NCBI GenBank assembly: GCA_910589415.1
Contig: OU342634.1
Span: 24,487,144 to 24,551,143, forward strand
Source of the DNA: Malachius bipustulatus
Taxonomy: Eukaryota; Arthropoda; Insecta; Coleoptera; Melyridae
Direction: 5' to 3'
Length of the DNA: 64,000 bases
Below, in pieces: positions 1 through 64,000 of the stretch. The translations under genes were made by a program, and so were the position numbers. The notes below the pieces were generated by a model. It made no database searches, had not been told where the DNA came from, and saw only the letters and a list, made by a program, of their open reading frames with translations. Positions within the stretch are counted from its first letter, which is position 1. Each line of letters opens with the position of its first letter.

Positions 1-412
1 ATAAAAATTGAAACCGGCAGCAAAAACTATGTTAAAATTGGTACAAACTTGATGCAAAGTTGATTTAATTTTTACAAAAAACTAAACATTTGACTTTTTT
101 CGATTCTTTACTAATTAAATGCACACCTGCATGGAATTAAATAACAATCCCAGCAAAACATATTTTTTTTTACTTTTCAAAGCACTTTTTAAACAAAATT
201 TAATTTTAATAATAATAAGGTATATTAGCAATGCAACGGAACCATGAGTGCAGTTAAAGCAATTGAACAACGGTAGTGATTGTTATTTAATTCAGCATAT
301 TCATTTACTTAGTAAAAGAATGTTTATTTTTTTGTAAAAATTAAGTCAACTTTGCATCAAGTTTGTACCAATTTTAACATAGTTTTCGCTACCTACCGGT
401 TTTTATTTTTCC
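1..412. repeat. Foldback (inverted-repeat) element at the window edge
   Basis: About the first 75 bases reappear inverted at about 338-412 (for example AACTTGATGCAAAGTTGA near 46 against its complement near 345). The arms are not identical, for example around the CCGGCAGC/GCTACCTACCGG ends. The element may begin before the window, so its left end is not defined. No coding content is visible. Confidence 0.7.
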
Positions 413-703
413 AAGAAAACAGTTCCAGTTCGACAATTTTTTTTGCTAGAGGGTTCAAAATTGGTATATGGGTGAAAAATGACATATCAAACAAGTTTTT
501 CATGTAACATTTTCCAAAATTTTGAAAACTTATTCTACATTTTGTAATTTTTTGTCAAAAAAATGTAAAATTTAACAGTTGTAAAAGACATGTGACAGGT
601 GACGTGCATGTCATTTGTCATCATTTTTAAAGCACAAACTATTAGCGAAGTCATAATTTTCCTAAGTCGAAAAGGAAACATTTTTCCTATACGATGCGTA
701 CAT

Positions 704-2483
704 AGGGTGGTATGCTAGAAACTAAATTTCGCATTTGACAGCGCTGTTAACAACGGCACTGTTGTTAAAAATCACTTTGACATGGTCACGTGACCATGTT
801 AAATGCTTTAACATCGCCATGTCAAATTTCATGTTGACAACGGCGTTAAAGCTGAAATCACCCAATTTGGTATGCTAGAAAGGAAAATCGAGTAGGAACA
901 GTTGAATGTCAATGTTAAATGGTCATGTTACAATAATCACAGGGTATGGATCGATTAATTATTATTAGCTGTCAAATTTTAGGAAGATTTTTAATAAATC
1001 CCGTATTATTCCAGAGTGAAGTGTTTTTTCTATGTTTATTTACAGTGCAATTACAACTAAATATCAACAATCTTGTTCCATAAATTAAAAATTAGGTAAC
1101 CAAAAGTAGGTACCTACCAAGTATTTTTATACTATAATTTATTTCCAAAATTTTTCTTCGAGAAAGTAGTCCTAACTGCAGAAACACAGCAGGGACGCAT
1201 TTAGATTCAAAAAATTATATAATAGTTAACTATATCATGGGCGGAGTAAATAGAGAAAATTATTTTTCCTGCTTGATGGGTATTTTTCATTTGGATATAA
1301 GAAATGAAATTAAGCAAAAAAATATAACAGGTCATCATGGTCAAAGACATAAGGGTAGGTGGAGTGGAGTTGATATTTGTTTTAATGTAGGTATTCTGCT
1401 TGATGTTCTACTTACTACTTACCTAGATTTTCTTCATTTGGATTCAGAATAAATAAAACAAAATTTGTTTTATTGATTTATATTTAATAACATAATTATA
1501 TAACCATGGGCGGCATAAATAGGGTAGGTGACAATAAAATAAAATAAGTTAAACAACATAAGACATATTTGTGTAAAGTAAATAATTTATTTGATAATAT
1601 TACACTCAATAAAATAATAATTATTGTATAACCATGGGCAGAGCCAAACCAGAACAAATAAAAAAATAATTTTTAATTAAGGAAATTAATGTTGTCTGCA
1701 ACACCTCTGGCAATCTGAAGGGGTTTTAATTTTAAAACAGAACATTGTGAACATAATCTTTAAAAACTTCTCCCTCTTCATAAAATTCTCAACCGACCAT
1801 TGGGTTAGGTTTGGTTAGGTATTCTACACTCTGCAATAAGATACATAATAATTAGGTAATTGATAACTTACCTGTTGATTATTTCTAGCAAAATCTGCCT
1901 CTCAACTTCAGAGAAGTTCTTTCTTGATTTCACGACAACTTCCATTTATACTTTTACTTTACAGTAAACCAAATTAATTCACTCAAAGAAAACTGAAACG
2001 TTTACGTTATTACGTTTGTTATTATTTGTTACAACACAACAATAACAATAATGGCGAATGGGGATCGGATCGGATCGGATGGCAATGACGTTCGTTGACG
2101 GTCGACGGTAGACGAGTTTCGTGTTTATCTAGCTCATACGCATGCGTTCAGTAGGCACTAGCCAACATCTAACAACGCGAGACCAAAATCAACCACGACC
2201 ATCTCGGATCGCCGATTTCATTCGATTTATTACGAAATGGAACTTCGGTTCGGGTTCGATCTAGCTCGTGAATTGTTCGTAGCCTGTAATCAGTGTGATC
2301 AGCGAATATACAACGTTGCCGCGATTGTTGATGTTACATTTTTAACACGATGATGTTACCTAACAACAGTGTCAAATCATGAATATTTCTTTCTAGCATA
2401 CCGAATCGATTTTAACAACAACGTCAGATTGACATCGGTGTTACGTTAACAACGCCAAATGATATTTTCTAGCATACGACCCT
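704..2483. mobile_element. TIR element, apparently nested twins of one family (Harbinger-like)
   Basis: The outer ends read AGGGTGGTATGCTAGAAA at 704 and the complement of AGGGTCGTATGCTAGAAA ending at 2483. A second inner pair, TTGGTATGCTAGAAAG near 867 and its complement ending near 2404, carries the same TATGCTAGAAA core. This suggests one copy inserted into another of the same family. The interior holds a minus-strand exon resembling a Myb/SANT-like DNA-binding protein (1872-1945), as found in PIF/Harbinger elements. I could not identify a clean target-site duplication, so the superfamily call rests on that exon. Confidence 0.55.
1872..1945 (-). CDS. Partial Myb/SANT-like DNA-binding exon of a transposon
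   Basis: On the minus strand an ATG at 1945 opens a frame beginning MEVVVKSRKNFSEVE and continuing to IIN. It ends at a consensus splice donor (CAG then GTAAGT) at 1871-1870; without splicing a TAA would follow one codon later. The NFSEVERQILLEII pattern resembles the start of the MSANTD/Myb-like domain in the accessory protein of PIF/Harbinger transposons and in related domesticated genes. No downstream exon could be identified in the element, so it is probably a relic rather than a working gene. Confidence 0.45.
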
Positions 2484-2500
2484 TTATGTGTAACACTGTA

Positions 2501-3352
2501 CCGGGTGGGCATCTAAGAATGAACAGCGGCCATATCTTGGGAAATATTGATCCTACAGTTTCAAAATGAAAATTTTCCAGACATAAGTGACTATGCGAAA
2601 AGCAATGAAAATATTTTCAAGATGGCCGCACTTCTGGAAATACTGAAAGTTGACACCTACTTCATTATTTTAACGGGGACACTTTATATTATTGTATTTT
2701 TAAATTGCCTGGCAAAATGTAATACAGGTGGTTTTTACAATTGGAATTTAGGTTAAGTAGTTTATGAGTTATAAACAAGTGAAAATCGCAATTTTCAATT
2801 TTAAAAGCATCTCACATTGAAAACGGCTCAAGATATTTAAAAACGGCTTACATGTCCCTATCTTAACTTTTTACAAGGTATCCTACCATGTGGTTTAAAT
2901 TTTATACAGGGTGATGAAAATTAACAGATTTTTCATCACCCTGTAGAAAAATCTAAACTACATAATAGAATACCTTGTAAAAAGTTAAGATAGGGACATG
3001 TAAGCCGTTTTTGAATATCTTGAGCCGTTTTCAATGTGAGATGCTTTGAAAATTGAAAATTGCGATTTTCACTTGCTTATAACTCATAAACTACTCAACC
3101 TAAATTCCAATTGTAAAAACCACCTGTATTACATTTTGCCAGACAATTTAAAAATACAATAATAAAAAGGGTGTCCCCGTTAAAATAACGAAGTAGGTGT
3201 CAACTTCCGGTGTTTCCGGAAGTGCGGCTATCTTGAAAATATTTTCATTGCTTTTCGCATAGTCACTTATGTCTGGAAAATTTTCATTTTGAAACTGTAG
3301 GATCAATATTTCCCAAGATATGGCCGCTGTTCATTCTTAGATGCCCATCCGG
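2501..3352. mobile_element. Foldback element family A, copy 1
   Basis: An 852-base inverted repeat begins CCGGGTGGGCATCTAAGAAT and ends with the near-exact complement. The arms are about 420 bases and meet around 2926 at a short loop near GATTTTTCATCACCCTG. It is flanked on both sides by TA (2499-2500 and 3353-3354), the target of Tc1/mariner-type transposases. A nearly identical copy lies at 46056-46910. There is no open reading frame of note, so it is non-autonomous. Confidence 0.85.
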
Positions 3353-3356
3353 TATA

Positions 3357-4238
3357 CATGGAGTGGCACCTAAGACGCCTCGGTCTGTGTAGCACAAATC
3401 GTGCACGATTTCAAAAAAAATTAAATTGGGTTTTATACAGGGTCGTAGTGCCTACAACTTAAAATTATTTTGAACTATACAGCATGTCCTATATGAGAAT
3501 GACATATCAAAGTTTATGTTTTTTTAAATCGAATGCTCCTATGTTATTGCATTTTTAGATTGTCTGAGAAGAAAAAATAAGAACGGTTTTTACAGTTGTT
3601 GTTTAAATTCAGAAGTTTGTGAGTTATAAATAAGTAAAAATCGTCATTTTTCAAGTTCAAGTAGGAGGTACAACGAAAACGGCTCAAGATAAAGAAAAAC
3701 GGCTTACATGTCCCTATTCTACTTTTTCATGAACTATCCTATGGTATAAAAACATTTGTACTTTCTTTGTTTTTTTTTATTTGACGACGAATAGAAATCT
3801 CAGATTTTTTCAAATTTTTTATCACCCCGTATAGACATTTTATCTACATCATAGGATAGTAAGTACATAAAAAGTTAAAATAGGGACATGTAAGCCGTTT
3901 TTCTCTATCTTGACCCGTTTTCGTGTTACAAGGCCTTGAACTTGAAAAATGACGATTTTCACTTGCTTATAACTCACAAACTTCTGAATTTAAACACCAA
4001 CTGTAAAATAAGCCAATCTCATTTTTTCTTCTCAGACAATCTAAAAATGCAATAACCCAATAATTCCATTAAAAAAAACTTAACTTTGATATGCCACTCT
4101 CATATGGGACCCTCTGTATAGTGCAAAATAATTTTAAGTTGTAGGCACTGCGACCCTGTATAAGACCCAATTTAATTTTTTTGAAATCGTGCACGATTTG
4201 GGCTACACAGACCGAGGCGTCTTAGGTGCCACACCCTG
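3357..4238. mobile_element. Foldback element family B, abutting family A copy 1
   Basis: An 882-base inverted repeat with ends carrying TGGCACCTAAGACGCCTCGG and its complement, flanked by TA at 3355-3356 and 4239-4240. The interior shares the CGGCTTACATGTCCCTATT segment with families A and C. It starts directly after the TA that closes family A copy 1, so the two lie back to back with only TATA between them. No coding content. Confidence 0.8.
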
Positions 4239-4240
4239 TA

Positions 4241-5566
4241 CATATGAAAAATTTACATTAAAAAATAAATAAGATAATTTGTATGTTCATTTTATTTTAG
4301 CAATTCCTAATAATAATAATATTAATGATTTACTCTCCAAAGGGAAATAATATTATACGAGAGGTGAGATTTTTATATCAAAATTGTACATTTTAGAAAA
4401 AATTCTTTTATTCTAGTTTATGGGCTATTGTTGAGCAGGACGATTATTACCAGGAATGTGATTTTCCTACCCGCCCATTAACAGAGGTTCTCTTTGTGGT
4501 CATGTGGAAAATTTAAGTTGGACATGAACGTTTTTAAGGCATTTCTTCATCATGTGGAATATTTTTCACAGCATATGCAGTTATTGGTACCTATTCATAT
4601 TGTCATCCAGTTCTGAGCTATCTTTGGAGTTTCATGTCTCTAGCTTTTCGGGAATTAGTTAAAAATTTATTGCAAAATTTAGATCGCAGACAGACAGATA
4701 TGCTGTAGACAGACCGATGTCAAATTAGGTACCAAACTTTTGCTGTTATTTTAATGGCCTGGAAATATTTTCTTCATAACTAAAATGTATGAAGCATTAG
4801 TGGTTCAAATCTAGAACATTTATGATTTATTTGTGTTCAATTATTTATCGAAAGTTTTTGAAATATTCTCATAATCTTGCAATAAATTGTAAATATTTAA
4901 ATGTTTACATTTATTTGTACACACAATGTTAATTAGTAATATCCAATTTGTTACGCTAATGCAAAAAAGTTTTGAAAAACACAGTAAATCTCGTCAATAA
5001 TAAATTATCTAATTTTAAAAATAAGCTAAAAGTTTTTGTGATAATTTTCAGGGCGTGCTACTTGGTTTTATGGAAACAAAGACATGTATTTCTATAAGAT
5101 TAAACATTCATTTGTTATATGTATCAGTAAAAATACAAGTTGTTTCCTGATTTCCTAAAGTAGAAAATTTCAAAGGTCTCAAATATTAACTTTTATTATT
5201 AACTCAGGTATCTACCTTAATTATTGCATAGCAACATTATCTCCATCATTATTATGAATAAACTACAATACTTATAAAAAACTTGTACTTAATATACCTA
5301 CATCTACCTATACAAAAAATATAGAATCCTACTACTGTAATCCTTTACTAACAGATGGAATCCCCATAACAAAAGGTTTATAATATCAGTTCGATAACAA
5401 TAATTTTAAAAACTATGAACACTGGGTAGGTATATTTGGTCAATTGATCTTCTGAAACACGTTAATGGTCATGAGGATTCTGCTAAAAAGTAATTTGATC
5501 ACTATATGGGCCAAAAAATTCACACATTTATCGTAATTTTGGAATAAAATGCAGAAAACATACTTA
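4241..5566. other. AT-rich intergenic stretch, nothing recognised
   Basis: About 1.3 kb with no open frame of useful length, no RNA gene and no clear repeat structure that I could see. It lies downstream of the catalase 3' end. Confidence 0.5.
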
Positions 5567-5723
5567 CAGCCAATATTATAAAGGCTCATTAGGCTAACGG
5601 GCAGATTTTTGAAGCTAATATCGACAATAGATCAATTTAAGAAATTTCCCCTTAGACTCAATACCTTCTTCAGAAATGACCACAGAAATCTGTTAACTTA
5701 GTGAGCCTTTATAATACCCGCTG
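5567..5723. mobile_element. Short TIR MITE with TTA target duplication, copy 1
   Basis: A 157-base element with ends CAGCCAATATTATAAAGGCT and the approximate complement (AGCCTTTATAATACCCGCTG), flanked by TTA on both sides. The three-base TTA duplication fits PIF/Harbinger-type insertion. A related copy is at 6128-6345. Confidence 0.7.
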
Positions 5724-6127
5724 TTAATAAATTATTTTGACGACCTTTTGTACCCATATTTCCACAATTTTTAAAAGTGGTCCTACGGAACCAATTTTAC
5801 AGAAAATTAACTACAGCCCTATAAAATTATAAAAGCCTTACTCCCGTATTCAGAAACAAATTTAATCAGCTGGGTCAGGACTGACAGTTCTCCGTCTGTC
5901 TCTTAACACCACTTCAAATGTTTCTTACAAAATTATATGTGAAGATTCATACAGCAGCATTTCGTCTTTTTTGGCATTTATTTATCAACATATCTAACTA
6001 TAGTCTGTCTCTTTACATATTTGATTGAGGGAAAAAGTGTAAATTAATCACAGTTTTTATTTACAGCATGTTTCGTCAGTATGGGGACTCTTTAGAATAT
6101 AAAATTGCTAGGTAGGAAAAACTTTGA

Positions 6128-6345
6128 CAGTGAGTATTATAAAGGCTCGATTAGCTAACGGGCAGATCTCTGTGCCATTTTTGAAACTAATATCGACGTC
6201 AAATTACTTTTATTAATATTTTCGTAATCCCTTTCATGCCAAGAATTACTGAATTGCTATATTTTCCACCTACGGTCAATACCTTTTCTAGAAACGGCCC
6301 CAGAAATCTGACCGTTAACTTTATGACCCTTTATAATACTGACTG
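6128..6345. mobile_element. Short TIR MITE, copy 2 (TGA flanks)
   Basis: A 218-base relative of the element at 5567, with ends CAGTGAGTATTATAAAGG and CCTTTATAATACTGACTG and the shared inner segment GCTAACGGGCAGAT. It is flanked by TGA on both sides (6125-6127 and 6346-6348), again a three-base duplication. It ends about 200 bases downstream of the catalase stop codon. Confidence 0.65.
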
Positions 6346-6548
6346 TGAGTATCTTTTCTTAAAACCAACTGCTTTATGAAAATTAAAGCTACACATTAAA
6401 AGTTAAACCCAAAAGTTACTCTGTTGCTTTGTTTTCGTGGCTGTGGTTTATTTCAAAAAGTACCTCAACATAATGAAAATTTTCATAATCAACTCTAATT
6501 TTAAATCTTCTATCACATAAAATACTATAAAGTGATATAATTTTATTT

Positions 6549-8003
6549 CTACAGGGAAGATTTAATGTTATGATAATTTTTGAGCGCTTCATGAATTTTT
6601 TGACCAAAACTCTTATCAACCTGTGAAAAAACTTTCACAGTTCTTTCTTGAATAAAATCGACTGTATTCTTCAGGCTGTCAACTATATTAGCTACCAGTC
6701 GATCTCTCGCAGGCTCATCTAATACTCTCTGATAGTATTCTCTGGGTTGTGAAAAATTGTCCAAGTCATCTTTGTCATACTTCATTACATCGCCGGAAAT
6801 GTGGAAAGGTGGTGATAATTTGTCAGCTCTTGAATCATTTTCTGGACCGTTAAAACTATTCGGGTGATAATTTGGTGCACTCCCTTGGTTGTGAATAGCT
6901 TGAGGTCCGTCACGTTGATAATTCTGAACTTTAAACGGGCAATTAACTGGCAGTTGTAAATAATTTGCTCCCAAACGGTGTCTTTGAGTATCACCATAAG
7001 CGAACATTCTTCCCAGTAATATTTTGTCGTGTGTAGGTTGAATACCTGGAACCATATGGGCGGGGCAAAATGCTATTTGTTCCACTTCTGCAAAATAATT
7101 TTCTGGGTTTCGATTGAGAACTAATTTCCCAACTGGAAGAAGCGGATAAAGTTTCTGTGGCCAAGCTTTAGTGATGTCAAGTGGATCGAAACTGCTTCTG
7201 CTGATTTGTTCTTCTTTCATTATTTGAACATAAAACGTCCAAGATGGATAATTTTGATTCGCTATAGCATTATATAGGTCTTTAATAGCATAATCCTGTT
7301 CGTATTGTGTTAGATCTGATGCTATTTTTGGATCAAGATTCTTTGAACCTTGATCCGTCTTGAAATGAAACTTACAATAAGATACATGACCTTGATTATT
7401 CACCAACTTATATGTATGAGTTCCATAACCATTCATATATCTATACCCATCGGGAATTCCTCTGTCTCCAAACAGCATCATGATGTGATGCATAGTTTCT
7501 GGCCGCAAAGACACAAAATCCCAGAACATATTTGGATCCCTCAAGTGGGTCTGCGGATTCCTTTTCAAGGTGTGAATAAAACTCGGGAACAAAATAGGAT
7601 CTCTGAAGAAGAAGACGGGTGCATTATTCCCAACTAAATCCCATATTCCATCTTCGGTGTAGAACTTGATCGCGAATCCTCTAGGATCTCTTACAGTGTC
7701 AGGTGATCCATTTTCGCCGGACACGGTGGAGAATCTTACCGCGATAGGAGTTTTCTTTCCGATATATTCGAACACTTTAACAGCAGTGTAATCTGTTATG
7801 TCGTGGGTTACCTCAAAATAACCAAACGCTCCGGCTCCTTTGGCGTGAACTACTCTCTCGGGGATCCTTTCTCTGTTGAAATGTGCGATCTCCTGGATGA
7901 AAGACACATCTTCTAATAGGATTGGTCCTCGTGGTCCTACCGTTAGGGTTGCTTGTTTTATGCCAATTGGAGTACCATGAGTTGTTGTTACCGATAAAGT
8001 TTT
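6549..8003 (-). CDS. Cat: Catalase, main exon (residues 20-503)
   Basis: Haem catalase, which converts hydrogen peroxide to water and oxygen, normally in peroxisomes. Joined to exon 1 (12941-12997) in phase 0 it gives 503 residues, a usual insect catalase length. The acceptor is TTTATTTCAG ending at 8004; the frame remains open upstream to 8090, but that part is intron. Visible key residues: distal His72 in [13 protein letters not shown], Asn145 in GNNAP, and proximal haem ligand Tyr355 in [15 protein letters not shown]. The residues matching the NADPH contacts of mammalian catalase are largely kept (His191, Arg200, Lys234, Trp300). The protein ends KSSL, comparable to the divergent KANL-type peroxisomal signal of animal catalases. 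No frameshift or missing catalytic residue is seen, so the gene looks functional. Unusually, one large exon encodes 96% of the protein. Confidence 0.97.
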
Positions 8004-8780
8004 CTGAAATAAAAATTGCGTTTTATTACAGATGGTGTGTTCCATATGAAAGTGACATATCAAAGGTATATTTTTTCTAATGGAATGCATTTTTAGACTG
8101 CCTGAGAAGAAAAATAAGACTGTTTTTTTTTACAGTTTGAATTAAGCAGTTTGGGACTTACACAAGTGAAAATTGCAATTTTCAAAGTTGAAGGCAGTGT
8201 GGGTACAACGAAAATAGCTCACATGACCCTATTTTAACTTTTTTTGCAGATATAGTAGTATGTAGATGAAATATTTATACAGAGTGATGAAAAATCTTGC
8301 GGTCTCTCAAAGCGTCGCTATAAGTAATAAAAAAAAAAAAAAATGGTACTAATATTTCTGAACAATGGAATAGAAAATAGAAAGTTAAAATGGAGACATA
8401 TAAGCTGTTTTCTTAAACTTGAACCGCTTTCGATGTACCGGGTGTCCCAACACCAGTGTCCACCCCCTAAATAAAGCTTAATTTTAAAGATAAAAAATTG
8501 AAACTTTGAGGATTTGTGTACTTGATATAGGACCACGGAATGGCATAATTAGTTTCATAAAAAAATTAATATCTTTTTAATAATCGCCTTTTTCATGACT
8601 CCATAATACGACACTGTCCAGTGCAGGTTCAGTGTGCCGGCTAGCCCAGCAAGAGCCGTCCTTCTATTTATTTCGGCCTTATTTACATTGTCATAAAACT
8701 TTATTGCACCTACCGTTTTCAGATTATATTGATCACCGCATTGCACATCGTAAATCAGTTTTCTACCTGTCATTGCTATA

Positions 8781-9661
8781 CAGGTGTCCCAGCTTATTCG
8801 AAGCGGTCTCTGTAGGCCAAACGATGAACTTTTTCGAAAAACTTTTTGAAAATTCAAGTACAGAATCACAATGGCCATAATTTAAAATTATTTTGGAGTA
8901 TAAAGAGTGTCCCATTATGACAGTGACATATCAAAGTTATGTTTTTTTTTTAATGGAAAGCTCCTATGTTATTGCATTTTTGGATTGTCTGAGAAGAGAA
9001 AATAAGATTGGCTTTTACAGTTGGTGTTTAAATTAAGAAGTTTTTGAGTTATAAACAAGTGAAAATCGTCATTTTTCAAGTTCAAGGCCCTGTACAACGA
9101 AAACGGCTAAAGATAGAGAAAAACGGCTTACATGTCCCTATTTTAACTTTTCATGTACTAGCCTATGATGTAGATGAAATGTTTATACAGGGTGATAAAA
9201 ATTTGAAAAATTCTGAGATTTCTCCACGTGTCGCCAAATAAAAAAATCAAAGAAAGTACAAATGATGTTTCTATACCATAGGATAGTACATGAAAAGTTA
9301 AAATAGGGACATGTAAGCCGTTTTTCTCCATCTTGAACCGTTTTCGTTGTACAGGGCCTTGAACTTCAAAAATGACGATTTTCACTTGTTTATAACTCAA
9401 AAACTTCTGAATTTAAACACCAACTGTAAAAGCCAATCTTATTTTCTCTTCTCAGACAATCTAAAAATGCAATAACATAGGAGCTTTCCATTTAAAAAAA
9501 CATAACTTTGATATGTCACTGTCATATGGGACACTCTTTATACTCCAAAATAATTTTAAATTATGGCCATTGTGATTCTGTACTTGAATTTTCAAAAAAA
9601 ATTTCGAAAAAGTCCATCGTTTGGCCTACAGAGACCGCTTCGAATAAGCTGGGACAGCCTG
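8781..9661. mobile_element. Foldback element family C
   Basis: An 881-base inverted repeat with ends CAGGTGTCCCAGCTTATTCG and the near complement ending at 9661. TA flanks it at 8779-8780 and 9662-9663. The arms are long and well matched, about 400 bases each. The interior shares ACGGCTTACATGTCCCTATT with families A and B. Confidence 0.82.
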
Positions 9662-9665
9662 TATA

Positions 9666-10411
9666 CCGTGTGTCCCCGAATAGATGAAACGACTCTTATA
9701 AAAGACAAAAAATTTTTGATTTTAATTTTATTTTTTGATTTTTAGCTCTGCTTGGTTAAAGAGTAATTTCTAACAAAATTTTAGTTTTGCAAAATCAAGC
9801 ATGCCTTGGAAATTAAAAAAAAAAACATTTTTTCTGTGGAGTAAAGTGCCTTTTATGTAGCAAATACGACAAAATGTTATTTGAAAAAGTTGTTCAAAAT
9901 CAACATTTAGGTCCGTATACTTACTAAATTTCTAAATCATAGGCCAACTTTGATCTTTTACATTTACTTTTATGTTTATTTCACAAATCAAAGAATTTCA
10001 TTTGTAACAAAGACTTATATTGACAAATTGCTATTGCTATGGGTACAATTTGGTTTTTCCATGGCAGTCTTGTTACAAAATGAAATTCTTTGATTTGTGA
10101 AATAAAACATAAAAATAAATGTAAAAAATAAAAGTTGACCTATGATTTTGAAATTGGTATAGAGACCTGAATGTTGATTCTGAACAACTTTTTCAAATAA
10201 CATTTTGTCGTATTTGCCACGTGAAAGGCACTTTACTCAACAGAAAAACCGGTTTCTTGGAAATTTCCAAGGTATTCTTGATTTTTCAAAACTAAAATTT
10301 TGTTAGACATTACTCTTTAACCAAGCAGGACTGAACCCCAAAAAATTTAAATTAAACTCAAAAATTATATGTCTTTTATAAGAGTCGTTTCACCTATCCG
10401 GGGACACACGG
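9666..10411. mobile_element. Foldback element family D
   Basis: A 746-base inverted repeat with ends CCGTGTGTCCCCGAATAGAT and the near complement, flanked by TA at 9664-9665 and 10412-10413. The arms contain GACTCTTATAAAAGAC and its complement. It sits directly after family C, separated by TATA, the same back-to-back pattern as families A and B. Confidence 0.8.
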
Positions 10412-10805
10412 TATAGTGTTGGGACACCCGGTACATTGCCATGAACTTTGAAAAAAATACGATTTTCATGTGTGTTTATAACAAATTCTCATATACAGAG
10501 GGGTGCATATAAAATCTCCCTTTGAATTTTTTCGCAATATTAAAGATACACCCTGTATGTGGAAACTGTACGTGTACTGTTTCAGCTGCATGAAACGTTC
10601 ATTATTTCGAATTTGATTAGCAATAATGAATCGTTTGACGAAGTTCTTGTACCTACGTTGTGGTACTGGTGCTCCCTTATTCATAAATTTATACAGGGTG
10701 TTTCATTGATAAACAGACAAACGGTAACTGTGGATAGAGGACATCGAGGTGGTTCTAAAAAACCCATGGTTAGTGGGTCTCACATCCTTTATAACATTAT
10801 AACTT

Positions 10806-12013
10806 TATAACAGGGTGTTTTATGGATATCGCCAATTTCTTTCGAAGGTCATAACTAAAGAAACATCTTGTACAGTTTTTTGAAATTTGGTAAAAAGCAT
10901 AATAGCCGGAAGAAAAATCCAGGTTCGGACTTACATAAACTTAATAAATGTTAGTGTTCGTAAAACAACACCCTGTATTTCAGAATTTTTTAAATTTGCT
11001 TTGGTAGGTAGGTATTTTAAATGAGCAGAAAGTTTTTAATTAAACAATGCACTTTTTGTAGTTTCGCATTCGATTCCACGAGTTGCATTTTGATCTGAAA
11101 GTTAGATTTTTGCTTAAAACCGTTTCAAAATAACACTGAAAAATGTTTATTTCTTTTAATGAATAAAGAACATGAATTATTATTGTAGTGTATTGATATT
11201 TGTGAATGATGTCTGACAGTATTAATTAGTTCATTTCATTAAACTCTTAAAAAAGTTTGAATACAGGTCCTTTCCATAACAAAAAAATTGAGTTTTTTGT
11301 TTATTTTTCTAACGCTCTGTATAACAAAACTTGTATAGTATTATGTACCAACCATTTATTAATTATTATTGTAAAAACATATCTACTCGCTAGTTTTGTA
11401 CTACGTGTTAATGCACAGTAAAAACATCCATTTACCTACATAAAATTAATCTACACGTAATTTTTTGTTGTTGCATGTGTAGAGATATTTTTTTTAATTT
11501 TCTCTAAAAGGCGTAATTAACATTATGACCAGCTCTTGCTGTATTTTCATTTTGATCATTTTTCACGAATATTTGATTAATTCTCATTGATTGTGGCAGT
11601 AAATGTACCAGTAAACACACATGGTGTTGGAAAAATAAACAAAAATTTCACTATTTTTTCCGTAATTCATCTGCATGTATTCAATTTTTTAAAGAGTTTA
11701 GAAGTAGGTACTGCCAGACATGATTCGCAAATTTCAATAGACTGCAATAATTTATGTTCTTTATTTTGATTAAAAAATTAACATTTTAAAATTTATTCTG
11801 CTCTTTTAAAATACCAAAACGAATTTTGAAAAAGTTGTTTTACTTTTATAATTTTTAAAAGAAAAATTTATTAATTTTTTTGTAAGTCCAGACCTGGATT
11901 TTTCTTCCGACTATTACGTCAAACGCTTGTGCAGGAAAATGGAAACTTTTTAACCAAATTTCAAAAAATTATAAAGCTTGTTCCTTAGTTACGACCGTTA
12001 GTTACCCTGTATA
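10806..12013. mobile_element. Diverged foldback element (CAGGGT ends)
   Basis: The left part (AACAGGGTGTTTTATGG, then AAATCCAGGTTCGGACTTAC near 10917) recurs inverted near 11883-12013 (GTAAGTCCAGACCTGGATTT, then ACCCTGTATA). The middle is AT-rich unique-looking sequence. The arms are more diverged than in families A to D, so this insertion is probably older. The exact ends are uncertain by a few bases. Confidence 0.6.
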
Positions 12014-12940
12014 TTTTCATTTTTACTTATAAATTCCATGCTACATAATCTTATTTTATATTTTTTTAAATTTCGTCACAACGAGAAAACTATTCACACT
12101 TTGGCTGACAAGTTAAGGAATAATGACTACGCTCTCAGACTTTAAACAATAAGATTTTCAATGAGGCGTCGAATACGTCTTGGAATGGAAGACATTTTAA
12201 GAATTTATTCTTGATAAACTTAATAAAATAAAAAAAAATTAACAAGTCATCGTGTTTACCTAATTATGATGCTTAGCTACTGTAAATAAACGTAACTGGA
12301 ACCTTTATCGCATGTTTACCATAATCATCATAATTTAAAAAATCGAATATTTCAACTACCTACTTAACTTTTGAAAAATGCAGTTTTGGTTTGGCATAAT
12401 CTAATAAACGTTACATTAGGTAATAAAGTCATAAAAGAGTAATGTTCACGTTTTCTGTGCGTGATTTTTTTCATCCAAGGTTATACTAACTTCGATTCTT
12501 GATTATTGAGTTTTTCCGAGGAGGTTATTAATAGTTATGCAGCCACTTTTTCTGAAGATTTCTAAATTTACATTTTGGGCAGAATAATTAAAAGATAAAT
12601 TTGAAATAAATATAAATTAATTGAAAATTCCTTCATTAACGCGCATAGGTACCTGTGTATAATAGAAGATCAGCCAACGATATTGTCCTTCGTAAAATAC
12701 GAACTGATAAAATAAAGAATATAAAATCTATAGGTATAAATGAACTTCCAAAACACAAAAAAAAGCTCAACCATTCCCATATTATGCATTTGTTAAAAAA
12801 ATAAAAAGTCTTATTTAAGTTATATTATTATTTAGTTTATTGATTGTTTTAATTATTGTTAATTATTAAAAAAAAATCTAAATAATCCTCTTGTTGAAAA
12901 GAGGGCGTTCCTTCCTTATAGTAGGTAACATTGATCTTAC

Positions 12941-12997
12941 CTTTGATTTATTTAGATAATCCTGAAGTTGCGAGCTTGCTTTATCTTCGTCAGCCAT
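12941..12997 (-). CDS. Cat: Catalase, first coding exon (residues 1-19)
   Basis: On the minus strand an ATG at 12997, in the context AACCATGG, opens a 19-codon exon (MADEDKASSQLQDYLNKSK). It ends at a consensus donor AAAG/GTAAGATC at 12940. The phase is 0 and the splice gives a continuous [12 protein letters not shown] junction into the main exon. The short hydrophilic leader resembles other animal catalase N-termini. It is too short to stand out as an open frame; it was found by looking upstream for an in-phase donor. Confidence 0.9.
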
Positions 12998-13024
12998 GGT
13001 TACGCTGTCAATACAAATTAAAAG

Positions 13025-13061
13025 AGGATCAATGATGATTACCGACTCGTAAATTTATATA
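13025..13061 (-). promoter_or_regulatory. Candidate catalase core promoter (TATA box)
   Basis: TATATAAA occurs on the minus strand at 13061-13054, about 60 bases upstream of the catalase start codon. A start site near 13025-13030 (TCATCATTG) would leave a 5' leader of about 30 bases. This is inference from motif and spacing only; an upstream untranslated exon cannot be excluded. Confidence 0.3.
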
Positions 13062-13589
13062 TTAATAATTATAGTTCCAGTGATCCCCTCTTACTACAAT
13101 AATATAATCAAAAATCATGGTTATTAAACGACCTGTTTACTAACTAATCAGAAACATTTGATAAGTAAAAAGCAAAAGCTGTTTGTTAACTGAAGTACCT
13201 ATTAACGTAATAAAAGTTAGATTGCCTAAAATTTTATTTACCTTTTTAAGTACGTATAATCTGCGTAGGTAGATTTAGGCATACATAATATTTAACTTTA
13301 AAAACAGTATTCTAAGTAGGTACCCATTTATGATTCCTTTTCTGCGTTATCAAATCAATCGAATTTATTATGATTTGGTTGCTAGTTGAGTGACCAAAAA
13401 ATTATTTAAATTGGTGTTCAAGGTAAAACATGAATAATAATTATTGATTCAATTTGTATTAATTTATGTAATTTTATTGAATTTATATAGGATATTTGCC
13501 GTCCCGTGCGTATTAGTAGGCTTAGACAGTGGCGCATCTACAGAGGGGTTTAGAGCTCAGGGAAGTTAGCAACCCTAAATGCCAGTTTT

Positions 13590-14195
13590 TACAAATTGAC
13601 ATCAGCATCCTCATAAATAGTTTCCATTAGATTCAAATTGTCCACATTTGCTCACTCGAAATAAAACGTTTCCGACAATTAAAATTTTTTACATTACCAC
13701 CATTATCGCATAGATATTTTTCATTCATTTTCAAACGGGATGCGATTTTCCGAGATTTACTACTACTTTTTTCCAGCAGTAATTTTCGTTCATCCACCCT
13801 TCAAAGAAAAAGATACGACCAAATAACGAAAATTATTGACACCAGCATCCCCACGAATATTTTCCATTAGTTTTCACAGAAAACAGGGCACCGTTTTCCA
13901 CGATTGGTCCACGTTTGCCTGCTCAAAATTTTAAAATGACGACTAAATTTAAAAAATCAGCACCACCGTGAACTTTTTAATTAATTTTCAAATGGGATAC
14001 CTTTTTCCACGATTTGTCCACTTTGGCCAGCAGAAAATTTCGTTCATCCATCCTTTAAAGAAAATTTATAACTAAATTTAAATCAACACCAAATGCGAAT
14101 TTTTCTAAAATGCAAACGGTTTTCCATGACTTTTACTTTTTCTCCTGAAATGTTTGCTCGCCCTTCTTTCAGAAAAAAGTTACGACCAAATTAGA
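13590..14195. repeat. Degenerate tandem repeat, about 120-base unit
   Basis: Recurring blocks are: GACACCAGCATCC variants (near 13599, 13839, 13957, 14083), then TTTTCAAACGGGAT with TTTTCCACGATTTGTCC variants (near 13727, 13873, 13986, 14109), then TTCGTTCATCCACCC and TACGACCAAATT. Spacings cluster around 115-130 bases. About five diverged units are present. It lies 5' of the catalase gene, and no coding sense is apparent. Confidence 0.6.
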
Positions 14196-14704
14196 AAATT
14201 AAATAAAGTTTATAAAGGATAGTTTTTGTTTATAATTTATTTGTAACTTTCTATTGTGATATAATCTGCTGCCTATCATTGATGATGAATGTCAAGTATA
14301 CCCACACTTATTTTTTGACGCTACTGAACATCAAACTCTGATTTATACTCTACATGAACCAGGAGCATAACATTCAGAAGTTAACGAAGAATTGTGCAGG
14401 CTTTAATTTGTTCCAACATTATACCATTGGCTAAGTTAAACAACGACGAATTACCTATATAGAAATTTTTAGGATAAACATTGACAGACTTGACTTTTAT
14501 CAAGAGCAATTTATCAGCGGCAATTTATAGACTAGAATAAAATGACCTATCACTTCGAAGACAGCGGTTTCTCCTTTACTAAAGCTCACCAGTTTGACAT
14601 AACAGAAATTATGATAGGAGTACCGATCGAAGAAAACAATTGGAAATTTCCCACGTTTCATATTACAGATACATAAACTGCTGATCCTTTTTATTATTAT
14701 AACT

Positions 14705-15043
14705 TCTAGGGTAGGTTCAAAGCCCTTGTACTGAAGCTTGCGCTTATTGTACCCCTTTGGATAATTATCTCATCGGTCCCATCTCCTGAAAGTATTTCAG
14801 TACGAGTCCAATGGGTGCTTGTTCTATTTCTTTTGGTTCTGCCATTTCGGTCCCAAATACTAGAAGTCTAGTTCCCTCTAGTGCTGGGCATTCACACATT
14901 AGGTGGTATGGGGTTTCCTCCCCCTCCCCGCATCTCCTGCAATCTGGGATATTTTTCACTCCTATTATTGAGAGGTGTTTCATTAGTGGGCAGTGTCCTG
15001 TTAGAAGTCCAATTATTGCCCATCTCAGCTGGTGCTTACTCAC
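14705..15043 (-). pseudogene. Non-LTR retrotransposon, RNase H/C-terminal remnant
   Basis: The minus-strand frame 15043-14765 contains LLTGHCPLMKHLSIIG followed by CRRCGEGEETPYHLMCECPA. This is the typical end of the RNase H region and the Cys/His knuckle of R1/Jockey-type non-LTR elements. A stop lies in frame just upstream, so it is a decayed fragment. About 60 bases of apparent 3' untranslated sequence follow. Confidence 0.75.
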
Positions 15044-15465
15044 CTTTTTCAGTTACATCTTCTCTGCTCCCTCTTTCCTTTACCCACCTAGTCTCTTGAA
15101 CAGTACCCCAGTTAGGTTTAGGTAAGGTTTGCATTGAAGTTGCTCTATCATTTCCCATAGGTTTTCGCCTATGAGGAAAATTATTTGTTGGCCTTTTGTG
15201 TCAGGTTTTCTGTCCACTATGATCCACGTTTCATCAGTGGGCAGTGTCCTTTTAGAAGTCCAATTTCCTATCTCAGTCGGTGTTTACTCAGCTTTTTCAG
15301 TTACATCTTCTCTGCTCCCTCTTCCCTTTACCCACCTAGTCGCTTGAACAGCACCCCAGTTAGGTTTAGGTAAGGTCTGCATTGAAGTTGCTCTATTTTC
15401 TCCCATGAGGAAAATTAGTTGTTGGCCTTTTGTGTCATGTTTTCTGTCCACTAGAATCCACGTTT
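14979..15465. repeat. Direct tandem duplication of about 245 bases inside a retroelement remnant
   Basis: The segment 14979-15229 recurs at 15230-15465 with small indels. Both begin TTCATYAGTGGGCAGTGTCC and end near CCACGTTT. The junction TCCACGTTTCATCAGTGGG joins the end of one unit to the start of the next. The second copy breaks the RNase H reading frame. Confidence 0.8.
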
Positions 15466-15472
15466 CTGGTTT

Positions 15473-15757
15473 CTAATCCCTGGTTTTGAATTCCCTTTTA
15501 TTTTTTATTTTTTCTGGTTCCTCTTGAGTCCCTGGTATCCACACTGGTGCTCTTATAGGTTTCGGAACGTCCTTGGTGCCGAGTTTCGCTCCTGACCAGG
15601 GTTCCATTTCCCTGACCACCCGCACTAGCCAGTCCTCTGTGGCCTGGTCAGCGCAGGAAGCCATGAGAAAGTCCCCTCTAAGCTGCACTCCTGAGAACCT
15701 TGCTGCAGGTTCTCCTTCTTTTACGTTGTTCCGGTTCCTTGCTGGTCCCGGGTTTTG
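15473..15757 (-). pseudogene. Non-LTR gag-like fragment (DUF4780-like)
   Basis: The minus-strand frame is open from 15757 to a stop at 15473. It includes GVQLRGDFLMASCADQATED, then WLVRVVREMEPWSGAKL and KPIRAPVWIPG. The pattern of a beta strand, CADEAT-like turn, helix, PWEGAKL and VWIPG fits the DUF4780-type domain seen in gag-like insect retroelement proteins. Together with the RNase H remnant downstream it suggests one non-LTR element with a large internal deletion that removed the reverse transcriptase. Confidence 0.5.
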
Positions 15758-15939
15758 TTACACTGGGGTTCACCTTCAACCCTAGCTTTCTAGGTTCTCC
15801 AGTTTCCCCCTGGTTTTGTAGTTTCTACTCTTTTCTCAGTTTCCTGCGAGCGGCTCCTGAGAGTTTTTTGCGTGGGTCTTTCTTTTCAGAATCCCCTTCC
15901 CTTTTTGAATTAGGTGTGTCTTGGTCCATATGGCTGTAA

Positions 15940-17522
15940 AGGATCGAATAGATAATCCAATTTCTATAATTATTTAATATTTAAGAATTTTATAAATTTA
16001 ATAAAACTCTTTCAAGATGATGTAATCCAATTTATGGAACGTCCGAATTTAGATTTCATTACATAAGCAGACGGGAAATATAATATAAGCGGGCATTGAA
16101 GCAATAATTCTGGTAAGGTCAGCACTAGGGAAACCAAATACGCCTGTAGTCCGACGGCGGCACAGGAAGGTAAAGTCATTAATAAAGACCCAACTTGAAA
16201 TTAAAACTCAAGAGAACAGATTAGAATTATTTTCCCAGATTAAAAAACTGCTCAAAAATCATGTAGAGCCTTTTAGTAGGATGCTAATTATCAAAACCAG
16301 ATGGTCAGCGGCGTGGGTACAGAGAGACATTGTTGAATTAATAGCCGCCAGACTAAACTATTGTATAAAAGATTAAGTTTCGGACGTGATCAAAACTGCG
16401 TTTTCGAAAAACCGCTGAGCGAGGTCAATTGCAGTTGTGGGAACAAAAACCATTCAACTGAAAAGGCGGAGTTAGTGAGAGGGCGGTTCCAAATTATTTA
16501 ATGAGAGAAAAAGAGGAAAATATTCGGACATCGGCACTAGAACTCTGATTGGGGAAAATAAGTAGCCTGGGGGGTAAAACGTCTAAGCCAGGGAGTTAAG
16601 AAGTAGGCGGTCAAACCGACTAACTCGAAAAAGTGGGAATTAAAATTTTGAGAGAGGAAAAAAGTAGTCTCCTTTCAGCTGTCGTCGTAACAGTTTGGGG
16701 AACGCGAAAAGTCTCTGGTACTTGACCAGATTTAATCTAATTGGCGTCGCGACGGTTATCCGCGAAATTAGTCTTGTTTTTAAAACAAAGTGTTTGTTAG
16801 CTAAGTAAAAATTAGTTACGCGAAGTAGAACCGCGAATTTTCTTAAAGTTGATTAAGAAAATTATTCTTGAATAAATTTTAGTTAAAATATTCGCAATTA
16901 TTTGTGAGTGATTAATCAGTTATCTCGAATAGGAATAATAATTATTACACGGTCGTAATACGGGTAATGTCTCAGTGAAGTGCCCAATAATTGGATTCTT
17001 TGGATACATTCGGATTTTCCTTAACCAGGAGAAAGGTCAGAGATTTTTGTATACTAATACTTATGTACTTTGGTATATTTTGCAACCTTAAGGGTTACTG
17101 CTGAATAAAGATCAGATAAGTTAATAGAGGTTTGCGGATGAATAACCCACAGGTAGTTAATTAAAACACACATTGATTGTGTCGTGTCAAAAAGGCATTA
17201 AGATTTTATTTTTTTATGTTTGTTATATACCAAGGTAAATAATTGTAATTATTTACTACTTGTCATGTATGGTTACTGTAATAAAGGATAAAGTATCAAC
17301 TATTAATCAAAGATTGATTTTACCAATAAAGGGGTAAATAAACGTAATTACTAGGTATTATTATTATTAAAGGTAATAGTTTATATTATATCTCTCACAA
17401 TTTCGATGCATCCGTGAGGGAAAATAAAGTGAAATCTATTGTAGGGAACTTAGGTGTATATTATAGCTCTCAAATTATTTTAGTGTTTTGTACGTTTATA
17501 TTATTATTTATTTATTATAATG
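15940..17522. other. Unassigned region with one 95-codon open stretch
   Basis: From 16089 to 16376 on the plus strand a frame without an early Met stays open for 95 codons. It is rich in Arg/Lys and polar residues (GKPNTPVVRRRHRKVKS, then a helix-like QENRLELFSQIKKLL). It could be a gag-like retroelement remnant, but I do not recognise the family. The rest, to 17522, holds no frame or RNA I can support. Confidence 0.35.
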
Positions 17523-18325
17523 CAATTGAGGCAATCGAAGAGTTAAATATAGAACTTAATAAACTGGTTCAACTTGCCACTAAACATAATTTGAAAATCA
17601 ATGAAACGAAATCGTGTGTTGTTTATTTCGGCAGAAAAAACGATCGATCAAGAATAGAAAACCTAAGAATCGCTATTCAAATGAACAACACGACACTCGA
17701 GATCAAAAGAGCCGTGAGGAATCTGGGTTTAATTATTGATGACAATTTGAAATACCAGGATCATGTAAACTACCTAATTAGGAACTCATATGCAAGATTA
17801 AAACTATTGTACTGTACAAAAAATTATCTTCCAACAAAACTTAAAGCACAGATTTGTAATGCGATGATTTTGTCCAGATTCGATTACGTTGACACTGTGT
17901 ACGGACCGGCTTTAGACCAATCTTTAAAGATGAAAATTGAAAAGGTGCAAAGATCGTGCGTTCGTTTTATTTATAATATTCGAAAATTCGACTCGGTATC
18001 CTCAAAAATCACCGAACTAGGTTGGCTTACAATGGAACAGCGACGTTCGAAACATCTTTCGATTCTGACACACAAGATAATCAAAAATAACACCCCAGAC
18101 TATCTAAATGAAAAACTGCTGCAGCGTGGTAACGTGCACCTGGTGAATGTTCGACATAAAGAAATTCTCACCATGCCAGTCTTTAGATCTGCTTTCTACA
18201 AGAAATCATTCACTTATAATGCTTGCCACACGTATAATAAAATTCCATTTGAGCTCAAACAACTGACAGTGCAGAAGTTCAAACGTGGCATACACAACTA
18301 TATTATAGATCAAAATGTCCAATAG
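17523..18325 (+). pseudogene. 5'-truncated non-LTR reverse transcriptase, C-terminal part
   Basis: The open frame corresponds to the region just after the YADD motif of a Jockey/CR1-type ORF2. It contains LATKHNLKINETKSCVVYFG, then NLGLIIDDNLKYQDHVNYL, then LILSRFDYVDTVYGPA-like and LGWLTMEQRRSKHLSIL. It ends at a stop at 18325. The catalytic fingers and palm are absent, as expected from 5' truncation during target-primed reverse transcription. The retained part is intact, so the insertion is fairly young. The frame opens at 17414, but residues before about 17523 look like flanking sequence. Confidence 0.88.
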
Positions 18326-18584
18326 AACTTACACCTCTGTTGCACCGCTGTCTGCCCTCTGTGCCTGTCCTCTATGTTAGATACTTTATTTTGTGTTATC
18401 ATCATGTGTTATGTTATATTATGTTACTCATGGAACAAACTTGTAAATATGTGCAAATTTTGTTGCAAAATTTCTTGCTCTGAAAATATGTAGATATGGT
18501 ATTAGGGTTAAGTGTAAGAACTCTGTATAAGAGAACTTCGCCCAATAAAGACGTTTATTATTATTATTATTATTATTATTATTT
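18326..18584 (+). mobile_element. 3' end of the non-LTR element with (TTA)n tail
   Basis: The 3' untranslated region carries AATAAAG at about 18545 and ends in a run of about ten TTA units (18554-18584). A simple-repeat tail rather than poly(A) is typical of several CR1/Jockey-related lineages. A target duplication could not be resolved because both flanks are TTA-rich. Confidence 0.75.
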
Positions 18585-20774
18585 TATAAATAAAATTGAT
18601 TAAATTAAATTCATGAATTTAATTTTGCTCACCCAGACATATTAAAATTAAACAAAACGAATGGTCTGTTAAGTGATATAAATAACAGAGAAAATTTCAT
18701 TGAATTATTTTTTATTTAATTTTCTTAATTTCAATCAGACCAACTAAACAAAAGAAAAAGCTAAGTTAGGAGTGTAAATAACTCTCCTAAGACATAATAT
18801 AAGAAACAGGAATACTAACAGTTCCGAATCAGAAGAGAGGCCTGGGCAGAGTCATTGAAAATTATTTTATTTTTGTTTAAGGTACGTATAGATTTTTCTT
18901 ATTGTTTGTCTTTAGTGGATTTGACACTCGAGATCGCCACGGTGTATGCCAGTGGTCAGATCCGGCTCCACGACTTCCTTTCAAAAACTTTAGTTCCGCT
19001 CGGCTAAAAATCAATTTGACTAGTTAACAGGTGGGCCGTAAATTTTGAGAAATCCCTAACAAGGGTTTTCTCCCCTGTTACATCGGTGTCAGGTGTGTCG
19101 TAAATTTTACATTTGCGACGAAGACGTCCCGCGTTGTTACATGGCCCACGAGTAATGGAGCTATTAAAGAAATACCATACGCAGAGCTCCATGTGTATGG
19201 TAGGCATTTATTTTCGAAGGTGTGCCACTTCTTCGAGGTTGAATCCAGAAGGGACTGATCTACTATTCAGCCACGCATCCTTTTAGCCTGGGTTCCCGCC
19301 GTAGGATTTAGGTTTTTAAAGGTTGTCTCCTTTTGGTCCAGGCGGTAAAGCCTAGACCCCCGTATTCCTCTGTTCGCGAAATGTGACCTCGACAACAGAG
19401 TCTTACGGTCTTTCGGAGAGTCCACTTTCGGACGTTCTCCGGCATCGTTGTAACCCCTGTGCAGACCTTTAGTCACGACACGACAACTAGGTTGGGGGAG
19501 GTGGTCCGCGGCAGGGCTTTTTGAGCTGCCAGTCTGGAGTTTTAAATCCGACGAGCTCTATCACCGCTGCTAACCTTACTCACTATTGATCACTGTAAGG
19601 CCGTGCCCTATCCGCCACCTGGGACGCGCCTGATGGGTACCTCAACCACACAGGTGCTGAGCCTTTAGAAAGGCGAAATATCTGTTTTTATCTTCCGACT
19701 CATGTGCTTGGAGTCGATCTGATAAATAACAATTATTCATGTCTTGCTCTCAAAGAAAAAAACACACGGAATCAAACTTTTAATACTTTAATCTTTAATT
19801 TTTTTATTAGCATACTGGTCACAGAAACAACTTGATTGGCCAATAAGAGTGGAGGTAAGTTCTATCAAAAAGACAAGAAGATAATTTTTAAGGGAAGCGC
19901 TAATAGGTAAGCGTAATGTATATTGTTTTGTTGCTTATATTAAGCTGAGTGATCAATCGTATATGTTGAAAAGTGAAAGAAGGAATAAAAGTCGAGCTAT
20001 TTTTCCTGATTCCTTGACAAATTCCTGATTTCCTGAAAACGCAAAGTAAAAAATGACTGCAGGCAACAATCAGCTAACTTCTCCGAAGAGTTTCTCTAGA
20101 AAATAATTCCTATCAATTTGTTCCCAACTTCCTTTGAGGTATTGGGTTTCTTCCGCATAGTCCGCACTTGAAAAGAGATGGCTGAAGCTGAAGAAAATGT
20201 TTCCATTATCTTTCTCAAAAAGTAGATAAGATAAAAAAACATTTCATTAGAAATTCGCTAAATTATAGCGCAACTACAGTTTTGACTATTCAGGAAATCT
20301 ATTTGTCTGAAGAAAGAGTTTTGAAATAAAAATTTTTTTTTTTAATACACAAAAATTTAAAATTGAATGAGCTCTTCCATATTAAATCTGAATTCAATTA
20401 AATTATGTGGCATACTGGCTTAGATCCCACCTATCTACCTACATAACATACATAACAAATACATACTCCTACAGTATAAGTATCTTCATTACGATGTACC
20501 TAGATGTGAAATCAAAAACTGGAAAATTGTCTTCGGTTCGCATCGCATCCTTTGAGATCGCTGCGTAGCTCTGATAATTATTGTCCCATTTAAGTAATTT
20601 GTTGTAGTTTTTTCTTTGCCAAGAGATGTTTTCTTGCTCAGAATCTAGTTCCAGTCTAACACTGCTACGATTTGGTTTACAAGAAATTGTGTAGAATTGT
20701 CTGTTTAGCCCCGTTATTTATTGTACAGCAAAATCTATCAGACATTTTGAAACTATTTATTTCTAATTGCAATT
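18585..20774. other. Intergenic region with a GC-richer block, origin unclear
   Basis: Positions 18890-19700 are clearly less AT-rich than their surroundings and carry short minus-strand frames (19004-19207 and 19267-19476). One includes CNNAGRLRRKCKIYD, the other NRGIRGSRLYRLDQKETTF. It looks like retroelement debris, but I cannot name the family. The rest is AT-rich and unassigned; 20700-20774 is presumably the 5' leader of the next gene. Confidence 0.3.
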
Positions 20775-20908
20775 ATGGTATTTGGAGGTCTTGGAAACGC
20801 TTTACTGTCACCTTTCAATAAAGCACAAGAAGTTCAGCACTTCGCCACTAAAAGTCCACTAGGACCGGCCATTGAAAGGCATTCATCCAGTGGAGGGTAT
20901 CATCACTC
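20775..20908 (+). CDS. Uncharacterised single-pass membrane protein, exon 1
   Basis: The ATG at 20775 opens a 44-codon exon starting MVFGGLGNALLSPFNKAQEV and ending GGYHHS at a consensus GTAAGT donor (20909). The phase-2 end joins exon 2 (22938) to give HHSSKSKKNG. The full protein is 184 residues. I recall similar HHSSKSKK...AMSALTLL sequences from other insects, without an assigned function. This part is predicted to be a soluble N-terminal tail of about 50 residues with no signal peptide. The start is the first ATG after an in-frame stop region. Confidence 0.8.
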
Positions 20909-22937
20909 GTAAGTGTAATTTTTTAAGTAGCAGGTACCTAGTTAAAAATTTAAAGCCTCAGTGTAGTTTATATTATTTCAAATAAGTTTTGGTTGATCTA
21001 ATTAATTGTTAAATGAGAATTTTACTTTGTTGTGATGAAACTCGAGCTACCCATATTAGTTTTTATATCGAAACCGGGCGCTATCCGGAAACTGTGTCAA
21101 AAAAATCAAAAAAGTTTTTTTTTTCAGTTTTTTGACGATATCTCAGGAACCGTTTGAGATATAAAACTAAACTTTTGTACATATCTTATCAATAATATTA
21201 CCTATTTTTTGAAGTCTAACCAACTTTTTTTAATGGCAGTGAAACAAATCATAATTTTTTTTATCAAAAACAAGTAAATGTGTAGGTAAATCGATTTATC
21301 GACGAATCTGCAATTTTGTTAACAGATAAGTTAAATAAATTGGAAAAAATCTCGACCCAGTAATGGAGGACCACCATTATCTATTACAAATAACTTTAAA
21401 CGATAAAATTTTCTGTCGTAAGAAAAGTCGACGTTTACATATCCTATTGGAAATATTTCGGCTCCATCGTAGGTGTGTAAAATTTTATTGGTGCTTGGTA
21501 TTCAAACGTAAATGATTAAAATATTCATCTCTGAATTGCTTTGAGATAACCGAAACCGAGGACCCAGTATCTAATTAAAAATTATAATAATTTTCATCAA
21601 TAATTGTCTCCTTGTCCATAAAAACCTCTTCCTTGACTCTTACGTCCCTCATGGCTGACTTATCCACTTGACGACTGCATTCTCGAAGGAAATGGAAACC
21701 TTCTCCTCGAACAATCTTTCCAGAGTCTTCAACCCCATAATGAACTTATCTCGCATTGCAACTTCGAGTTCTGCACCCAACTCGCACTGAGAGGCTACAT
21801 TACGTATTCTGGCGGCCCATTCAACTACCGTTTCTTCACGATTTTTCGTTTTTTATTAATTATAAAATAAATTTATAATATATTTTATAATAAAAAATAA
21901 TTATAATTTATATAAATAATATAATAAAAATATAATTTATAAAATAATTATAAAACTTATATCTGGCGGCAATTAAATGAGCTTTTTGTTGATTTAAAGT
22001 GCCTATCAAATAACGAAATTAAGTCTTCATAAATTGCAACCAAATATTCAAAATAAATTGATAATTTTTTGTAGGTTCACATGAGTCGGACCTAGATTTT
22101 CAAAACCGGGCCTAGATGCCAAAATTTTCATATAAGTAGTAGTAGTAGTAAACTTTTGTTTCCTTTTTGGCCGCCATATTGTTTTTCAGGTAAGTTCGGT
22201 GTAAAAAAACACACTAAAACTCCGCACATAAAAAAAAATGAAAATTTTGCTAGTTTCAGTTTTTTTTTTACCGAAGAAACATAAATGCAAGCAATATAAT
22301 TGGATATTGACGTCATTCGATCTTTTTTTCTAAAAAATAATTTATTATGATAGATTTTGCGAGAGAGAGCGCTCGACTCACCCTTTTCTCGCGCCTATAC
22401 AAAAACACGAAGATGATACGACATTTTTAGAGCCGGTTTTTTAGAAAAATATAACACGTCTTGCTGCTTGTGAATATTTTTGATCTCTTCGTTAGAGTGT
22501 TCTATAAATACTGGCCAAATATCAGATCTAAATTAAAATCAAACTTACCTACTTTAATTAAATAAATGTAAACAACTAAGTCTAAAATTAATTAAAAGAT
22601 GAAGTGGAAAATGACCATAATAGTTTTTTTGAGGACAGTAGGGTTGATATATGGGGGTAAATTCTTGATATTGATATTTTATAATTTTTTTTTTGCAACT
22701 ACAAGTTCACCTTCAAATTAAAATCGGTATCAGGAATTTATTTTGGAAAAATAAGGGGATTCAAAAGGTACACTCGGCCATATCCATGCCCATTGGGTCC
22801 CGATCTTTTCACACCCGGATTATAACAAGCACTCCAAGATATTTGTTGACTTTTTGTGAATTTGTGATTATTCTGTTAGTTATTGCACCCAATGAAAAGT
22901 CTCAAAACTATAGCTATAAACCGTTTATTTTTTCCAG
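20909..22937 (+). other. Intron of the membrane-protein gene with transposon relics
   Basis: 2,029 bases with a GTAAGT donor and a TTTTTTCCAG acceptor. It holds a gypsy gag relic on the minus strand (21652-21852), an almost pure A/T stretch (about 21850-21960), an AGT microsatellite near 22137-22150, and one arm of an inverted-repeat family (near 21100-21220, ATCTCAGGAACCGTTTGAGA) also seen at 25.5 and 31.3 kb. Confidence 0.7.
21652..21852 (-). pseudogene. Ty3/gypsy-type gag fragment
   Basis: The minus-strand frame contains REETVVEWAARIRNVASQCE, then AMRDKFIMGLKTLERLFEE, ending at a stop at 21649. This is the conserved capsid core (E...FxxRLRxLAxxCxFG...L.DRFVxGL) of Ty3/gypsy-class gag. It is about 67 codons with stops on both sides, so an old relic inside the host intron. 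Confidence 0.75.
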
Positions 22938-23358
22938 TTCCAAATCCAAGAAAAACGGCAATGCAGTTGCAATGTCCGCCTTGACTCTACTCTCTTTCTT
23001 CGTTTTTCTGAATCTCTTACAATCGTGTCTGGACGAGCAGATGAATTATATGAAAGACAGCATGATGATGACCACAGTGCCTCCTCAAACCATCATCTTA
23101 GCCCGCAGGAAGCAGATGGCCAGAGAAGCGGAGAAGCGTAGAGGAGAGGACCAGGAAGACAAGAAATTGGAGAAAGAGCCACGACGCGATGACATCGTGA
23201 TACCAAAACCTCCACTTACTAAAACGGCTAAGAGAAATCTGACAGGAAGTACCGTCTTTAGGGATAAACATGACACTGAAGCTGATTTAAATTTTGACGA
23301 CGAGTTCTCTCAGATACCAGTCAAACTGAAGACAGTTCAGAAGTATCAGTATCCTTAG
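22938..23358 (+). CDS. Uncharacterised single-pass membrane protein, exon 2
   Basis: The exon follows TTTTTTCCAG and completes Ser45. Residues about 54-76 (AVAMSALTLLSFFVFLNLL, then QSC) form one hydrophobic membrane segment after a basic SKSKK stretch. That arrangement would favour the N-terminus facing the cytosol, though the remaining 108 residues are also highly charged. These contain a coiled-coil-like RRKQMAREAEKRRGED run and end KYQYP before the stop at 23356-23358. The frame is open upstream to 22693, but that part is intron. No enzyme motif is visible. Function is unknown; membrane adaptor or scaffold is only a guess. Confidence 0.85.
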
Positions 23359-23588
23359 GGGTAAATTTAATTTTGTATTATTGTTATAATAAGATTCAAT
23401 TAATATATTTTTGGATGATGTACCAAGTTGAGGATGTGTCTATACACCTTGGATGGGTTCATTATGAGTCACATGTGTTGGAAAAATGCTACAGATCTAT
23501 GCATCAAACAAATACCTCATCAACAGTGGAACTGATGACAATTTTTAGTGATAATATTACAGTATACCTACGTACCTTATTTACTTAG

Positions 23589-23600
23589 ATAAATAAAATC
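23589..23600 (+). terminator. Candidate poly(A) signal of the membrane-protein gene
   Basis: AATAAA lies within TAGATAAATAAAATCG, about 230 bases after the stop codon. This is motif-based only; other AT-rich signals exist downstream. Confidence 0.4.
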
Positions 23601-24439
23601 GTCTGCTTAAATTTTAAATGTTGAAATTATCTGGACAATTAAACTCTGTAATTACAGCAAGTTGCTTATTGTTATGATAATTTATGTGAAGATAATAAGT
23701 TAAATTTTAATTTTATGTATTAAAATAACACATCCTGCTGAAATTTTCCTTGACCAATAGAAAGCGAGGAGTCATAAAACGCAAAATCATATTTCTCTAA
23801 ATATCCTCTGCAACTAATCGTTTTGCAAATATGTAAATAAAATCTGCAAATGTGCAAAATCTGTTTGCTCATAATGAAAATGTATGAAAATGATTGTCTC
23901 GACACTAATTCAATCATAACTGAGACATAATTAATGCACATAATTCCAGGCTGGGTCGACTGCTGTGTGGAGATATCGACACGTAACATATAGGTATCAT
24001 TGCCATGGACTTGGGTTTTTGTGGACCACTGATCACTGCTTTGTCAATCTTTATTGCAGCGTGTTTTCTCTAAAAAGTCTTTCCGGGATTGGAATTTGGA
24101 AAGAATGTTGTCCAAACGCATATCTTCAATTTGAGATAGGTATACATATATTTTTGAAATTACAAATTGCAGGTTATTGATTGACATGTTGTTCAGTTTA
24201 TATATTACCTACATATCATTCTTTTCGGTCGATCATGGGGAAAATAACGATCTGCAGAACATAATGATGCGATGTTGACATCATGGGGAATCATTTTTGT
24301 GATTCTTTGTATGATATAGTCTAAGGAAAACCCAATGAAAAACCTAAACACGCCATCCTGTTTAGATTGGTTTGAAGTTTTATATGTATGTAATCACTTT
24401 ACAGAATCCGAACTGAGGATATCTGGCTGTCAATGTAGG
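23601..24439. other. Intergenic, nothing recognised
   Basis: Short opposing frames only, with no motif or repeat that I could identify. Confidence 0.4.
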
Positions 24440-24645
24440 TTTTGCTTTCAAGAGTTTGAAATTCTGTAACCAGTCGATTGTTTCTCTGGAAATTTCATGA
24501 ATTTCTTAAAACCTCCAGGAAATTTGGTTAAAGGTCAATCATTCACAATATGATTGATGGATTCTGCTTGTCCGTGAACACTGGAATCGCTACATCTGCC
24601 GTGTCCTGTTCTTAAGCGATTTACTTTGTACCCAGACTTTTCTTT
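24440..24645 (-). pseudogene. Non-LTR retrotransposon RNase H remnant
   Basis: The minus strand reads GYKVNRLRTGHGRC, then INHIVND, a stop, and PLTKFPGGFKKF. The RLRTGHGR...HIVNDCPL...FPGG pattern is the C-terminal RNase H/zinc knuckle region of R1/Jockey-type elements. It carries an in-frame stop and lost cysteines. It comes from a different family than the remnant at 14.7 kb. Confidence 0.65.
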
Positions 24646-25474
24646 TTATTTCAAAACCGCGTTAACTACTGACTAGGGATATTCGATTATAGTATTGTTG
24701 AATAATGAAACACTTTTAATTCGCCAATCATGTCTCCATTCATCTTCAATTTTAAATAAATGGTCGAGATATGATGATATGAAGCTGTCGGTGAGCCGCT
24801 GTGGGACCCTTGAGAATGGGTTGCCTATCTCCCAGGGAATATATCTCCCTATAACCCTTCAAATTTCCCATTTTGGGCTGATTTTTGATATAGTTTTTTT
24901 AGAATAAAAATAGATAAAATAGATAAATTAAATAAAAAATAGAATAAAATTTGCTAGTGTCGGCAGAAGCAACACACAGAAAATTGCGAAAAGGGCCTTG
25001 GAGGCCTAATTACATATTCCTTCCTTCCATATAACTTTATCCATAAAACCATTCGTTTAGACCATCGTAACAGTAGGTACCTGAAGAGTGTGACAGAGAA
25101 ATACAGAAAAGGTGAATACGGTTTTTTAAAGGCAGGTAAAGCTGACTTAATAAAAAAGGCGCCGGCAGATTTAAAAAAAAATTTATTTTTTTTCAGAAAC
25201 GGTGCTTTCTAGCGAATAGTTGAATAAGAGAGGGGTTATCAAGGGCTGTCCCTACGTTTGAAACATTTTCTCATAAACTTCGAGGTTTTCTCAATGTTTC
25301 AAAAATAAGATGAAAAATATGATATAGGCAATTAACCAGACCCTGTGATATTTTGGGGATGACAGCTATAATATGCAGGGTTATCCTAAATGTGATACGA
25401 AAGATTTTAAGATCGCAAATGCACTGTTTTTGATATATGTATAAAACGTCAAAACAAAATGTCAAAGAAATAAA

Positions 25475-25972
25475 AAAAATTTTCAATTTTTTGGTGATAT
25501 ATCTAGAACCGTTTGAGGTACCGAGCTCAACTTTTCTACATAGCTTACCATTGATATTAGCTACTTTTCTAATGTATTTTAATATTTCATCATATACCAG
25601 CGGCGGAGATTTTAGGGTTACGCGTGAGGTTTTTTTGCCCCTAATATTTATTACGACACTCGTAATTGACATTTTGAAAGCGCATTTTAAACTGACAGTA
25701 TTTTCTACACAAAAGAGGTACTCTTGACTATAATTACTAATGTGAAATGTTTTCGAAAAAAACGGTCATTTGCGATCAAAAATTCGGTTTGAATGTTTCA
25801 AAACATCTTTCGGAAAATGAAGGGCAAAAAACTTCTCTCGATCCTAAAATCTCCGCAAATGGCACATGAAAAAAACTGAATTGCTCTTAAAAATGATATG
25901 ACATGCACAAAAGCTGCTAGTTCTGTATCTCAAACGGTTCCCGAGATATCTTCAAAAAACTGGAAAAAATCT
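25475..25972. repeat. Inverted-repeat element, family with ACCGTTTGAG arms
   Basis: The left arm (TATCTAGAACCGTTTGAGGT, then GGCGGAGATTTTAGGG) recurs inverted on the right (CCTAAAATCTCCGCAAATGG, then CTCAAACGGTTCCCGAGATA). The arms are diverged and meet near 25720. Related copies are at about 31245-31745, and one arm is near 21100-21220. The exact ends are not defined. Confidence 0.6.
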
Positions 25973-28030
25973 TTCTTTGATGCCCTGATGTATCTCAAAA
26001 ACGGTGCATTTGAGGACTTACGTTAATGAGAACTTTTTTCCTTAAAATGGGAGACTCCCCAAAAATATGGTGTCTCATCCATATTATCTTAAATTATTGA
26101 AGGATAGGTGTGAACAAGTTTTGTCGCGCTATCGCGAATTGCCTAATCTCTACAGTGTACACTATTCTGGTTCTGGCTGATGGGGTGTGATTAAATGTAT
26201 TGTCGAATAATTTCGGTGTTATGCAAAAAATTAAAGAAAGTAGCCGAAGTCTCGGAAATTTGCCTTAATTAATTAATTGATAACTGTAAGAATATCATTT
26301 TTGTTGTAATACCTATTAAAAAAGATACCTTATAGTACCTACATACATATTTTGTTTTCTATTAGAAATGTGTATTTTTTAATTATTATTATTATTCAAC
26401 CATAACAGATAATATTGGAAAGGTCATCCCGTCTCGACATATACGAACTCAATGTGTAATTACTTCAGTACACGAAATTTAACCTTTGGAGTAATTATAT
26501 TTTTTTAAAGCGTAAGTGTAAATACCTACATAATAAATATATTACCTCGAAAAAATAATGCACTAGCACTCGCCCTACGGCCTCATATAGATATGTTCGC
26601 TAAACTTTTTCTCGCGTGACTAAAATCCATCTTATTCCTATACTTATATCTACAAAACTAATTTCGTAAAACATTTTGATAATTATTACATTTATTCTTT
26701 CATGATGATGGGTGCATGCCTTCAATTTTGGTTATAACTGTACTTTTTAAATCTACATTGTTATAAATAATTTTACCCACTTCCCACTTTTCATAATTCG
26801 TTTCCCAAACAGTTTCTCATGTTATTCAAACAAGACTCTATTGTATTAACCTAGTACAGTTTCATCATACCGGTAAGTTATAGAGGTAGGTAGGTAACCA
26901 CTAACCAGAATTAAATAATTAACGCTCGGACTCGGCTTCAATCATTATCGTCTCTAAATAACTCTAATTATTAGGATTGTAATTGAATATAACTAATTTA
27001 TAAAGGAACTCGTAACATTTTTGTAATGTAGAAGATTTAGGAGTGAAATATTATGTTGAATAAACTTTATTTTTTTGTAGACTCACAATCCGATTCGCCC
27101 TTCCCTTTTATGTACGTGGAAGATTAGTTTTATGCTCATTTTGTTTGCCGACTTTTTCTTCTGAAATTTAGAATTTTATTGTACCAAACTAGGACACCTT
27201 AAGGAGTAAGATGGTTTTATTTTACCCATAGTATTATAAGTAACTAAAGTAACTCTAAATTTTCTATTTGTGTTACACATAAATATGCCATTATGCAAAA
27301 AAAAAAGAATTTGTTTTTGCTGGCCTTATTATGAACATAGTGTTCATAAGGCTAATACCTACCCTAAAAGTGATAAACGTGCAAACATAAAAAATAACCT
27401 TCGCTGCGAGAACACCTCTGCGGTCAAAAGAAATAGGTCTTGGTCTTCTTTGGAAAGACAGACAAATTTCTCATGTAGGTACATACAACGAACACGAAGA
27501 CATAAATATTTTGTAAAAATCTGAAATCAGGAGTATACTGCGAGGAAAATAGGTATCAATAAATATAGCCACATGATAAATGGCGACGTGCCTTACTATG
27601 ACGTGGCACAAGCCCATTCTGCCACAAAGAACGCACTACTCTTGCATTTCGTCATTTTGTCATGTGACTTTGACCATGAATATTAAAAAAAAATCTCTTA
27701 GGGAACAATTTACTAGGTTAACACTGTTTACTTACCACGTCGTCCACCTTTAACATCTGTTGACAAATACCTAATGAATTTACAATAATTTTATATCAAT
27801 TTTATTTTAATTTTATATAAATTATTTTCAGTCGTAAAATTTTAAACTGTAAAACTAAAAACTAAAGTCATGCGGTTAACGATAAATGACCGTTTTTACT
27901 GCAAGGGGGATGAGGGCGAATAAGCTTCAAGGTATTTTTATATCTAAAACTGTTACAGATATTCTTTTATGTGAATTTCGATATTTAAAAACAGGGTTGG
28001 AAACTTAGCTAAAACAGGCCCTAGCCTCAT
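25973..28030. other. AT-rich intergenic stretch, nothing recognised
   Basis: About 2 kb without a supportable gene, RNA or structured repeat. Short frames here have no recognisable motif. Confidence 0.4.
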
Positions 28031-28037
28031 TAGGAAT

Positions 28038-28327
28038 GTGGCCTTATTTGGTACAGGATGGTCGAAATTGAGCCTTGTACAAGATGCGAAGCTGTTGAGG
28101 TGTATACAATTTCTTTGTGCGGAAGAGTATTACAAGTTTTTGATAAGCACTCTTCGCCAAACCTACAACATGATCATGCAAATACATGTGCGCAAACAAA
28201 GCGAAGAGGCGATGGAAGAAGAGAGTGTCCCACCATCACCAGCATCATATATCAACCCAACTCCAAAACGTTGACCTTTTTGGAGAAGATGAGAGGTTGT
28301 GTTTTCTCGGCATTAAACTGCGTTTGA
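28038..28327 (+). other. Overlapping short frames, possible zinc-finger transposon remnant
   Basis: Two overlapping plus-strand frames are open here. The second has a Cys/His arrangement (CTRCEAV, LCGRVLQVFDKHSSPN, HDHANTC) vaguely like FLYWCH-type zinc fingers carried by some transposases. No further domain follows. Presented only as a possibility. Confidence 0.2.
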
Positions 28328-28439
28328 TCTCTCGCCCCAAGTTATTTGTGATCTCTCGCCCCAAGACCCTTGTAGGTCTTTGTTAAGTATTGAGACTTCT
28401 TGCTCTCTGCGAAAAAGTGCGTCGATGGCCGCAAGTTCG

Positions 28440-29215
28440 CGTATCTAAGGTATAGAAAGATATAAGTGTACTGTCATCGGCAAAACTGTACATTGAGTTT
28501 TTATTGTTGTGTCGAGAAAATCATTGATAAATATGAGAAAGAAAGCCGGGGATAAAATGGATTCCTGAAATACGCCGGCATTGATAGAAAAGGTGTCAGA
28601 AAGAAGTCCATCGACGGCAACCCGCAAGGAGCGATTTCCGAGGTAACTCGGATATACCACAAGCAGAACTTGGAGGCATACTCAAGCTGCAGGCATGCCG
28701 TAAGCCTGCAGCTTTGCCAACAATCCCCCATGTCAGACACGATCGAAAGCCCTAGAAATATCAAACGCAACTACTCGAGATTCCCAATGATTGTTCGACT
28801 GTGCTGTACCACAGTTTCGTTACGTAGGTGAGGAGGTCTCCAGCTGATCTCTGTTTGTGGAAGCCGAACTGGCGGTCGGTGATTATATTAGCTCCAATTA
28901 GGTACTTTAAAAGATGTTGGTAGATAATTTTGGTCTTTTTGCCTTCCTTAGGAATAGACTAAACTCGTGCACATTTACAGTAGGAAGGAAACCTTCTTTT
29001 TTTATAAGGCATTATGAAAAATCGACAAAAAAATAAGACGACAGCGTAGTCGCGTAATTTTTAAATACGACAACCGGTCGCCATCGGGACCAGAAGTTTT
29101 GTTTGGGTTCAAGGCTAACATATTGCGCTTTATGATATTATGCTGTCGGAAAATAGTTAGGAATCCAAAAACATTTTGGATTTTACGGGAGGGATAATTG
29201 GCGTGGTTCTTCCCT
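28440..29215 (-). pseudogene. Non-LTR reverse transcriptase pseudogene
   Basis: Reading the minus strand with frame changes, the ordered motifs of a Jockey-like reverse transcriptase can be followed. NPNKTSGPDG is near 29110-29080, DRQFGFHKQRSAGDLLTYVT near 28880, DISRAFDRV at 28762-28736, LGNRSLRVAVDGLLSD near 28650, QESILSP near 28560, and FADDS (catalytic Asp pair) at 28484-28470. At least three frameshifts separate them, and the usual QGSILSP glycine is changed. The element is dead. Confidence 0.85.
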
Positions 29216-29639
29216 AAAATCGACCGAAGAATGTGAAGACAATAATTACGTCAACAGGTTGGCCTCCTCAGTAGCCATTGATGCAATAGTCCCGTCTATC
29301 CGTGGATGTGGTGGATTTGGTAAAATTCTGGCTACCTGCCTTAGTGACCGACCGAAAAGATTTCGAACCGTTGGGGCAGTGGAGACCCCATCTTTGGTTA
29401 ATTACGAGCTTCCTTGGTTCGTTCTATTAGTTCTTTGCATCTGTTTCGAACCCGGATGAAATTGTAGTGATTTGTGCCGTCAGGACTCTTTCACCACTAC
29501 CGAAAAGCAAATTATTTGGATGCGATAGCTTTCTTGCACCTTTTAAAACATTCGTTAAAAATAAACTACCTAATTATGCTTTCCAGAGATAGTAGTAAAC
29601 TTGCGAAACATTCTTTTGGTCATTCGATCTATTGGCGCT

Positions 29640-30285
29640 TGGCGAATCGACTATAGAGACATGAGTAGAATATCTAGTCATACAGGTGTTATACCAATGA
29701 AGTTATGGAAGACCTTACATAATTTTGGCTTGCACCCATATCATCTCCAAGGACAGGCTTTATTGCCAACGGAGTTTGATTTGCGCATGCATTGTTGTTC
29801 TGTTTTTGACTCATTGAACATCAGCATATCCTTTAGAACATTTTGTTCACTGACAAGGCTATCTTCATGGGATGGTATTAATAATACCATTGACAACCCT
29901 CATAAAACCTAAGAAAAGCATTTTCAAAGTACGCTTTTAGTTAGGTAAACACTTGTTCTGAAAGTTTCTTACAAGAAGAAGTGTCCTTTTTCATGGGGAA
30001 TGTTCCTTTTCTACTAAACAGAGTTCTGTACGATACGATACTCATTTTGGTAGACTGCATTTAAAAAAAAACTTCATATAACGACTATTAAAACGGAAGA
30101 GGCGGTCCAGTGCCTCGGCTTCTCAGGTCACCTGACCTAACACCCCTTGAATACTCTCTTTGGGGGCATAATAAAAGTCGATAGTGTTGATGCAGAAGAA
30201 TCTCAAGATGAACTTGTGAACCGAATTAAGGGCACTGCACTTCAAATATGAAATTCTCCAATTCTACAGATGTAGACGACCTGTT
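29640..30285 (+). pseudogene. Mariner-like transposase pseudogene
   Basis: The plus strand shows a helix-turn-helix segment (SHTGVIPMKLWKTLHNFGLH, PYHLQGQALLPTEFDLRMHC). After a shift comes ILFTDKAIF, carrying the first catalytic Asp, then the NPH box. After another gap and shift comes LRSPDLTPLEYSLWG with the third Asp, at about 30114-30170, then AEESQDELVNRIK. This order fits the IS630/Tc1/mariner class. Several frameshifts and stops make it inactive. Confidence 0.75.
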
Positions 30286-31244
30286 AAATTTTTTTTACGC
30301 AAGACTAAATTTTCTATTGAAGCTGCAGAAAATAATTTTTAACAGCATTAAAGTAAACCTTTTTGAAGTAAATAAAATAAATTAATTCCTTTTATATCAT
30401 CAATGCCTTGTAATAATTATATCGGGAATCATTTTCGAAAGTGGATGTTTATTAAGTTATTTTAACTCGAAAGAATTTAATTAACATGCCTTTAAGCTAT
30501 CGTTCTCGAGTCACGGGACTCAACTTTTATAAATTTCTAAAAAAAAAAAAAAACGATTGGATCTTGTCTCATTTATTTTTATCTTCTTCTTGTAGTTGCA
30601 GGTGATCGTCTATTAGCTTTACTGAATGATTTATTAAGAGACCATCAAGAATGTGGGACTTTTCGAAGTAGGTAGGTAAGGAAAAATCACAACGAAATAT
30701 TTCCAACGTTGCTAAATTATTTCATCCGTTGAAAGCTTCTCTGATTGGTTCTTTCTCATTAAGTGGAAGTGTTGTGTAGATGGACAAAAGTATGTGGTAA
30801 ACAGTTAGTTACTTACTAACGGCTACGGTCTACGGTTATCATTATAAATCTATATGAATAATTAAATTAAGATTGCTTTGTAATTATTGCTTACATTGAG
30901 CTTACAAACGTGTTTCAATTTTCTAGATGGAAATTTATTAACTATGTACCGAAAACTTTTTTTTGCAGCTGCAGAGACGAATAATATATCCAATTGACTT
31001 TATTTTTCTTGCTACCCCTCTGCGTTTGGTCTTTGAGTATTTTTTGTTTTGTTGGGGAGATGCCGAATGTGAAGGTTCAAAATACAGCTTTCAAATCTAC
31101 AAATAAGTGCAAAAATTTTAGGAGATGATTCCTAGGCTCAATCTAAGGAAGGAAGATCCTATTAACATGGGTCCACAAATGCACCGATTTTGAGACACAG
31201 AGTGCCAAAGAAAGACTTTTTTCTAGTTTCTTATTAAAGATATC
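30286..31244. other. Intergenic, nothing recognised
   Basis: AT-rich sequence between the mariner relic and the next inverted-repeat element, with no supportable feature. Confidence 0.35.
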
Positions 31245-31745
31245 ATTAGATATAGGTATCTCAGAAACCGTTCAAGGTACAGAGCTCATCTTACCCATTG
31301 ATATTAACTAGTTTTTTTATTTTTATTAATTATTAATTAATTTTTGTTTTCATATGCCAGTGACGGATATTTTGGGGTTGCGTTAGGTTTTTTGTCCCTA
31401 AATTCTAGGAAACTGGTAAAATTGTAATTTTCAAAGCAAATTTAGAGCCGCCACAATGTTATTTATTTTGAGCCGCCTATGTTTTTTGCAGAAAAAAGAT
31501 ATTACTCTTGGTCATAATGCTTGATTCGTTTTTGAGAAAAACGGCTATTTACGATGGAAAACTCGCTTCGGAAATTTCAAACATGTGTCGGGAAAGGACA
31601 CGCAAGAAAACTTCCCTAATTCATAGTACATGTTAATGGCAATGGTACTTAAAAAATGAATTATTGACATTAAAAAGATAGCTTACATCAATGATATAAA
31701 TATGAGTCCTGTACCTCAAACGGCTGCCGATACATATCTTAAAAA
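31245..31745. repeat. Inverted-repeat element, second member of the ACCGTTTGAG family
   Basis: The left arm has TATCTCAGAAACCGTTCAAG, then GACGGATATTTTGGGGTTGC. The right arm has CTGTACCTCAAACGGCTGCC in inverse order. The internal layout matches 25475-25972, including the TTTTTTGTCCCTAA and AAGAAAACTTCCCT pair, with substantial divergence. Confidence 0.55.
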
Positions 31746-32817
31746 AATTTAAAAAGTTATATTTTTTACGTGTATTTCAAAAATTTCCGGATAAACGTTA
31801 ATGGGAAATTATTTGTTTAAAATGAACCAAGAAATCACCCCCTAAAATTTTTCGCATTTATTTAGGATAACCTTATAGAATCTAGAACAAACGTTATAAT
31901 TTAATCATCTTTATTTACGGACGAAATTTTACATTTAATCCAAATTTCTTTAATTCTGCTAACGCCGAATACACCTCAATACCGAGAATCGAGAAATGAA
32001 CCGATGCAGGAAATGAAATGACACAAGACCAGAACCAGAATATCGTCTCCACATGTACCAAGAGCCGATACCACTGACCAATAAATACAATGTATATGTT
32101 CGCACTAAAGATGTTATGCACGCAACGTTCTGCATTTCTAGAGGTACCTTAGGTTAGGTATACACCACTACCGGAGGAGGGCAAAATCAATTAAATATTC
32201 AAAAAATTAAATTATCAAATTAACGTATGTTATTGGTATATAAGACTGAAACTTTATAGAAGTGCATATATAACTCAAGGGGTAATAAATATCGGTAAAA
32301 AGCGATGATATTCAAGTTTAAAGGGCGTGAATAAAGAGTTTCTGTGAATAATTCTTCAGATTAATGTATGAGGTCTTCATGGTCACTAATTAACATAGAA
32401 ACGTTCAAAGAACAGTTTTCGTAAGTAATTTCTGTGTTTTTAAAGCATGATTAAATTCTCCGCTGATTGTTATATTTTTTTATTTAACTAAATTTTGGAT
32501 TCGTTATGAATGGTTCTGGCCCAGTTGCCGAAGTGTAAGGCCAATAAGTTTTGCTCATATCGCGTGGAGAGATGAAGAAGTATGAAGAATTTCTGACTTT
32601 ACTAACCTGGAGTGCATAGATAATTTCTTCTGAGCTTAAAAAGCGTGCAATTTTAAGTGGCTAAAAATTTTTTTTATTAAAATTGAATTTTGAGCTTCTG
32701 ATGAGTGAATCAGAATTCTGAGAGGTCACTGGAGCACCAGTTTTAATATAACCCGAAAATTAAATCGGAATCTACACGAAAATTAAAACACCGCTTTGAA
32801 AAATCAGTCTGGAAGTA
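31746..32817. other. Intergenic, nothing recognised
   Basis: No supportable gene. A minus-strand frame of 68 codons (31915-32121) has no motif. Confidence 0.35.
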
Positions 32818-33414
32818 AGAATTTTCCGAAACAAGCTGAAATTTCGCGGGCTGTTAAAAGACAATAAAAGACGAAATTTCCAAGTTTTCGATCTACAATC
32901 CCTTGTAAGTTTTCTGCCATGCTGATTTTTGGGGTTAGTTATTTTTTAAATCATTTAACAGCTTATTTTTGAATATTTTGAATAGGTACAGCGATTTGTT
33001 TAAAAAAATATTTTTTTGTAGAGCGTATAGATCCAATTCTCACAAAATGATTACTTTAACGATATGATATTTGCATAAATTAAAAAAAGGTGATGCTTTC
33101 CGAGATATTCGGGACAAAAAATATTTTTGGAACAACTTTTTCGTTAAAAACAATCACCATTTTTTGATTCATGAAAATCATTCGACACATCGTTTTGTGG
33201 GGACTTTCACGCTATACAATAAAGTACCTACACCTGTTTAATTGTTACTCAAAACACTAAAAAAAGGCTGGGAAACTTAAAAATTCTACTCCGAAAAAAA
33301 ATGGAGGAAAACGCACAAGGGGTTGGAGGTAGAAAGCTAGTGAAATTTTGTCTTTTATATGGTCTTCTTAAAAACCCCTAAATTTCAGCTTGTTCGGTTT
33401 ACGGAAAATTCCGA
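32818..33414. repeat. Inverted-repeat element
   Basis: AGAATTTTCCGAAACAAGCT near 32819 with AAAAGACGAAATTTCC, CTCCTTGTAAG-like and TGCTGATTTTT segments recurs inverted as AAAAATGGAGGAAAAC, AAATTTTGTCTTTTATATGG and AGCTTGTTCGGTTTACGGAA ending near 33414. The arms are about 110-130 bases and diverged around a central AT-rich part. Confidence 0.6.
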
Positions 33415-36112
33415 TCTCTAATATCGATTTCTTTTCAATTTTTATTTAATTAAAGCAACGAGAGAACTCCATAAATATAATTTTTTATGTTCATCTATGA
33501 AATTTGTTTATAGTAAGTGAGTAAAGAATAAGATAAAATATTTAATCAATAATGTAAATTTTTTCTGAAAATAATAAAGGTTGAAATATTAGCCAAAAAA
33601 TGAAAATGTAATATTTCTTCCAGTCTTCCAGCGGAAAAGCAAGCTTTCACGAGAAACGAATAAATTTTCTTTCAGTCTCTATTATAATATGTACTTATAT
33701 GATCAATTTTGTTACATTAATTTCGATCAAATCTTATTAGGTACTTATCTAAGAAACTAGTGGCTCTTAAAACCGTTAAAAGTCTACAAAAATCTTGCAA
33801 TGTAGACACTCTAGCCATCAACAAGTGCATCTCTGGCTTAAGACCACGTAATGGACAGGTATCCGGCTGGTAGGTAGACTTATGTAGGACACGGTATATA
33901 AGCGCCAAGTTCAAGGTACCGAAGTCCATTTGCAGTGCCCATCTTCTACAAGTGCATCACTATCTTGCTCAAGAATATAACAATCTTCTAGGTGTACCGT
34001 TTACCTGATCCACTTTTGTTCCTGTGATCTAGTTGAAAACAATTTCAAAGGTCAGTAAACAAGTTATTAACTGTTTGTTATGGAGATCTGTTTGTGCACT
34101 TATTGGTTTTTCGGTTTAATTGTTTTCCAATTCTTAAATGTTTTAGATAGTGAAATTGAGGTCTCGAAATCTTCCGATTTACTAAAATTACTGAAAGGAG
34201 ACGTGAAGGGAGATGAATTTAGTTTAATTGATATGAAGTTATTTATACTATAAGAAATGTGTTATTATAGACATAGTATAAACAAGTCTAGGCAGAAAAA
34301 ATTACTTCAAGCCTACAGGTCGAGAGTACATTTTTCTTAAACTAACGTTCAAAACTTGTACCTCTAGCGCCTGAAAATCTTAAATTGTCTTCTACTTTCA
34401 ATAAAATACCTACAAATGATCAAAAATCGAATTGTTAAATATGATCATTTCTTCATAATAGAAGAATTAATATTCCTTTCCTATTAAGTACCTAATAAGT
34501 ACATAAAAATGCAGAATGGGTATAAAAAATGTAATCAACGGTTTGAAAATTTAAAAATTAATTAGTTCTGTTTTTGGGGGATACCAACGCCTTTCTGGCC
34601 ATAGATTTGATAATATAATACAAAATTACTTAAAACTATTGTTATCCATTAATTTTTAAAAATTATGGTCTTCACGGGTCGCAGTACCATCTGGTTTTTG
34701 TTTTTTATTTTGCTACTTTGCGTCTCTAATATTTTTTATTCGAAATATCAAAAGAAGCTGCGGATACTATTCGGTGCAAATGTTCAAAAAGCTGCTTTTG
34801 TTTACTTATACCACTAACAGTGGGGGGCTTATTGGTAGATGGTGCCTTGCGGGGAACCCCCCGAATTTATGTAGTGTGTTCAGGGGCTTTAAAAAACGAA
34901 AAGTCATTTCGTTTTTTTATGAGAACATTTTTCTTTGGCGAATTTATTGTAATGTATTACTAGAGAAACCGTGTTATTTTAAAACATGAAATACAAACTA
35001 GCGGATAAAATTTTCAAAAATACCGCCATTAACTTTTCTTCATGCGTCAGCTCCGTCATTTATGAATTACTTATTTAGTTGCTCGTTGAAAATTATCTTT
35101 AATGAGTGCTGCGAGGGCCTTTCTGGCGCACTTTCATTTTGTAAACTAGTGATTCCAACCATCCCCAAAGGTCATAGGCTAGGGGAGTGAGGTTTGGTGA
35201 CGGAGAAAAATAAAACTTTTTTCTCAATAATGCGTTACAATAAATTCAGATTAATAACTCTTCATTGTGAATAATTGATTTTTATCATCATTATTTTTTT
35301 AATGCAAAAATTTCTATAATCAGCAATAAACATGTCGTACAAGTTGTTAGAAAGACATACACATATGATTGTAACGGCAATAGATTCGACTTGATAATTC
35401 GAGAAAAATTGAACAGATTATTTTTTCCTAATAAGATGAGACCATTGGAACAAGCAGTTAATGAAATTAAACAGGTCACATTCTGAAGGCAGGTCCGACT
35501 TTGCATACCCGTTTTTATCCGTTATAATGTGTCGAATAACCCATAAGTATGATGCGATACAGTTATATTACATATTTGTGCTGTAAATAAAGACCTGTTT
35601 GTATATTCTTTTGGGCATCTCGTTTAAACAATTAACAAGGTAGCACAAAGAACTTAATTGTTGTTGCCGGACTAGATTTAATATTGTTTGCAGTTTTTAT
35701 TTGTACTCCATCAATTTTCTATACAGTTTAGAAACTTTTCACTCAATATTTAATAAGGTAGGTAGGTAGGTATACTCGTATTATGATGCTGTTCCTATCC
35801 ATCTTTTTCTATCAACATTTGTTGTTAGAAATCGTGTCATTTAGAAAGTAACTCTTACATGAATCATAAAACTGATTAATCGAAGGGAAGGCATCATAGA
35901 TAGAAATTATAAATATATACTATACCTACTAATAAAGAAGAAATACATCAAAGAAACTATTACTTTCTCAATACAAAATTTGTATCGATCGACTCATTGT
36001 CGATGATGCCAGTTTTCTGCTATTCAGTAGAGATATCTCAAGTTTTGGGACTTGGGGTAAACTGTAAGAAATATACGAGTACAAAAAATAAACCGTGAAA
36101 AATAATCATATA
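33415..36112. other. Intergenic, nothing recognised
   Basis: 2.7 kb of AT-rich DNA with only short frames (for example 33717-33929, 34774-34989, 35291-35506) that show no domain or splice context I could use. Confidence 0.35.
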
Positions 36113-37110
36113 CAGGGTTATGCAAATTTCATGGTGCCAGTATTGGGATATCCTAAACCATAAGAGATACAGGGTTGCTTAAATTAGAGAAAAGTTGTGC
36201 TATTTTATGGCCATCTCGAATCCGTCAAAACATGCAAGATATCTGTGACCGTTCCTGAAATATCCTGAAAAAACTGAAAAATCGAGAAATCTTATTTTTG
36301 GAATATCTCTCTTACCATTGGAAATTAATAAATAATTTTTTGTAGCCTTACATAAGCCGTTATAAGCTATTTATCTGACGTTTCAAAAATTTTCACAGCC
36401 GACTAGATCCCAGAGTTTTCATAGTCAACTTTCGTTTTTCTTATGGCCGGCATATTATTTTTTATGTCGTTCAATAAGAAAAAAATAATGGAAACCAAAA
36501 ACTAATAAACTTCAAAAAATAACTTTCAAAAATTTTTGTTCTTCTTTTTTTTTTCTAAAAAAAAGGACAACTTTTTAGATCGAATATCATAGAGAAATTA
36601 ACAACCTATAAGGCAAGCAGTATGACTTCATATTGGCCTATTTCAGTTAAGAACTATCTGTTTTTCTTTGAAAAAAGAAGAATAAAAATTTTCCAATTTT
36701 TTTTTTCTAAAATTTATTAATTTTTGGTTTACATTATTTTTTTCTTATCGAACGACATAAAAAAATAATATGGCGGCCATAAGAAAAACGAAAGTTGACT
36801 ATGAAAACTCTGGGATCTAGTCGGCTGTGAAAAAATTTGAAACGTCAGATAAATAGCTTATAACGGCTTATGTAAGGCTACAAAAAATTATTTATTAATT
36901 TCCAATGGTAAGAAAGATATTCCAAAAATAAGATTTCTCGATTTTTCAGTTTTTTCAGGATATTTCAGGAACGGTCACAGATATCTTGCATGTTTTGACG
37001 GATTCGAGATGACCATAAAATAGCGCAACTTTTCTCTAATTCAAGCAACCCTGTATCTCTTATGGTTTAGGATATCCCAATACTGACACCATGAAATTTG
37101 CATAACCCTA
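36113..37110. mobile_element. Foldback element family E
   Basis: A 998-base inverted repeat with ends CAGGGTTATGCAAATTTCAT and near complement (ATGAAATTTGCATAACCCTA), flanked by TA on both sides. The arms run almost to the centre near 36611. They include matched AATATCCTGAAAAAACTGAA / TTCAGTTTTTTCAGGATATT and GAAAACGAAAGTTGACTATG-type segments. No coding content. Confidence 0.82.
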
Positions 37111-40100
37111 TATATATTTTTCTTCAAATACTGTATCTTTATATATCTTTCATGTTCATGTCATTACCCTGTATTGATGTTAGAAATAAATTCCATTCTA
37201 GGTGGAAAGCTTTATTTTTGACGTAACATTATTAACATTATAATAATTATTAATAAAACAATAAAGACGACTTAGTACATTATTGTACTTGTTATCGAAC
37301 AATAAGTTTTATGCTTTCCCTCCAATGTAAATGATCTTTGCAGCCATGTACCGTATACCGGCGATTGTTCTATCCGGGAAACAATAATTGCGATTAATAA
37401 TTTGACGAAATTGGCCCGTTCATTTATAATATGTACGCGTTTCTTCAAAATAATGAAAACGTGGTTTCATGTTCGTGTGATGATATTTTCTTTAAAATGA
37501 ACAATGTGCATACGATTAGTTCCAGTAGCCTTCTTATTCAATCTTCCATAATAAGCTTTATCTTCTTCCTTAGTTTTTTAGAATTGCTATGTTTTGGTTT
37601 ACGATCACGTTATGCTTTAAAAGGAGGTAAGATGATCCCACGTTAATGAATATTCTGATGTTCATCTACATTTTTGTATGAATCATTATATTTATACAGA
37701 TGTATAAATAATCAACGGTGGTTTCTGAAGAGCGCAGATCAATCATTTTAACAGCAACTGTCCCCGAATCTAATGAACTGCTCTCTTTCACATAGATACA
37801 GATCCCACCCTCCCGATAATCGTTCGCGCGAATTATTTTAAACTGAATCATTATTATTGAAATTTACGCCTTTTTTTGCACGGAAGGTAACGGTGGCTAC
37901 TCGTTGTCTGTTTAATTGCCCCCCATGACAAGGACGAAAATATATAAGTTGGATTCACCAAAGGTCCTTACATACCTACGCAGTTCATAGATCGAGAAGC
38001 AATTTTCAATTAAAATGATTCACTCTTTAGAATGAGTATATCAGAGAGAGATAATAAAATGTCACTCATTTTCATTATATGTTGATTGAATACATCTTGG
38101 GTAAACATCTTAAGGTTATATACATGCAGAGCTAGTCAAAGCCCTTATAACAAAAGAGCCTGATGTCACAAGCCCTGTTAAGAAGGGCTTGAAAACCCAA
38201 AATCAAAATCCTTTTTTGAACATGAAGGGATTTATAACTTTCAATTCACTTAAACACGAAATGTAACTAAAGACACCGAAAGATACAAGTCCTTTTGCAG
38301 AGGGTTTGAAGCTTTTTATGGGCTACAAGCTCTGCAGTAGTCTACAGCTCCTGAAAAGATCTTGAATTCTGAAGAAGATCTTGAAACCCAATGAAAAGGG
38401 CTTTTAATTCTTTAAAACCTTGAAATCTTAAAATCAAACATTTTGCGACTTTTAGAAAAGCATGCAGACGCAAAATTAAATTAAGTTATTTTAAATTATC
38501 GATTGCGTAAATAGCAACAAATAGAAAGCTTCGGTGCAGATCTTGTACCTATAAATTATAGTAGTAAAAGTATAGCCACTAACAACTTTACACCTAACCA
38601 TTTGAAGAAACGTCGCGTGGCGTTGGCGTCCCTATAACCAAGAACATAACCTCCAGTAGTACTCCCCATGTCCGCTCAAACTTTTACTTTAAAAATGCCT
38701 GCGAAGCTTGGAAAGAGCTTTATAAGACCTACGGTCTACGGTGGCTTGGAAAGCGGTTCAATCTTTCAAGTTTCAAGCCACCACTTTAAAAATTAAAAAA
38801 GAAGAATTGCAGCTTTTCAGCATCAACAATTCCAATGTTCTTTTATAAATGAATTCAAATCAAAAGCTCTCGTTTTAAAAATGTCAGGAAATCGAAATTT
38901 CGAAAAAAAAAAAACCTGAAGCTGTTGAAGGGTTTAGCTTATACTGTAAAAATAGTATCCTAATTGGAACAAATTGGAATCTCTGGATTGGTAAATGGGT
39001 ATACCTACAAAAAAATACTTCAATATTTCAATTTCAATTTCAATTTCAATTTCAATTTAATTAACGGACTTGCCATCTTACATATAAGCGCACATTTAAG
39101 AATATGAATAAAATAAACTAAACTAAACCAAACAAAAACTAAAACTAAAATACAGTATAAATAAATAAATAAAACAACTTAAAAATAATGTCCATACCAT
39201 AAAACAATATGGTATGGACATTATTATTTTATGAAAATGATGGGTAAAAAAGTCGGCAAAGGGTTTACCCTATCTTAACTTTTCATGTAGCTACTATTCT
39301 ATAAAAATAGTTTAAAAAATTTAATACGTTTTGAAAAGTTCTTAAATTTTTATTCCCCTGCAAAAATATTTCATTTATAAGTTGGGGACATGGTAAGCCG
39401 TTTTTATGTATCTGCTTTCCACTCTTTGGAAACTTCAGCTGTAATAACAAAATTCATAAAATTTTCTCAAAAAATCTGAAAACATAATAATATACGGGGT
39501 GTCACCATTTCAAATAATTGATAGCCGCTATGGTATAACCGGAAGTGGTATGGGATAGTAAATATTTTAGTTTACTTCGTTGAAATTGAGATGTACTGAT
39601 TTTCAGACTTATAAGTCAGAATTTTTCCATCTATGGATGACCTAAGAATATCGAACGTCACCCTCTAACTGTTTCCAACGTCACACAATGTTGCCACAAA
39701 GACGAAAAATTCAGAAAAAACAGAGATTAGAGATTACCCCTGATAGGGACGTTTTCTTTTCTCTAGTTAGACCTGAAGTAAGAGGAATAGAGAGATATGT
39801 AGAGACATAGAGAGAGAGAACTCTTTAAAATTAAAAGTTCAATTATTTCACCTTGGTTTTAATAACAATAGTTTAAAGTGGCTTTAAAATTTATTATGAA
39901 ACCGGTCTAATATTATTTATTTTCTTATCTATTATGAATAATTTTAACTATTTATCTGTTGTTGTTTACTTCATCCTTTATAAAACGATTACTGAATAAT
40001 ATGCTGTAACCAATGTGAACTATTGTGAGGAATCTGCTAGTTCATGTGATCGAATCTGAACTTAGGAAAATATTTTGTTACTAGGAATCGCAGATAATAG

Positions 40101-43100
40101 ACACCGAGTTTATTAGCCCGAATAGTGTTTCCGGAATATTCCATAATAGTGCTTAACTAGTACGTACATTTTATTTAACGATAATCCTTTTGTGGTAGTT
40201 AAAAAATAGAGCCATTTATTAGCTCTATTTACTATTTAGGTACTAGGTACTGTTGCTAACGTATTTTTAAGAAATTTATAAAATCCTTTTGCATGTTCCA
40301 TAAATCTTAAAGAACAATAATTGATTTACATTGTTTAAAAAATTGTTGAAAAATAGACTCTGTTCAAATGGCCTGGTGAAGGAAGAGAGAGACATGGAAG
40401 AGTCGCTGTAATTTCAGCTCGTCAGTCTTTCATATAAACCAAAAATACACCCGGAGAGGAATGTATTGAATAGAGGAAACTGATATTTGTTTCTTTAATA
40501 ATTATTATTGTTTTGTCATGAAAAATAAAAGGTCATTATATACATCCGCGGCTCCTACAGTTTCACTATGACACCTATATAGGGGTGGAGAACATACCTA
40601 TAGTAACACTAGGAAGGTATTCGTTAGCTTTGCAAATAAAATAAGGGAAGGCCACAAAACGACTTTAAAAATTGATTTTGGGAGTGAAACGAAAGTACGG
40701 TCCTGACACAAGCGCCGAGAAATACCACTAGTCTCGGATCTAACTACACTAACTACGCGGATGAAACCACTTATGACAATGGGAACCACTTCCAAACGTA
40801 TACAGACGCGGACTCCCAATATAACCGCTTTCTCATATCGTGACCAGAACACAGAATTTGATGTTACGATTTTTGGAATATAAATGCAAAATAAATGCAA
40901 ATTTGAAAATAAAAATCGTGCTATTGTTATTCTCGAAGATTTTCCTTGCCCTGAAAGTGAAGAAAAAAATAGAAATTCCACCGTAGTGTCAAAAAGGCCT
41001 TAGTTGTGACCTTGATATTAGTTTGCAATGGCTGTTTTTAGCGTCTTACCCACCCAGCACCCCTAGTTCGCTCCTCGGTCCCGAAAAAATTGATGAAACT
41101 TAGAAGCCGCGGATGTATACAATTACCAAATAACAATTTAAGAACAAAGTTGTTTATGGTTATTTTAAGGGGATTTTCTTGTTTTAATTTTCCGTTACTC
41201 AGTAACATAATTCAGAGTTATGTTGTATACATATTACCTGCATGTAAATTTCAGGTAATTTCTACGAAATTACCCATAAAAGCAACGAATTCTTTAAAAT
41301 TGTAGTAACCTTCACATTGACCATAGAAATTGAGGTCAACGTTGATACGGTCAATGGTATTTAGCAGAGATTTTGTGTTTACACTAGCGCATCAGTATCT
41401 GTTCAACTTTTCATGCACGATTCAGAATAACAGCTTTTTATATTGTTATTAAATTTTCATATTTCATCTCCAAAAATAGTTAACTTCTATTTTTCTTTCG
41501 CTTCTATATCAAAATCAGTTAAACGAATGTGTGCCTAACCATAAACCAATTTACCGCTTTTAAAAATTAAAAAAAAACAAAATGAGCACTAAATTGTCTT
41601 TGGATTTAAAACGGGAGATTTCTCCCTCTCACGGCGCGTGGTCATCTCTCTTACCTTTCACTTGGATTTGAATACTTACATAATCATGTGTCTGGTTTTC
41701 CAGGTTCACAGATTCTAAATTACTTTAACTCTCTCTAAAAGTTAGTAAAGGGTTCTGAAGTAGGTAATCGAAATAAACCAAAGAATCCACCTTGATATGT
41801 AGTTCCAGGAATGTAGACACAGTGCGATTCTCCAATCGGTTAAGCATTCAAGTTAATGGCCACGACAGAAGGAGTATGTGTGTCGGCAAGTCATGTTTAT
41901 CGGGAGCTGCATTTACGACTTGCCTAAGTTTACGCGTTTACCGTTGCATATTGGTTCTTGTAATGTGATTAATGCTAAATAAAATTACACCGGGCACAAG
42001 ATGTGCTACTTTACGTTTTGCTTGCAGGAAACGCATTCCTACCTGAAGTTTATAATGTGTGCAATGACTGAGGTACTGATGTGTTCGAACAAGAACTAAT
42101 TTAAGTTCTTATTGGATTTACTGTTATGAAATTACTTGAAAATTAACAAAATACGAATGATTTGAAACAGTAATTTCTGCATTTCTTTGCATTAAAAAAT
42201 TGGCGATATCCTCATTTCGAAGCAATTTCAAGATCGAGCCTACTTAAAATCCTTTTTTCTTTGAAAATATCTCATTCATTTTCTGACTGAATCCTACAAG
42301 ATAATTCCTAGCATCCCAGAAATTATCGCTTTTCCATCCCCTTCCGCACGATCACGTTTTTAATTTCGTAATTCCTTCGGGAGTGTTCTAAAAATTTAAA
42401 ACAATCATGAAATATATTTTTGATAATATCCCCATAATCACAAATTTCGTCTGAACTAAAAAAATGTTGAATTTTACAAAGTTCCGTTCATAATACCTAC
42501 TTTTGTCTGTAATAGACTCCAAGCTTGGTGACCTCGATCTCTTACGTCAGCTCTGTTCATCGTCGACCCAAGTTTCTGCTTCACATGCGATGATAGGAAA
42601 AATGAGTACACTATGGGATTTAGGTTAATATCTTTTGTAATGAAAGATTTATTTCGTTGACTCAATTATTATTGTAAGCCGACGTTATGTTTAATGTTGT
42701 GTTTCTCCTGTTTCTCCTATGATCAAATGTCCAACAACAGCATCTTGGAAACTGCTGATTTTCTTCCCGCGGGATGAAATGTGTTTACTTATACTTTATT
42801 TAAATAACTACTATCTAATAAGTAGACTTTCACTAAAAAAAAAATAAGATGTCCTTTGGCCTATCTAATTTCTCTTGAATTTTCCATAGCATAATCGTAC
42901 GATGGATATCGAAAGCTTTCTTCTAGTTGACCAAGAAAATGAGAATTGGCATATATTTTTAACATGGTTGACATATCTTACAGTTTGTAACCAGCGGCTA
43001 CCTGGGACCCATATTTATTATGGGTTTACTCCTCCTGGATATTATATCTCGCAAAGTTTCCCAATTAGGACTGTGTCACATTATGGTAGGTGCTACTGCC

Positions 43101-43312
43101 GTACTCTTGTTCCTAAGGTTAGCCCAATGGAGAAACGAAAAGCTGCCGGTTGAAATTATTACTTCTCAAATTACGCAAAGGTTGCTATTATTTAGGCACC
43201 CTCCCAGTGCAACAACTTTCACACCCAAGTTGTAATGTCTCCAATTACGGTTTTAGAAAATTAATATAAACTAACATAATTATTATTAAAATTGTGTGAT
43301 TGTGTAACGTAA
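37111..43312. other. Long region without a supportable gene
   Basis: 6.2 kb. Short frames such as 40598-40981 (minus, 127 codons) have no domain, signal or splice context. A perfect-looking small hairpin lies at 39182-39228 (ATAATGTCCATACCAT and its complement). A short hexamer array of CAATTT lies at about 39027-39058. Positions 38130-38420 hold loosely recurring AAGGGCTTGAAAACCC-like words. An untranslated first exon of the secreted-protein gene could lie near the right part, but I cannot place it. Confidence 0.4.
39021..39060. repeat. (CAATTT)n short tandem repeat
   Basis: Five to six hexamer units of TTTCAA/CAATTT in a row. Simple repeat. Confidence 0.8.
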
Positions 43313-44283
43313 AGGTATGCTTCCACCAAAGGAACATTGAGGAACTTTTATGTTTCTGTTTTCTTTTTTCGAAAATGTTCCACAAAGTTTCTGAATGTTC
43401 CACTCGGTTTCTGTTCCAATTTCAGATGGTTTCTTCTTGTCGCCGGTTTCCATTTTGAGCGGTAAACTTCAAAGGAAAATCAGCAACATAGGGAAACAGA
43501 AACAAGTTGCTGCTTGTCGCCGTCTCGGTGGAAACGAATAAGGAACATTATTTAGAATTTTTTTTTAGTAAACTTTATGACACCTGCTGCGCCTAGTGTC
43601 TTGATGACTGTCTTGAACTTTGGAAGTGTAAAAAGAATGCCACCGTCTACTGCGTGGTCAAACGAATTAGTTGTTGAATTAATCGATAATTACAAGTTGC
43701 ATGAGTGTTTGTGGAACGCAAAGACTGCAGGAATACAAAACATGATGCGTGGGTCACACTGGCAGAAAAAACAGGAAAAAATGTAGCAGAAGTTGAGCGG
43801 AAAATGAAAAACATTTTTTTGAAATTTTGAACACTACCATTGGTTATTCTTCCCGAGCATAAATCCTATTTCTTGAGGACGCTAAGCAACTGTGCTACAC
43901 CAAAGTCATCTCTTTCTTGAAGACTCGGCTTTACCCAGCATTTATGTTTTCTTTTCCGCCGCTTTTTGGTAGATAATATAATGTAAGCCGCCACCGCTAA
44001 TGCAGTTTCATTTTTTCTCTCCATATTCTACTATAAAATAATTATAAACACAGTAAACGTTTTAATTTACACTTCCACGTCAATGGAAACACTGGGTTCA
44101 GTGGAAACACGGTGTTGCTCTAAGTTGCTGTTGCCACAAACAACAAGCGACTTCCGGCGACTTAGTTGCTTCAGTGGAAACGATAAGTTTATGTATGTTC
44201 CTGAAAGTTTCTTGTTTATAGAACAAGACGAAACTTGTGGCTACATAAAAGTTCCTCAATGTTCCTTTGGTGGAAACATACCT
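43313..44283. mobile_element. PIF/Harbinger-type element with TAA target duplication
   Basis: A 971-base element with about 39-base terminal inverted repeats (AGGTATGCTTCCACCAAAGG at the left; the right complement differs by one base in this stretch). It is flanked by TAA at 43310-43312 and 44284-44286. Three-base TWA duplications are diagnostic for PIF/Harbinger. Subterminal regions repeat GTGGAAAC and TTGCTGCTTGTCGCCG motifs in both orientations, possibly transposase-accessory binding sites. It contains a MADF-like fragment and no transposase, so it is non-autonomous. It ends 388 bases upstream of the start codon of the secreted-protein gene. Confidence 0.88.
43577..43833 (+). pseudogene. 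MADF/Myb-like DNA-binding domain fragment
   Basis: The first frame reads STAWSNELVVELIDNYKLHE, then CLWNAKTAG. After a frame change near 43735 it continues HDAWVTLAEKTGKNVAEVER, then KMKNIFLK. The W..E...LI..Y..H.CLWN...AW..LAE..G......E.K.K order is a MADF-type domain as in the accessory protein of Harbinger elements. The frameshift and a following stop show that it is decayed. Confidence 0.6.
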
Positions 44284-44671
44284 TAATATTTACGGGAACG
44301 CCTATTGATTGCGCAAGTCCGGGACTAGGGAGACGACGTATTTTGCTCGTAGGAGACGTTAAACTCCACACTCGGTTTCGAAAGCAGAACCATTATCCGA
44401 AAATCAGGAGTAAAATCTCGGTTTCCTACACCATCGTATAGTCGGTAGAGAGGACTAAGTCAACAATTTGAGGGAGAAAGGGGGATGAAAGAGCTAGAAC
44501 TTGGCCTGGAATACGCACTCAGAGTCCAAATAACACCTAGCCATTACCCGCAAATAGGACATAATCCCGACTCTCCACCGTGATGCCACGTCGGGGAAGT
44601 AATTTAAACCTAAGTTTTTATCATTACTAATTTTTTTACGTGTCTAAAATGTTCTATTGTTTTCCAGAAAG

Positions 44672-44975
44672 ATGTATCGTGAAGCGAGAGGTTGGTGCTT
44701 GTTCACATTACTCGTTTCGAGTTCTGTTCTTCACACGCTAGCCTACCCTCACCAGAGTCCTCAGTACATCAGCGGGACCGCGTTTGTACCCTCCCGTACC
44801 GTGCAGCAGACACCATCCCACTCCCCACAGCTCCCCATGCAGAGGATAGAGAGGAAATTCGCCGAAAAGCCAAACGCCATCAAGAAAGCCTCCGTCGATG
44901 ACTTTTCTGATATCCAGAGCAACGAGATCGCTGACAGCACCGGAGGTGGAGGATTCTCTTGGTCCAATCTCTTAG
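44672..44975 (+). CDS. Uncharacterised secreted six-cysteine protein, coding exon 1
   Basis: The ATG at 44672 lies four bases after a strong acceptor (TTGTTTTCCAG ending 44667), so the exon has an upstream untranslated partner. The frame is also open from 44657, but that ATG is intronic. Residues 1-24 (MYREARGWCLFTLLVSSSVL, then HTLA) form a signal peptide likely cut before Tyr25. The following segment to residue 101 is Pro/Ser/Gln-rich and ends GGGGFSWSNLL. The exon ends in phase 1 at a GTGAGG donor. Joined over five exons the protein has 338 residues. I recall similar proteins in other insects but no named function, so none is assigned. Confidence 0.88.
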
Positions 44976-46055
44976 GTGAGGTGGGAAGGGTTAATTAATT
45001 AAGTGCACGAACTTTAATCTTTAGTGGGGTCATAAGATATTTTTGATAATACTCTCTTATGATTCTTCATATTATATGACTCGCGTACCTATTCGCTTAA
45101 TGAATGTTGTAATATGCAGGGTGTTAATAAATTTAGAACGAAAAATAGAAGCAAAAAAGTTAGAAAGAGCAAGTGTGATTCAATTTCTCTCTTTTAGAGT
45201 TTGCTAAGCCTACTGTTTTATAATTACGGTTCAATTTATTTCCCAAAAGTTTAAATAAAAAATCCGCTATAAAGAAAAATTTTGTTTTTGTGGTATAGGT
45301 AGGTTAGTCGACAAGGATCAATTCGAAGAGATTTTCTTCGAGATCTCAAATCACGTTATTTCAAAACTTTATGTTTGGTAGTCTTAGATATATCGTGGAA
45401 AAATTCTCAAAAATAACCTTCAACAAGCCCTGAGAGGATAAAGATGAATTCTCAAAAGGGGGGGGGGTACCTTTTATACAAGAGAATTGGACCACAAATC
45501 TCTCTTATTTTTTCGCGTTGTAACAGCCTCTAAAATTTTAATAGGCACCCTTGGGTTTTTTTTTCTTATTTCTTATTTACTTCGTTGAAAGGAAGTCCAA
45601 ATATTGTTCAATCAGCTTTTAAAAAATAGGTAAAAGTATAAAAAAACAACGAAATTAAATGCCACGAGAGATTTTCATTAGTTCAGCAAATGCTGAAATT
45701 GTGTGCCTCCAACTATCATACAAGGAAAAAATTCTGTGTCCCCACAAAAAAATTCCAGAAGACTGAAATCCAGAGTACCTCTTCGTCCAGTCATTTCCAC
45801 GGGGACATATATGGAGTTCCATCTTATTGAAAAGTCAAAAATATAAAAAAGAACATTCTAGGAAATGATCATCATTTTCAACGATATCAATGAGCACTGT
45901 GTAGAAAAAAATCATTGAACACTTCCAGGTAACGGTCCCTGTCAGATTACAGTCAACAAAAATGAGACCAAGAGGTCTCCAGAAATACCTGCCCGGACGT
46001 TTAAAATTCTAGACGATGTAGAGTATTGAAAATCCTTAGATTCATGATTCATTTA

Positions 46056-46910
46056 CCGGGTGGGCATCTAAGAATGAACAGCGGCCATATCTTGGGAAAT
46101 ATTGATCCTACAGTTTCAAAATGAAAATTTTCCAGACATAAGTGACTATGCGAAATGCAATGAAAATATTTTCAAGATGGTCGCACTTCCGGAAATACCG
46201 GAAGTTGACACCTACTTCGTTATTTTAAAGGGGACACCCCTTATATTATTGTATTTTTAAATTGCCTGGCAAAATCGAATACAGGTGGTTTTCACAATTG
46301 GAATTTAGGTTGAGTAGTTTATGAGTTATAAACAAGTGAAAATCGCAATTTTCAATTTTCAAAGCATCTCACATTGAAAACGGCCCAAGATATTGAAAAA
46401 CGGCTTACATGTCCCTATCTTAACTTTTTTCAAGGTATCCTACCATGTGGTTTAAATTTTTATACAGGGTGATGAAAATTAAAAGATTTTTCATCACCCT
46501 GTAGAAAAATCTAAACTACTTAATAGGATACCTTGTAAAAAGTTAAGATAGGGGCATGTAAGCCGTTTTTCAATATCTTGAGCCGTTTTAAATGTGAGAT
46601 GCTTTGAAAATTGAAAATTGCGATTTTCACTTGTTTATAACTCATAAACTACTCAACCTAAATTCCAATTGTGAAAACCACCTGTATTCGATTTTGCCAG
46701 GCAATTTAAAAATACAATAATATAAGGGGTGTCCCCTTTAAAATAGCGAAGTAGGTGTCAACTTCCGGTATTTCCGGAAGTGCGACCATCTTGAAAATAT
46801 TTTCATTGCATTTCGCATAGTCACTTATGTCTGGAAAATTTTCATTTTGAAACTGTAGGATCAATATTTCCCAAGATATGGCCGCTGTTCATTCTTAGAT
46901 GCCCACCCGG
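46056..46910. mobile_element. Foldback element family A, copy 2
   Basis: An 855-base inverted repeat with the same ends (CCGGGTGGGCATCTAAGAAT) and layout as 2501-3352. The arms are almost perfectly complementary, and TA flanks it at 46054-46055 and 46911-46912. It differs from copy 1 by few substitutions, so both moved relatively recently. It lies in intron 1 of the secreted-protein gene. Confidence 0.88.
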
Positions 46911-46984
46911 TACAACCAATACTAATGGCTGTAGCGATTTATAAAAGAATTTAAGAAAAATGCACCCTGGTCAGAAATACAAAC

Positions 46985-47272
46985 TAAGGATGAAAGGACA
47001 ATCCGTATCCTCATTCATTCAGTTCTTGTACTAAATGTATTTTGTAGGGATGATGGTATTTGTGCTGCTTCTGGATTCTGCGAATAGTAGTTCTGGGGAT
47101 GTTGATTACAGTGGCAAATTTTCGCGTGCTCGCAGAGTTGGGTCTGCAACAACTTGTCCCAAACTCCAATCATAGTAGCCTCGTTACTCACCTGATGAAG
47201 TTCACGTTGAGGGTCTCGGTTTTTATTCGCTACCGAATCTGTGTGATTTAAAATTTTAGGGGTAGTGGTCAC
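46985..47272 (-). pseudogene. Mariner-like transposase N-terminal (HTH) fragment
   Basis: The minus strand contains RKFATVINIPRTTIRRIQKQ, then HKYHHPYKIHLVQELNE and a stop. This is the second helix-turn-helix and linker of IS630/mariner transposases (KFA...I..TT+.RIL+...HPYK+.LVQEL). The preceding part, NRDPQRELHQVSNEATMIGV, is in a different frame. Only this piece remains. Confidence 0.65.
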
Positions 47273-47782
47273 AGCGCGAATAGTTCATATTTAAAAAACC
47301 CTTTGCTTTCTTTTTAATGGTATGTAGGGTAGATATACTAAGCCCGGCTCTGATACATTTTCGTAGCGAGGGTATAAAACTGTCCATTTTGGAGAAGAAC
47401 ATTTACTGGAGCGCATTTCTTGTCTCACTCATAATTTAGTAAACTTCAATCTTCAAAAAATGGAGCTTATTTTTTGTAACGAATAGCGGATTACTAATCG
47501 ATAAAGAAATCGGTGTAAGCCGATCTGAAATATTTGACAAAGCTGCAATCAAAGTACGTTAATCTTCTTACAAAAGATGAACTGAATTTAGCAGATCTTT
47601 TGAAGCACCTACCTACCTATAAAGCAAATTACACTTCATGTTTATAAAAATTTGAATATTACTAAAGCGTCACTGCGTACCTACTTTTTTAGTTAAATAT
47701 CTTAATTCCTTAAAAATCAGCACACATTAAACTTGATTAGAAATTATTAGACTACCACATACCCTGTATATTATCTCTATAG

Positions 47783-48033
47783 GCTACCTCATCCCCGAGC
47801 GTTTCCCTAACGATGCATCCCCTATTGCAGCGATGATAATGCACATGATCTTCAATCCAGGGGCGCCCCAGGGGGCCAACAAGTCAGAAGGCTTAGACGA
47901 CACCAGTGTAGCGCCATCTCCATGGGCCAATCTCCTCTCCATGGGACTTAAGATCCTCACTGCTCTCTTGGGAGGCGGCGGTGCTGGAGGTGACGGCATC
48001 GACAAGGTCGACAACGGAGGATCGCCTCTTCAG
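47783..48033 (+). CDS. Secreted six-cysteine protein, coding exon 2
   Basis: It starts after TTATCTCTATAG and completes Gly102. It continues YLIPERFPNDASPIAAMIMH to GSPLQ and ends in phase 0 at GTTAGG. Residues about 147-170 (WANLLSMGLKILTALLGGGG) are hydrophobic and Gly-rich. WSNLL in exon 1 and WANLL here repeat a short theme. The exon is relatively GC-rich with clear coding bias against AT-rich introns. Confidence 0.88.
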
Positions 48034-48515
48034 GTTAGGATTGATAATAAGTTATCCAAATCTACTCATGCAAAAATTTACTTCGATATTCTCAGCCTGT
48101 AAATTATTTTGCCTTTTTTCTTTTGGTGTTTTTTCGATGATCTATATTTTATTTTTTAAGTTTTAGTAATCATTTTATTGTTTGCTTTTTATGTAGCTTC
48201 GAGAAGAAAGTTACAAGGAAAACATTCTTGATAAGTAGATACAGTTACAAAATTGATAAACAAAATTATTAATTTATTTGAATATTTATTATAATTAGGT
48301 AATAAATCTATAACAAAACTGCATTTTTCTTCAATAATATGGGTTGTTACAGTATTTGAACTTAACTAACTTTGGACTACTTACTTGGAAGTATAGTTTT
48401 ACTTTTTACTCATATCTTACAGCAGCCTAAGCTTTTTAGTTTTGATAACACACTGTATATATTTTAACGCTAAAACAAAGTAAACATAGCACTAGTAGAC
48501 GCTTGCTTTACACAG
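48034..48515 (+). other. Intron 2 of the secreted-protein gene
   Basis: 482 bases, GTTAGG donor and TTGCTTTACACAG acceptor. AT-rich with no inserted element noticed. Confidence 0.8.
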
Positions 48516-48599
48516 GGTGTTTTGGCGGCCGTCTTTTCACATCTTATTGGCACAAGGGACCCTCAGCAAGTCAACCTTTTGGCCAGGCAAGCTGGAGAG
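48516..48599 (+). CDS. Secreted six-cysteine protein, coding exon 3
   Basis: An 84-base exon of 28 codons, GVLAAVFSHLIGTRDPQQVN then LLARQAGE, between TTTACACAG and GTACGT. It is phase 0 at both ends. It contributes an amphipathic helical stretch. It is too short to stand out alone but fits in frame with its neighbours. Confidence 0.85.
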
Positions 48600-50302
48600 G
48601 TACGTATAATGAAATGATTTCTTGTATGATATTCAATTATTTTGTATATTTAATCTATAAATAACAATTGCTCGCCTTTCTTCTTATATATCTAAATGGT
48701 TTATGACTTGATAATCCCCTCATTAATCCAGGAACAGGGACTGCAACGTCATTTTTGACATTTTGCTCTTACGAATAACTAAAACCGAGTACTGGAGCTT
48801 GGTAACTCTATTCATGTTATTTATGCTTAAATTCATGTTATTGAATTTAATTTTTATACCAAATTTTTCTATCACATTCGGATAAGAATTTAAAGGGAAG
48901 GGGGATTATAACCGTCTTCACTGTATATAAATATTCCTCCAAATAATTAGTTGCAGCTATATAATGTAAATATATGCCCATTGTTGTAAATAAAGAAATG
49001 AGATTTACTGTTAGTTGTATCCAGCTGAGAGAAAATCTTTCATGGTTTCCATTCCAAGATGTAATAAATTTTACAAATCTCAAATACAGTTATGCCTGAA
49101 GATATTATGAGCACCTTATGGAATAATTAATATTTAGTAACAGCTAGAATAGCTTACAGGAGTAATTTTAGTTATACAAATTACATGTTGGAACAAACAA
49201 TAGATATTAAAAGTAATTGCTTGATATGATGGATAGGTTATACGAATACATACACTGTCCGGTCTCGGCCCAGTAATAAAACTATATATAGTTGCAAATT
49301 ACACATGGATTTATGTATCATGTTATTAACGAAATAATTGATTAGAATTTTACAACCCGAGACTGAACTTTTAGTACACTTGGTATATGGCACGGCTTAC
49401 ACCATGGTATATGGTGATCTAGTCATTCATTGTAAGCAGTTACGGGAACCCATCAGCCATCGGTATAATTATCATCAGTTATCATAGACGTACCTACTGG
49501 TATGCGTGCATTTTTGCGTACCCATGTTGGAGGGAACGTTTTTCTTAGGATGAGTCAAGGATTACCACTGTTTATTTTTCGGTATATGTTTTGAAACACC
49601 CTGTAGATATTTTTTGTTCTCTTCTCTTTTCAAGAATAGACTAGAATACCATCAGATGATTTTTTTAATGATTGGTATAATTAGTGCGGAATGAGCACTA
49701 GACCGCCTCGTCGAACCTACCTCGCTCCTTCCATCCCAGCAAGCGCGCAAGCGCACCTACGTTATCATCTCAATAAGCTTAACCTGTAGTTACTACGTTT
49801 GTCAAAATATTTTTGAGGATAATTGGACGCGACTCCATAATGTCACCTCCTACATATTTTGTTTTTGGAAGCTCCCTGCTGCTTTCAACTAGTATGTTGT
49901 CTTTAATCTTATGTTACTTTAAGACTTCGCGATGAAGAAGACTTCTGAGTCTCAGTTTAAATTCTTTCTGCATCAATGTAATTTTTGATTTGGCTATCTG
50001 TATACTAAGCTACCATCACATAATCATTTATAATATCTCTTATACTCTCAAATCTTCTACTATTTTGCCTCGACTGTTTTTTTCCTCAATTCTTAGATAT
50101 ACATAGTTACCTAAAGAGGTTTCACAATTCGCTGCATGCCAAATTATCCGAATTACTGAATCCAAGACTAACAATCTATGGCGAATTACTCCTGCACTGT
50201 CCCTTAAACTAAACACAACCTTTCAATAGTTGTTTAATACACACACCAAATTTTCACAATTTCGTCTAGAATAAACGAAAAATAACATTTCTTCCATTTC
50301 AG
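48600..50302 (+). other. Intron 3 of the secreted-protein gene
   Basis: 1.7 kb with GTACGT donor and CTTCCATTTCAG acceptor. No transposon with clear ends was recognised. Confidence 0.75.
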
Positions 50303-50553
50303 TTCATCAACATAATCATCAACCTCCTGGACGCTCTGAAGACTTCCTTCTCTCACCGGTCGATGGCCGCGCGTAATTTGGGCAAGAAGGACATCCTGAG
50401 CGATGCTGCCGTAGCCAGCATATCCATGCTCAAGGGTTATATGAGATCTATGTCCAGCAGCAGTGGAAAATGCATGCAGAGGGCTATGTGCGAAGCGAAT
50501 CGGGAATGTACCAGCGATGTCGGGCACGGTTCCCTGCTATGTCCTCTTGGAAG
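50303..50553 (+). CDS. Secreted six-cysteine protein, coding exon 4
   Basis: Residues 214-296 and two bases of codon 297. It begins FINIIINLLDALKTSFSHRS and includes the helical KKDILSDAAVASISMLKGYM. It then carries the first four cysteines of the C-terminal cluster (Cys270, 276, 282, 293; pattern CMQRAMCEANREC). It ends in phase 2 at GTAAAT. The cysteine spacing of C-x5-C-x5-C-x10-C, with exon 5 adding x33-C-x6-C, suggests a disulphide-bonded module. Confidence 0.9.
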
Positions 50554-50619
50554 GTAAATTTTGAAATTTTATATCAACGAATTTGATAAATCTACTGCTT
50601 AATGCATGATAAGCGTAAA

Positions 50620-51494
50620 CAGTGGCGGCGATAAGGACTTGCCTCCCCCCCCCCAATTTTCTATAATATTACTATAAAACTTGATGATTAGATAACATTA
50701 GCTTTTGGGGATTCTGGAGAATAGCTTCCAGGGAATCTGGGGGGTCTCTCCCAGAGAAAGGGGAGTCCGGGGTTCCCTCCCCCCTCCCCGGATTTTCTCA
50801 GGAAAATGATGTAAAATAGTACTGTATTCGTATTTTTAATGTGGGTTTCATATGCCGTCGCCCAATTTTTTTTCCTCCCAGATTTTTGAGATTTTAGCCT
50901 CATATTGAAGCGAAATTTATTAAATTTACGCCCGTATTCACAAACGATAATTTCCTATAAATAATTACGTAATGAATTATACTGATATATCACTCTAACG
51001 CATAAAAACTGCATATCTCCATCCCATTCATTTAATTATTTTCGAGATATTACAGGACAGAAATGCTTTGTGAATACGGGCCTTAAGACTCATAACATGA
51101 AACTTCACGCAAGAAAATCCAGAAAGGAAAATTGACTCAGGACAAACATTGAGAACAAAAGACTGAGACTGAGAGAAAAAGAAAAAATTTACTCAAATTT
51201 AAATTTATTCTGGAAACAGGTTTCTGGAGAAAAACTGAATGAAATCAATTTATTGTCTCCAAACACAATTACAAGTGTGAACACTTTAAGAAATGTTGAT
51301 AACAGCAGTCAAATTACCTACAAACATAGAAAAGAAAAGTACAAGGATTTCATATCCGTGTGAAAATTTAACGTTCCCAATACATTTTTTTACAAGCGAT
51401 ATAAAACTGCTGACAACGTCGCAGGGCCCTACTGCAGCTGTGCCACCCCCCTCCCCCCGCGCCACGAAGCTGGGGGGCCTTATCGCCGCCGCCG
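50620..51494. mobile_element. hAT-type non-autonomous element with 8-bp target duplication
   Basis: The ends CAGTGGCGGCGATAAGG and the complement of CGGCGGCGGCGATAAGG form 17-base terminal inverted repeats with two mismatches. They are flanked by the direct repeat AGCGTAAA at 50612-50619 and 51495-51502. The eight-base duplication and CAG..GG start are characteristic of hAT elements. It contains C/G homopolymer runs and a nested inverted repeat at about 50930-51085. It lies in intron 4 of the secreted-protein gene. No transposase frame. Confidence 0.88.
50930..51085. mobile_element. Small nested MITE (CCCGTATTCACAAA ends)
   Basis: CGCCCGTATTCACAAACG near 50931 and TTTGTGAATACGGGC ending near 51081 are inverted. 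The same terminal word occurs at about 63063. It is inserted within the hAT element, so it is younger than that insertion. Confidence 0.55.
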
Positions 51495-51758
51495 AGCGTA
51501 AAATTGTATTAGGTGCTTGTTAAAAACTGATGTGATTGAAATAAAAGATCTTTACACATTATTACCAACAATCCCCTAAACAGATAATTTTTATCTTGTT
51601 AATAAATCACCTTAGAAAATGAGTCTATAACCGTATTTTAGTTGTCAATGATTGTTATTTCTAAAAAAATCGTTGGGACAGAGGCCGCCAATGAGATTTA
51701 ACGGTCGTTATCCTTGACGATATATATTTTTAATTACTCTGTATTATTTTTCCCGCAG

Positions 51759-51885
51759 TTACGCAGCTGGTACTTTACTGGAACGTTCATCAACAATGGC
51801 CTTATCAATTCACGAAGCTGGAAAACGAGGACGATCAGGAGTCAACTGCCGTGAACTTTACCTAGAATGTAACGAAGTAGTGTGA
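51759..51885 (+). CDS. Secreted six-cysteine protein, last coding exon
   Basis: It completes Ser297 and encodes YAAGTLLERSSTMALSIHEA, then GKRGRSGVNCRELYLECNEV and V before the TGA at 51883-51885. Cys327 and Cys334 complete the six-cysteine cluster. The KRGRSG stretch is basic and could be a protease site, though the same run may simply be structural. Confidence 0.9.
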
Positions 51886-52381
51886 ATGAAAGCTTCAGAT
51901 TTTGGTCATCTTAACAAGGGAGAAACACATACCGAAGAAGAAATTTATTTAATTCGTTTTCTGATGAGTTATGCTACCAAATTTAGAAAAAGTTCTGCTT
52001 GTGTTAAGAATCTTTTATTTTTCTGAAGGAATTAAGTCAAACTTTCCGTTAATGTCGGAAATTACCAAATTGCTTAATGAAAATAATTGAGATTGATTCA
52101 TAACTATCACAAATTAACTTTAAGCTTTTTCTTTTTTTTCAAAATAGTTACGTACTTACAAGTCTGCAATTTTTTTTATTATTTTTATTTTGTTTATTTA
52201 TTTGCGAAGTTTTTTGAATGATGATTCGTGTGATTGTATATTTAAGTAACTTATGTAAAGTATAAATAGTAAATGTAATTGTTAATGTTATTATTTATTT
52301 CTCACCTCTGAATAATTATTTATATTTTACATAACGAAATTATTTATGTTCTTTTAAATAATAAGTGGTATTTATAATAAA
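51886..52381 (+). terminator. 3' untranslated region and poly(A) signal of the secreted-protein gene
   Basis: About 0.5 kb of AT-rich sequence after the stop, with AATAAA at 52376-52381 as the best poly(A) signal. The left arm of the large palindrome starts right there, so transcripts that read through would enter the hairpin. Confidence 0.5.
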
Positions 52382-52488
52382 TATAATATATTTGATGAAT
52401 TTTATTGGGATTTAGGTTCTAATTTAAATTTGCCACTAAAGATTCTTTACAGAACAAATTAGAAAAACTTTCGTACAGCATGCGAGGA

Positions 52489-52558
52489 GAAGACTGAAGA
52501 CATGGACGGTACCGTTTCGTCCTTATTATGGACTCATCAGCATATCATATCAGTCAGC
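52489..52558 (-). ncRNA. Hammerhead ribozyme, type I (left arm, minus strand)
   Basis: This is the mirror copy of the motif at 53316-53385. Read on the minus strand, CTGATGA is at 52540-52534 and GAAA at 52518-52515. The predicted cleavage site is after the C at 52505 (GTC). Stem II, stem III and stem I match the right-arm copy base for base. It points away from the palindrome centre, toward the secreted-protein gene, antisense to it. Confidence 0.88.
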
Positions 52559-53315
52559 TCTAAACCACACATGCTATACGAAATTTGGAAGTTCTATCTA
52601 TTCTAACTGGTGTTTTCGTTTTGTAGTGACTTATAATTTTCAAATGAGTGAGTAGGCAACCAGAGAAACGTGCGTGTCTTTATATAGTATTATCCTCGCT
52701 ATAACAGTAGAGTTTTCATGGATTTATGAAATTTACACTACTAATGCAGAGGTTTCTATCAATTCAAGAACTACACATTGATTCTCATAAGTATATACCT
52801 ACCCACATTCATTTTCAAGCTAATTTTATTGAATTTTTACTGATGTGTATTTATAAATTAGATGTTACTACACGAATTAAGATGTTATGGCACATTTTTT
52901 CACCCTGGCCTTTTTAGATTTATAATTATTTTTATTTGATAAAAATAATTATAAATCTAAAAAGGCCAGGGTGAAAAAATGTGCCATAACATCTTAATTC
53001 GTGTAGTAACATCTAATTTATAAATACACATCAGTAAAAATTCAATAAAATTAGCTTGAAAATGAATGTGGGTAGGTATATACTTATGAGAATCAATGTG
53101 TAGTTCTTGAATTGATAGAAACCTCTGCATTAGTAGTGTAAATTTCATAAATCCATGAAAACTCTACTGTTATAGCGAGGATAATACTATATAAAGACAC
53201 GCACGTTTCTCTGGTTGCCTACTCACTCATTTGAAAATTATAAGTCACTACAAAACGAAAACACCAGTTAGAATAGATAGAACTTCCAAATTTCGTATAG
53301 CATGTGTGGTTTAGA

Positions 53316-53385
53316 GCTGACTGATATGATATGCTGATGAGTCCATAATAAGGACGAAACGGTACCGTCCATGTCTTCAGTCTTC
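53316..53385 (+). ncRNA. Hammerhead ribozyme, type I (right arm, plus strand)
   Basis: All universal elements are present in order. CTGATGA is at 53334-53340. Stem II is GTCC/GGAC (53341-53344 with 53352-53355) with a seven-base loop ATAATAA. GAAA is at 53356-53359. Stem III is ACGG/CCGT (53359-53362 with 53365-53368) with a two-base TA loop. C17 is at 53369, where cleavage is expected. Stem I is GATATG/CATGTC (53328-53333 with 53370-53375, one G-U pair), then an internal loop, then GACTGA/TCAGTC (53319-53324 with 53377-53382). The internal loop in stem I could contact loop II, as in fast natural hammerheads. The minimal stem III is the form known from Penelope-like elements and retrozymes. 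Confidence 0.92.
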
Positions 53386-53493
53386 TCCTCGCATGCTGTA
53401 CGAAAGTTTTTCTAATTTGTTCTGTAAAGAATCTTTAGTGGCAAATTTAAATTAGAACCTAAATCCCAATAAAATTCATCAAATATATTATAT

Positions 53494-54337
53494 AATCAAA
53501 TAAGTGGTTCAATAAAAATAATTATAAATATAATAAATATTTTATTGATTTTTCTTATCATCTTCGTTTTGTTGTATACTAATAACTGTACACCTAAGAA
53601 ATTTGATAGCATCCTTATTGGTTGAGTAGTTTAGTTTCTGGGCAGTTATTGACCGAGAAAATATCAATAATCTTGTTCAGGAATTCGGGGTGCGTTAAAT
53701 TAGATCGAAAGTGAAGCCCGAATGCATTAAAACTGCACTTTTTACATATTCCTGGGTTTCTTTTGCCGGGCTTAATAAATCAGAGTTTCAAAAAATCAGT
53801 TCAAAAGTATGGGAAAATCAGTTGATTTTAAATCAATTAATCAATGAATTCATTGATTACGTAATTTAGTTTAAGTCGAATACTCCTATAACTCGAAAAC
53901 TAGCTCTAACATCCTTATACGAAGTCTTGGTAATCAAATATTGGAAATATACCTGTTTTTTTGTCTTAAATTTGGAAGACTATTATTGAGAGCTCATAAT
54001 ATTTTTTATCATCCATGTTGGCGATTCCAAGGATATTTTAATATGTTAATTACCGTGTTATCAGTTTTCTATCTTCCTCATAATTTTTAACTGCTTAACA
54101 TTGCCTTGTTTTCAGGAATCCGCTGCTTTCAAGCAATTATAATTTCTTATACTTCTCTGTTAATTAAAATTTTTTCAGTAAAGTTAGCGTGCAAGAGAAT
54201 AAAAATCCTTGGTTTGTAATAAGGCATGGTCCCAATTATTGCATTGTCGATTTAGATTACCTTTCTTGTATATTAATATTCGTGATAATTGGCGGAACTG
54301 TATAAGTACCTACATAGCTTCCCTTTTAATAGCAAAT
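53494..54337. other. Intergenic, nothing recognised
   Basis: AT-rich. TATAAATATAATAAATATT just after the palindrome resembles its left flank, but no gene or further repeat is supported. Confidence 0.35.
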
Positions 54338-54667
54338 AATAGAAAGAACAAACGACTTACCTGAAGGATGTTCGTTCTTTATTATACGAGATGAGTCTTT
54401 TCCAAATATGAACACATTAGTATAACACATTTCCGGTGTGTCCGGGACTTCACAGTTGAAAGTAGCTATTATACTTGAATTATAAACAAATCCGCTCACG
54501 GCTTCTCCGATACATGCTGCATCAGAACACGGCTTGTGTCCGCGTAATAATTGTTAATCACTAAAGGGGGAAAGACCGGGACGGGAGGGTTCGAAGTATT
54601 TGGAAAAGACTCATCTCGTATAATAAAGAACGAACATCCTTCAGGTAAGTCGTTTGTTCTTTCTATT
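54338..54667. repeat. 330-base foldback unit with about 70-base arms
   Basis: AATAGAAAGAACAAACGACT at 54338 runs through CCTGAAGGATGTTCG to TCTTTTCCAAATA at about 54407, and returns as the complement at about 54598-54667. The loop (54408-54597) contains, inverted, the last 120 or so bases of the 5.3-kb element that follows. It then has a stretch resembling that element's left end (TTGTTAATCAC). It is therefore probably a deletion derivative of the same family. Both arms carry a consensus splice donor CAG/GTAAGT. Confidence 0.8.
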
Positions 54668-57263
54668 ATACATCGATCTCGTCTTTTCCAAATATGAACA
54701 CATTAGTATTTGTTTAAAGAGCGGGTGATTAACAATCCGAAGAGATTAAGAACATTATTAAGAACAATTGAATAGGTATATTACCTATGAGTAGCATAAA
54801 GAATCGATAAACAATCGATAAGAGAAAACCAATATAAGTAACTAGAATTTTGATAATAATTGAGAATGAGTGACATAAGAAAGTAGGAACGTAATACTCG
54901 TAGAAACGGAAATAACCGAATAGTCATAGACTACTAGGGCCAGTAGGGACAGGTGATTATTTCCGAGGAAAAAAAGGGCACTGGCAATGCTTGGAACTGG
55001 TTTGGAAATTGGGCCTGTTACTACAGGACCTAGCCATGGTGGTTCGTCGCAGACCAACAAACAGGCTTCGGGATGGCATTGAGGACAACGCCAGCACGGC
55101 TTGCCGGTGAAGTCGCTGCATGGTAGCTATGGGTTTTGAAAAGTTCGCCACCAATGCCATTTAAACCAGCGACTGAGCGTTAAGTGTCAAGGCCACGCAG
55201 AATTTATTTATTTATTTTTTCTTCCTGATACTAATTGCGTTCTAGCAGCAGTTTCCCTGATGTCTGAATGAGGTCCATCCACTCTGTGAACCCCAGTTGC
55301 AGTTGGTGTGAGTTGACTTAATCGAAGTGTAATTCCTCCAAGCGAAGTGTCATTCCTCCGGTGTCAGACGTCCAACCTGGTGCTAGGCTCGGATGTGAGT
55401 TATAATACGAGCGAGGGAATTCATATCATGGGGGGAATTCTGCGGCGTGAAGGGGGCATTATGAAATGCGTTGTAGTGAGATGCTATTATGTGGACGGCG
55501 TTCTCTTGGCAGGATGAATGCCGTAGATAGTCCCAGAGTACCCCGAGCACTGTTCCAAGGTGTTTTTGCCGAGAGACACTAACATAACCGGGATGGCTGT
55601 TTGTGGGCACCTCTTTCCGTAGAAAGGGAAGAGGCGACTAAGAGGGGAAATTTCCCACAGAGTGGATGACTTTCCAGGGAAGGAGACAAGAGCAGATTTT
55701 TCCGGAAAATGGATAACCACTTACTGATAGGGGTACAATGGTTGGCAAGGCCAAGTAGGGACAATTCCCCTGTAAGAATTTTCAAGGATAAGCCTATGCA
55801 CTTGCAGTCAGACTACTGCAAATAAATCGACTTCTGGTTTCTTATGTGGTTGAAAGCGGACGCGTAGGGGATATTCAGTTCCACCTTCAAACATCTGATC
55901 GATTCCCGGTTTGCGTTCATGCGTTCATGCTGTTGGTGGAGCTGATGTAAGAGGCTGTCAACATAAGTTGATTCCGTAGTACTGAAAGTCTCTGATAAGG
56001 TGAGATTTTTTTTTTCACTCCACTCATTTTGTTGATGTATGAAATGGCTAGTAGCAAGCCGTAAAGAATGTTAGAATTGGTTAGAGAGCATTTCAGTGAA
56101 TAAACGACTGCCTGTGAGTTATGTGAGTTGTTTGGTAGCCCTAGAAAACTATACAGTTTTGTAGGAGACTAGCTCTTTACTAGGATAATAAGAAACCCCA
56201 GAAAGTCTACCGCAACCGGGGCATCCTGTATACATTGGAATTCCTTTGATTAATAATTAGCAATAAAATCATAAGTGATTGACGCAACCGATGTCGAGAG
56301 AACATAACTGACCTAGAGCCGGTTTTCCAAGTGAAATATAATGCCCGGTGCAGAGACCGAAGTGTACGTATGCTGCGTTTTGAAACTCGAAATTCGAGTA
56401 TTTCCTGGATGACGCGAGACACGATTGTAATAAGCGTCCATGAGATCTATTAGTGTATTTCCGTTAGGAAACAATCAAAAGGAGGCAAATGTTTTATAGG
56501 TTTCTAGATTACAAAGAGGCGATGCTCTTAGAAACTGGTTCTTAATTAGGCTTAATATGGAAAAAATTCCCTTCGAGTTTGTTGATTTATTTTTTTATTG
56601 TTTACGTGAGCTAAACTGAGTAGTGAATGGGATTCGTTTTTTTTTAATGGGGTAGAAGTTGATTTTGTAACCCTTGATCCAAGTAAGTACCTCAACAGGA
56701 TAGCTTGCCTTGCCAATCATATCTGAGCCAGTCAAGAATCATCTCTGATCCAGTCAAGTATAACAGTATTATTCTTGAATTATGCTCCAGTCAAGTATAA
56801 CAGTATTATTCTTGTATTATTCTGTCGCCACCCCCTCCCCCCCTCCCTCTGATAAGCCCTGGCAGGGGGTGTTGAGAGTTTTAAGTCGACGTCGGTGGAG
56901 GGGAATGGTTGGCGGTGGATTGACACCATGTTGATGGTGTCGGCGAAAATTCTGCCGATGTCCATGGGGAGGAGCAAACGGCGAGAATTTTAACGGAAGG
57001 ACCATGCCGAAGAAAGTGGTCCGCCAGGTGAGCCGTCGCATTGATGGCAACACTTATGCCCGGTTGTACGAACCTCGATTTTAAAACGCCCTGTATTATC
57101 AGAATATTGGTCTGATAGGGCTGGAACCAAACTCTACTCCCTTGTAGAAGAGTTAAACAAAAAGTAAAATATCCTTGAATATATTCACCAGAGTTCCAAC
57201 ATTTGAAAGTTAAAATCGGCAAAATGCAAATGTAAAATTAAATTTAAAATGCAGATAATTATG

Positions 57264-59633
57264 CATGCCAGGAAGGAATCTAGGTTGCGTGCGTGGAAAG
57301 CACCGAGAGATCTAGCCAAAACTTGGCTCAGGTGGTTGAAGTGCAAAAAATGGTTAAAACTTGTATCACTTTGCACAAAGACGGCTGGCTAAAACTAAGG
57401 CCTAAAAGTTATACCACTTGCACAGAGACGGCTGGCAAAAACTCATGTCATGCCGGGAAGGAATAGGTTACGTGCAAGGGAATAGCACCAAGACATCTGG
57501 CCAAAACGTGGCCCAGGAAAAAATGTTAAAGTGCAAAAAAGGGTTAAAACGTGTACCATTTTGCACAAAGACGACTGGCCAAAACTAAGGGCTAAAACTT
57601 ATACCACTTGCACAGAGACGGCTGGCAAAAACTATGTCATGCCGGGAAGGAATAAGTTACGTGCAAGGCATAGCACCAAGACATCTGGCCAAAACTTGGC
57701 CCAGGAAGAAATGGTTAAAGCGCAAAAAATAGTTAAAACTTGTGCCACTTTGCACAAAGATGGCTGGCTAAAACTAAAGCCTATTTGTATTTGTATTGTA
57801 TTTTTGAGGGTGATTAAGTTACTGCAACCTAAAAGATCTATTGTATCCCCTCTACTTTGCTTCGCCTGGTGTGGAATTCCTTTAGTGAAGCACCCTCTCC
57901 AAGTCCGTTTCCTTGAGAAACTTCAGGATTTTGAGAGGATCAAGGTCGGGTAAGTTCCCTGCCTCTAGCTGGTGAACTAAAGCCTAAAACTTAGACCACT
58001 TGCATAGAGATGGCTGGCAAAAACTTATGTCATGCCGGGTTACGTGCAAGGGAATAGCACCAAGACATCTGGCCAAAACTTGGCCCAGGAAGAAATGTTA
58101 AAGTGCAAAAAAGGGTTAAAACGTGTACCATTTTGCACAAAGACGACTGGCCAAAACTAAGGGCTAAAACTTATACCACTTGCACAGCGGCTGGCAAAAA
58201 CTATGTCCTGCCGGGAAGGAATAAGTTATGTGCAAGGAATAGCACCGAGACAGCTGGCCAAAACTTGGCTCAGAAAGAAATTGTTGAAGTGCAAAAAATG
58301 GTTATAACTTGTACCACTTGCGCAGAGACGGCTGGTTAAAACTTATGCCACGCCAGAAAGGAATAGTTAACAGACAAGGAATTGCCCCGAGACAGCTGGC
58401 TAAAACTTATGCCAGGAAAAAGGGCAAAACTTGCACCAAAGCGCCTGGCGGAAACTTATGCCAAGACGGAAAAAGGGTAAAACTTGCACGACAGGCTGAG
58501 TGCAAGTACGTACCTGAAAGATCAGGAACCTATGTAGAACGGTCGTCAGCCGATAGGTGGTATTTTTCCAGGTGGCACAGTTTCCGTTTGAGGCGTTCTA
58601 GTCTGGTCCGCTCCATGTTCGGTGGAAAGACTTATATCACTTGCAGGCTGGCTAAAACTTATGCCAGGAAAGAAGAATCCACGGGACATCTGGCTGAAAC
58701 TTATGCCAGGAAAAAAGGTGGAAGTGCAGCAAAATGGGTAAAACTTACACCACTATGCACCGATGCCTGGCGGAAACTTTACTACTAAGCACCGGTGCCT
58801 GGCTGAAACTTCTGCCAGGATCAGTTCAAGACATCTGGCTGAAACTTACGCCAGTGTGTGGAAGTGCAACAAAAAAGGTTAAAACTTACCAGCTTACCAC
58901 TATGCACCAAGGCGGCTGGCTAAAACTGATGCCAGGAACGAAGAATCCACGTGGCATCTGGCTGAAACTTATGCCAGGAAGGAAACGGTAGAGGTGCAAC
59001 AACAGGGTTAAAACTTATACCACTATGCACCGCTGTCTGGCTGATACTTCCTCCAGGATGAGTTCGGGACATCTGGCTAAAACTTATGCCAGGGTGTGGA
59101 AGTGCACCAAAATGGTTAAAACTTGTACCACTATGCACCGATGCGTCTGGCTGAAACTTATGCCAGGAAGGAAGAATTCACGTCACAGCTGGCTGAAACT
59201 TATGCCAGGAAGAAAGAGTGGAGGTGCAACAAAAAGGGTTAAAACTTGTACCACTATGCACCGAGGCTGAAACTTATGCCAGGAAGGAAGAATCCACGTC
59301 ACAGCTGGCTGAAACTTATGCCAGGAAGAAAGAGTGGAGGTGCAACAAAAATAGTTAAAACTTGTACCACTATGCACCGAGGCTGAAACTTATGCCAGGA
59401 AGGAAGAATCCACGTCACAGCTGGCTGAAACTTATGCCAGGAAGAAAGAGTGGAGGTGCAACAAAAATGGTTAAAACTTGTACCACTATGCACCGAGGCT
59501 GAAACTTATGCCAGGAAGGAAGAATCCACGTCACAGCTGGCTGAAACTTATGCCAGGAAGAAAGAGTGGAGGTGCAACAAAAATGGTTAAAACTTGTACC
59601 ACTATGCACCGAGGCTGAAACTTATGCCAGGAG
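57264..59633. repeat. Complex satellite with changing repeat period
   Basis: The basic words are GGCTGGCTAAAACTTATGCC, AGTGCAAAAAATGGTTAAAA and CTTGTACCACTATGCACCG. From 57264 to about 58330 they repeat about every 190 bases (AGTGCAAAAAANGGTTAAAAC near 57340, 57530, 57718, 58098, 58288), interrupted by an unrelated block at about 57785-57975. From 58330 to 59147 units are irregular. From 59148 the period is exactly 116 bases. Long in-frame stretches here are by-products of repetition rather than genes. Confidence 0.9.
59148..59633. repeat. 116-bp tandem subarray, four units plus a partial
   Basis: AGGCTGAAACTTATGCCAGG starts at 59264, 59380, 59496 and 59612, exactly 116 bases apart; the first unit (from 59148) is a variant. 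Units differ by only one to three bases, so expansion was recent. Each unit has two copies of CTGAAACTTATGCCAGGAAG. Confidence 0.95.
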
Positions 59634-59897
59634 GAGTTCGAGTGGTATCCGAATGGTCAGAATCCGATGTGGAACTATATCGTCAGCGGAGAGAAGGTCT
59701 TTTTCCATGGGGCACAGTTTCCATGGTCTCGCACACACTATTACGTCGTATTGCCGGAATACGTATTTACGGCGGGATTACGCACTGGCGAGAGCACGAC
59801 CGTCGCGGACTACACAAGAAAGTGTTCTGATGCAGCATGTATCGGAGAAGCCGTGAGCGGATTTGTTTATAATTCAAGTAGCTACTTTCAACTGTGA
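59625..59897 (+). pseudogene. Coding-like right end of the 5.3-kb element, family unknown
   Basis: After a possible acceptor (TTATGCCAG) a frame reads EEFEWYPNGQNPMWNYIVSG, later THYYVVLPEYVFTAGLRTGE and TRKCSDAACIGEAVSGFVYN, with a stop at 59897. The homologous stretch in the 330-base foldback unit (minus strand, about 54540-54345) has five extra bases at the point corresponding to 59876. There it stays open through two more cysteines, to an FIFGKD-like segment that lies in the TIR. Here the five-base difference shifts the frame. I do not recognise the domain; four cysteines suggest an extracellular or captured host fragment. Confidence 0.4.
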
Positions 59898-59969
59898 AGT
59901 CCCGGACACACCGGAAATGTGTTATACTAATGTGTTCATATTTGGAAAAGACGAGATCGATGTATAATA

Positions 59970-62900
59970 CTAAACAATACTGATACACTTCATAGCTTCC
60001 GGATCAACTTTACTGGAAAATATTCTATAATATAAAGTATATTTTATTATCTGCTCATTTGACTTGAGGTAAGAATAACATTCTTATATACTATCTTGTA
60101 TATTACTTATATTCGTTTTATTTTTTCATTTGTTATAAATGAATCCTCGTAAATGAAATATATGTACCTATAGGTATTATTATGTCGTATATTGCACCAA
60201 AAACGTATTTATTTTGCCCTATTCTTATACTTATAGTGACGAAAAGAAAAATGCGCAAGGAGTACTTATGTATACTTATATACAGTTTTTTAAATTATTT
60301 CTAACACCAGAATAATTGTAAAATGTCGAATTATTCTACCAATAACAAGTACGTCGATATATTATAATACTGCATGTGAGCTCCAATCGATAATTCCATG
60401 GCGAGAGGGATAATTAGATAAATGTCAGACCGACTCACTACATCGAGCCTGAGAATATAAAAATATATGGATACTGAAACGACGCACTACATCAATTCCA
60501 TCAGAATTATACAGATAACACTCTGCGGAGGCGCTCAATTCTGAATGTGGAGTTCCTGTCGGTTCAATACACCAAACAGGCAATCTGGGAAGGCTTATTT
60601 ACAAAAACTGATAATTAAGGAGGGCTCCAGAAAGTGTACTAGGGCAAATTTTCAAGGGTAAATTAAAATGATAATAATGATTTGACTTCGCTATAAGTTC
60701 TAATGACAAAACAGAAAAAACACCTCTTTCCAAGCATTCTGTTTTGTGGTCTTTATGAGTGGTCATTGTAAAATTTCAAACAATATACCTATATTGGTAC
60801 CTGATGTGTGGATTTTCAAGATGACCACGCCGTATGCTATACGAAAAGACCAAAATCCAGTCCACTACTTCACACTTTTGCATAGTGCATCAGCAACTGA
60901 AATTTATAACATCCAATATTGGTATCCGGCGTGACCTCAGGTCCGAATGAGACATCATCTGACATAGAAATCGACGACATCATCGGAGGGACCCAGAGAG
61001 GCCGTTGCTAGGATGGAGATAGCTAGTGAGGTGGTATGACGTCATCGAAATATCAGCATAAATCAATAGTAGCCCAGTTCTACCAGGCGTCCAGTTAAAA
61101 AACAATAAACGTTTTTGTTATTATAACTTGAGTGGAAGCATTCCCAAGTAGCAAAATTGGTCATTTTTATGAAGGTTAAGAAATTCTGTCCTACTTTAGT
61201 CAAGCATACTTATATTTTACTTAACTTCCGACTTTCAAGGATTTAATGATGTAGTAATATTTTAGTCAATTTTTGACCTTCAAGACATTAACTAATAATA
61301 GTAAATGTTGTCAGAAATAATAAGTTTATTTGTCTTATAAATATTCTTAATGATCATATTTACCATAAGGGTGGAAATAGCGTTTTACATAGGGCTATTT
61401 GATCATAATTGCTTACCCATTTCTAACTTCAAAGTTATTTTTAACCACACAGTCCATAATAAGTAAATTAGGGTTGGGAATTAATTTCCGTATATCTACC
61501 TTGAAAGTAAAAAATTCTTTGAAGATCACAAAAGTGGGAAACTTAACAATAATTAACAATTATCCATATGAATGGACGTAGACCAATTAGGTTATTATTT
61601 TGAAAAATTTGACTTCAAAGTAAATTTATCATACAATAAATAAAAATATTTTTGGTTAAATTATTATTTTTTTATTTACAAGGTGTTTTTTACTCATGCC
61701 AAGGAACTGCAAAATCTTTTGACCTCTGCAAATAATTTGAAAAGTGCACAATACGTGACAGTGACATTATATTTCTTATCTGGTTCTTATCAGATTTTTT
61801 TTTTATTCTGCAATTGAAAGCGAATAACTTCGAAAATTTTACTTAACGTTTGCACCCTTTACTTTTGCTATATTTACATTGCATTTATGGAATAAGGTAG
61901 CTGCCTAGAAATTTATAGTGAAAAAAGTGTAAAGCTGCAAAGTTTTTATTGCGGGAAAGGTCGAATCTGTCAGAGGGTTCATTACATCACTCTATGTGGG
62001 TCGAAACCGCTGCCGGCTCAGCTCGCCAGATAAACGACGGGTTCAAGAAATGGGGCCCATATGTGATTGCCATAGAGTCTCAGAGGAGACTAACCTGCAC
62101 CAGCGATCAGCACTTTGCTAGCATGGAGAAACAGACAGAAACAGCAGAAAATATTCTGATTTCTGTTTTTGTTTGCCCGCCATCATCGGTGTATACTTAA
62201 ATTTTCCCCTTCATAGGTATATTAAAACCTGCCTGTGGTTATTGTACCTACTCCTAACGGAGTGTCGTTTAGCCGAAACGTTACAAGTTTTTTGTACTGG
62301 ATACTTAAGATCACATCCTTTGGGTGTGCTTTTCTGATGACATTAAACCCTGATGGAGGTTTTTTTTTGTGCGAACCTAAGAATAAAATGAAGATTGAAG
62401 CATCCGAGGCAATCAAAATGATTATATTTGGTCTAAGTTTGTTATATGAAAATGAAGAGCTAATTTTTATAGGCACATTTTGAAGTCTCTCTGTATACAC
62501 AAAGAGTGTAAGTACTTAATGTTAAAGGCATGCTAATACTACTTATCATTTTATTTACAAGAGAATAAAATAGAATAACTTAATATAAGTTAGGTATTTG
62601 AAGGGTGATAACGAGGAAGGTTCATGTCATCCATACATCAGTTAGCAGCTTAGAACCTATACTGGCTGATGGTAAATATGGTAAAAAATATAAGTTTAAT
62701 AATGTATTCACGATTTCATGTAGTTAGACAAAATAGTACCTACCTGCATTATACTGATGAATGTTTCTGATGAATATATTATTATTATCTACATTATGGA
62801 CAAATGAGTCATTTTTGTAGGTATAAAAATGTATAAGTAGTAAGTCCTGTAAAAATCTGAATATTCTACTTGTTGTTAGGACATCGACAAAAGACATTCA

Positions 62901-63450
62901 AAGGTAAACAATAAGTTATTTAAATTTATATATTTAATTTTCTTTAATTGTATTTTTTATGTGTGGATTTCCCTGTTAGTGGGGTTAGGTCTTCTTATTT
63001 AATGTCGTCATCATTCCCGCCTCATTAAACTTACTTATTAGACTTTATTTTAATTAATTTATGCCCGTATTCACAAAGCTTTATTGATTCAAAATAGTAT
63101 GCAGTTTATACTGTGCGGATCTTTAATTCCCCCCCCCCACACTTCATTTTTTGGACCACTTTCACTAGATAAAGTACTCACTTTTAACTCGGTCTATGAT
63201 CTCTGTTTTATACCTACCTAAATATTATCTTTTGACGTGAACCTAATGGCTGTCAAAATCAAGATGGAGGCTCGGAAAATCCCATCTTGGATTTTTCCAA
63301 ATTGAAAGTTGATCACAGCGATAGTACCGATACGTCATTGTAAAGGTCTTACAATGTAGAACACGGAATGAAATATAAGTTTTCTAAAATAGGTTTTGGT
63401 ATTACCTATAAGTACTTGTAACATACATATCATTACATTATATTATAATA
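59970..63450. other. Intergenic, nothing firmly recognised
   Basis: 3.5 kb with short frames only. The part 61949-62500 carries overlapping frames on both strands (one includes KKLVTFRLNDTPLGVGTITT on the minus strand) and GC-richer words, so it may be old transposon sequence. A MITE-like terminus CCCGTATTCACAAA is at about 63064 and a poly(C) run near 63132. Confidence 0.35.
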
Positions 63451-64000
63451 AAGGGTGGGCCATATAAAAGTTGCATTTTTAAAATTCAATAAAAACGAAA
63501 CTAGTGAATATTTTTTCAAATTTCCGGTTTTATTAGAAAGATTGGACATTGAAATTTATGAATGAGACACAATTTCATTTAAATGGCTGCCACGGCTGGC
63601 CCGACAGTACCCCATCCGATCAACCCAATTTTTCAATACATTTTCGATTGTTCGGGCTTCAATCTCGTGAATGGCAACTTCGATTTCATGTTTCAAAGCC
63701 TCAATCGTCTCTGGATGATTTGCGTAACATTTGTCCTTAACGGCTCCCCACAAAAAATAGTCCAACGGACTCAAATCGCAGCTCCAAGGTGGCCAATTGA
63801 CATCAGAATTTCGGCTGATTATTCGGTAAAAATGCCCATCTTCGGCCAATTGATCTTCAGCCCATTGCGCGAACCGAAAACGCATCAGATGGTCATGAGG
63901 CTTCAGTTGTTGGACTAATTGAACCTTGTAAGCGTGCATACCGGGGTCCTTATGCAAAATTCGCCGCAGAGAAGTTCGAGAAATGTTCATTTCTTATGAA
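63451..64000 (-). mobile_element. Mariner/Tc1-class element, right end cut by the window
   Basis: A terminus GGGTGGGCCATATAAAAGTT at about 63453 is preceded by TA (63449-63450). The GGGTGGGCCA end is familiar from insect IS630/Tc1/mariner-class elements. The transposase remnant 63556-63990 runs toward this end. The other terminus is outside the window. Confidence 0.75.
63556..63990 (-). pseudogene. Mariner/Tc1-class transposase, internally deleted
   Basis: The minus-strand frame covers the HTH/linker part (NISRTSLRRILHKDPGMHAY, then KVQLVQQLKP and RFAQWAEDQLAEDGHFYR). It then jumps at about residue 58-60 directly to NSDVNWPPWSCDLSPLDYFL with the third catalytic Asp, and ends VDRMGYCRASRGSHLNEIV. 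About 100 or more residues with the first two catalytic Asp are missing. A TAA also lies in frame at 63996-63994, two codons before the Met. It cannot be active. Confidence 0.88.

Follow-up and report, generated by a model that had tools for sequence, protein, structure and literature searches.

The locus and its surroundings

The window, which is the whole 64-kb stretch of DNA that was analysed, harbours a catalase open reading frame (6549–8129, minus strand; Pfam PF00199). Among the 120 matches listed, the best named relatives of the catalase are mostly beetle proteins of ∼65–71% identity (Callosobruchus, Cryptolaemus, Tribolium and others), which suggests that the host is an insect, probably a beetle; the top match carries the label of a contaminated sturgeon sequence, and next comes a catalase of 73% identity. 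A reading frame of 325 amino acids (17348–18325) resembles, in our reading, the C-terminal portion of a reverse transcriptase from a non-LTR retrotransposon and has no match in Pfam or PDB. A fragment of a Tc-like transposase is located at 63556–63993 on the minus strand (HTH_Tnp_Tc3_2, 25.9 bits against a cut-off of 31.5). Satellite-like tandem arrays occupy 57260–57783 and 58831–59632, with periods of 190 bp and of 116/232/348 bp, and their units are partly alike.

The feature on which this study focuses is a perfect inverted repeat of 555/3/555 nt, established by a repeat search and by exact string identity. The left arm (52381–52935, minus strand) is the exact reverse complement of the right arm (52939–53493, plus strand; 555 nt, 100% identity) and the centre consists of three nucleotides, TTG (52936–52938). 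The right arm can be regarded as a putative pseudo-LTR-like unit. No other copy of the arm is present in the window, where the remaining self-BLAST matches do not exceed 40 nt. The insertion is located ∼470 bases beyond the putative stop codon of an upstream gene, according to our own reading of its exons; this gene has a DM4/DM12 match that falls below threshold (20.2 bits against a cut-off of 22).

Microribonucleic acid families were considered as an explanation of the palindrome centre (52871–53003) and rejected: 12 of the 17 Rfam rows are miRNA models, all of them below gathering. Several of the miRNA models match the centre at low E-values despite these scores, which probably reflects the perfect hairpin. 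A second perfect inverted repeat is found ∼0.8 kb downstream (54336–54408/54597–54669; 73 nt, 100% identity, 188 nt apart), accompanied by an exact direct repeat of 29 nt (54395–54423/54681–54709). This smaller structure may represent another fold-back or template-switch event.

A type I hammerhead motif in each arm

The right arm contains a type I hammerhead ribozyme motif on the plus strand (53319–53382), whose core and helices were read directly from the letters and whose pairs were checked by script. As the palindrome is perfect, an identical copy is present on the minus strand of the left arm (52492–52555). The core comprises CTGATGA (53334–53340), GAAA (53356–53359) and C17 at 53369; cleavage is predicted after this last position and, in the mirror copy, after 52505. 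Stem I consists of an outer helix of six pairs (GACTGA 53319–53324/TCAGTC 53377–53382), an internal loop (TAT 53325–53327/T 53376) and an inner helix of six pairs including one G–U (GATATG 53328–53333/CATGTC 53370–53375). Stem II pairs GTCC (53341–53344) with GGAC (53352–53355) around the loop ATAATAA, and both loops that could form stem I–II contacts, TAT/T and ATAATAA, are present. Stem III is supplied by a self-complementary decamer, ACGGTACCGT (53359–53368, plus strand), recognized in the sequence and again in the dimer fold described below. With CUGANGA, GAAA, UH and three helices present and the structure open at stem I, the segment is, as judged from its letters, a well-formed type I hammerhead motif of known kind with a predicted cleavage site.

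The sequence-only reading had described a hammerhead with this core, stems I and II and a GTC site, all in order within 64 bases, and had placed it in a palindrome arm. Direct reading and a pair-by-pair check bear out each of these points, and the complete core does lie inside what appears to be an inserted element. Its stem III is correctly positioned at 53359–53368, but the loop of two bases proposed for it is unlikely. A hairpin loop of two bases is not physically expected, and for this reason the monomeric stem III is better read as ACG/CGU closed by a GUAC loop.

How readily such a motif arises by chance was gauged with random windows of 64 kb, generated by a first-order Markov model from the window's dinucleotide frequencies and scanned on both strands. 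A strict motif (at least four pairs in stem II, three in stem III and six in stem I) was found in 0 of 1000 random windows, and a loose one (at least three, three and four pairs) in six of 1000; a separate, smaller run yielded one loose match in 60 windows. The real window contains the strict motif once per strand, namely as the two palindrome copies. Minimal Penelope-type hammerheads elsewhere in the window were also considered and rejected, as a scan of the window for minimal forms lacking stem III (stem II of at least two pairs, stem I of at least four) returned the same two copies and nothing else.

Covariance models gave a less favourable picture. No Rfam family matched the window at its gathering score. 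RF00163 (Hammerhead_1) aligned with 53328–53375 and with the mirror segment 52499–52546 at 28.1 bits each (E 0.00039 in a search of 2501 bases, the same for the two copies). A covariance score below the Rfam threshold for type I hammerheads had been named beforehand as a refutation, and formally this is the case, the gathering score being 34; this value is a curation cut-off and not a structural definition. The alignment spans the full length of the model (positions 1–45) with the core bases in place. Pairing in stem I is kept with other letters and stem III carries two extra bases, and we infer that these departures lower the score; as read from the alignment, the shortfall does not sit in the hammerhead core. 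A longer hammerhead pattern gave no match in viral and none in genome contig collections, from which the window's own genome may be absent.

Predicted folding of the ribozyme

The structured region extends beyond the hammerhead. Two stretches of 22 nt, 53288–53309 and 53387–53408, pair at 82% and lengthen stem I into a long rod, so that the full domain covers 53288–53408 on the plus strand. The fold of this domain has a predicted energy of −50.2 kcal/mol (z −7.47) and none of 200 shuffled sequences was equally stable; for the 70-nt span 53316–53385 the z score is −2.71, with five of 200 shuffles equally stable. The left arm carries the exact mirror of the extended domain (52466–52586, minus strand), within which lies the second RF00163 match. 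The sequence-only reading was right for the 64-base core, and it overlooked both the long outer stem and the copy on the minus strand.

In the free minimum-energy fold of 53288–53408 the core bases are paired, so this fold is not a hammerhead, and forcing the hammerhead costs 5.4 kcal/mol. In 53220–53493, 53280–53493 and 52939–53493, stem II has a predicted pair probability of 1.0, and stems I and III one of 0.0; within 53316–53385 the values are 0.04–0.11 (stem I), 0.99 (stem II) and 0.0 (stem III). Single copies of the hammerhead are therefore predicted to misfold. As a yardstick, the Rfam hammerhead consensus lies 5.0–8.6 kcal/mol above its own minimum, depending on a base that is not shown in it; this yardstick is one 45-nt consensus and not a tested molecule. 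Since the consensus too stands above its own minimum, a hammerhead cannot be dismissed on nearest-neighbour energies alone.

The prediction is different when two molecules are allowed to interact. For two copies of 64 nt the predicted minimum is a hammerhead dimer whose cores are free and whose stem III is formed between the molecules by 10 bp, at −48.0 kcal/mol (a value without shuffled control) compared with −17.3 kcal/mol for one copy. This agrees with the earlier suggestion that the ribozyme could act as a dimer.

The score below gathering and the monomer folds that disrupt the core are what would be expected of a chance or dead look-alike of a hammerhead in AT-rich DNA. Against this stand the absence of the strict motif from 1000 random windows, the presence of the core bases and the z score of −7.5 for the extended domain, and we regard a look-alike as highly improbable.

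Content of the arms

The arms have a GC content of 31%. A protein encoded in the arm was considered and rejected: stops occur in all six frames and the longest stop-free stretch measures 71 codons. Each arm holds a single hammerhead, and direct repeats inside the arm do not exceed 12 nt. Both arms have the ribozyme strand pointing outward and are accordingly arranged head-to-head.

A motif search detected a TATA-box-like TATATAAA (53188–53195, plus strand; mirror 52679–52686, minus), an initiator-like TCACT (53223–53227, plus; mirror 52647–52651, minus) and, near the outer end of the arm, an AATAAA resembling a polyadenylation signal (53468–53473, plus; mirror 52401–52406, minus). Proceeding outward, the order is TATATAAA, TCACT, ribozyme and AATAAA. 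Further copies of these motifs are scattered in the arm: TATAAA at 52950 and 53019, TCACT at 53245 and AATAAA at 53044. When random arms of the same dinucleotide make-up were inspected, a TATA motif followed by TCACT 15–35 nt further on was present in 172 of 5000, and the pair accompanied by an AATAAA within the final 100 nt in 44 of 5000, under criteria that were chosen after the arm had been seen; the AATAAA motif occurred in 4029 of 5000 random AT-rich arms. Because they also arise in random arms and are not unique in this one, the promoter-like motifs constitute weak evidence.

Junctions of the apparent insertion

The palindrome is flanked by a 10-bp direct repeat, AATAAGTGGT, at 52360–52369 and 53499–53508 on the plus strand. 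This sequence is present at just two places in the window, compared with 0.16 expected, and is the sole 10-mer common to 51900–52380 and 53494–54300. Random pairs of 30-mers shared a 10-mer in 32 of 20000 cases when drawn across the window, close pairs being skipped, and in 28 of 20000 when drawn away from the locus. The repeat reads as a putative target-site duplication round the whole palindrome, and hence points to one insertion event, apparently a recent one.

The exact identity of the arms and the turn of 3 nt are also features of an assembly or library artefact, in which a fold-back, self-chimeric read would have been built into the contig. An artefact of this type would mirror the flank up to the end of the read. 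Here the two arms stop together, and the flanks, which differ from one another, share the 10-bp direct repeat; the repeat thus argues against a fold-back read, and we consider such an origin very unlikely.

Between the duplication and the arms lie short fillers of unequal length: ATTTATAATAA on the left (11 nt, 52370–52380) and AATCA on the right (5 nt, 53494–53498). The two differ, and neither end of the palindrome therefore has inverted termini directly abutting the duplication. This bears on the possibility of a DNA transposon of foldback or MITE-like type, bounded by perfect terminal inverted repeats of great length, that captured a hammerhead. Mutator-like transposons generate duplications of 9–11 bp, and long perfect inverted repeats combined with a 10-bp direct repeat would suit an element of this class. 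The ends defined by a transposase should match, whereas those beside the duplication do not form an inverted pair (fillers of 11 and 5 nt), and no transposase is present in the insertion. A DNA transposon is on this evidence distinctly unlikely.

A further resemblance links the centre of the palindrome to its right flank. A 19-nt stretch at 53511–53529 (plus strand), 2 nt outside the right duplication, is identical to the palindrome centre: AATAAAAATAATTATAAAT is found exactly at 52918–52936 on the minus strand and at 53511–53529, and the start of the right arm, GATAAAAATAATTATAAAT (52938–52956, plus strand), differs from the flank by one mismatch. Allowing up to two mismatches, the match occurs at three places in the window, two of which are the mirror copies, with 0.03 expected. 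The match suggests a target that resembled the start of the unit itself; target preference or microhomology may account for it. It might also be an older duplication of 18–19 bp left by a single insertion whose mirroring came later, a history that would not explain the 10-bp direct repeat.

Comparison with Penelope-like elements

Head-to-head copies are documented in the Penelope elements of a rotifer, which possess inverted head-to-head pLTRs with palindromes at the inverted junction, duplications of 8, 9 and 10 bp and a preference for AT-rich targets (PMC3846280). Their TATA box is associated with a TCACT initiator-like site, a short 3′ tail is optional, and the authors propose self-priming for the inverted copies (PMC3846280). 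The locus described here resembles the Adineta vaga elements Pen2, Pen2a and Pen3a in its head-to-head copies, its palindromic junction, its 10-bp duplication, which falls within the range of 8–10 bp, and its AT-rich target; the optional 3′ extension is an additional point of likeness, and the combination of TATA and TCACT, weak evidence in the palindrome arm, may be another (PMC3846280). There are also differences. In A. vaga the direct pLTR continues into an ORF or captured DNA and then a further pLTR, whereas only arms are present here, and the A. vaga pLTRs measure ∼180–220 bp compared with an arm of 555 bp (PMC3846280). The word hammerhead is absent from the main text of that article.

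The element PAc of Anolis offers a biochemical parallel. With its purified Penelope-like protein, cutting and extension take place on both strands, copying starts inside the RNA, and the in vitro target is the junction of ORF and pLTR (PMC11167929). The 19-nt match between centre and flank would fit an enzyme that targets a sequence like the start of its own pLTR, in line with the PAc target. PAc carries a hammerhead near the pLTR/ORF junction and reverse transcription starts 111–118 nt into the ORF (PMC11167929); by subtraction, this start is ∼85–92 nt past the hammerhead cut, compared with 124 nt from cut to arm end in the palindrome. Both systems have a hammerhead just upstream of the cDNA start, known in one and presumed in the other, and share an AT-rich target, the cutting and extension of both strands being the feature of PAc that the palindrome would reproduce (PMC11167929). 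They differ in that the PAc hammerhead spans the start of the ORF and cut only with protein present, whereas the hammerhead region of the palindrome is non-coding. In vitro, insertion was unaffected in hammerhead mutants, and the cut site was neither the start nor the end of any read (PMC11167929). These results do not imply a role of the ribozyme in insertion, in which it may have no part.

Two observations separate the locus from a typical Penelope-like element. Penelope hammerheads are minimal and devoid of stem III or loop contacts (PMC7761336), whereas the hammerhead of the palindrome has a possible stem III of three pairs with a tetraloop. In addition, none of the 14 complete stop-to-stop reading frames of at least 110 amino acids in the window, a set that leaves aside shorter and end-cut frames, matched a Penelope reverse transcriptase or GIY-YIG domain in Pfam. 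Since no such reading frame was found, the locus is not filed as a Penelope element. On comparison with the published elements it is Penelope-like in its architecture, for which these elements provide the precedent.

Retrozymes and other hammerhead repeats

Fuller hammerheads are connected with retrozymes (PMC7229834, PMC7761336). The palindrome could therefore derive from a metazoan non-LTR retrozyme, a non-autonomous element that forms circular RNA, whose monomer would have been inserted as an inverted pair. Such elements are described in insects among other animals, with Penelope as a strong candidate helper (PMC7229834). The hammerhead is of the type found in these elements, canonical type I with a looped stem I and a short stem III able to close on a palindromic tetraloop; the arm is non-coding, with, like them, a low GC content and no long ORF, and the duplication exceeds 4 bp. 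The arrangement is what distinguishes the two. Retrozymes are head-to-tail tandem repeats, mostly of 170–400 nt (PMC7229834), whereas the locus is a head-to-head pair with one hammerhead per arm, no tandem order and no internal direct repeat beyond 12 nt. The 555-nt arm lies outside this size range, although the discussion of the same article allows circles of 150 to more than 1000 nt, and the arm ends away from the cut site of the ribozyme. A head-to-head order is not described in PMC7229834, whose main text contains the word 'inverted' zero times. An insertion of a retrozyme is, on balance, unlikely.

Another insect system, the pDo500 satellite of Dolichopoda cave crickets, has a unit of ∼500 bp with one hammerhead, for which single and double forms have been proposed (PMC2837043). 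It differs in being a satellite that makes up ∼5% of one genome, compared with one palindromic insertion here. In the open-licence literature, as represented by titles and the starts of abstracts, no palindromic hammerhead insertion appeared among the matches listed.

The sequence-only reading had seen in the locus a remnant of a Penelope-like element or a retrozyme. The head-to-head palindrome and the 10-bp duplication speak for the first of these affinities and the lack of a Penelope protein in the window against it, and stem I with its loop and the fuller stem III belong to the retrozyme kind, not to the minimal Penelope kind (PMC7229834, PMC7761336).

A model for the head-to-head insertion

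The explanation that we favour, with moderate confidence, is a non-autonomous, Penelope-style head-to-head insertion generated by reverse transcription and carrying a new type I hammerhead. In its favour are the complete core, not expected by chance, the long outer stem with its z score of −7.5, the dimer fold, the perfect arms with their 3-nt centre, the flanking direct repeat and the outward direction of the ribozyme strand; the TATA, TCACT and AATAAA motifs lend weak support. The unit RNA would be ∼555 nt long, starting near 52939, with the hammerhead ∼380–445 nt in and the end ∼124 nt past the cut. This RNA would have been copied into an AT-rich site cut with a stagger of 10 nt. The two copies could have arisen in either of two ways: each of the broken ends served as a primer, or the first cDNA bent back on itself to prime the second strand. 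In both cases the product would be two units placed head-to-head, with their inner ends joined at the centre. The exact mirror symmetry about 3 nt fits a single cDNA copied by fold-back, and the unequal fillers fit two independently primed ends. The closest template is the inverted pseudo-LTR pair of a Penelope-like element, and the helper enzyme would have been supplied in trans.

The model has consequences for the activity of the ribozyme. Transcripts that begin within an arm, perhaps from the TATA/TCACT site, would contain the ribozyme and could cleave themselves after 53369. They could do so singly or, with greater ease, as dimers in which two transcripts are joined by their self-complementary stem III. 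Two separate transcripts would be necessary for the dimeric form, because one transcript of the palindrome comprises one sense and one antisense copy. Read-through RNA of the whole palindrome would form a long hairpin in which the ribozyme is locked in a duplex of 555 bp; this RNA should not cut, and cutting would hence be expected only from arm-started RNA, a consequence that the sequence-only reading had also overlooked. The full read-through hairpin could instead feed small-RNA silencing.

Whether the palindrome stands for a kind of element in its own right is a more tentative matter. As a stand-alone palindromic hammerhead element, the insertion would result directly from reverse transcription primed from both sides of one break, or from self-priming of the cDNA, at a target selected for its match to the start of the unit, a match of 19 nt lying 2 nt from the cut. 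We consider this rather unlikely. If it were true, the locus would record, as a natural fossil, the two-strand reaction that one Penelope-like enzyme performs in vitro, and junction sequences would allow tests of how head-to-head Penelope copies originate.

Implications

Type I hammerheads of animals, retrozymes and Penelope-like elements are already known; the locus bears on the linkage between them and on the inversion of Penelope copies. The setting of the ribozyme, a palindrome with a flanking duplication, is more interesting than the ribozyme itself. It places a hammerhead of retrozyme grade in a Penelope-style head-to-head pair whose junctions can be read. The model predicts that RNA started in the arm may cut and that read-through RNA does not. 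Should the genome contain further copies, comparison of their junctions could distinguish self-priming from priming at two ends.
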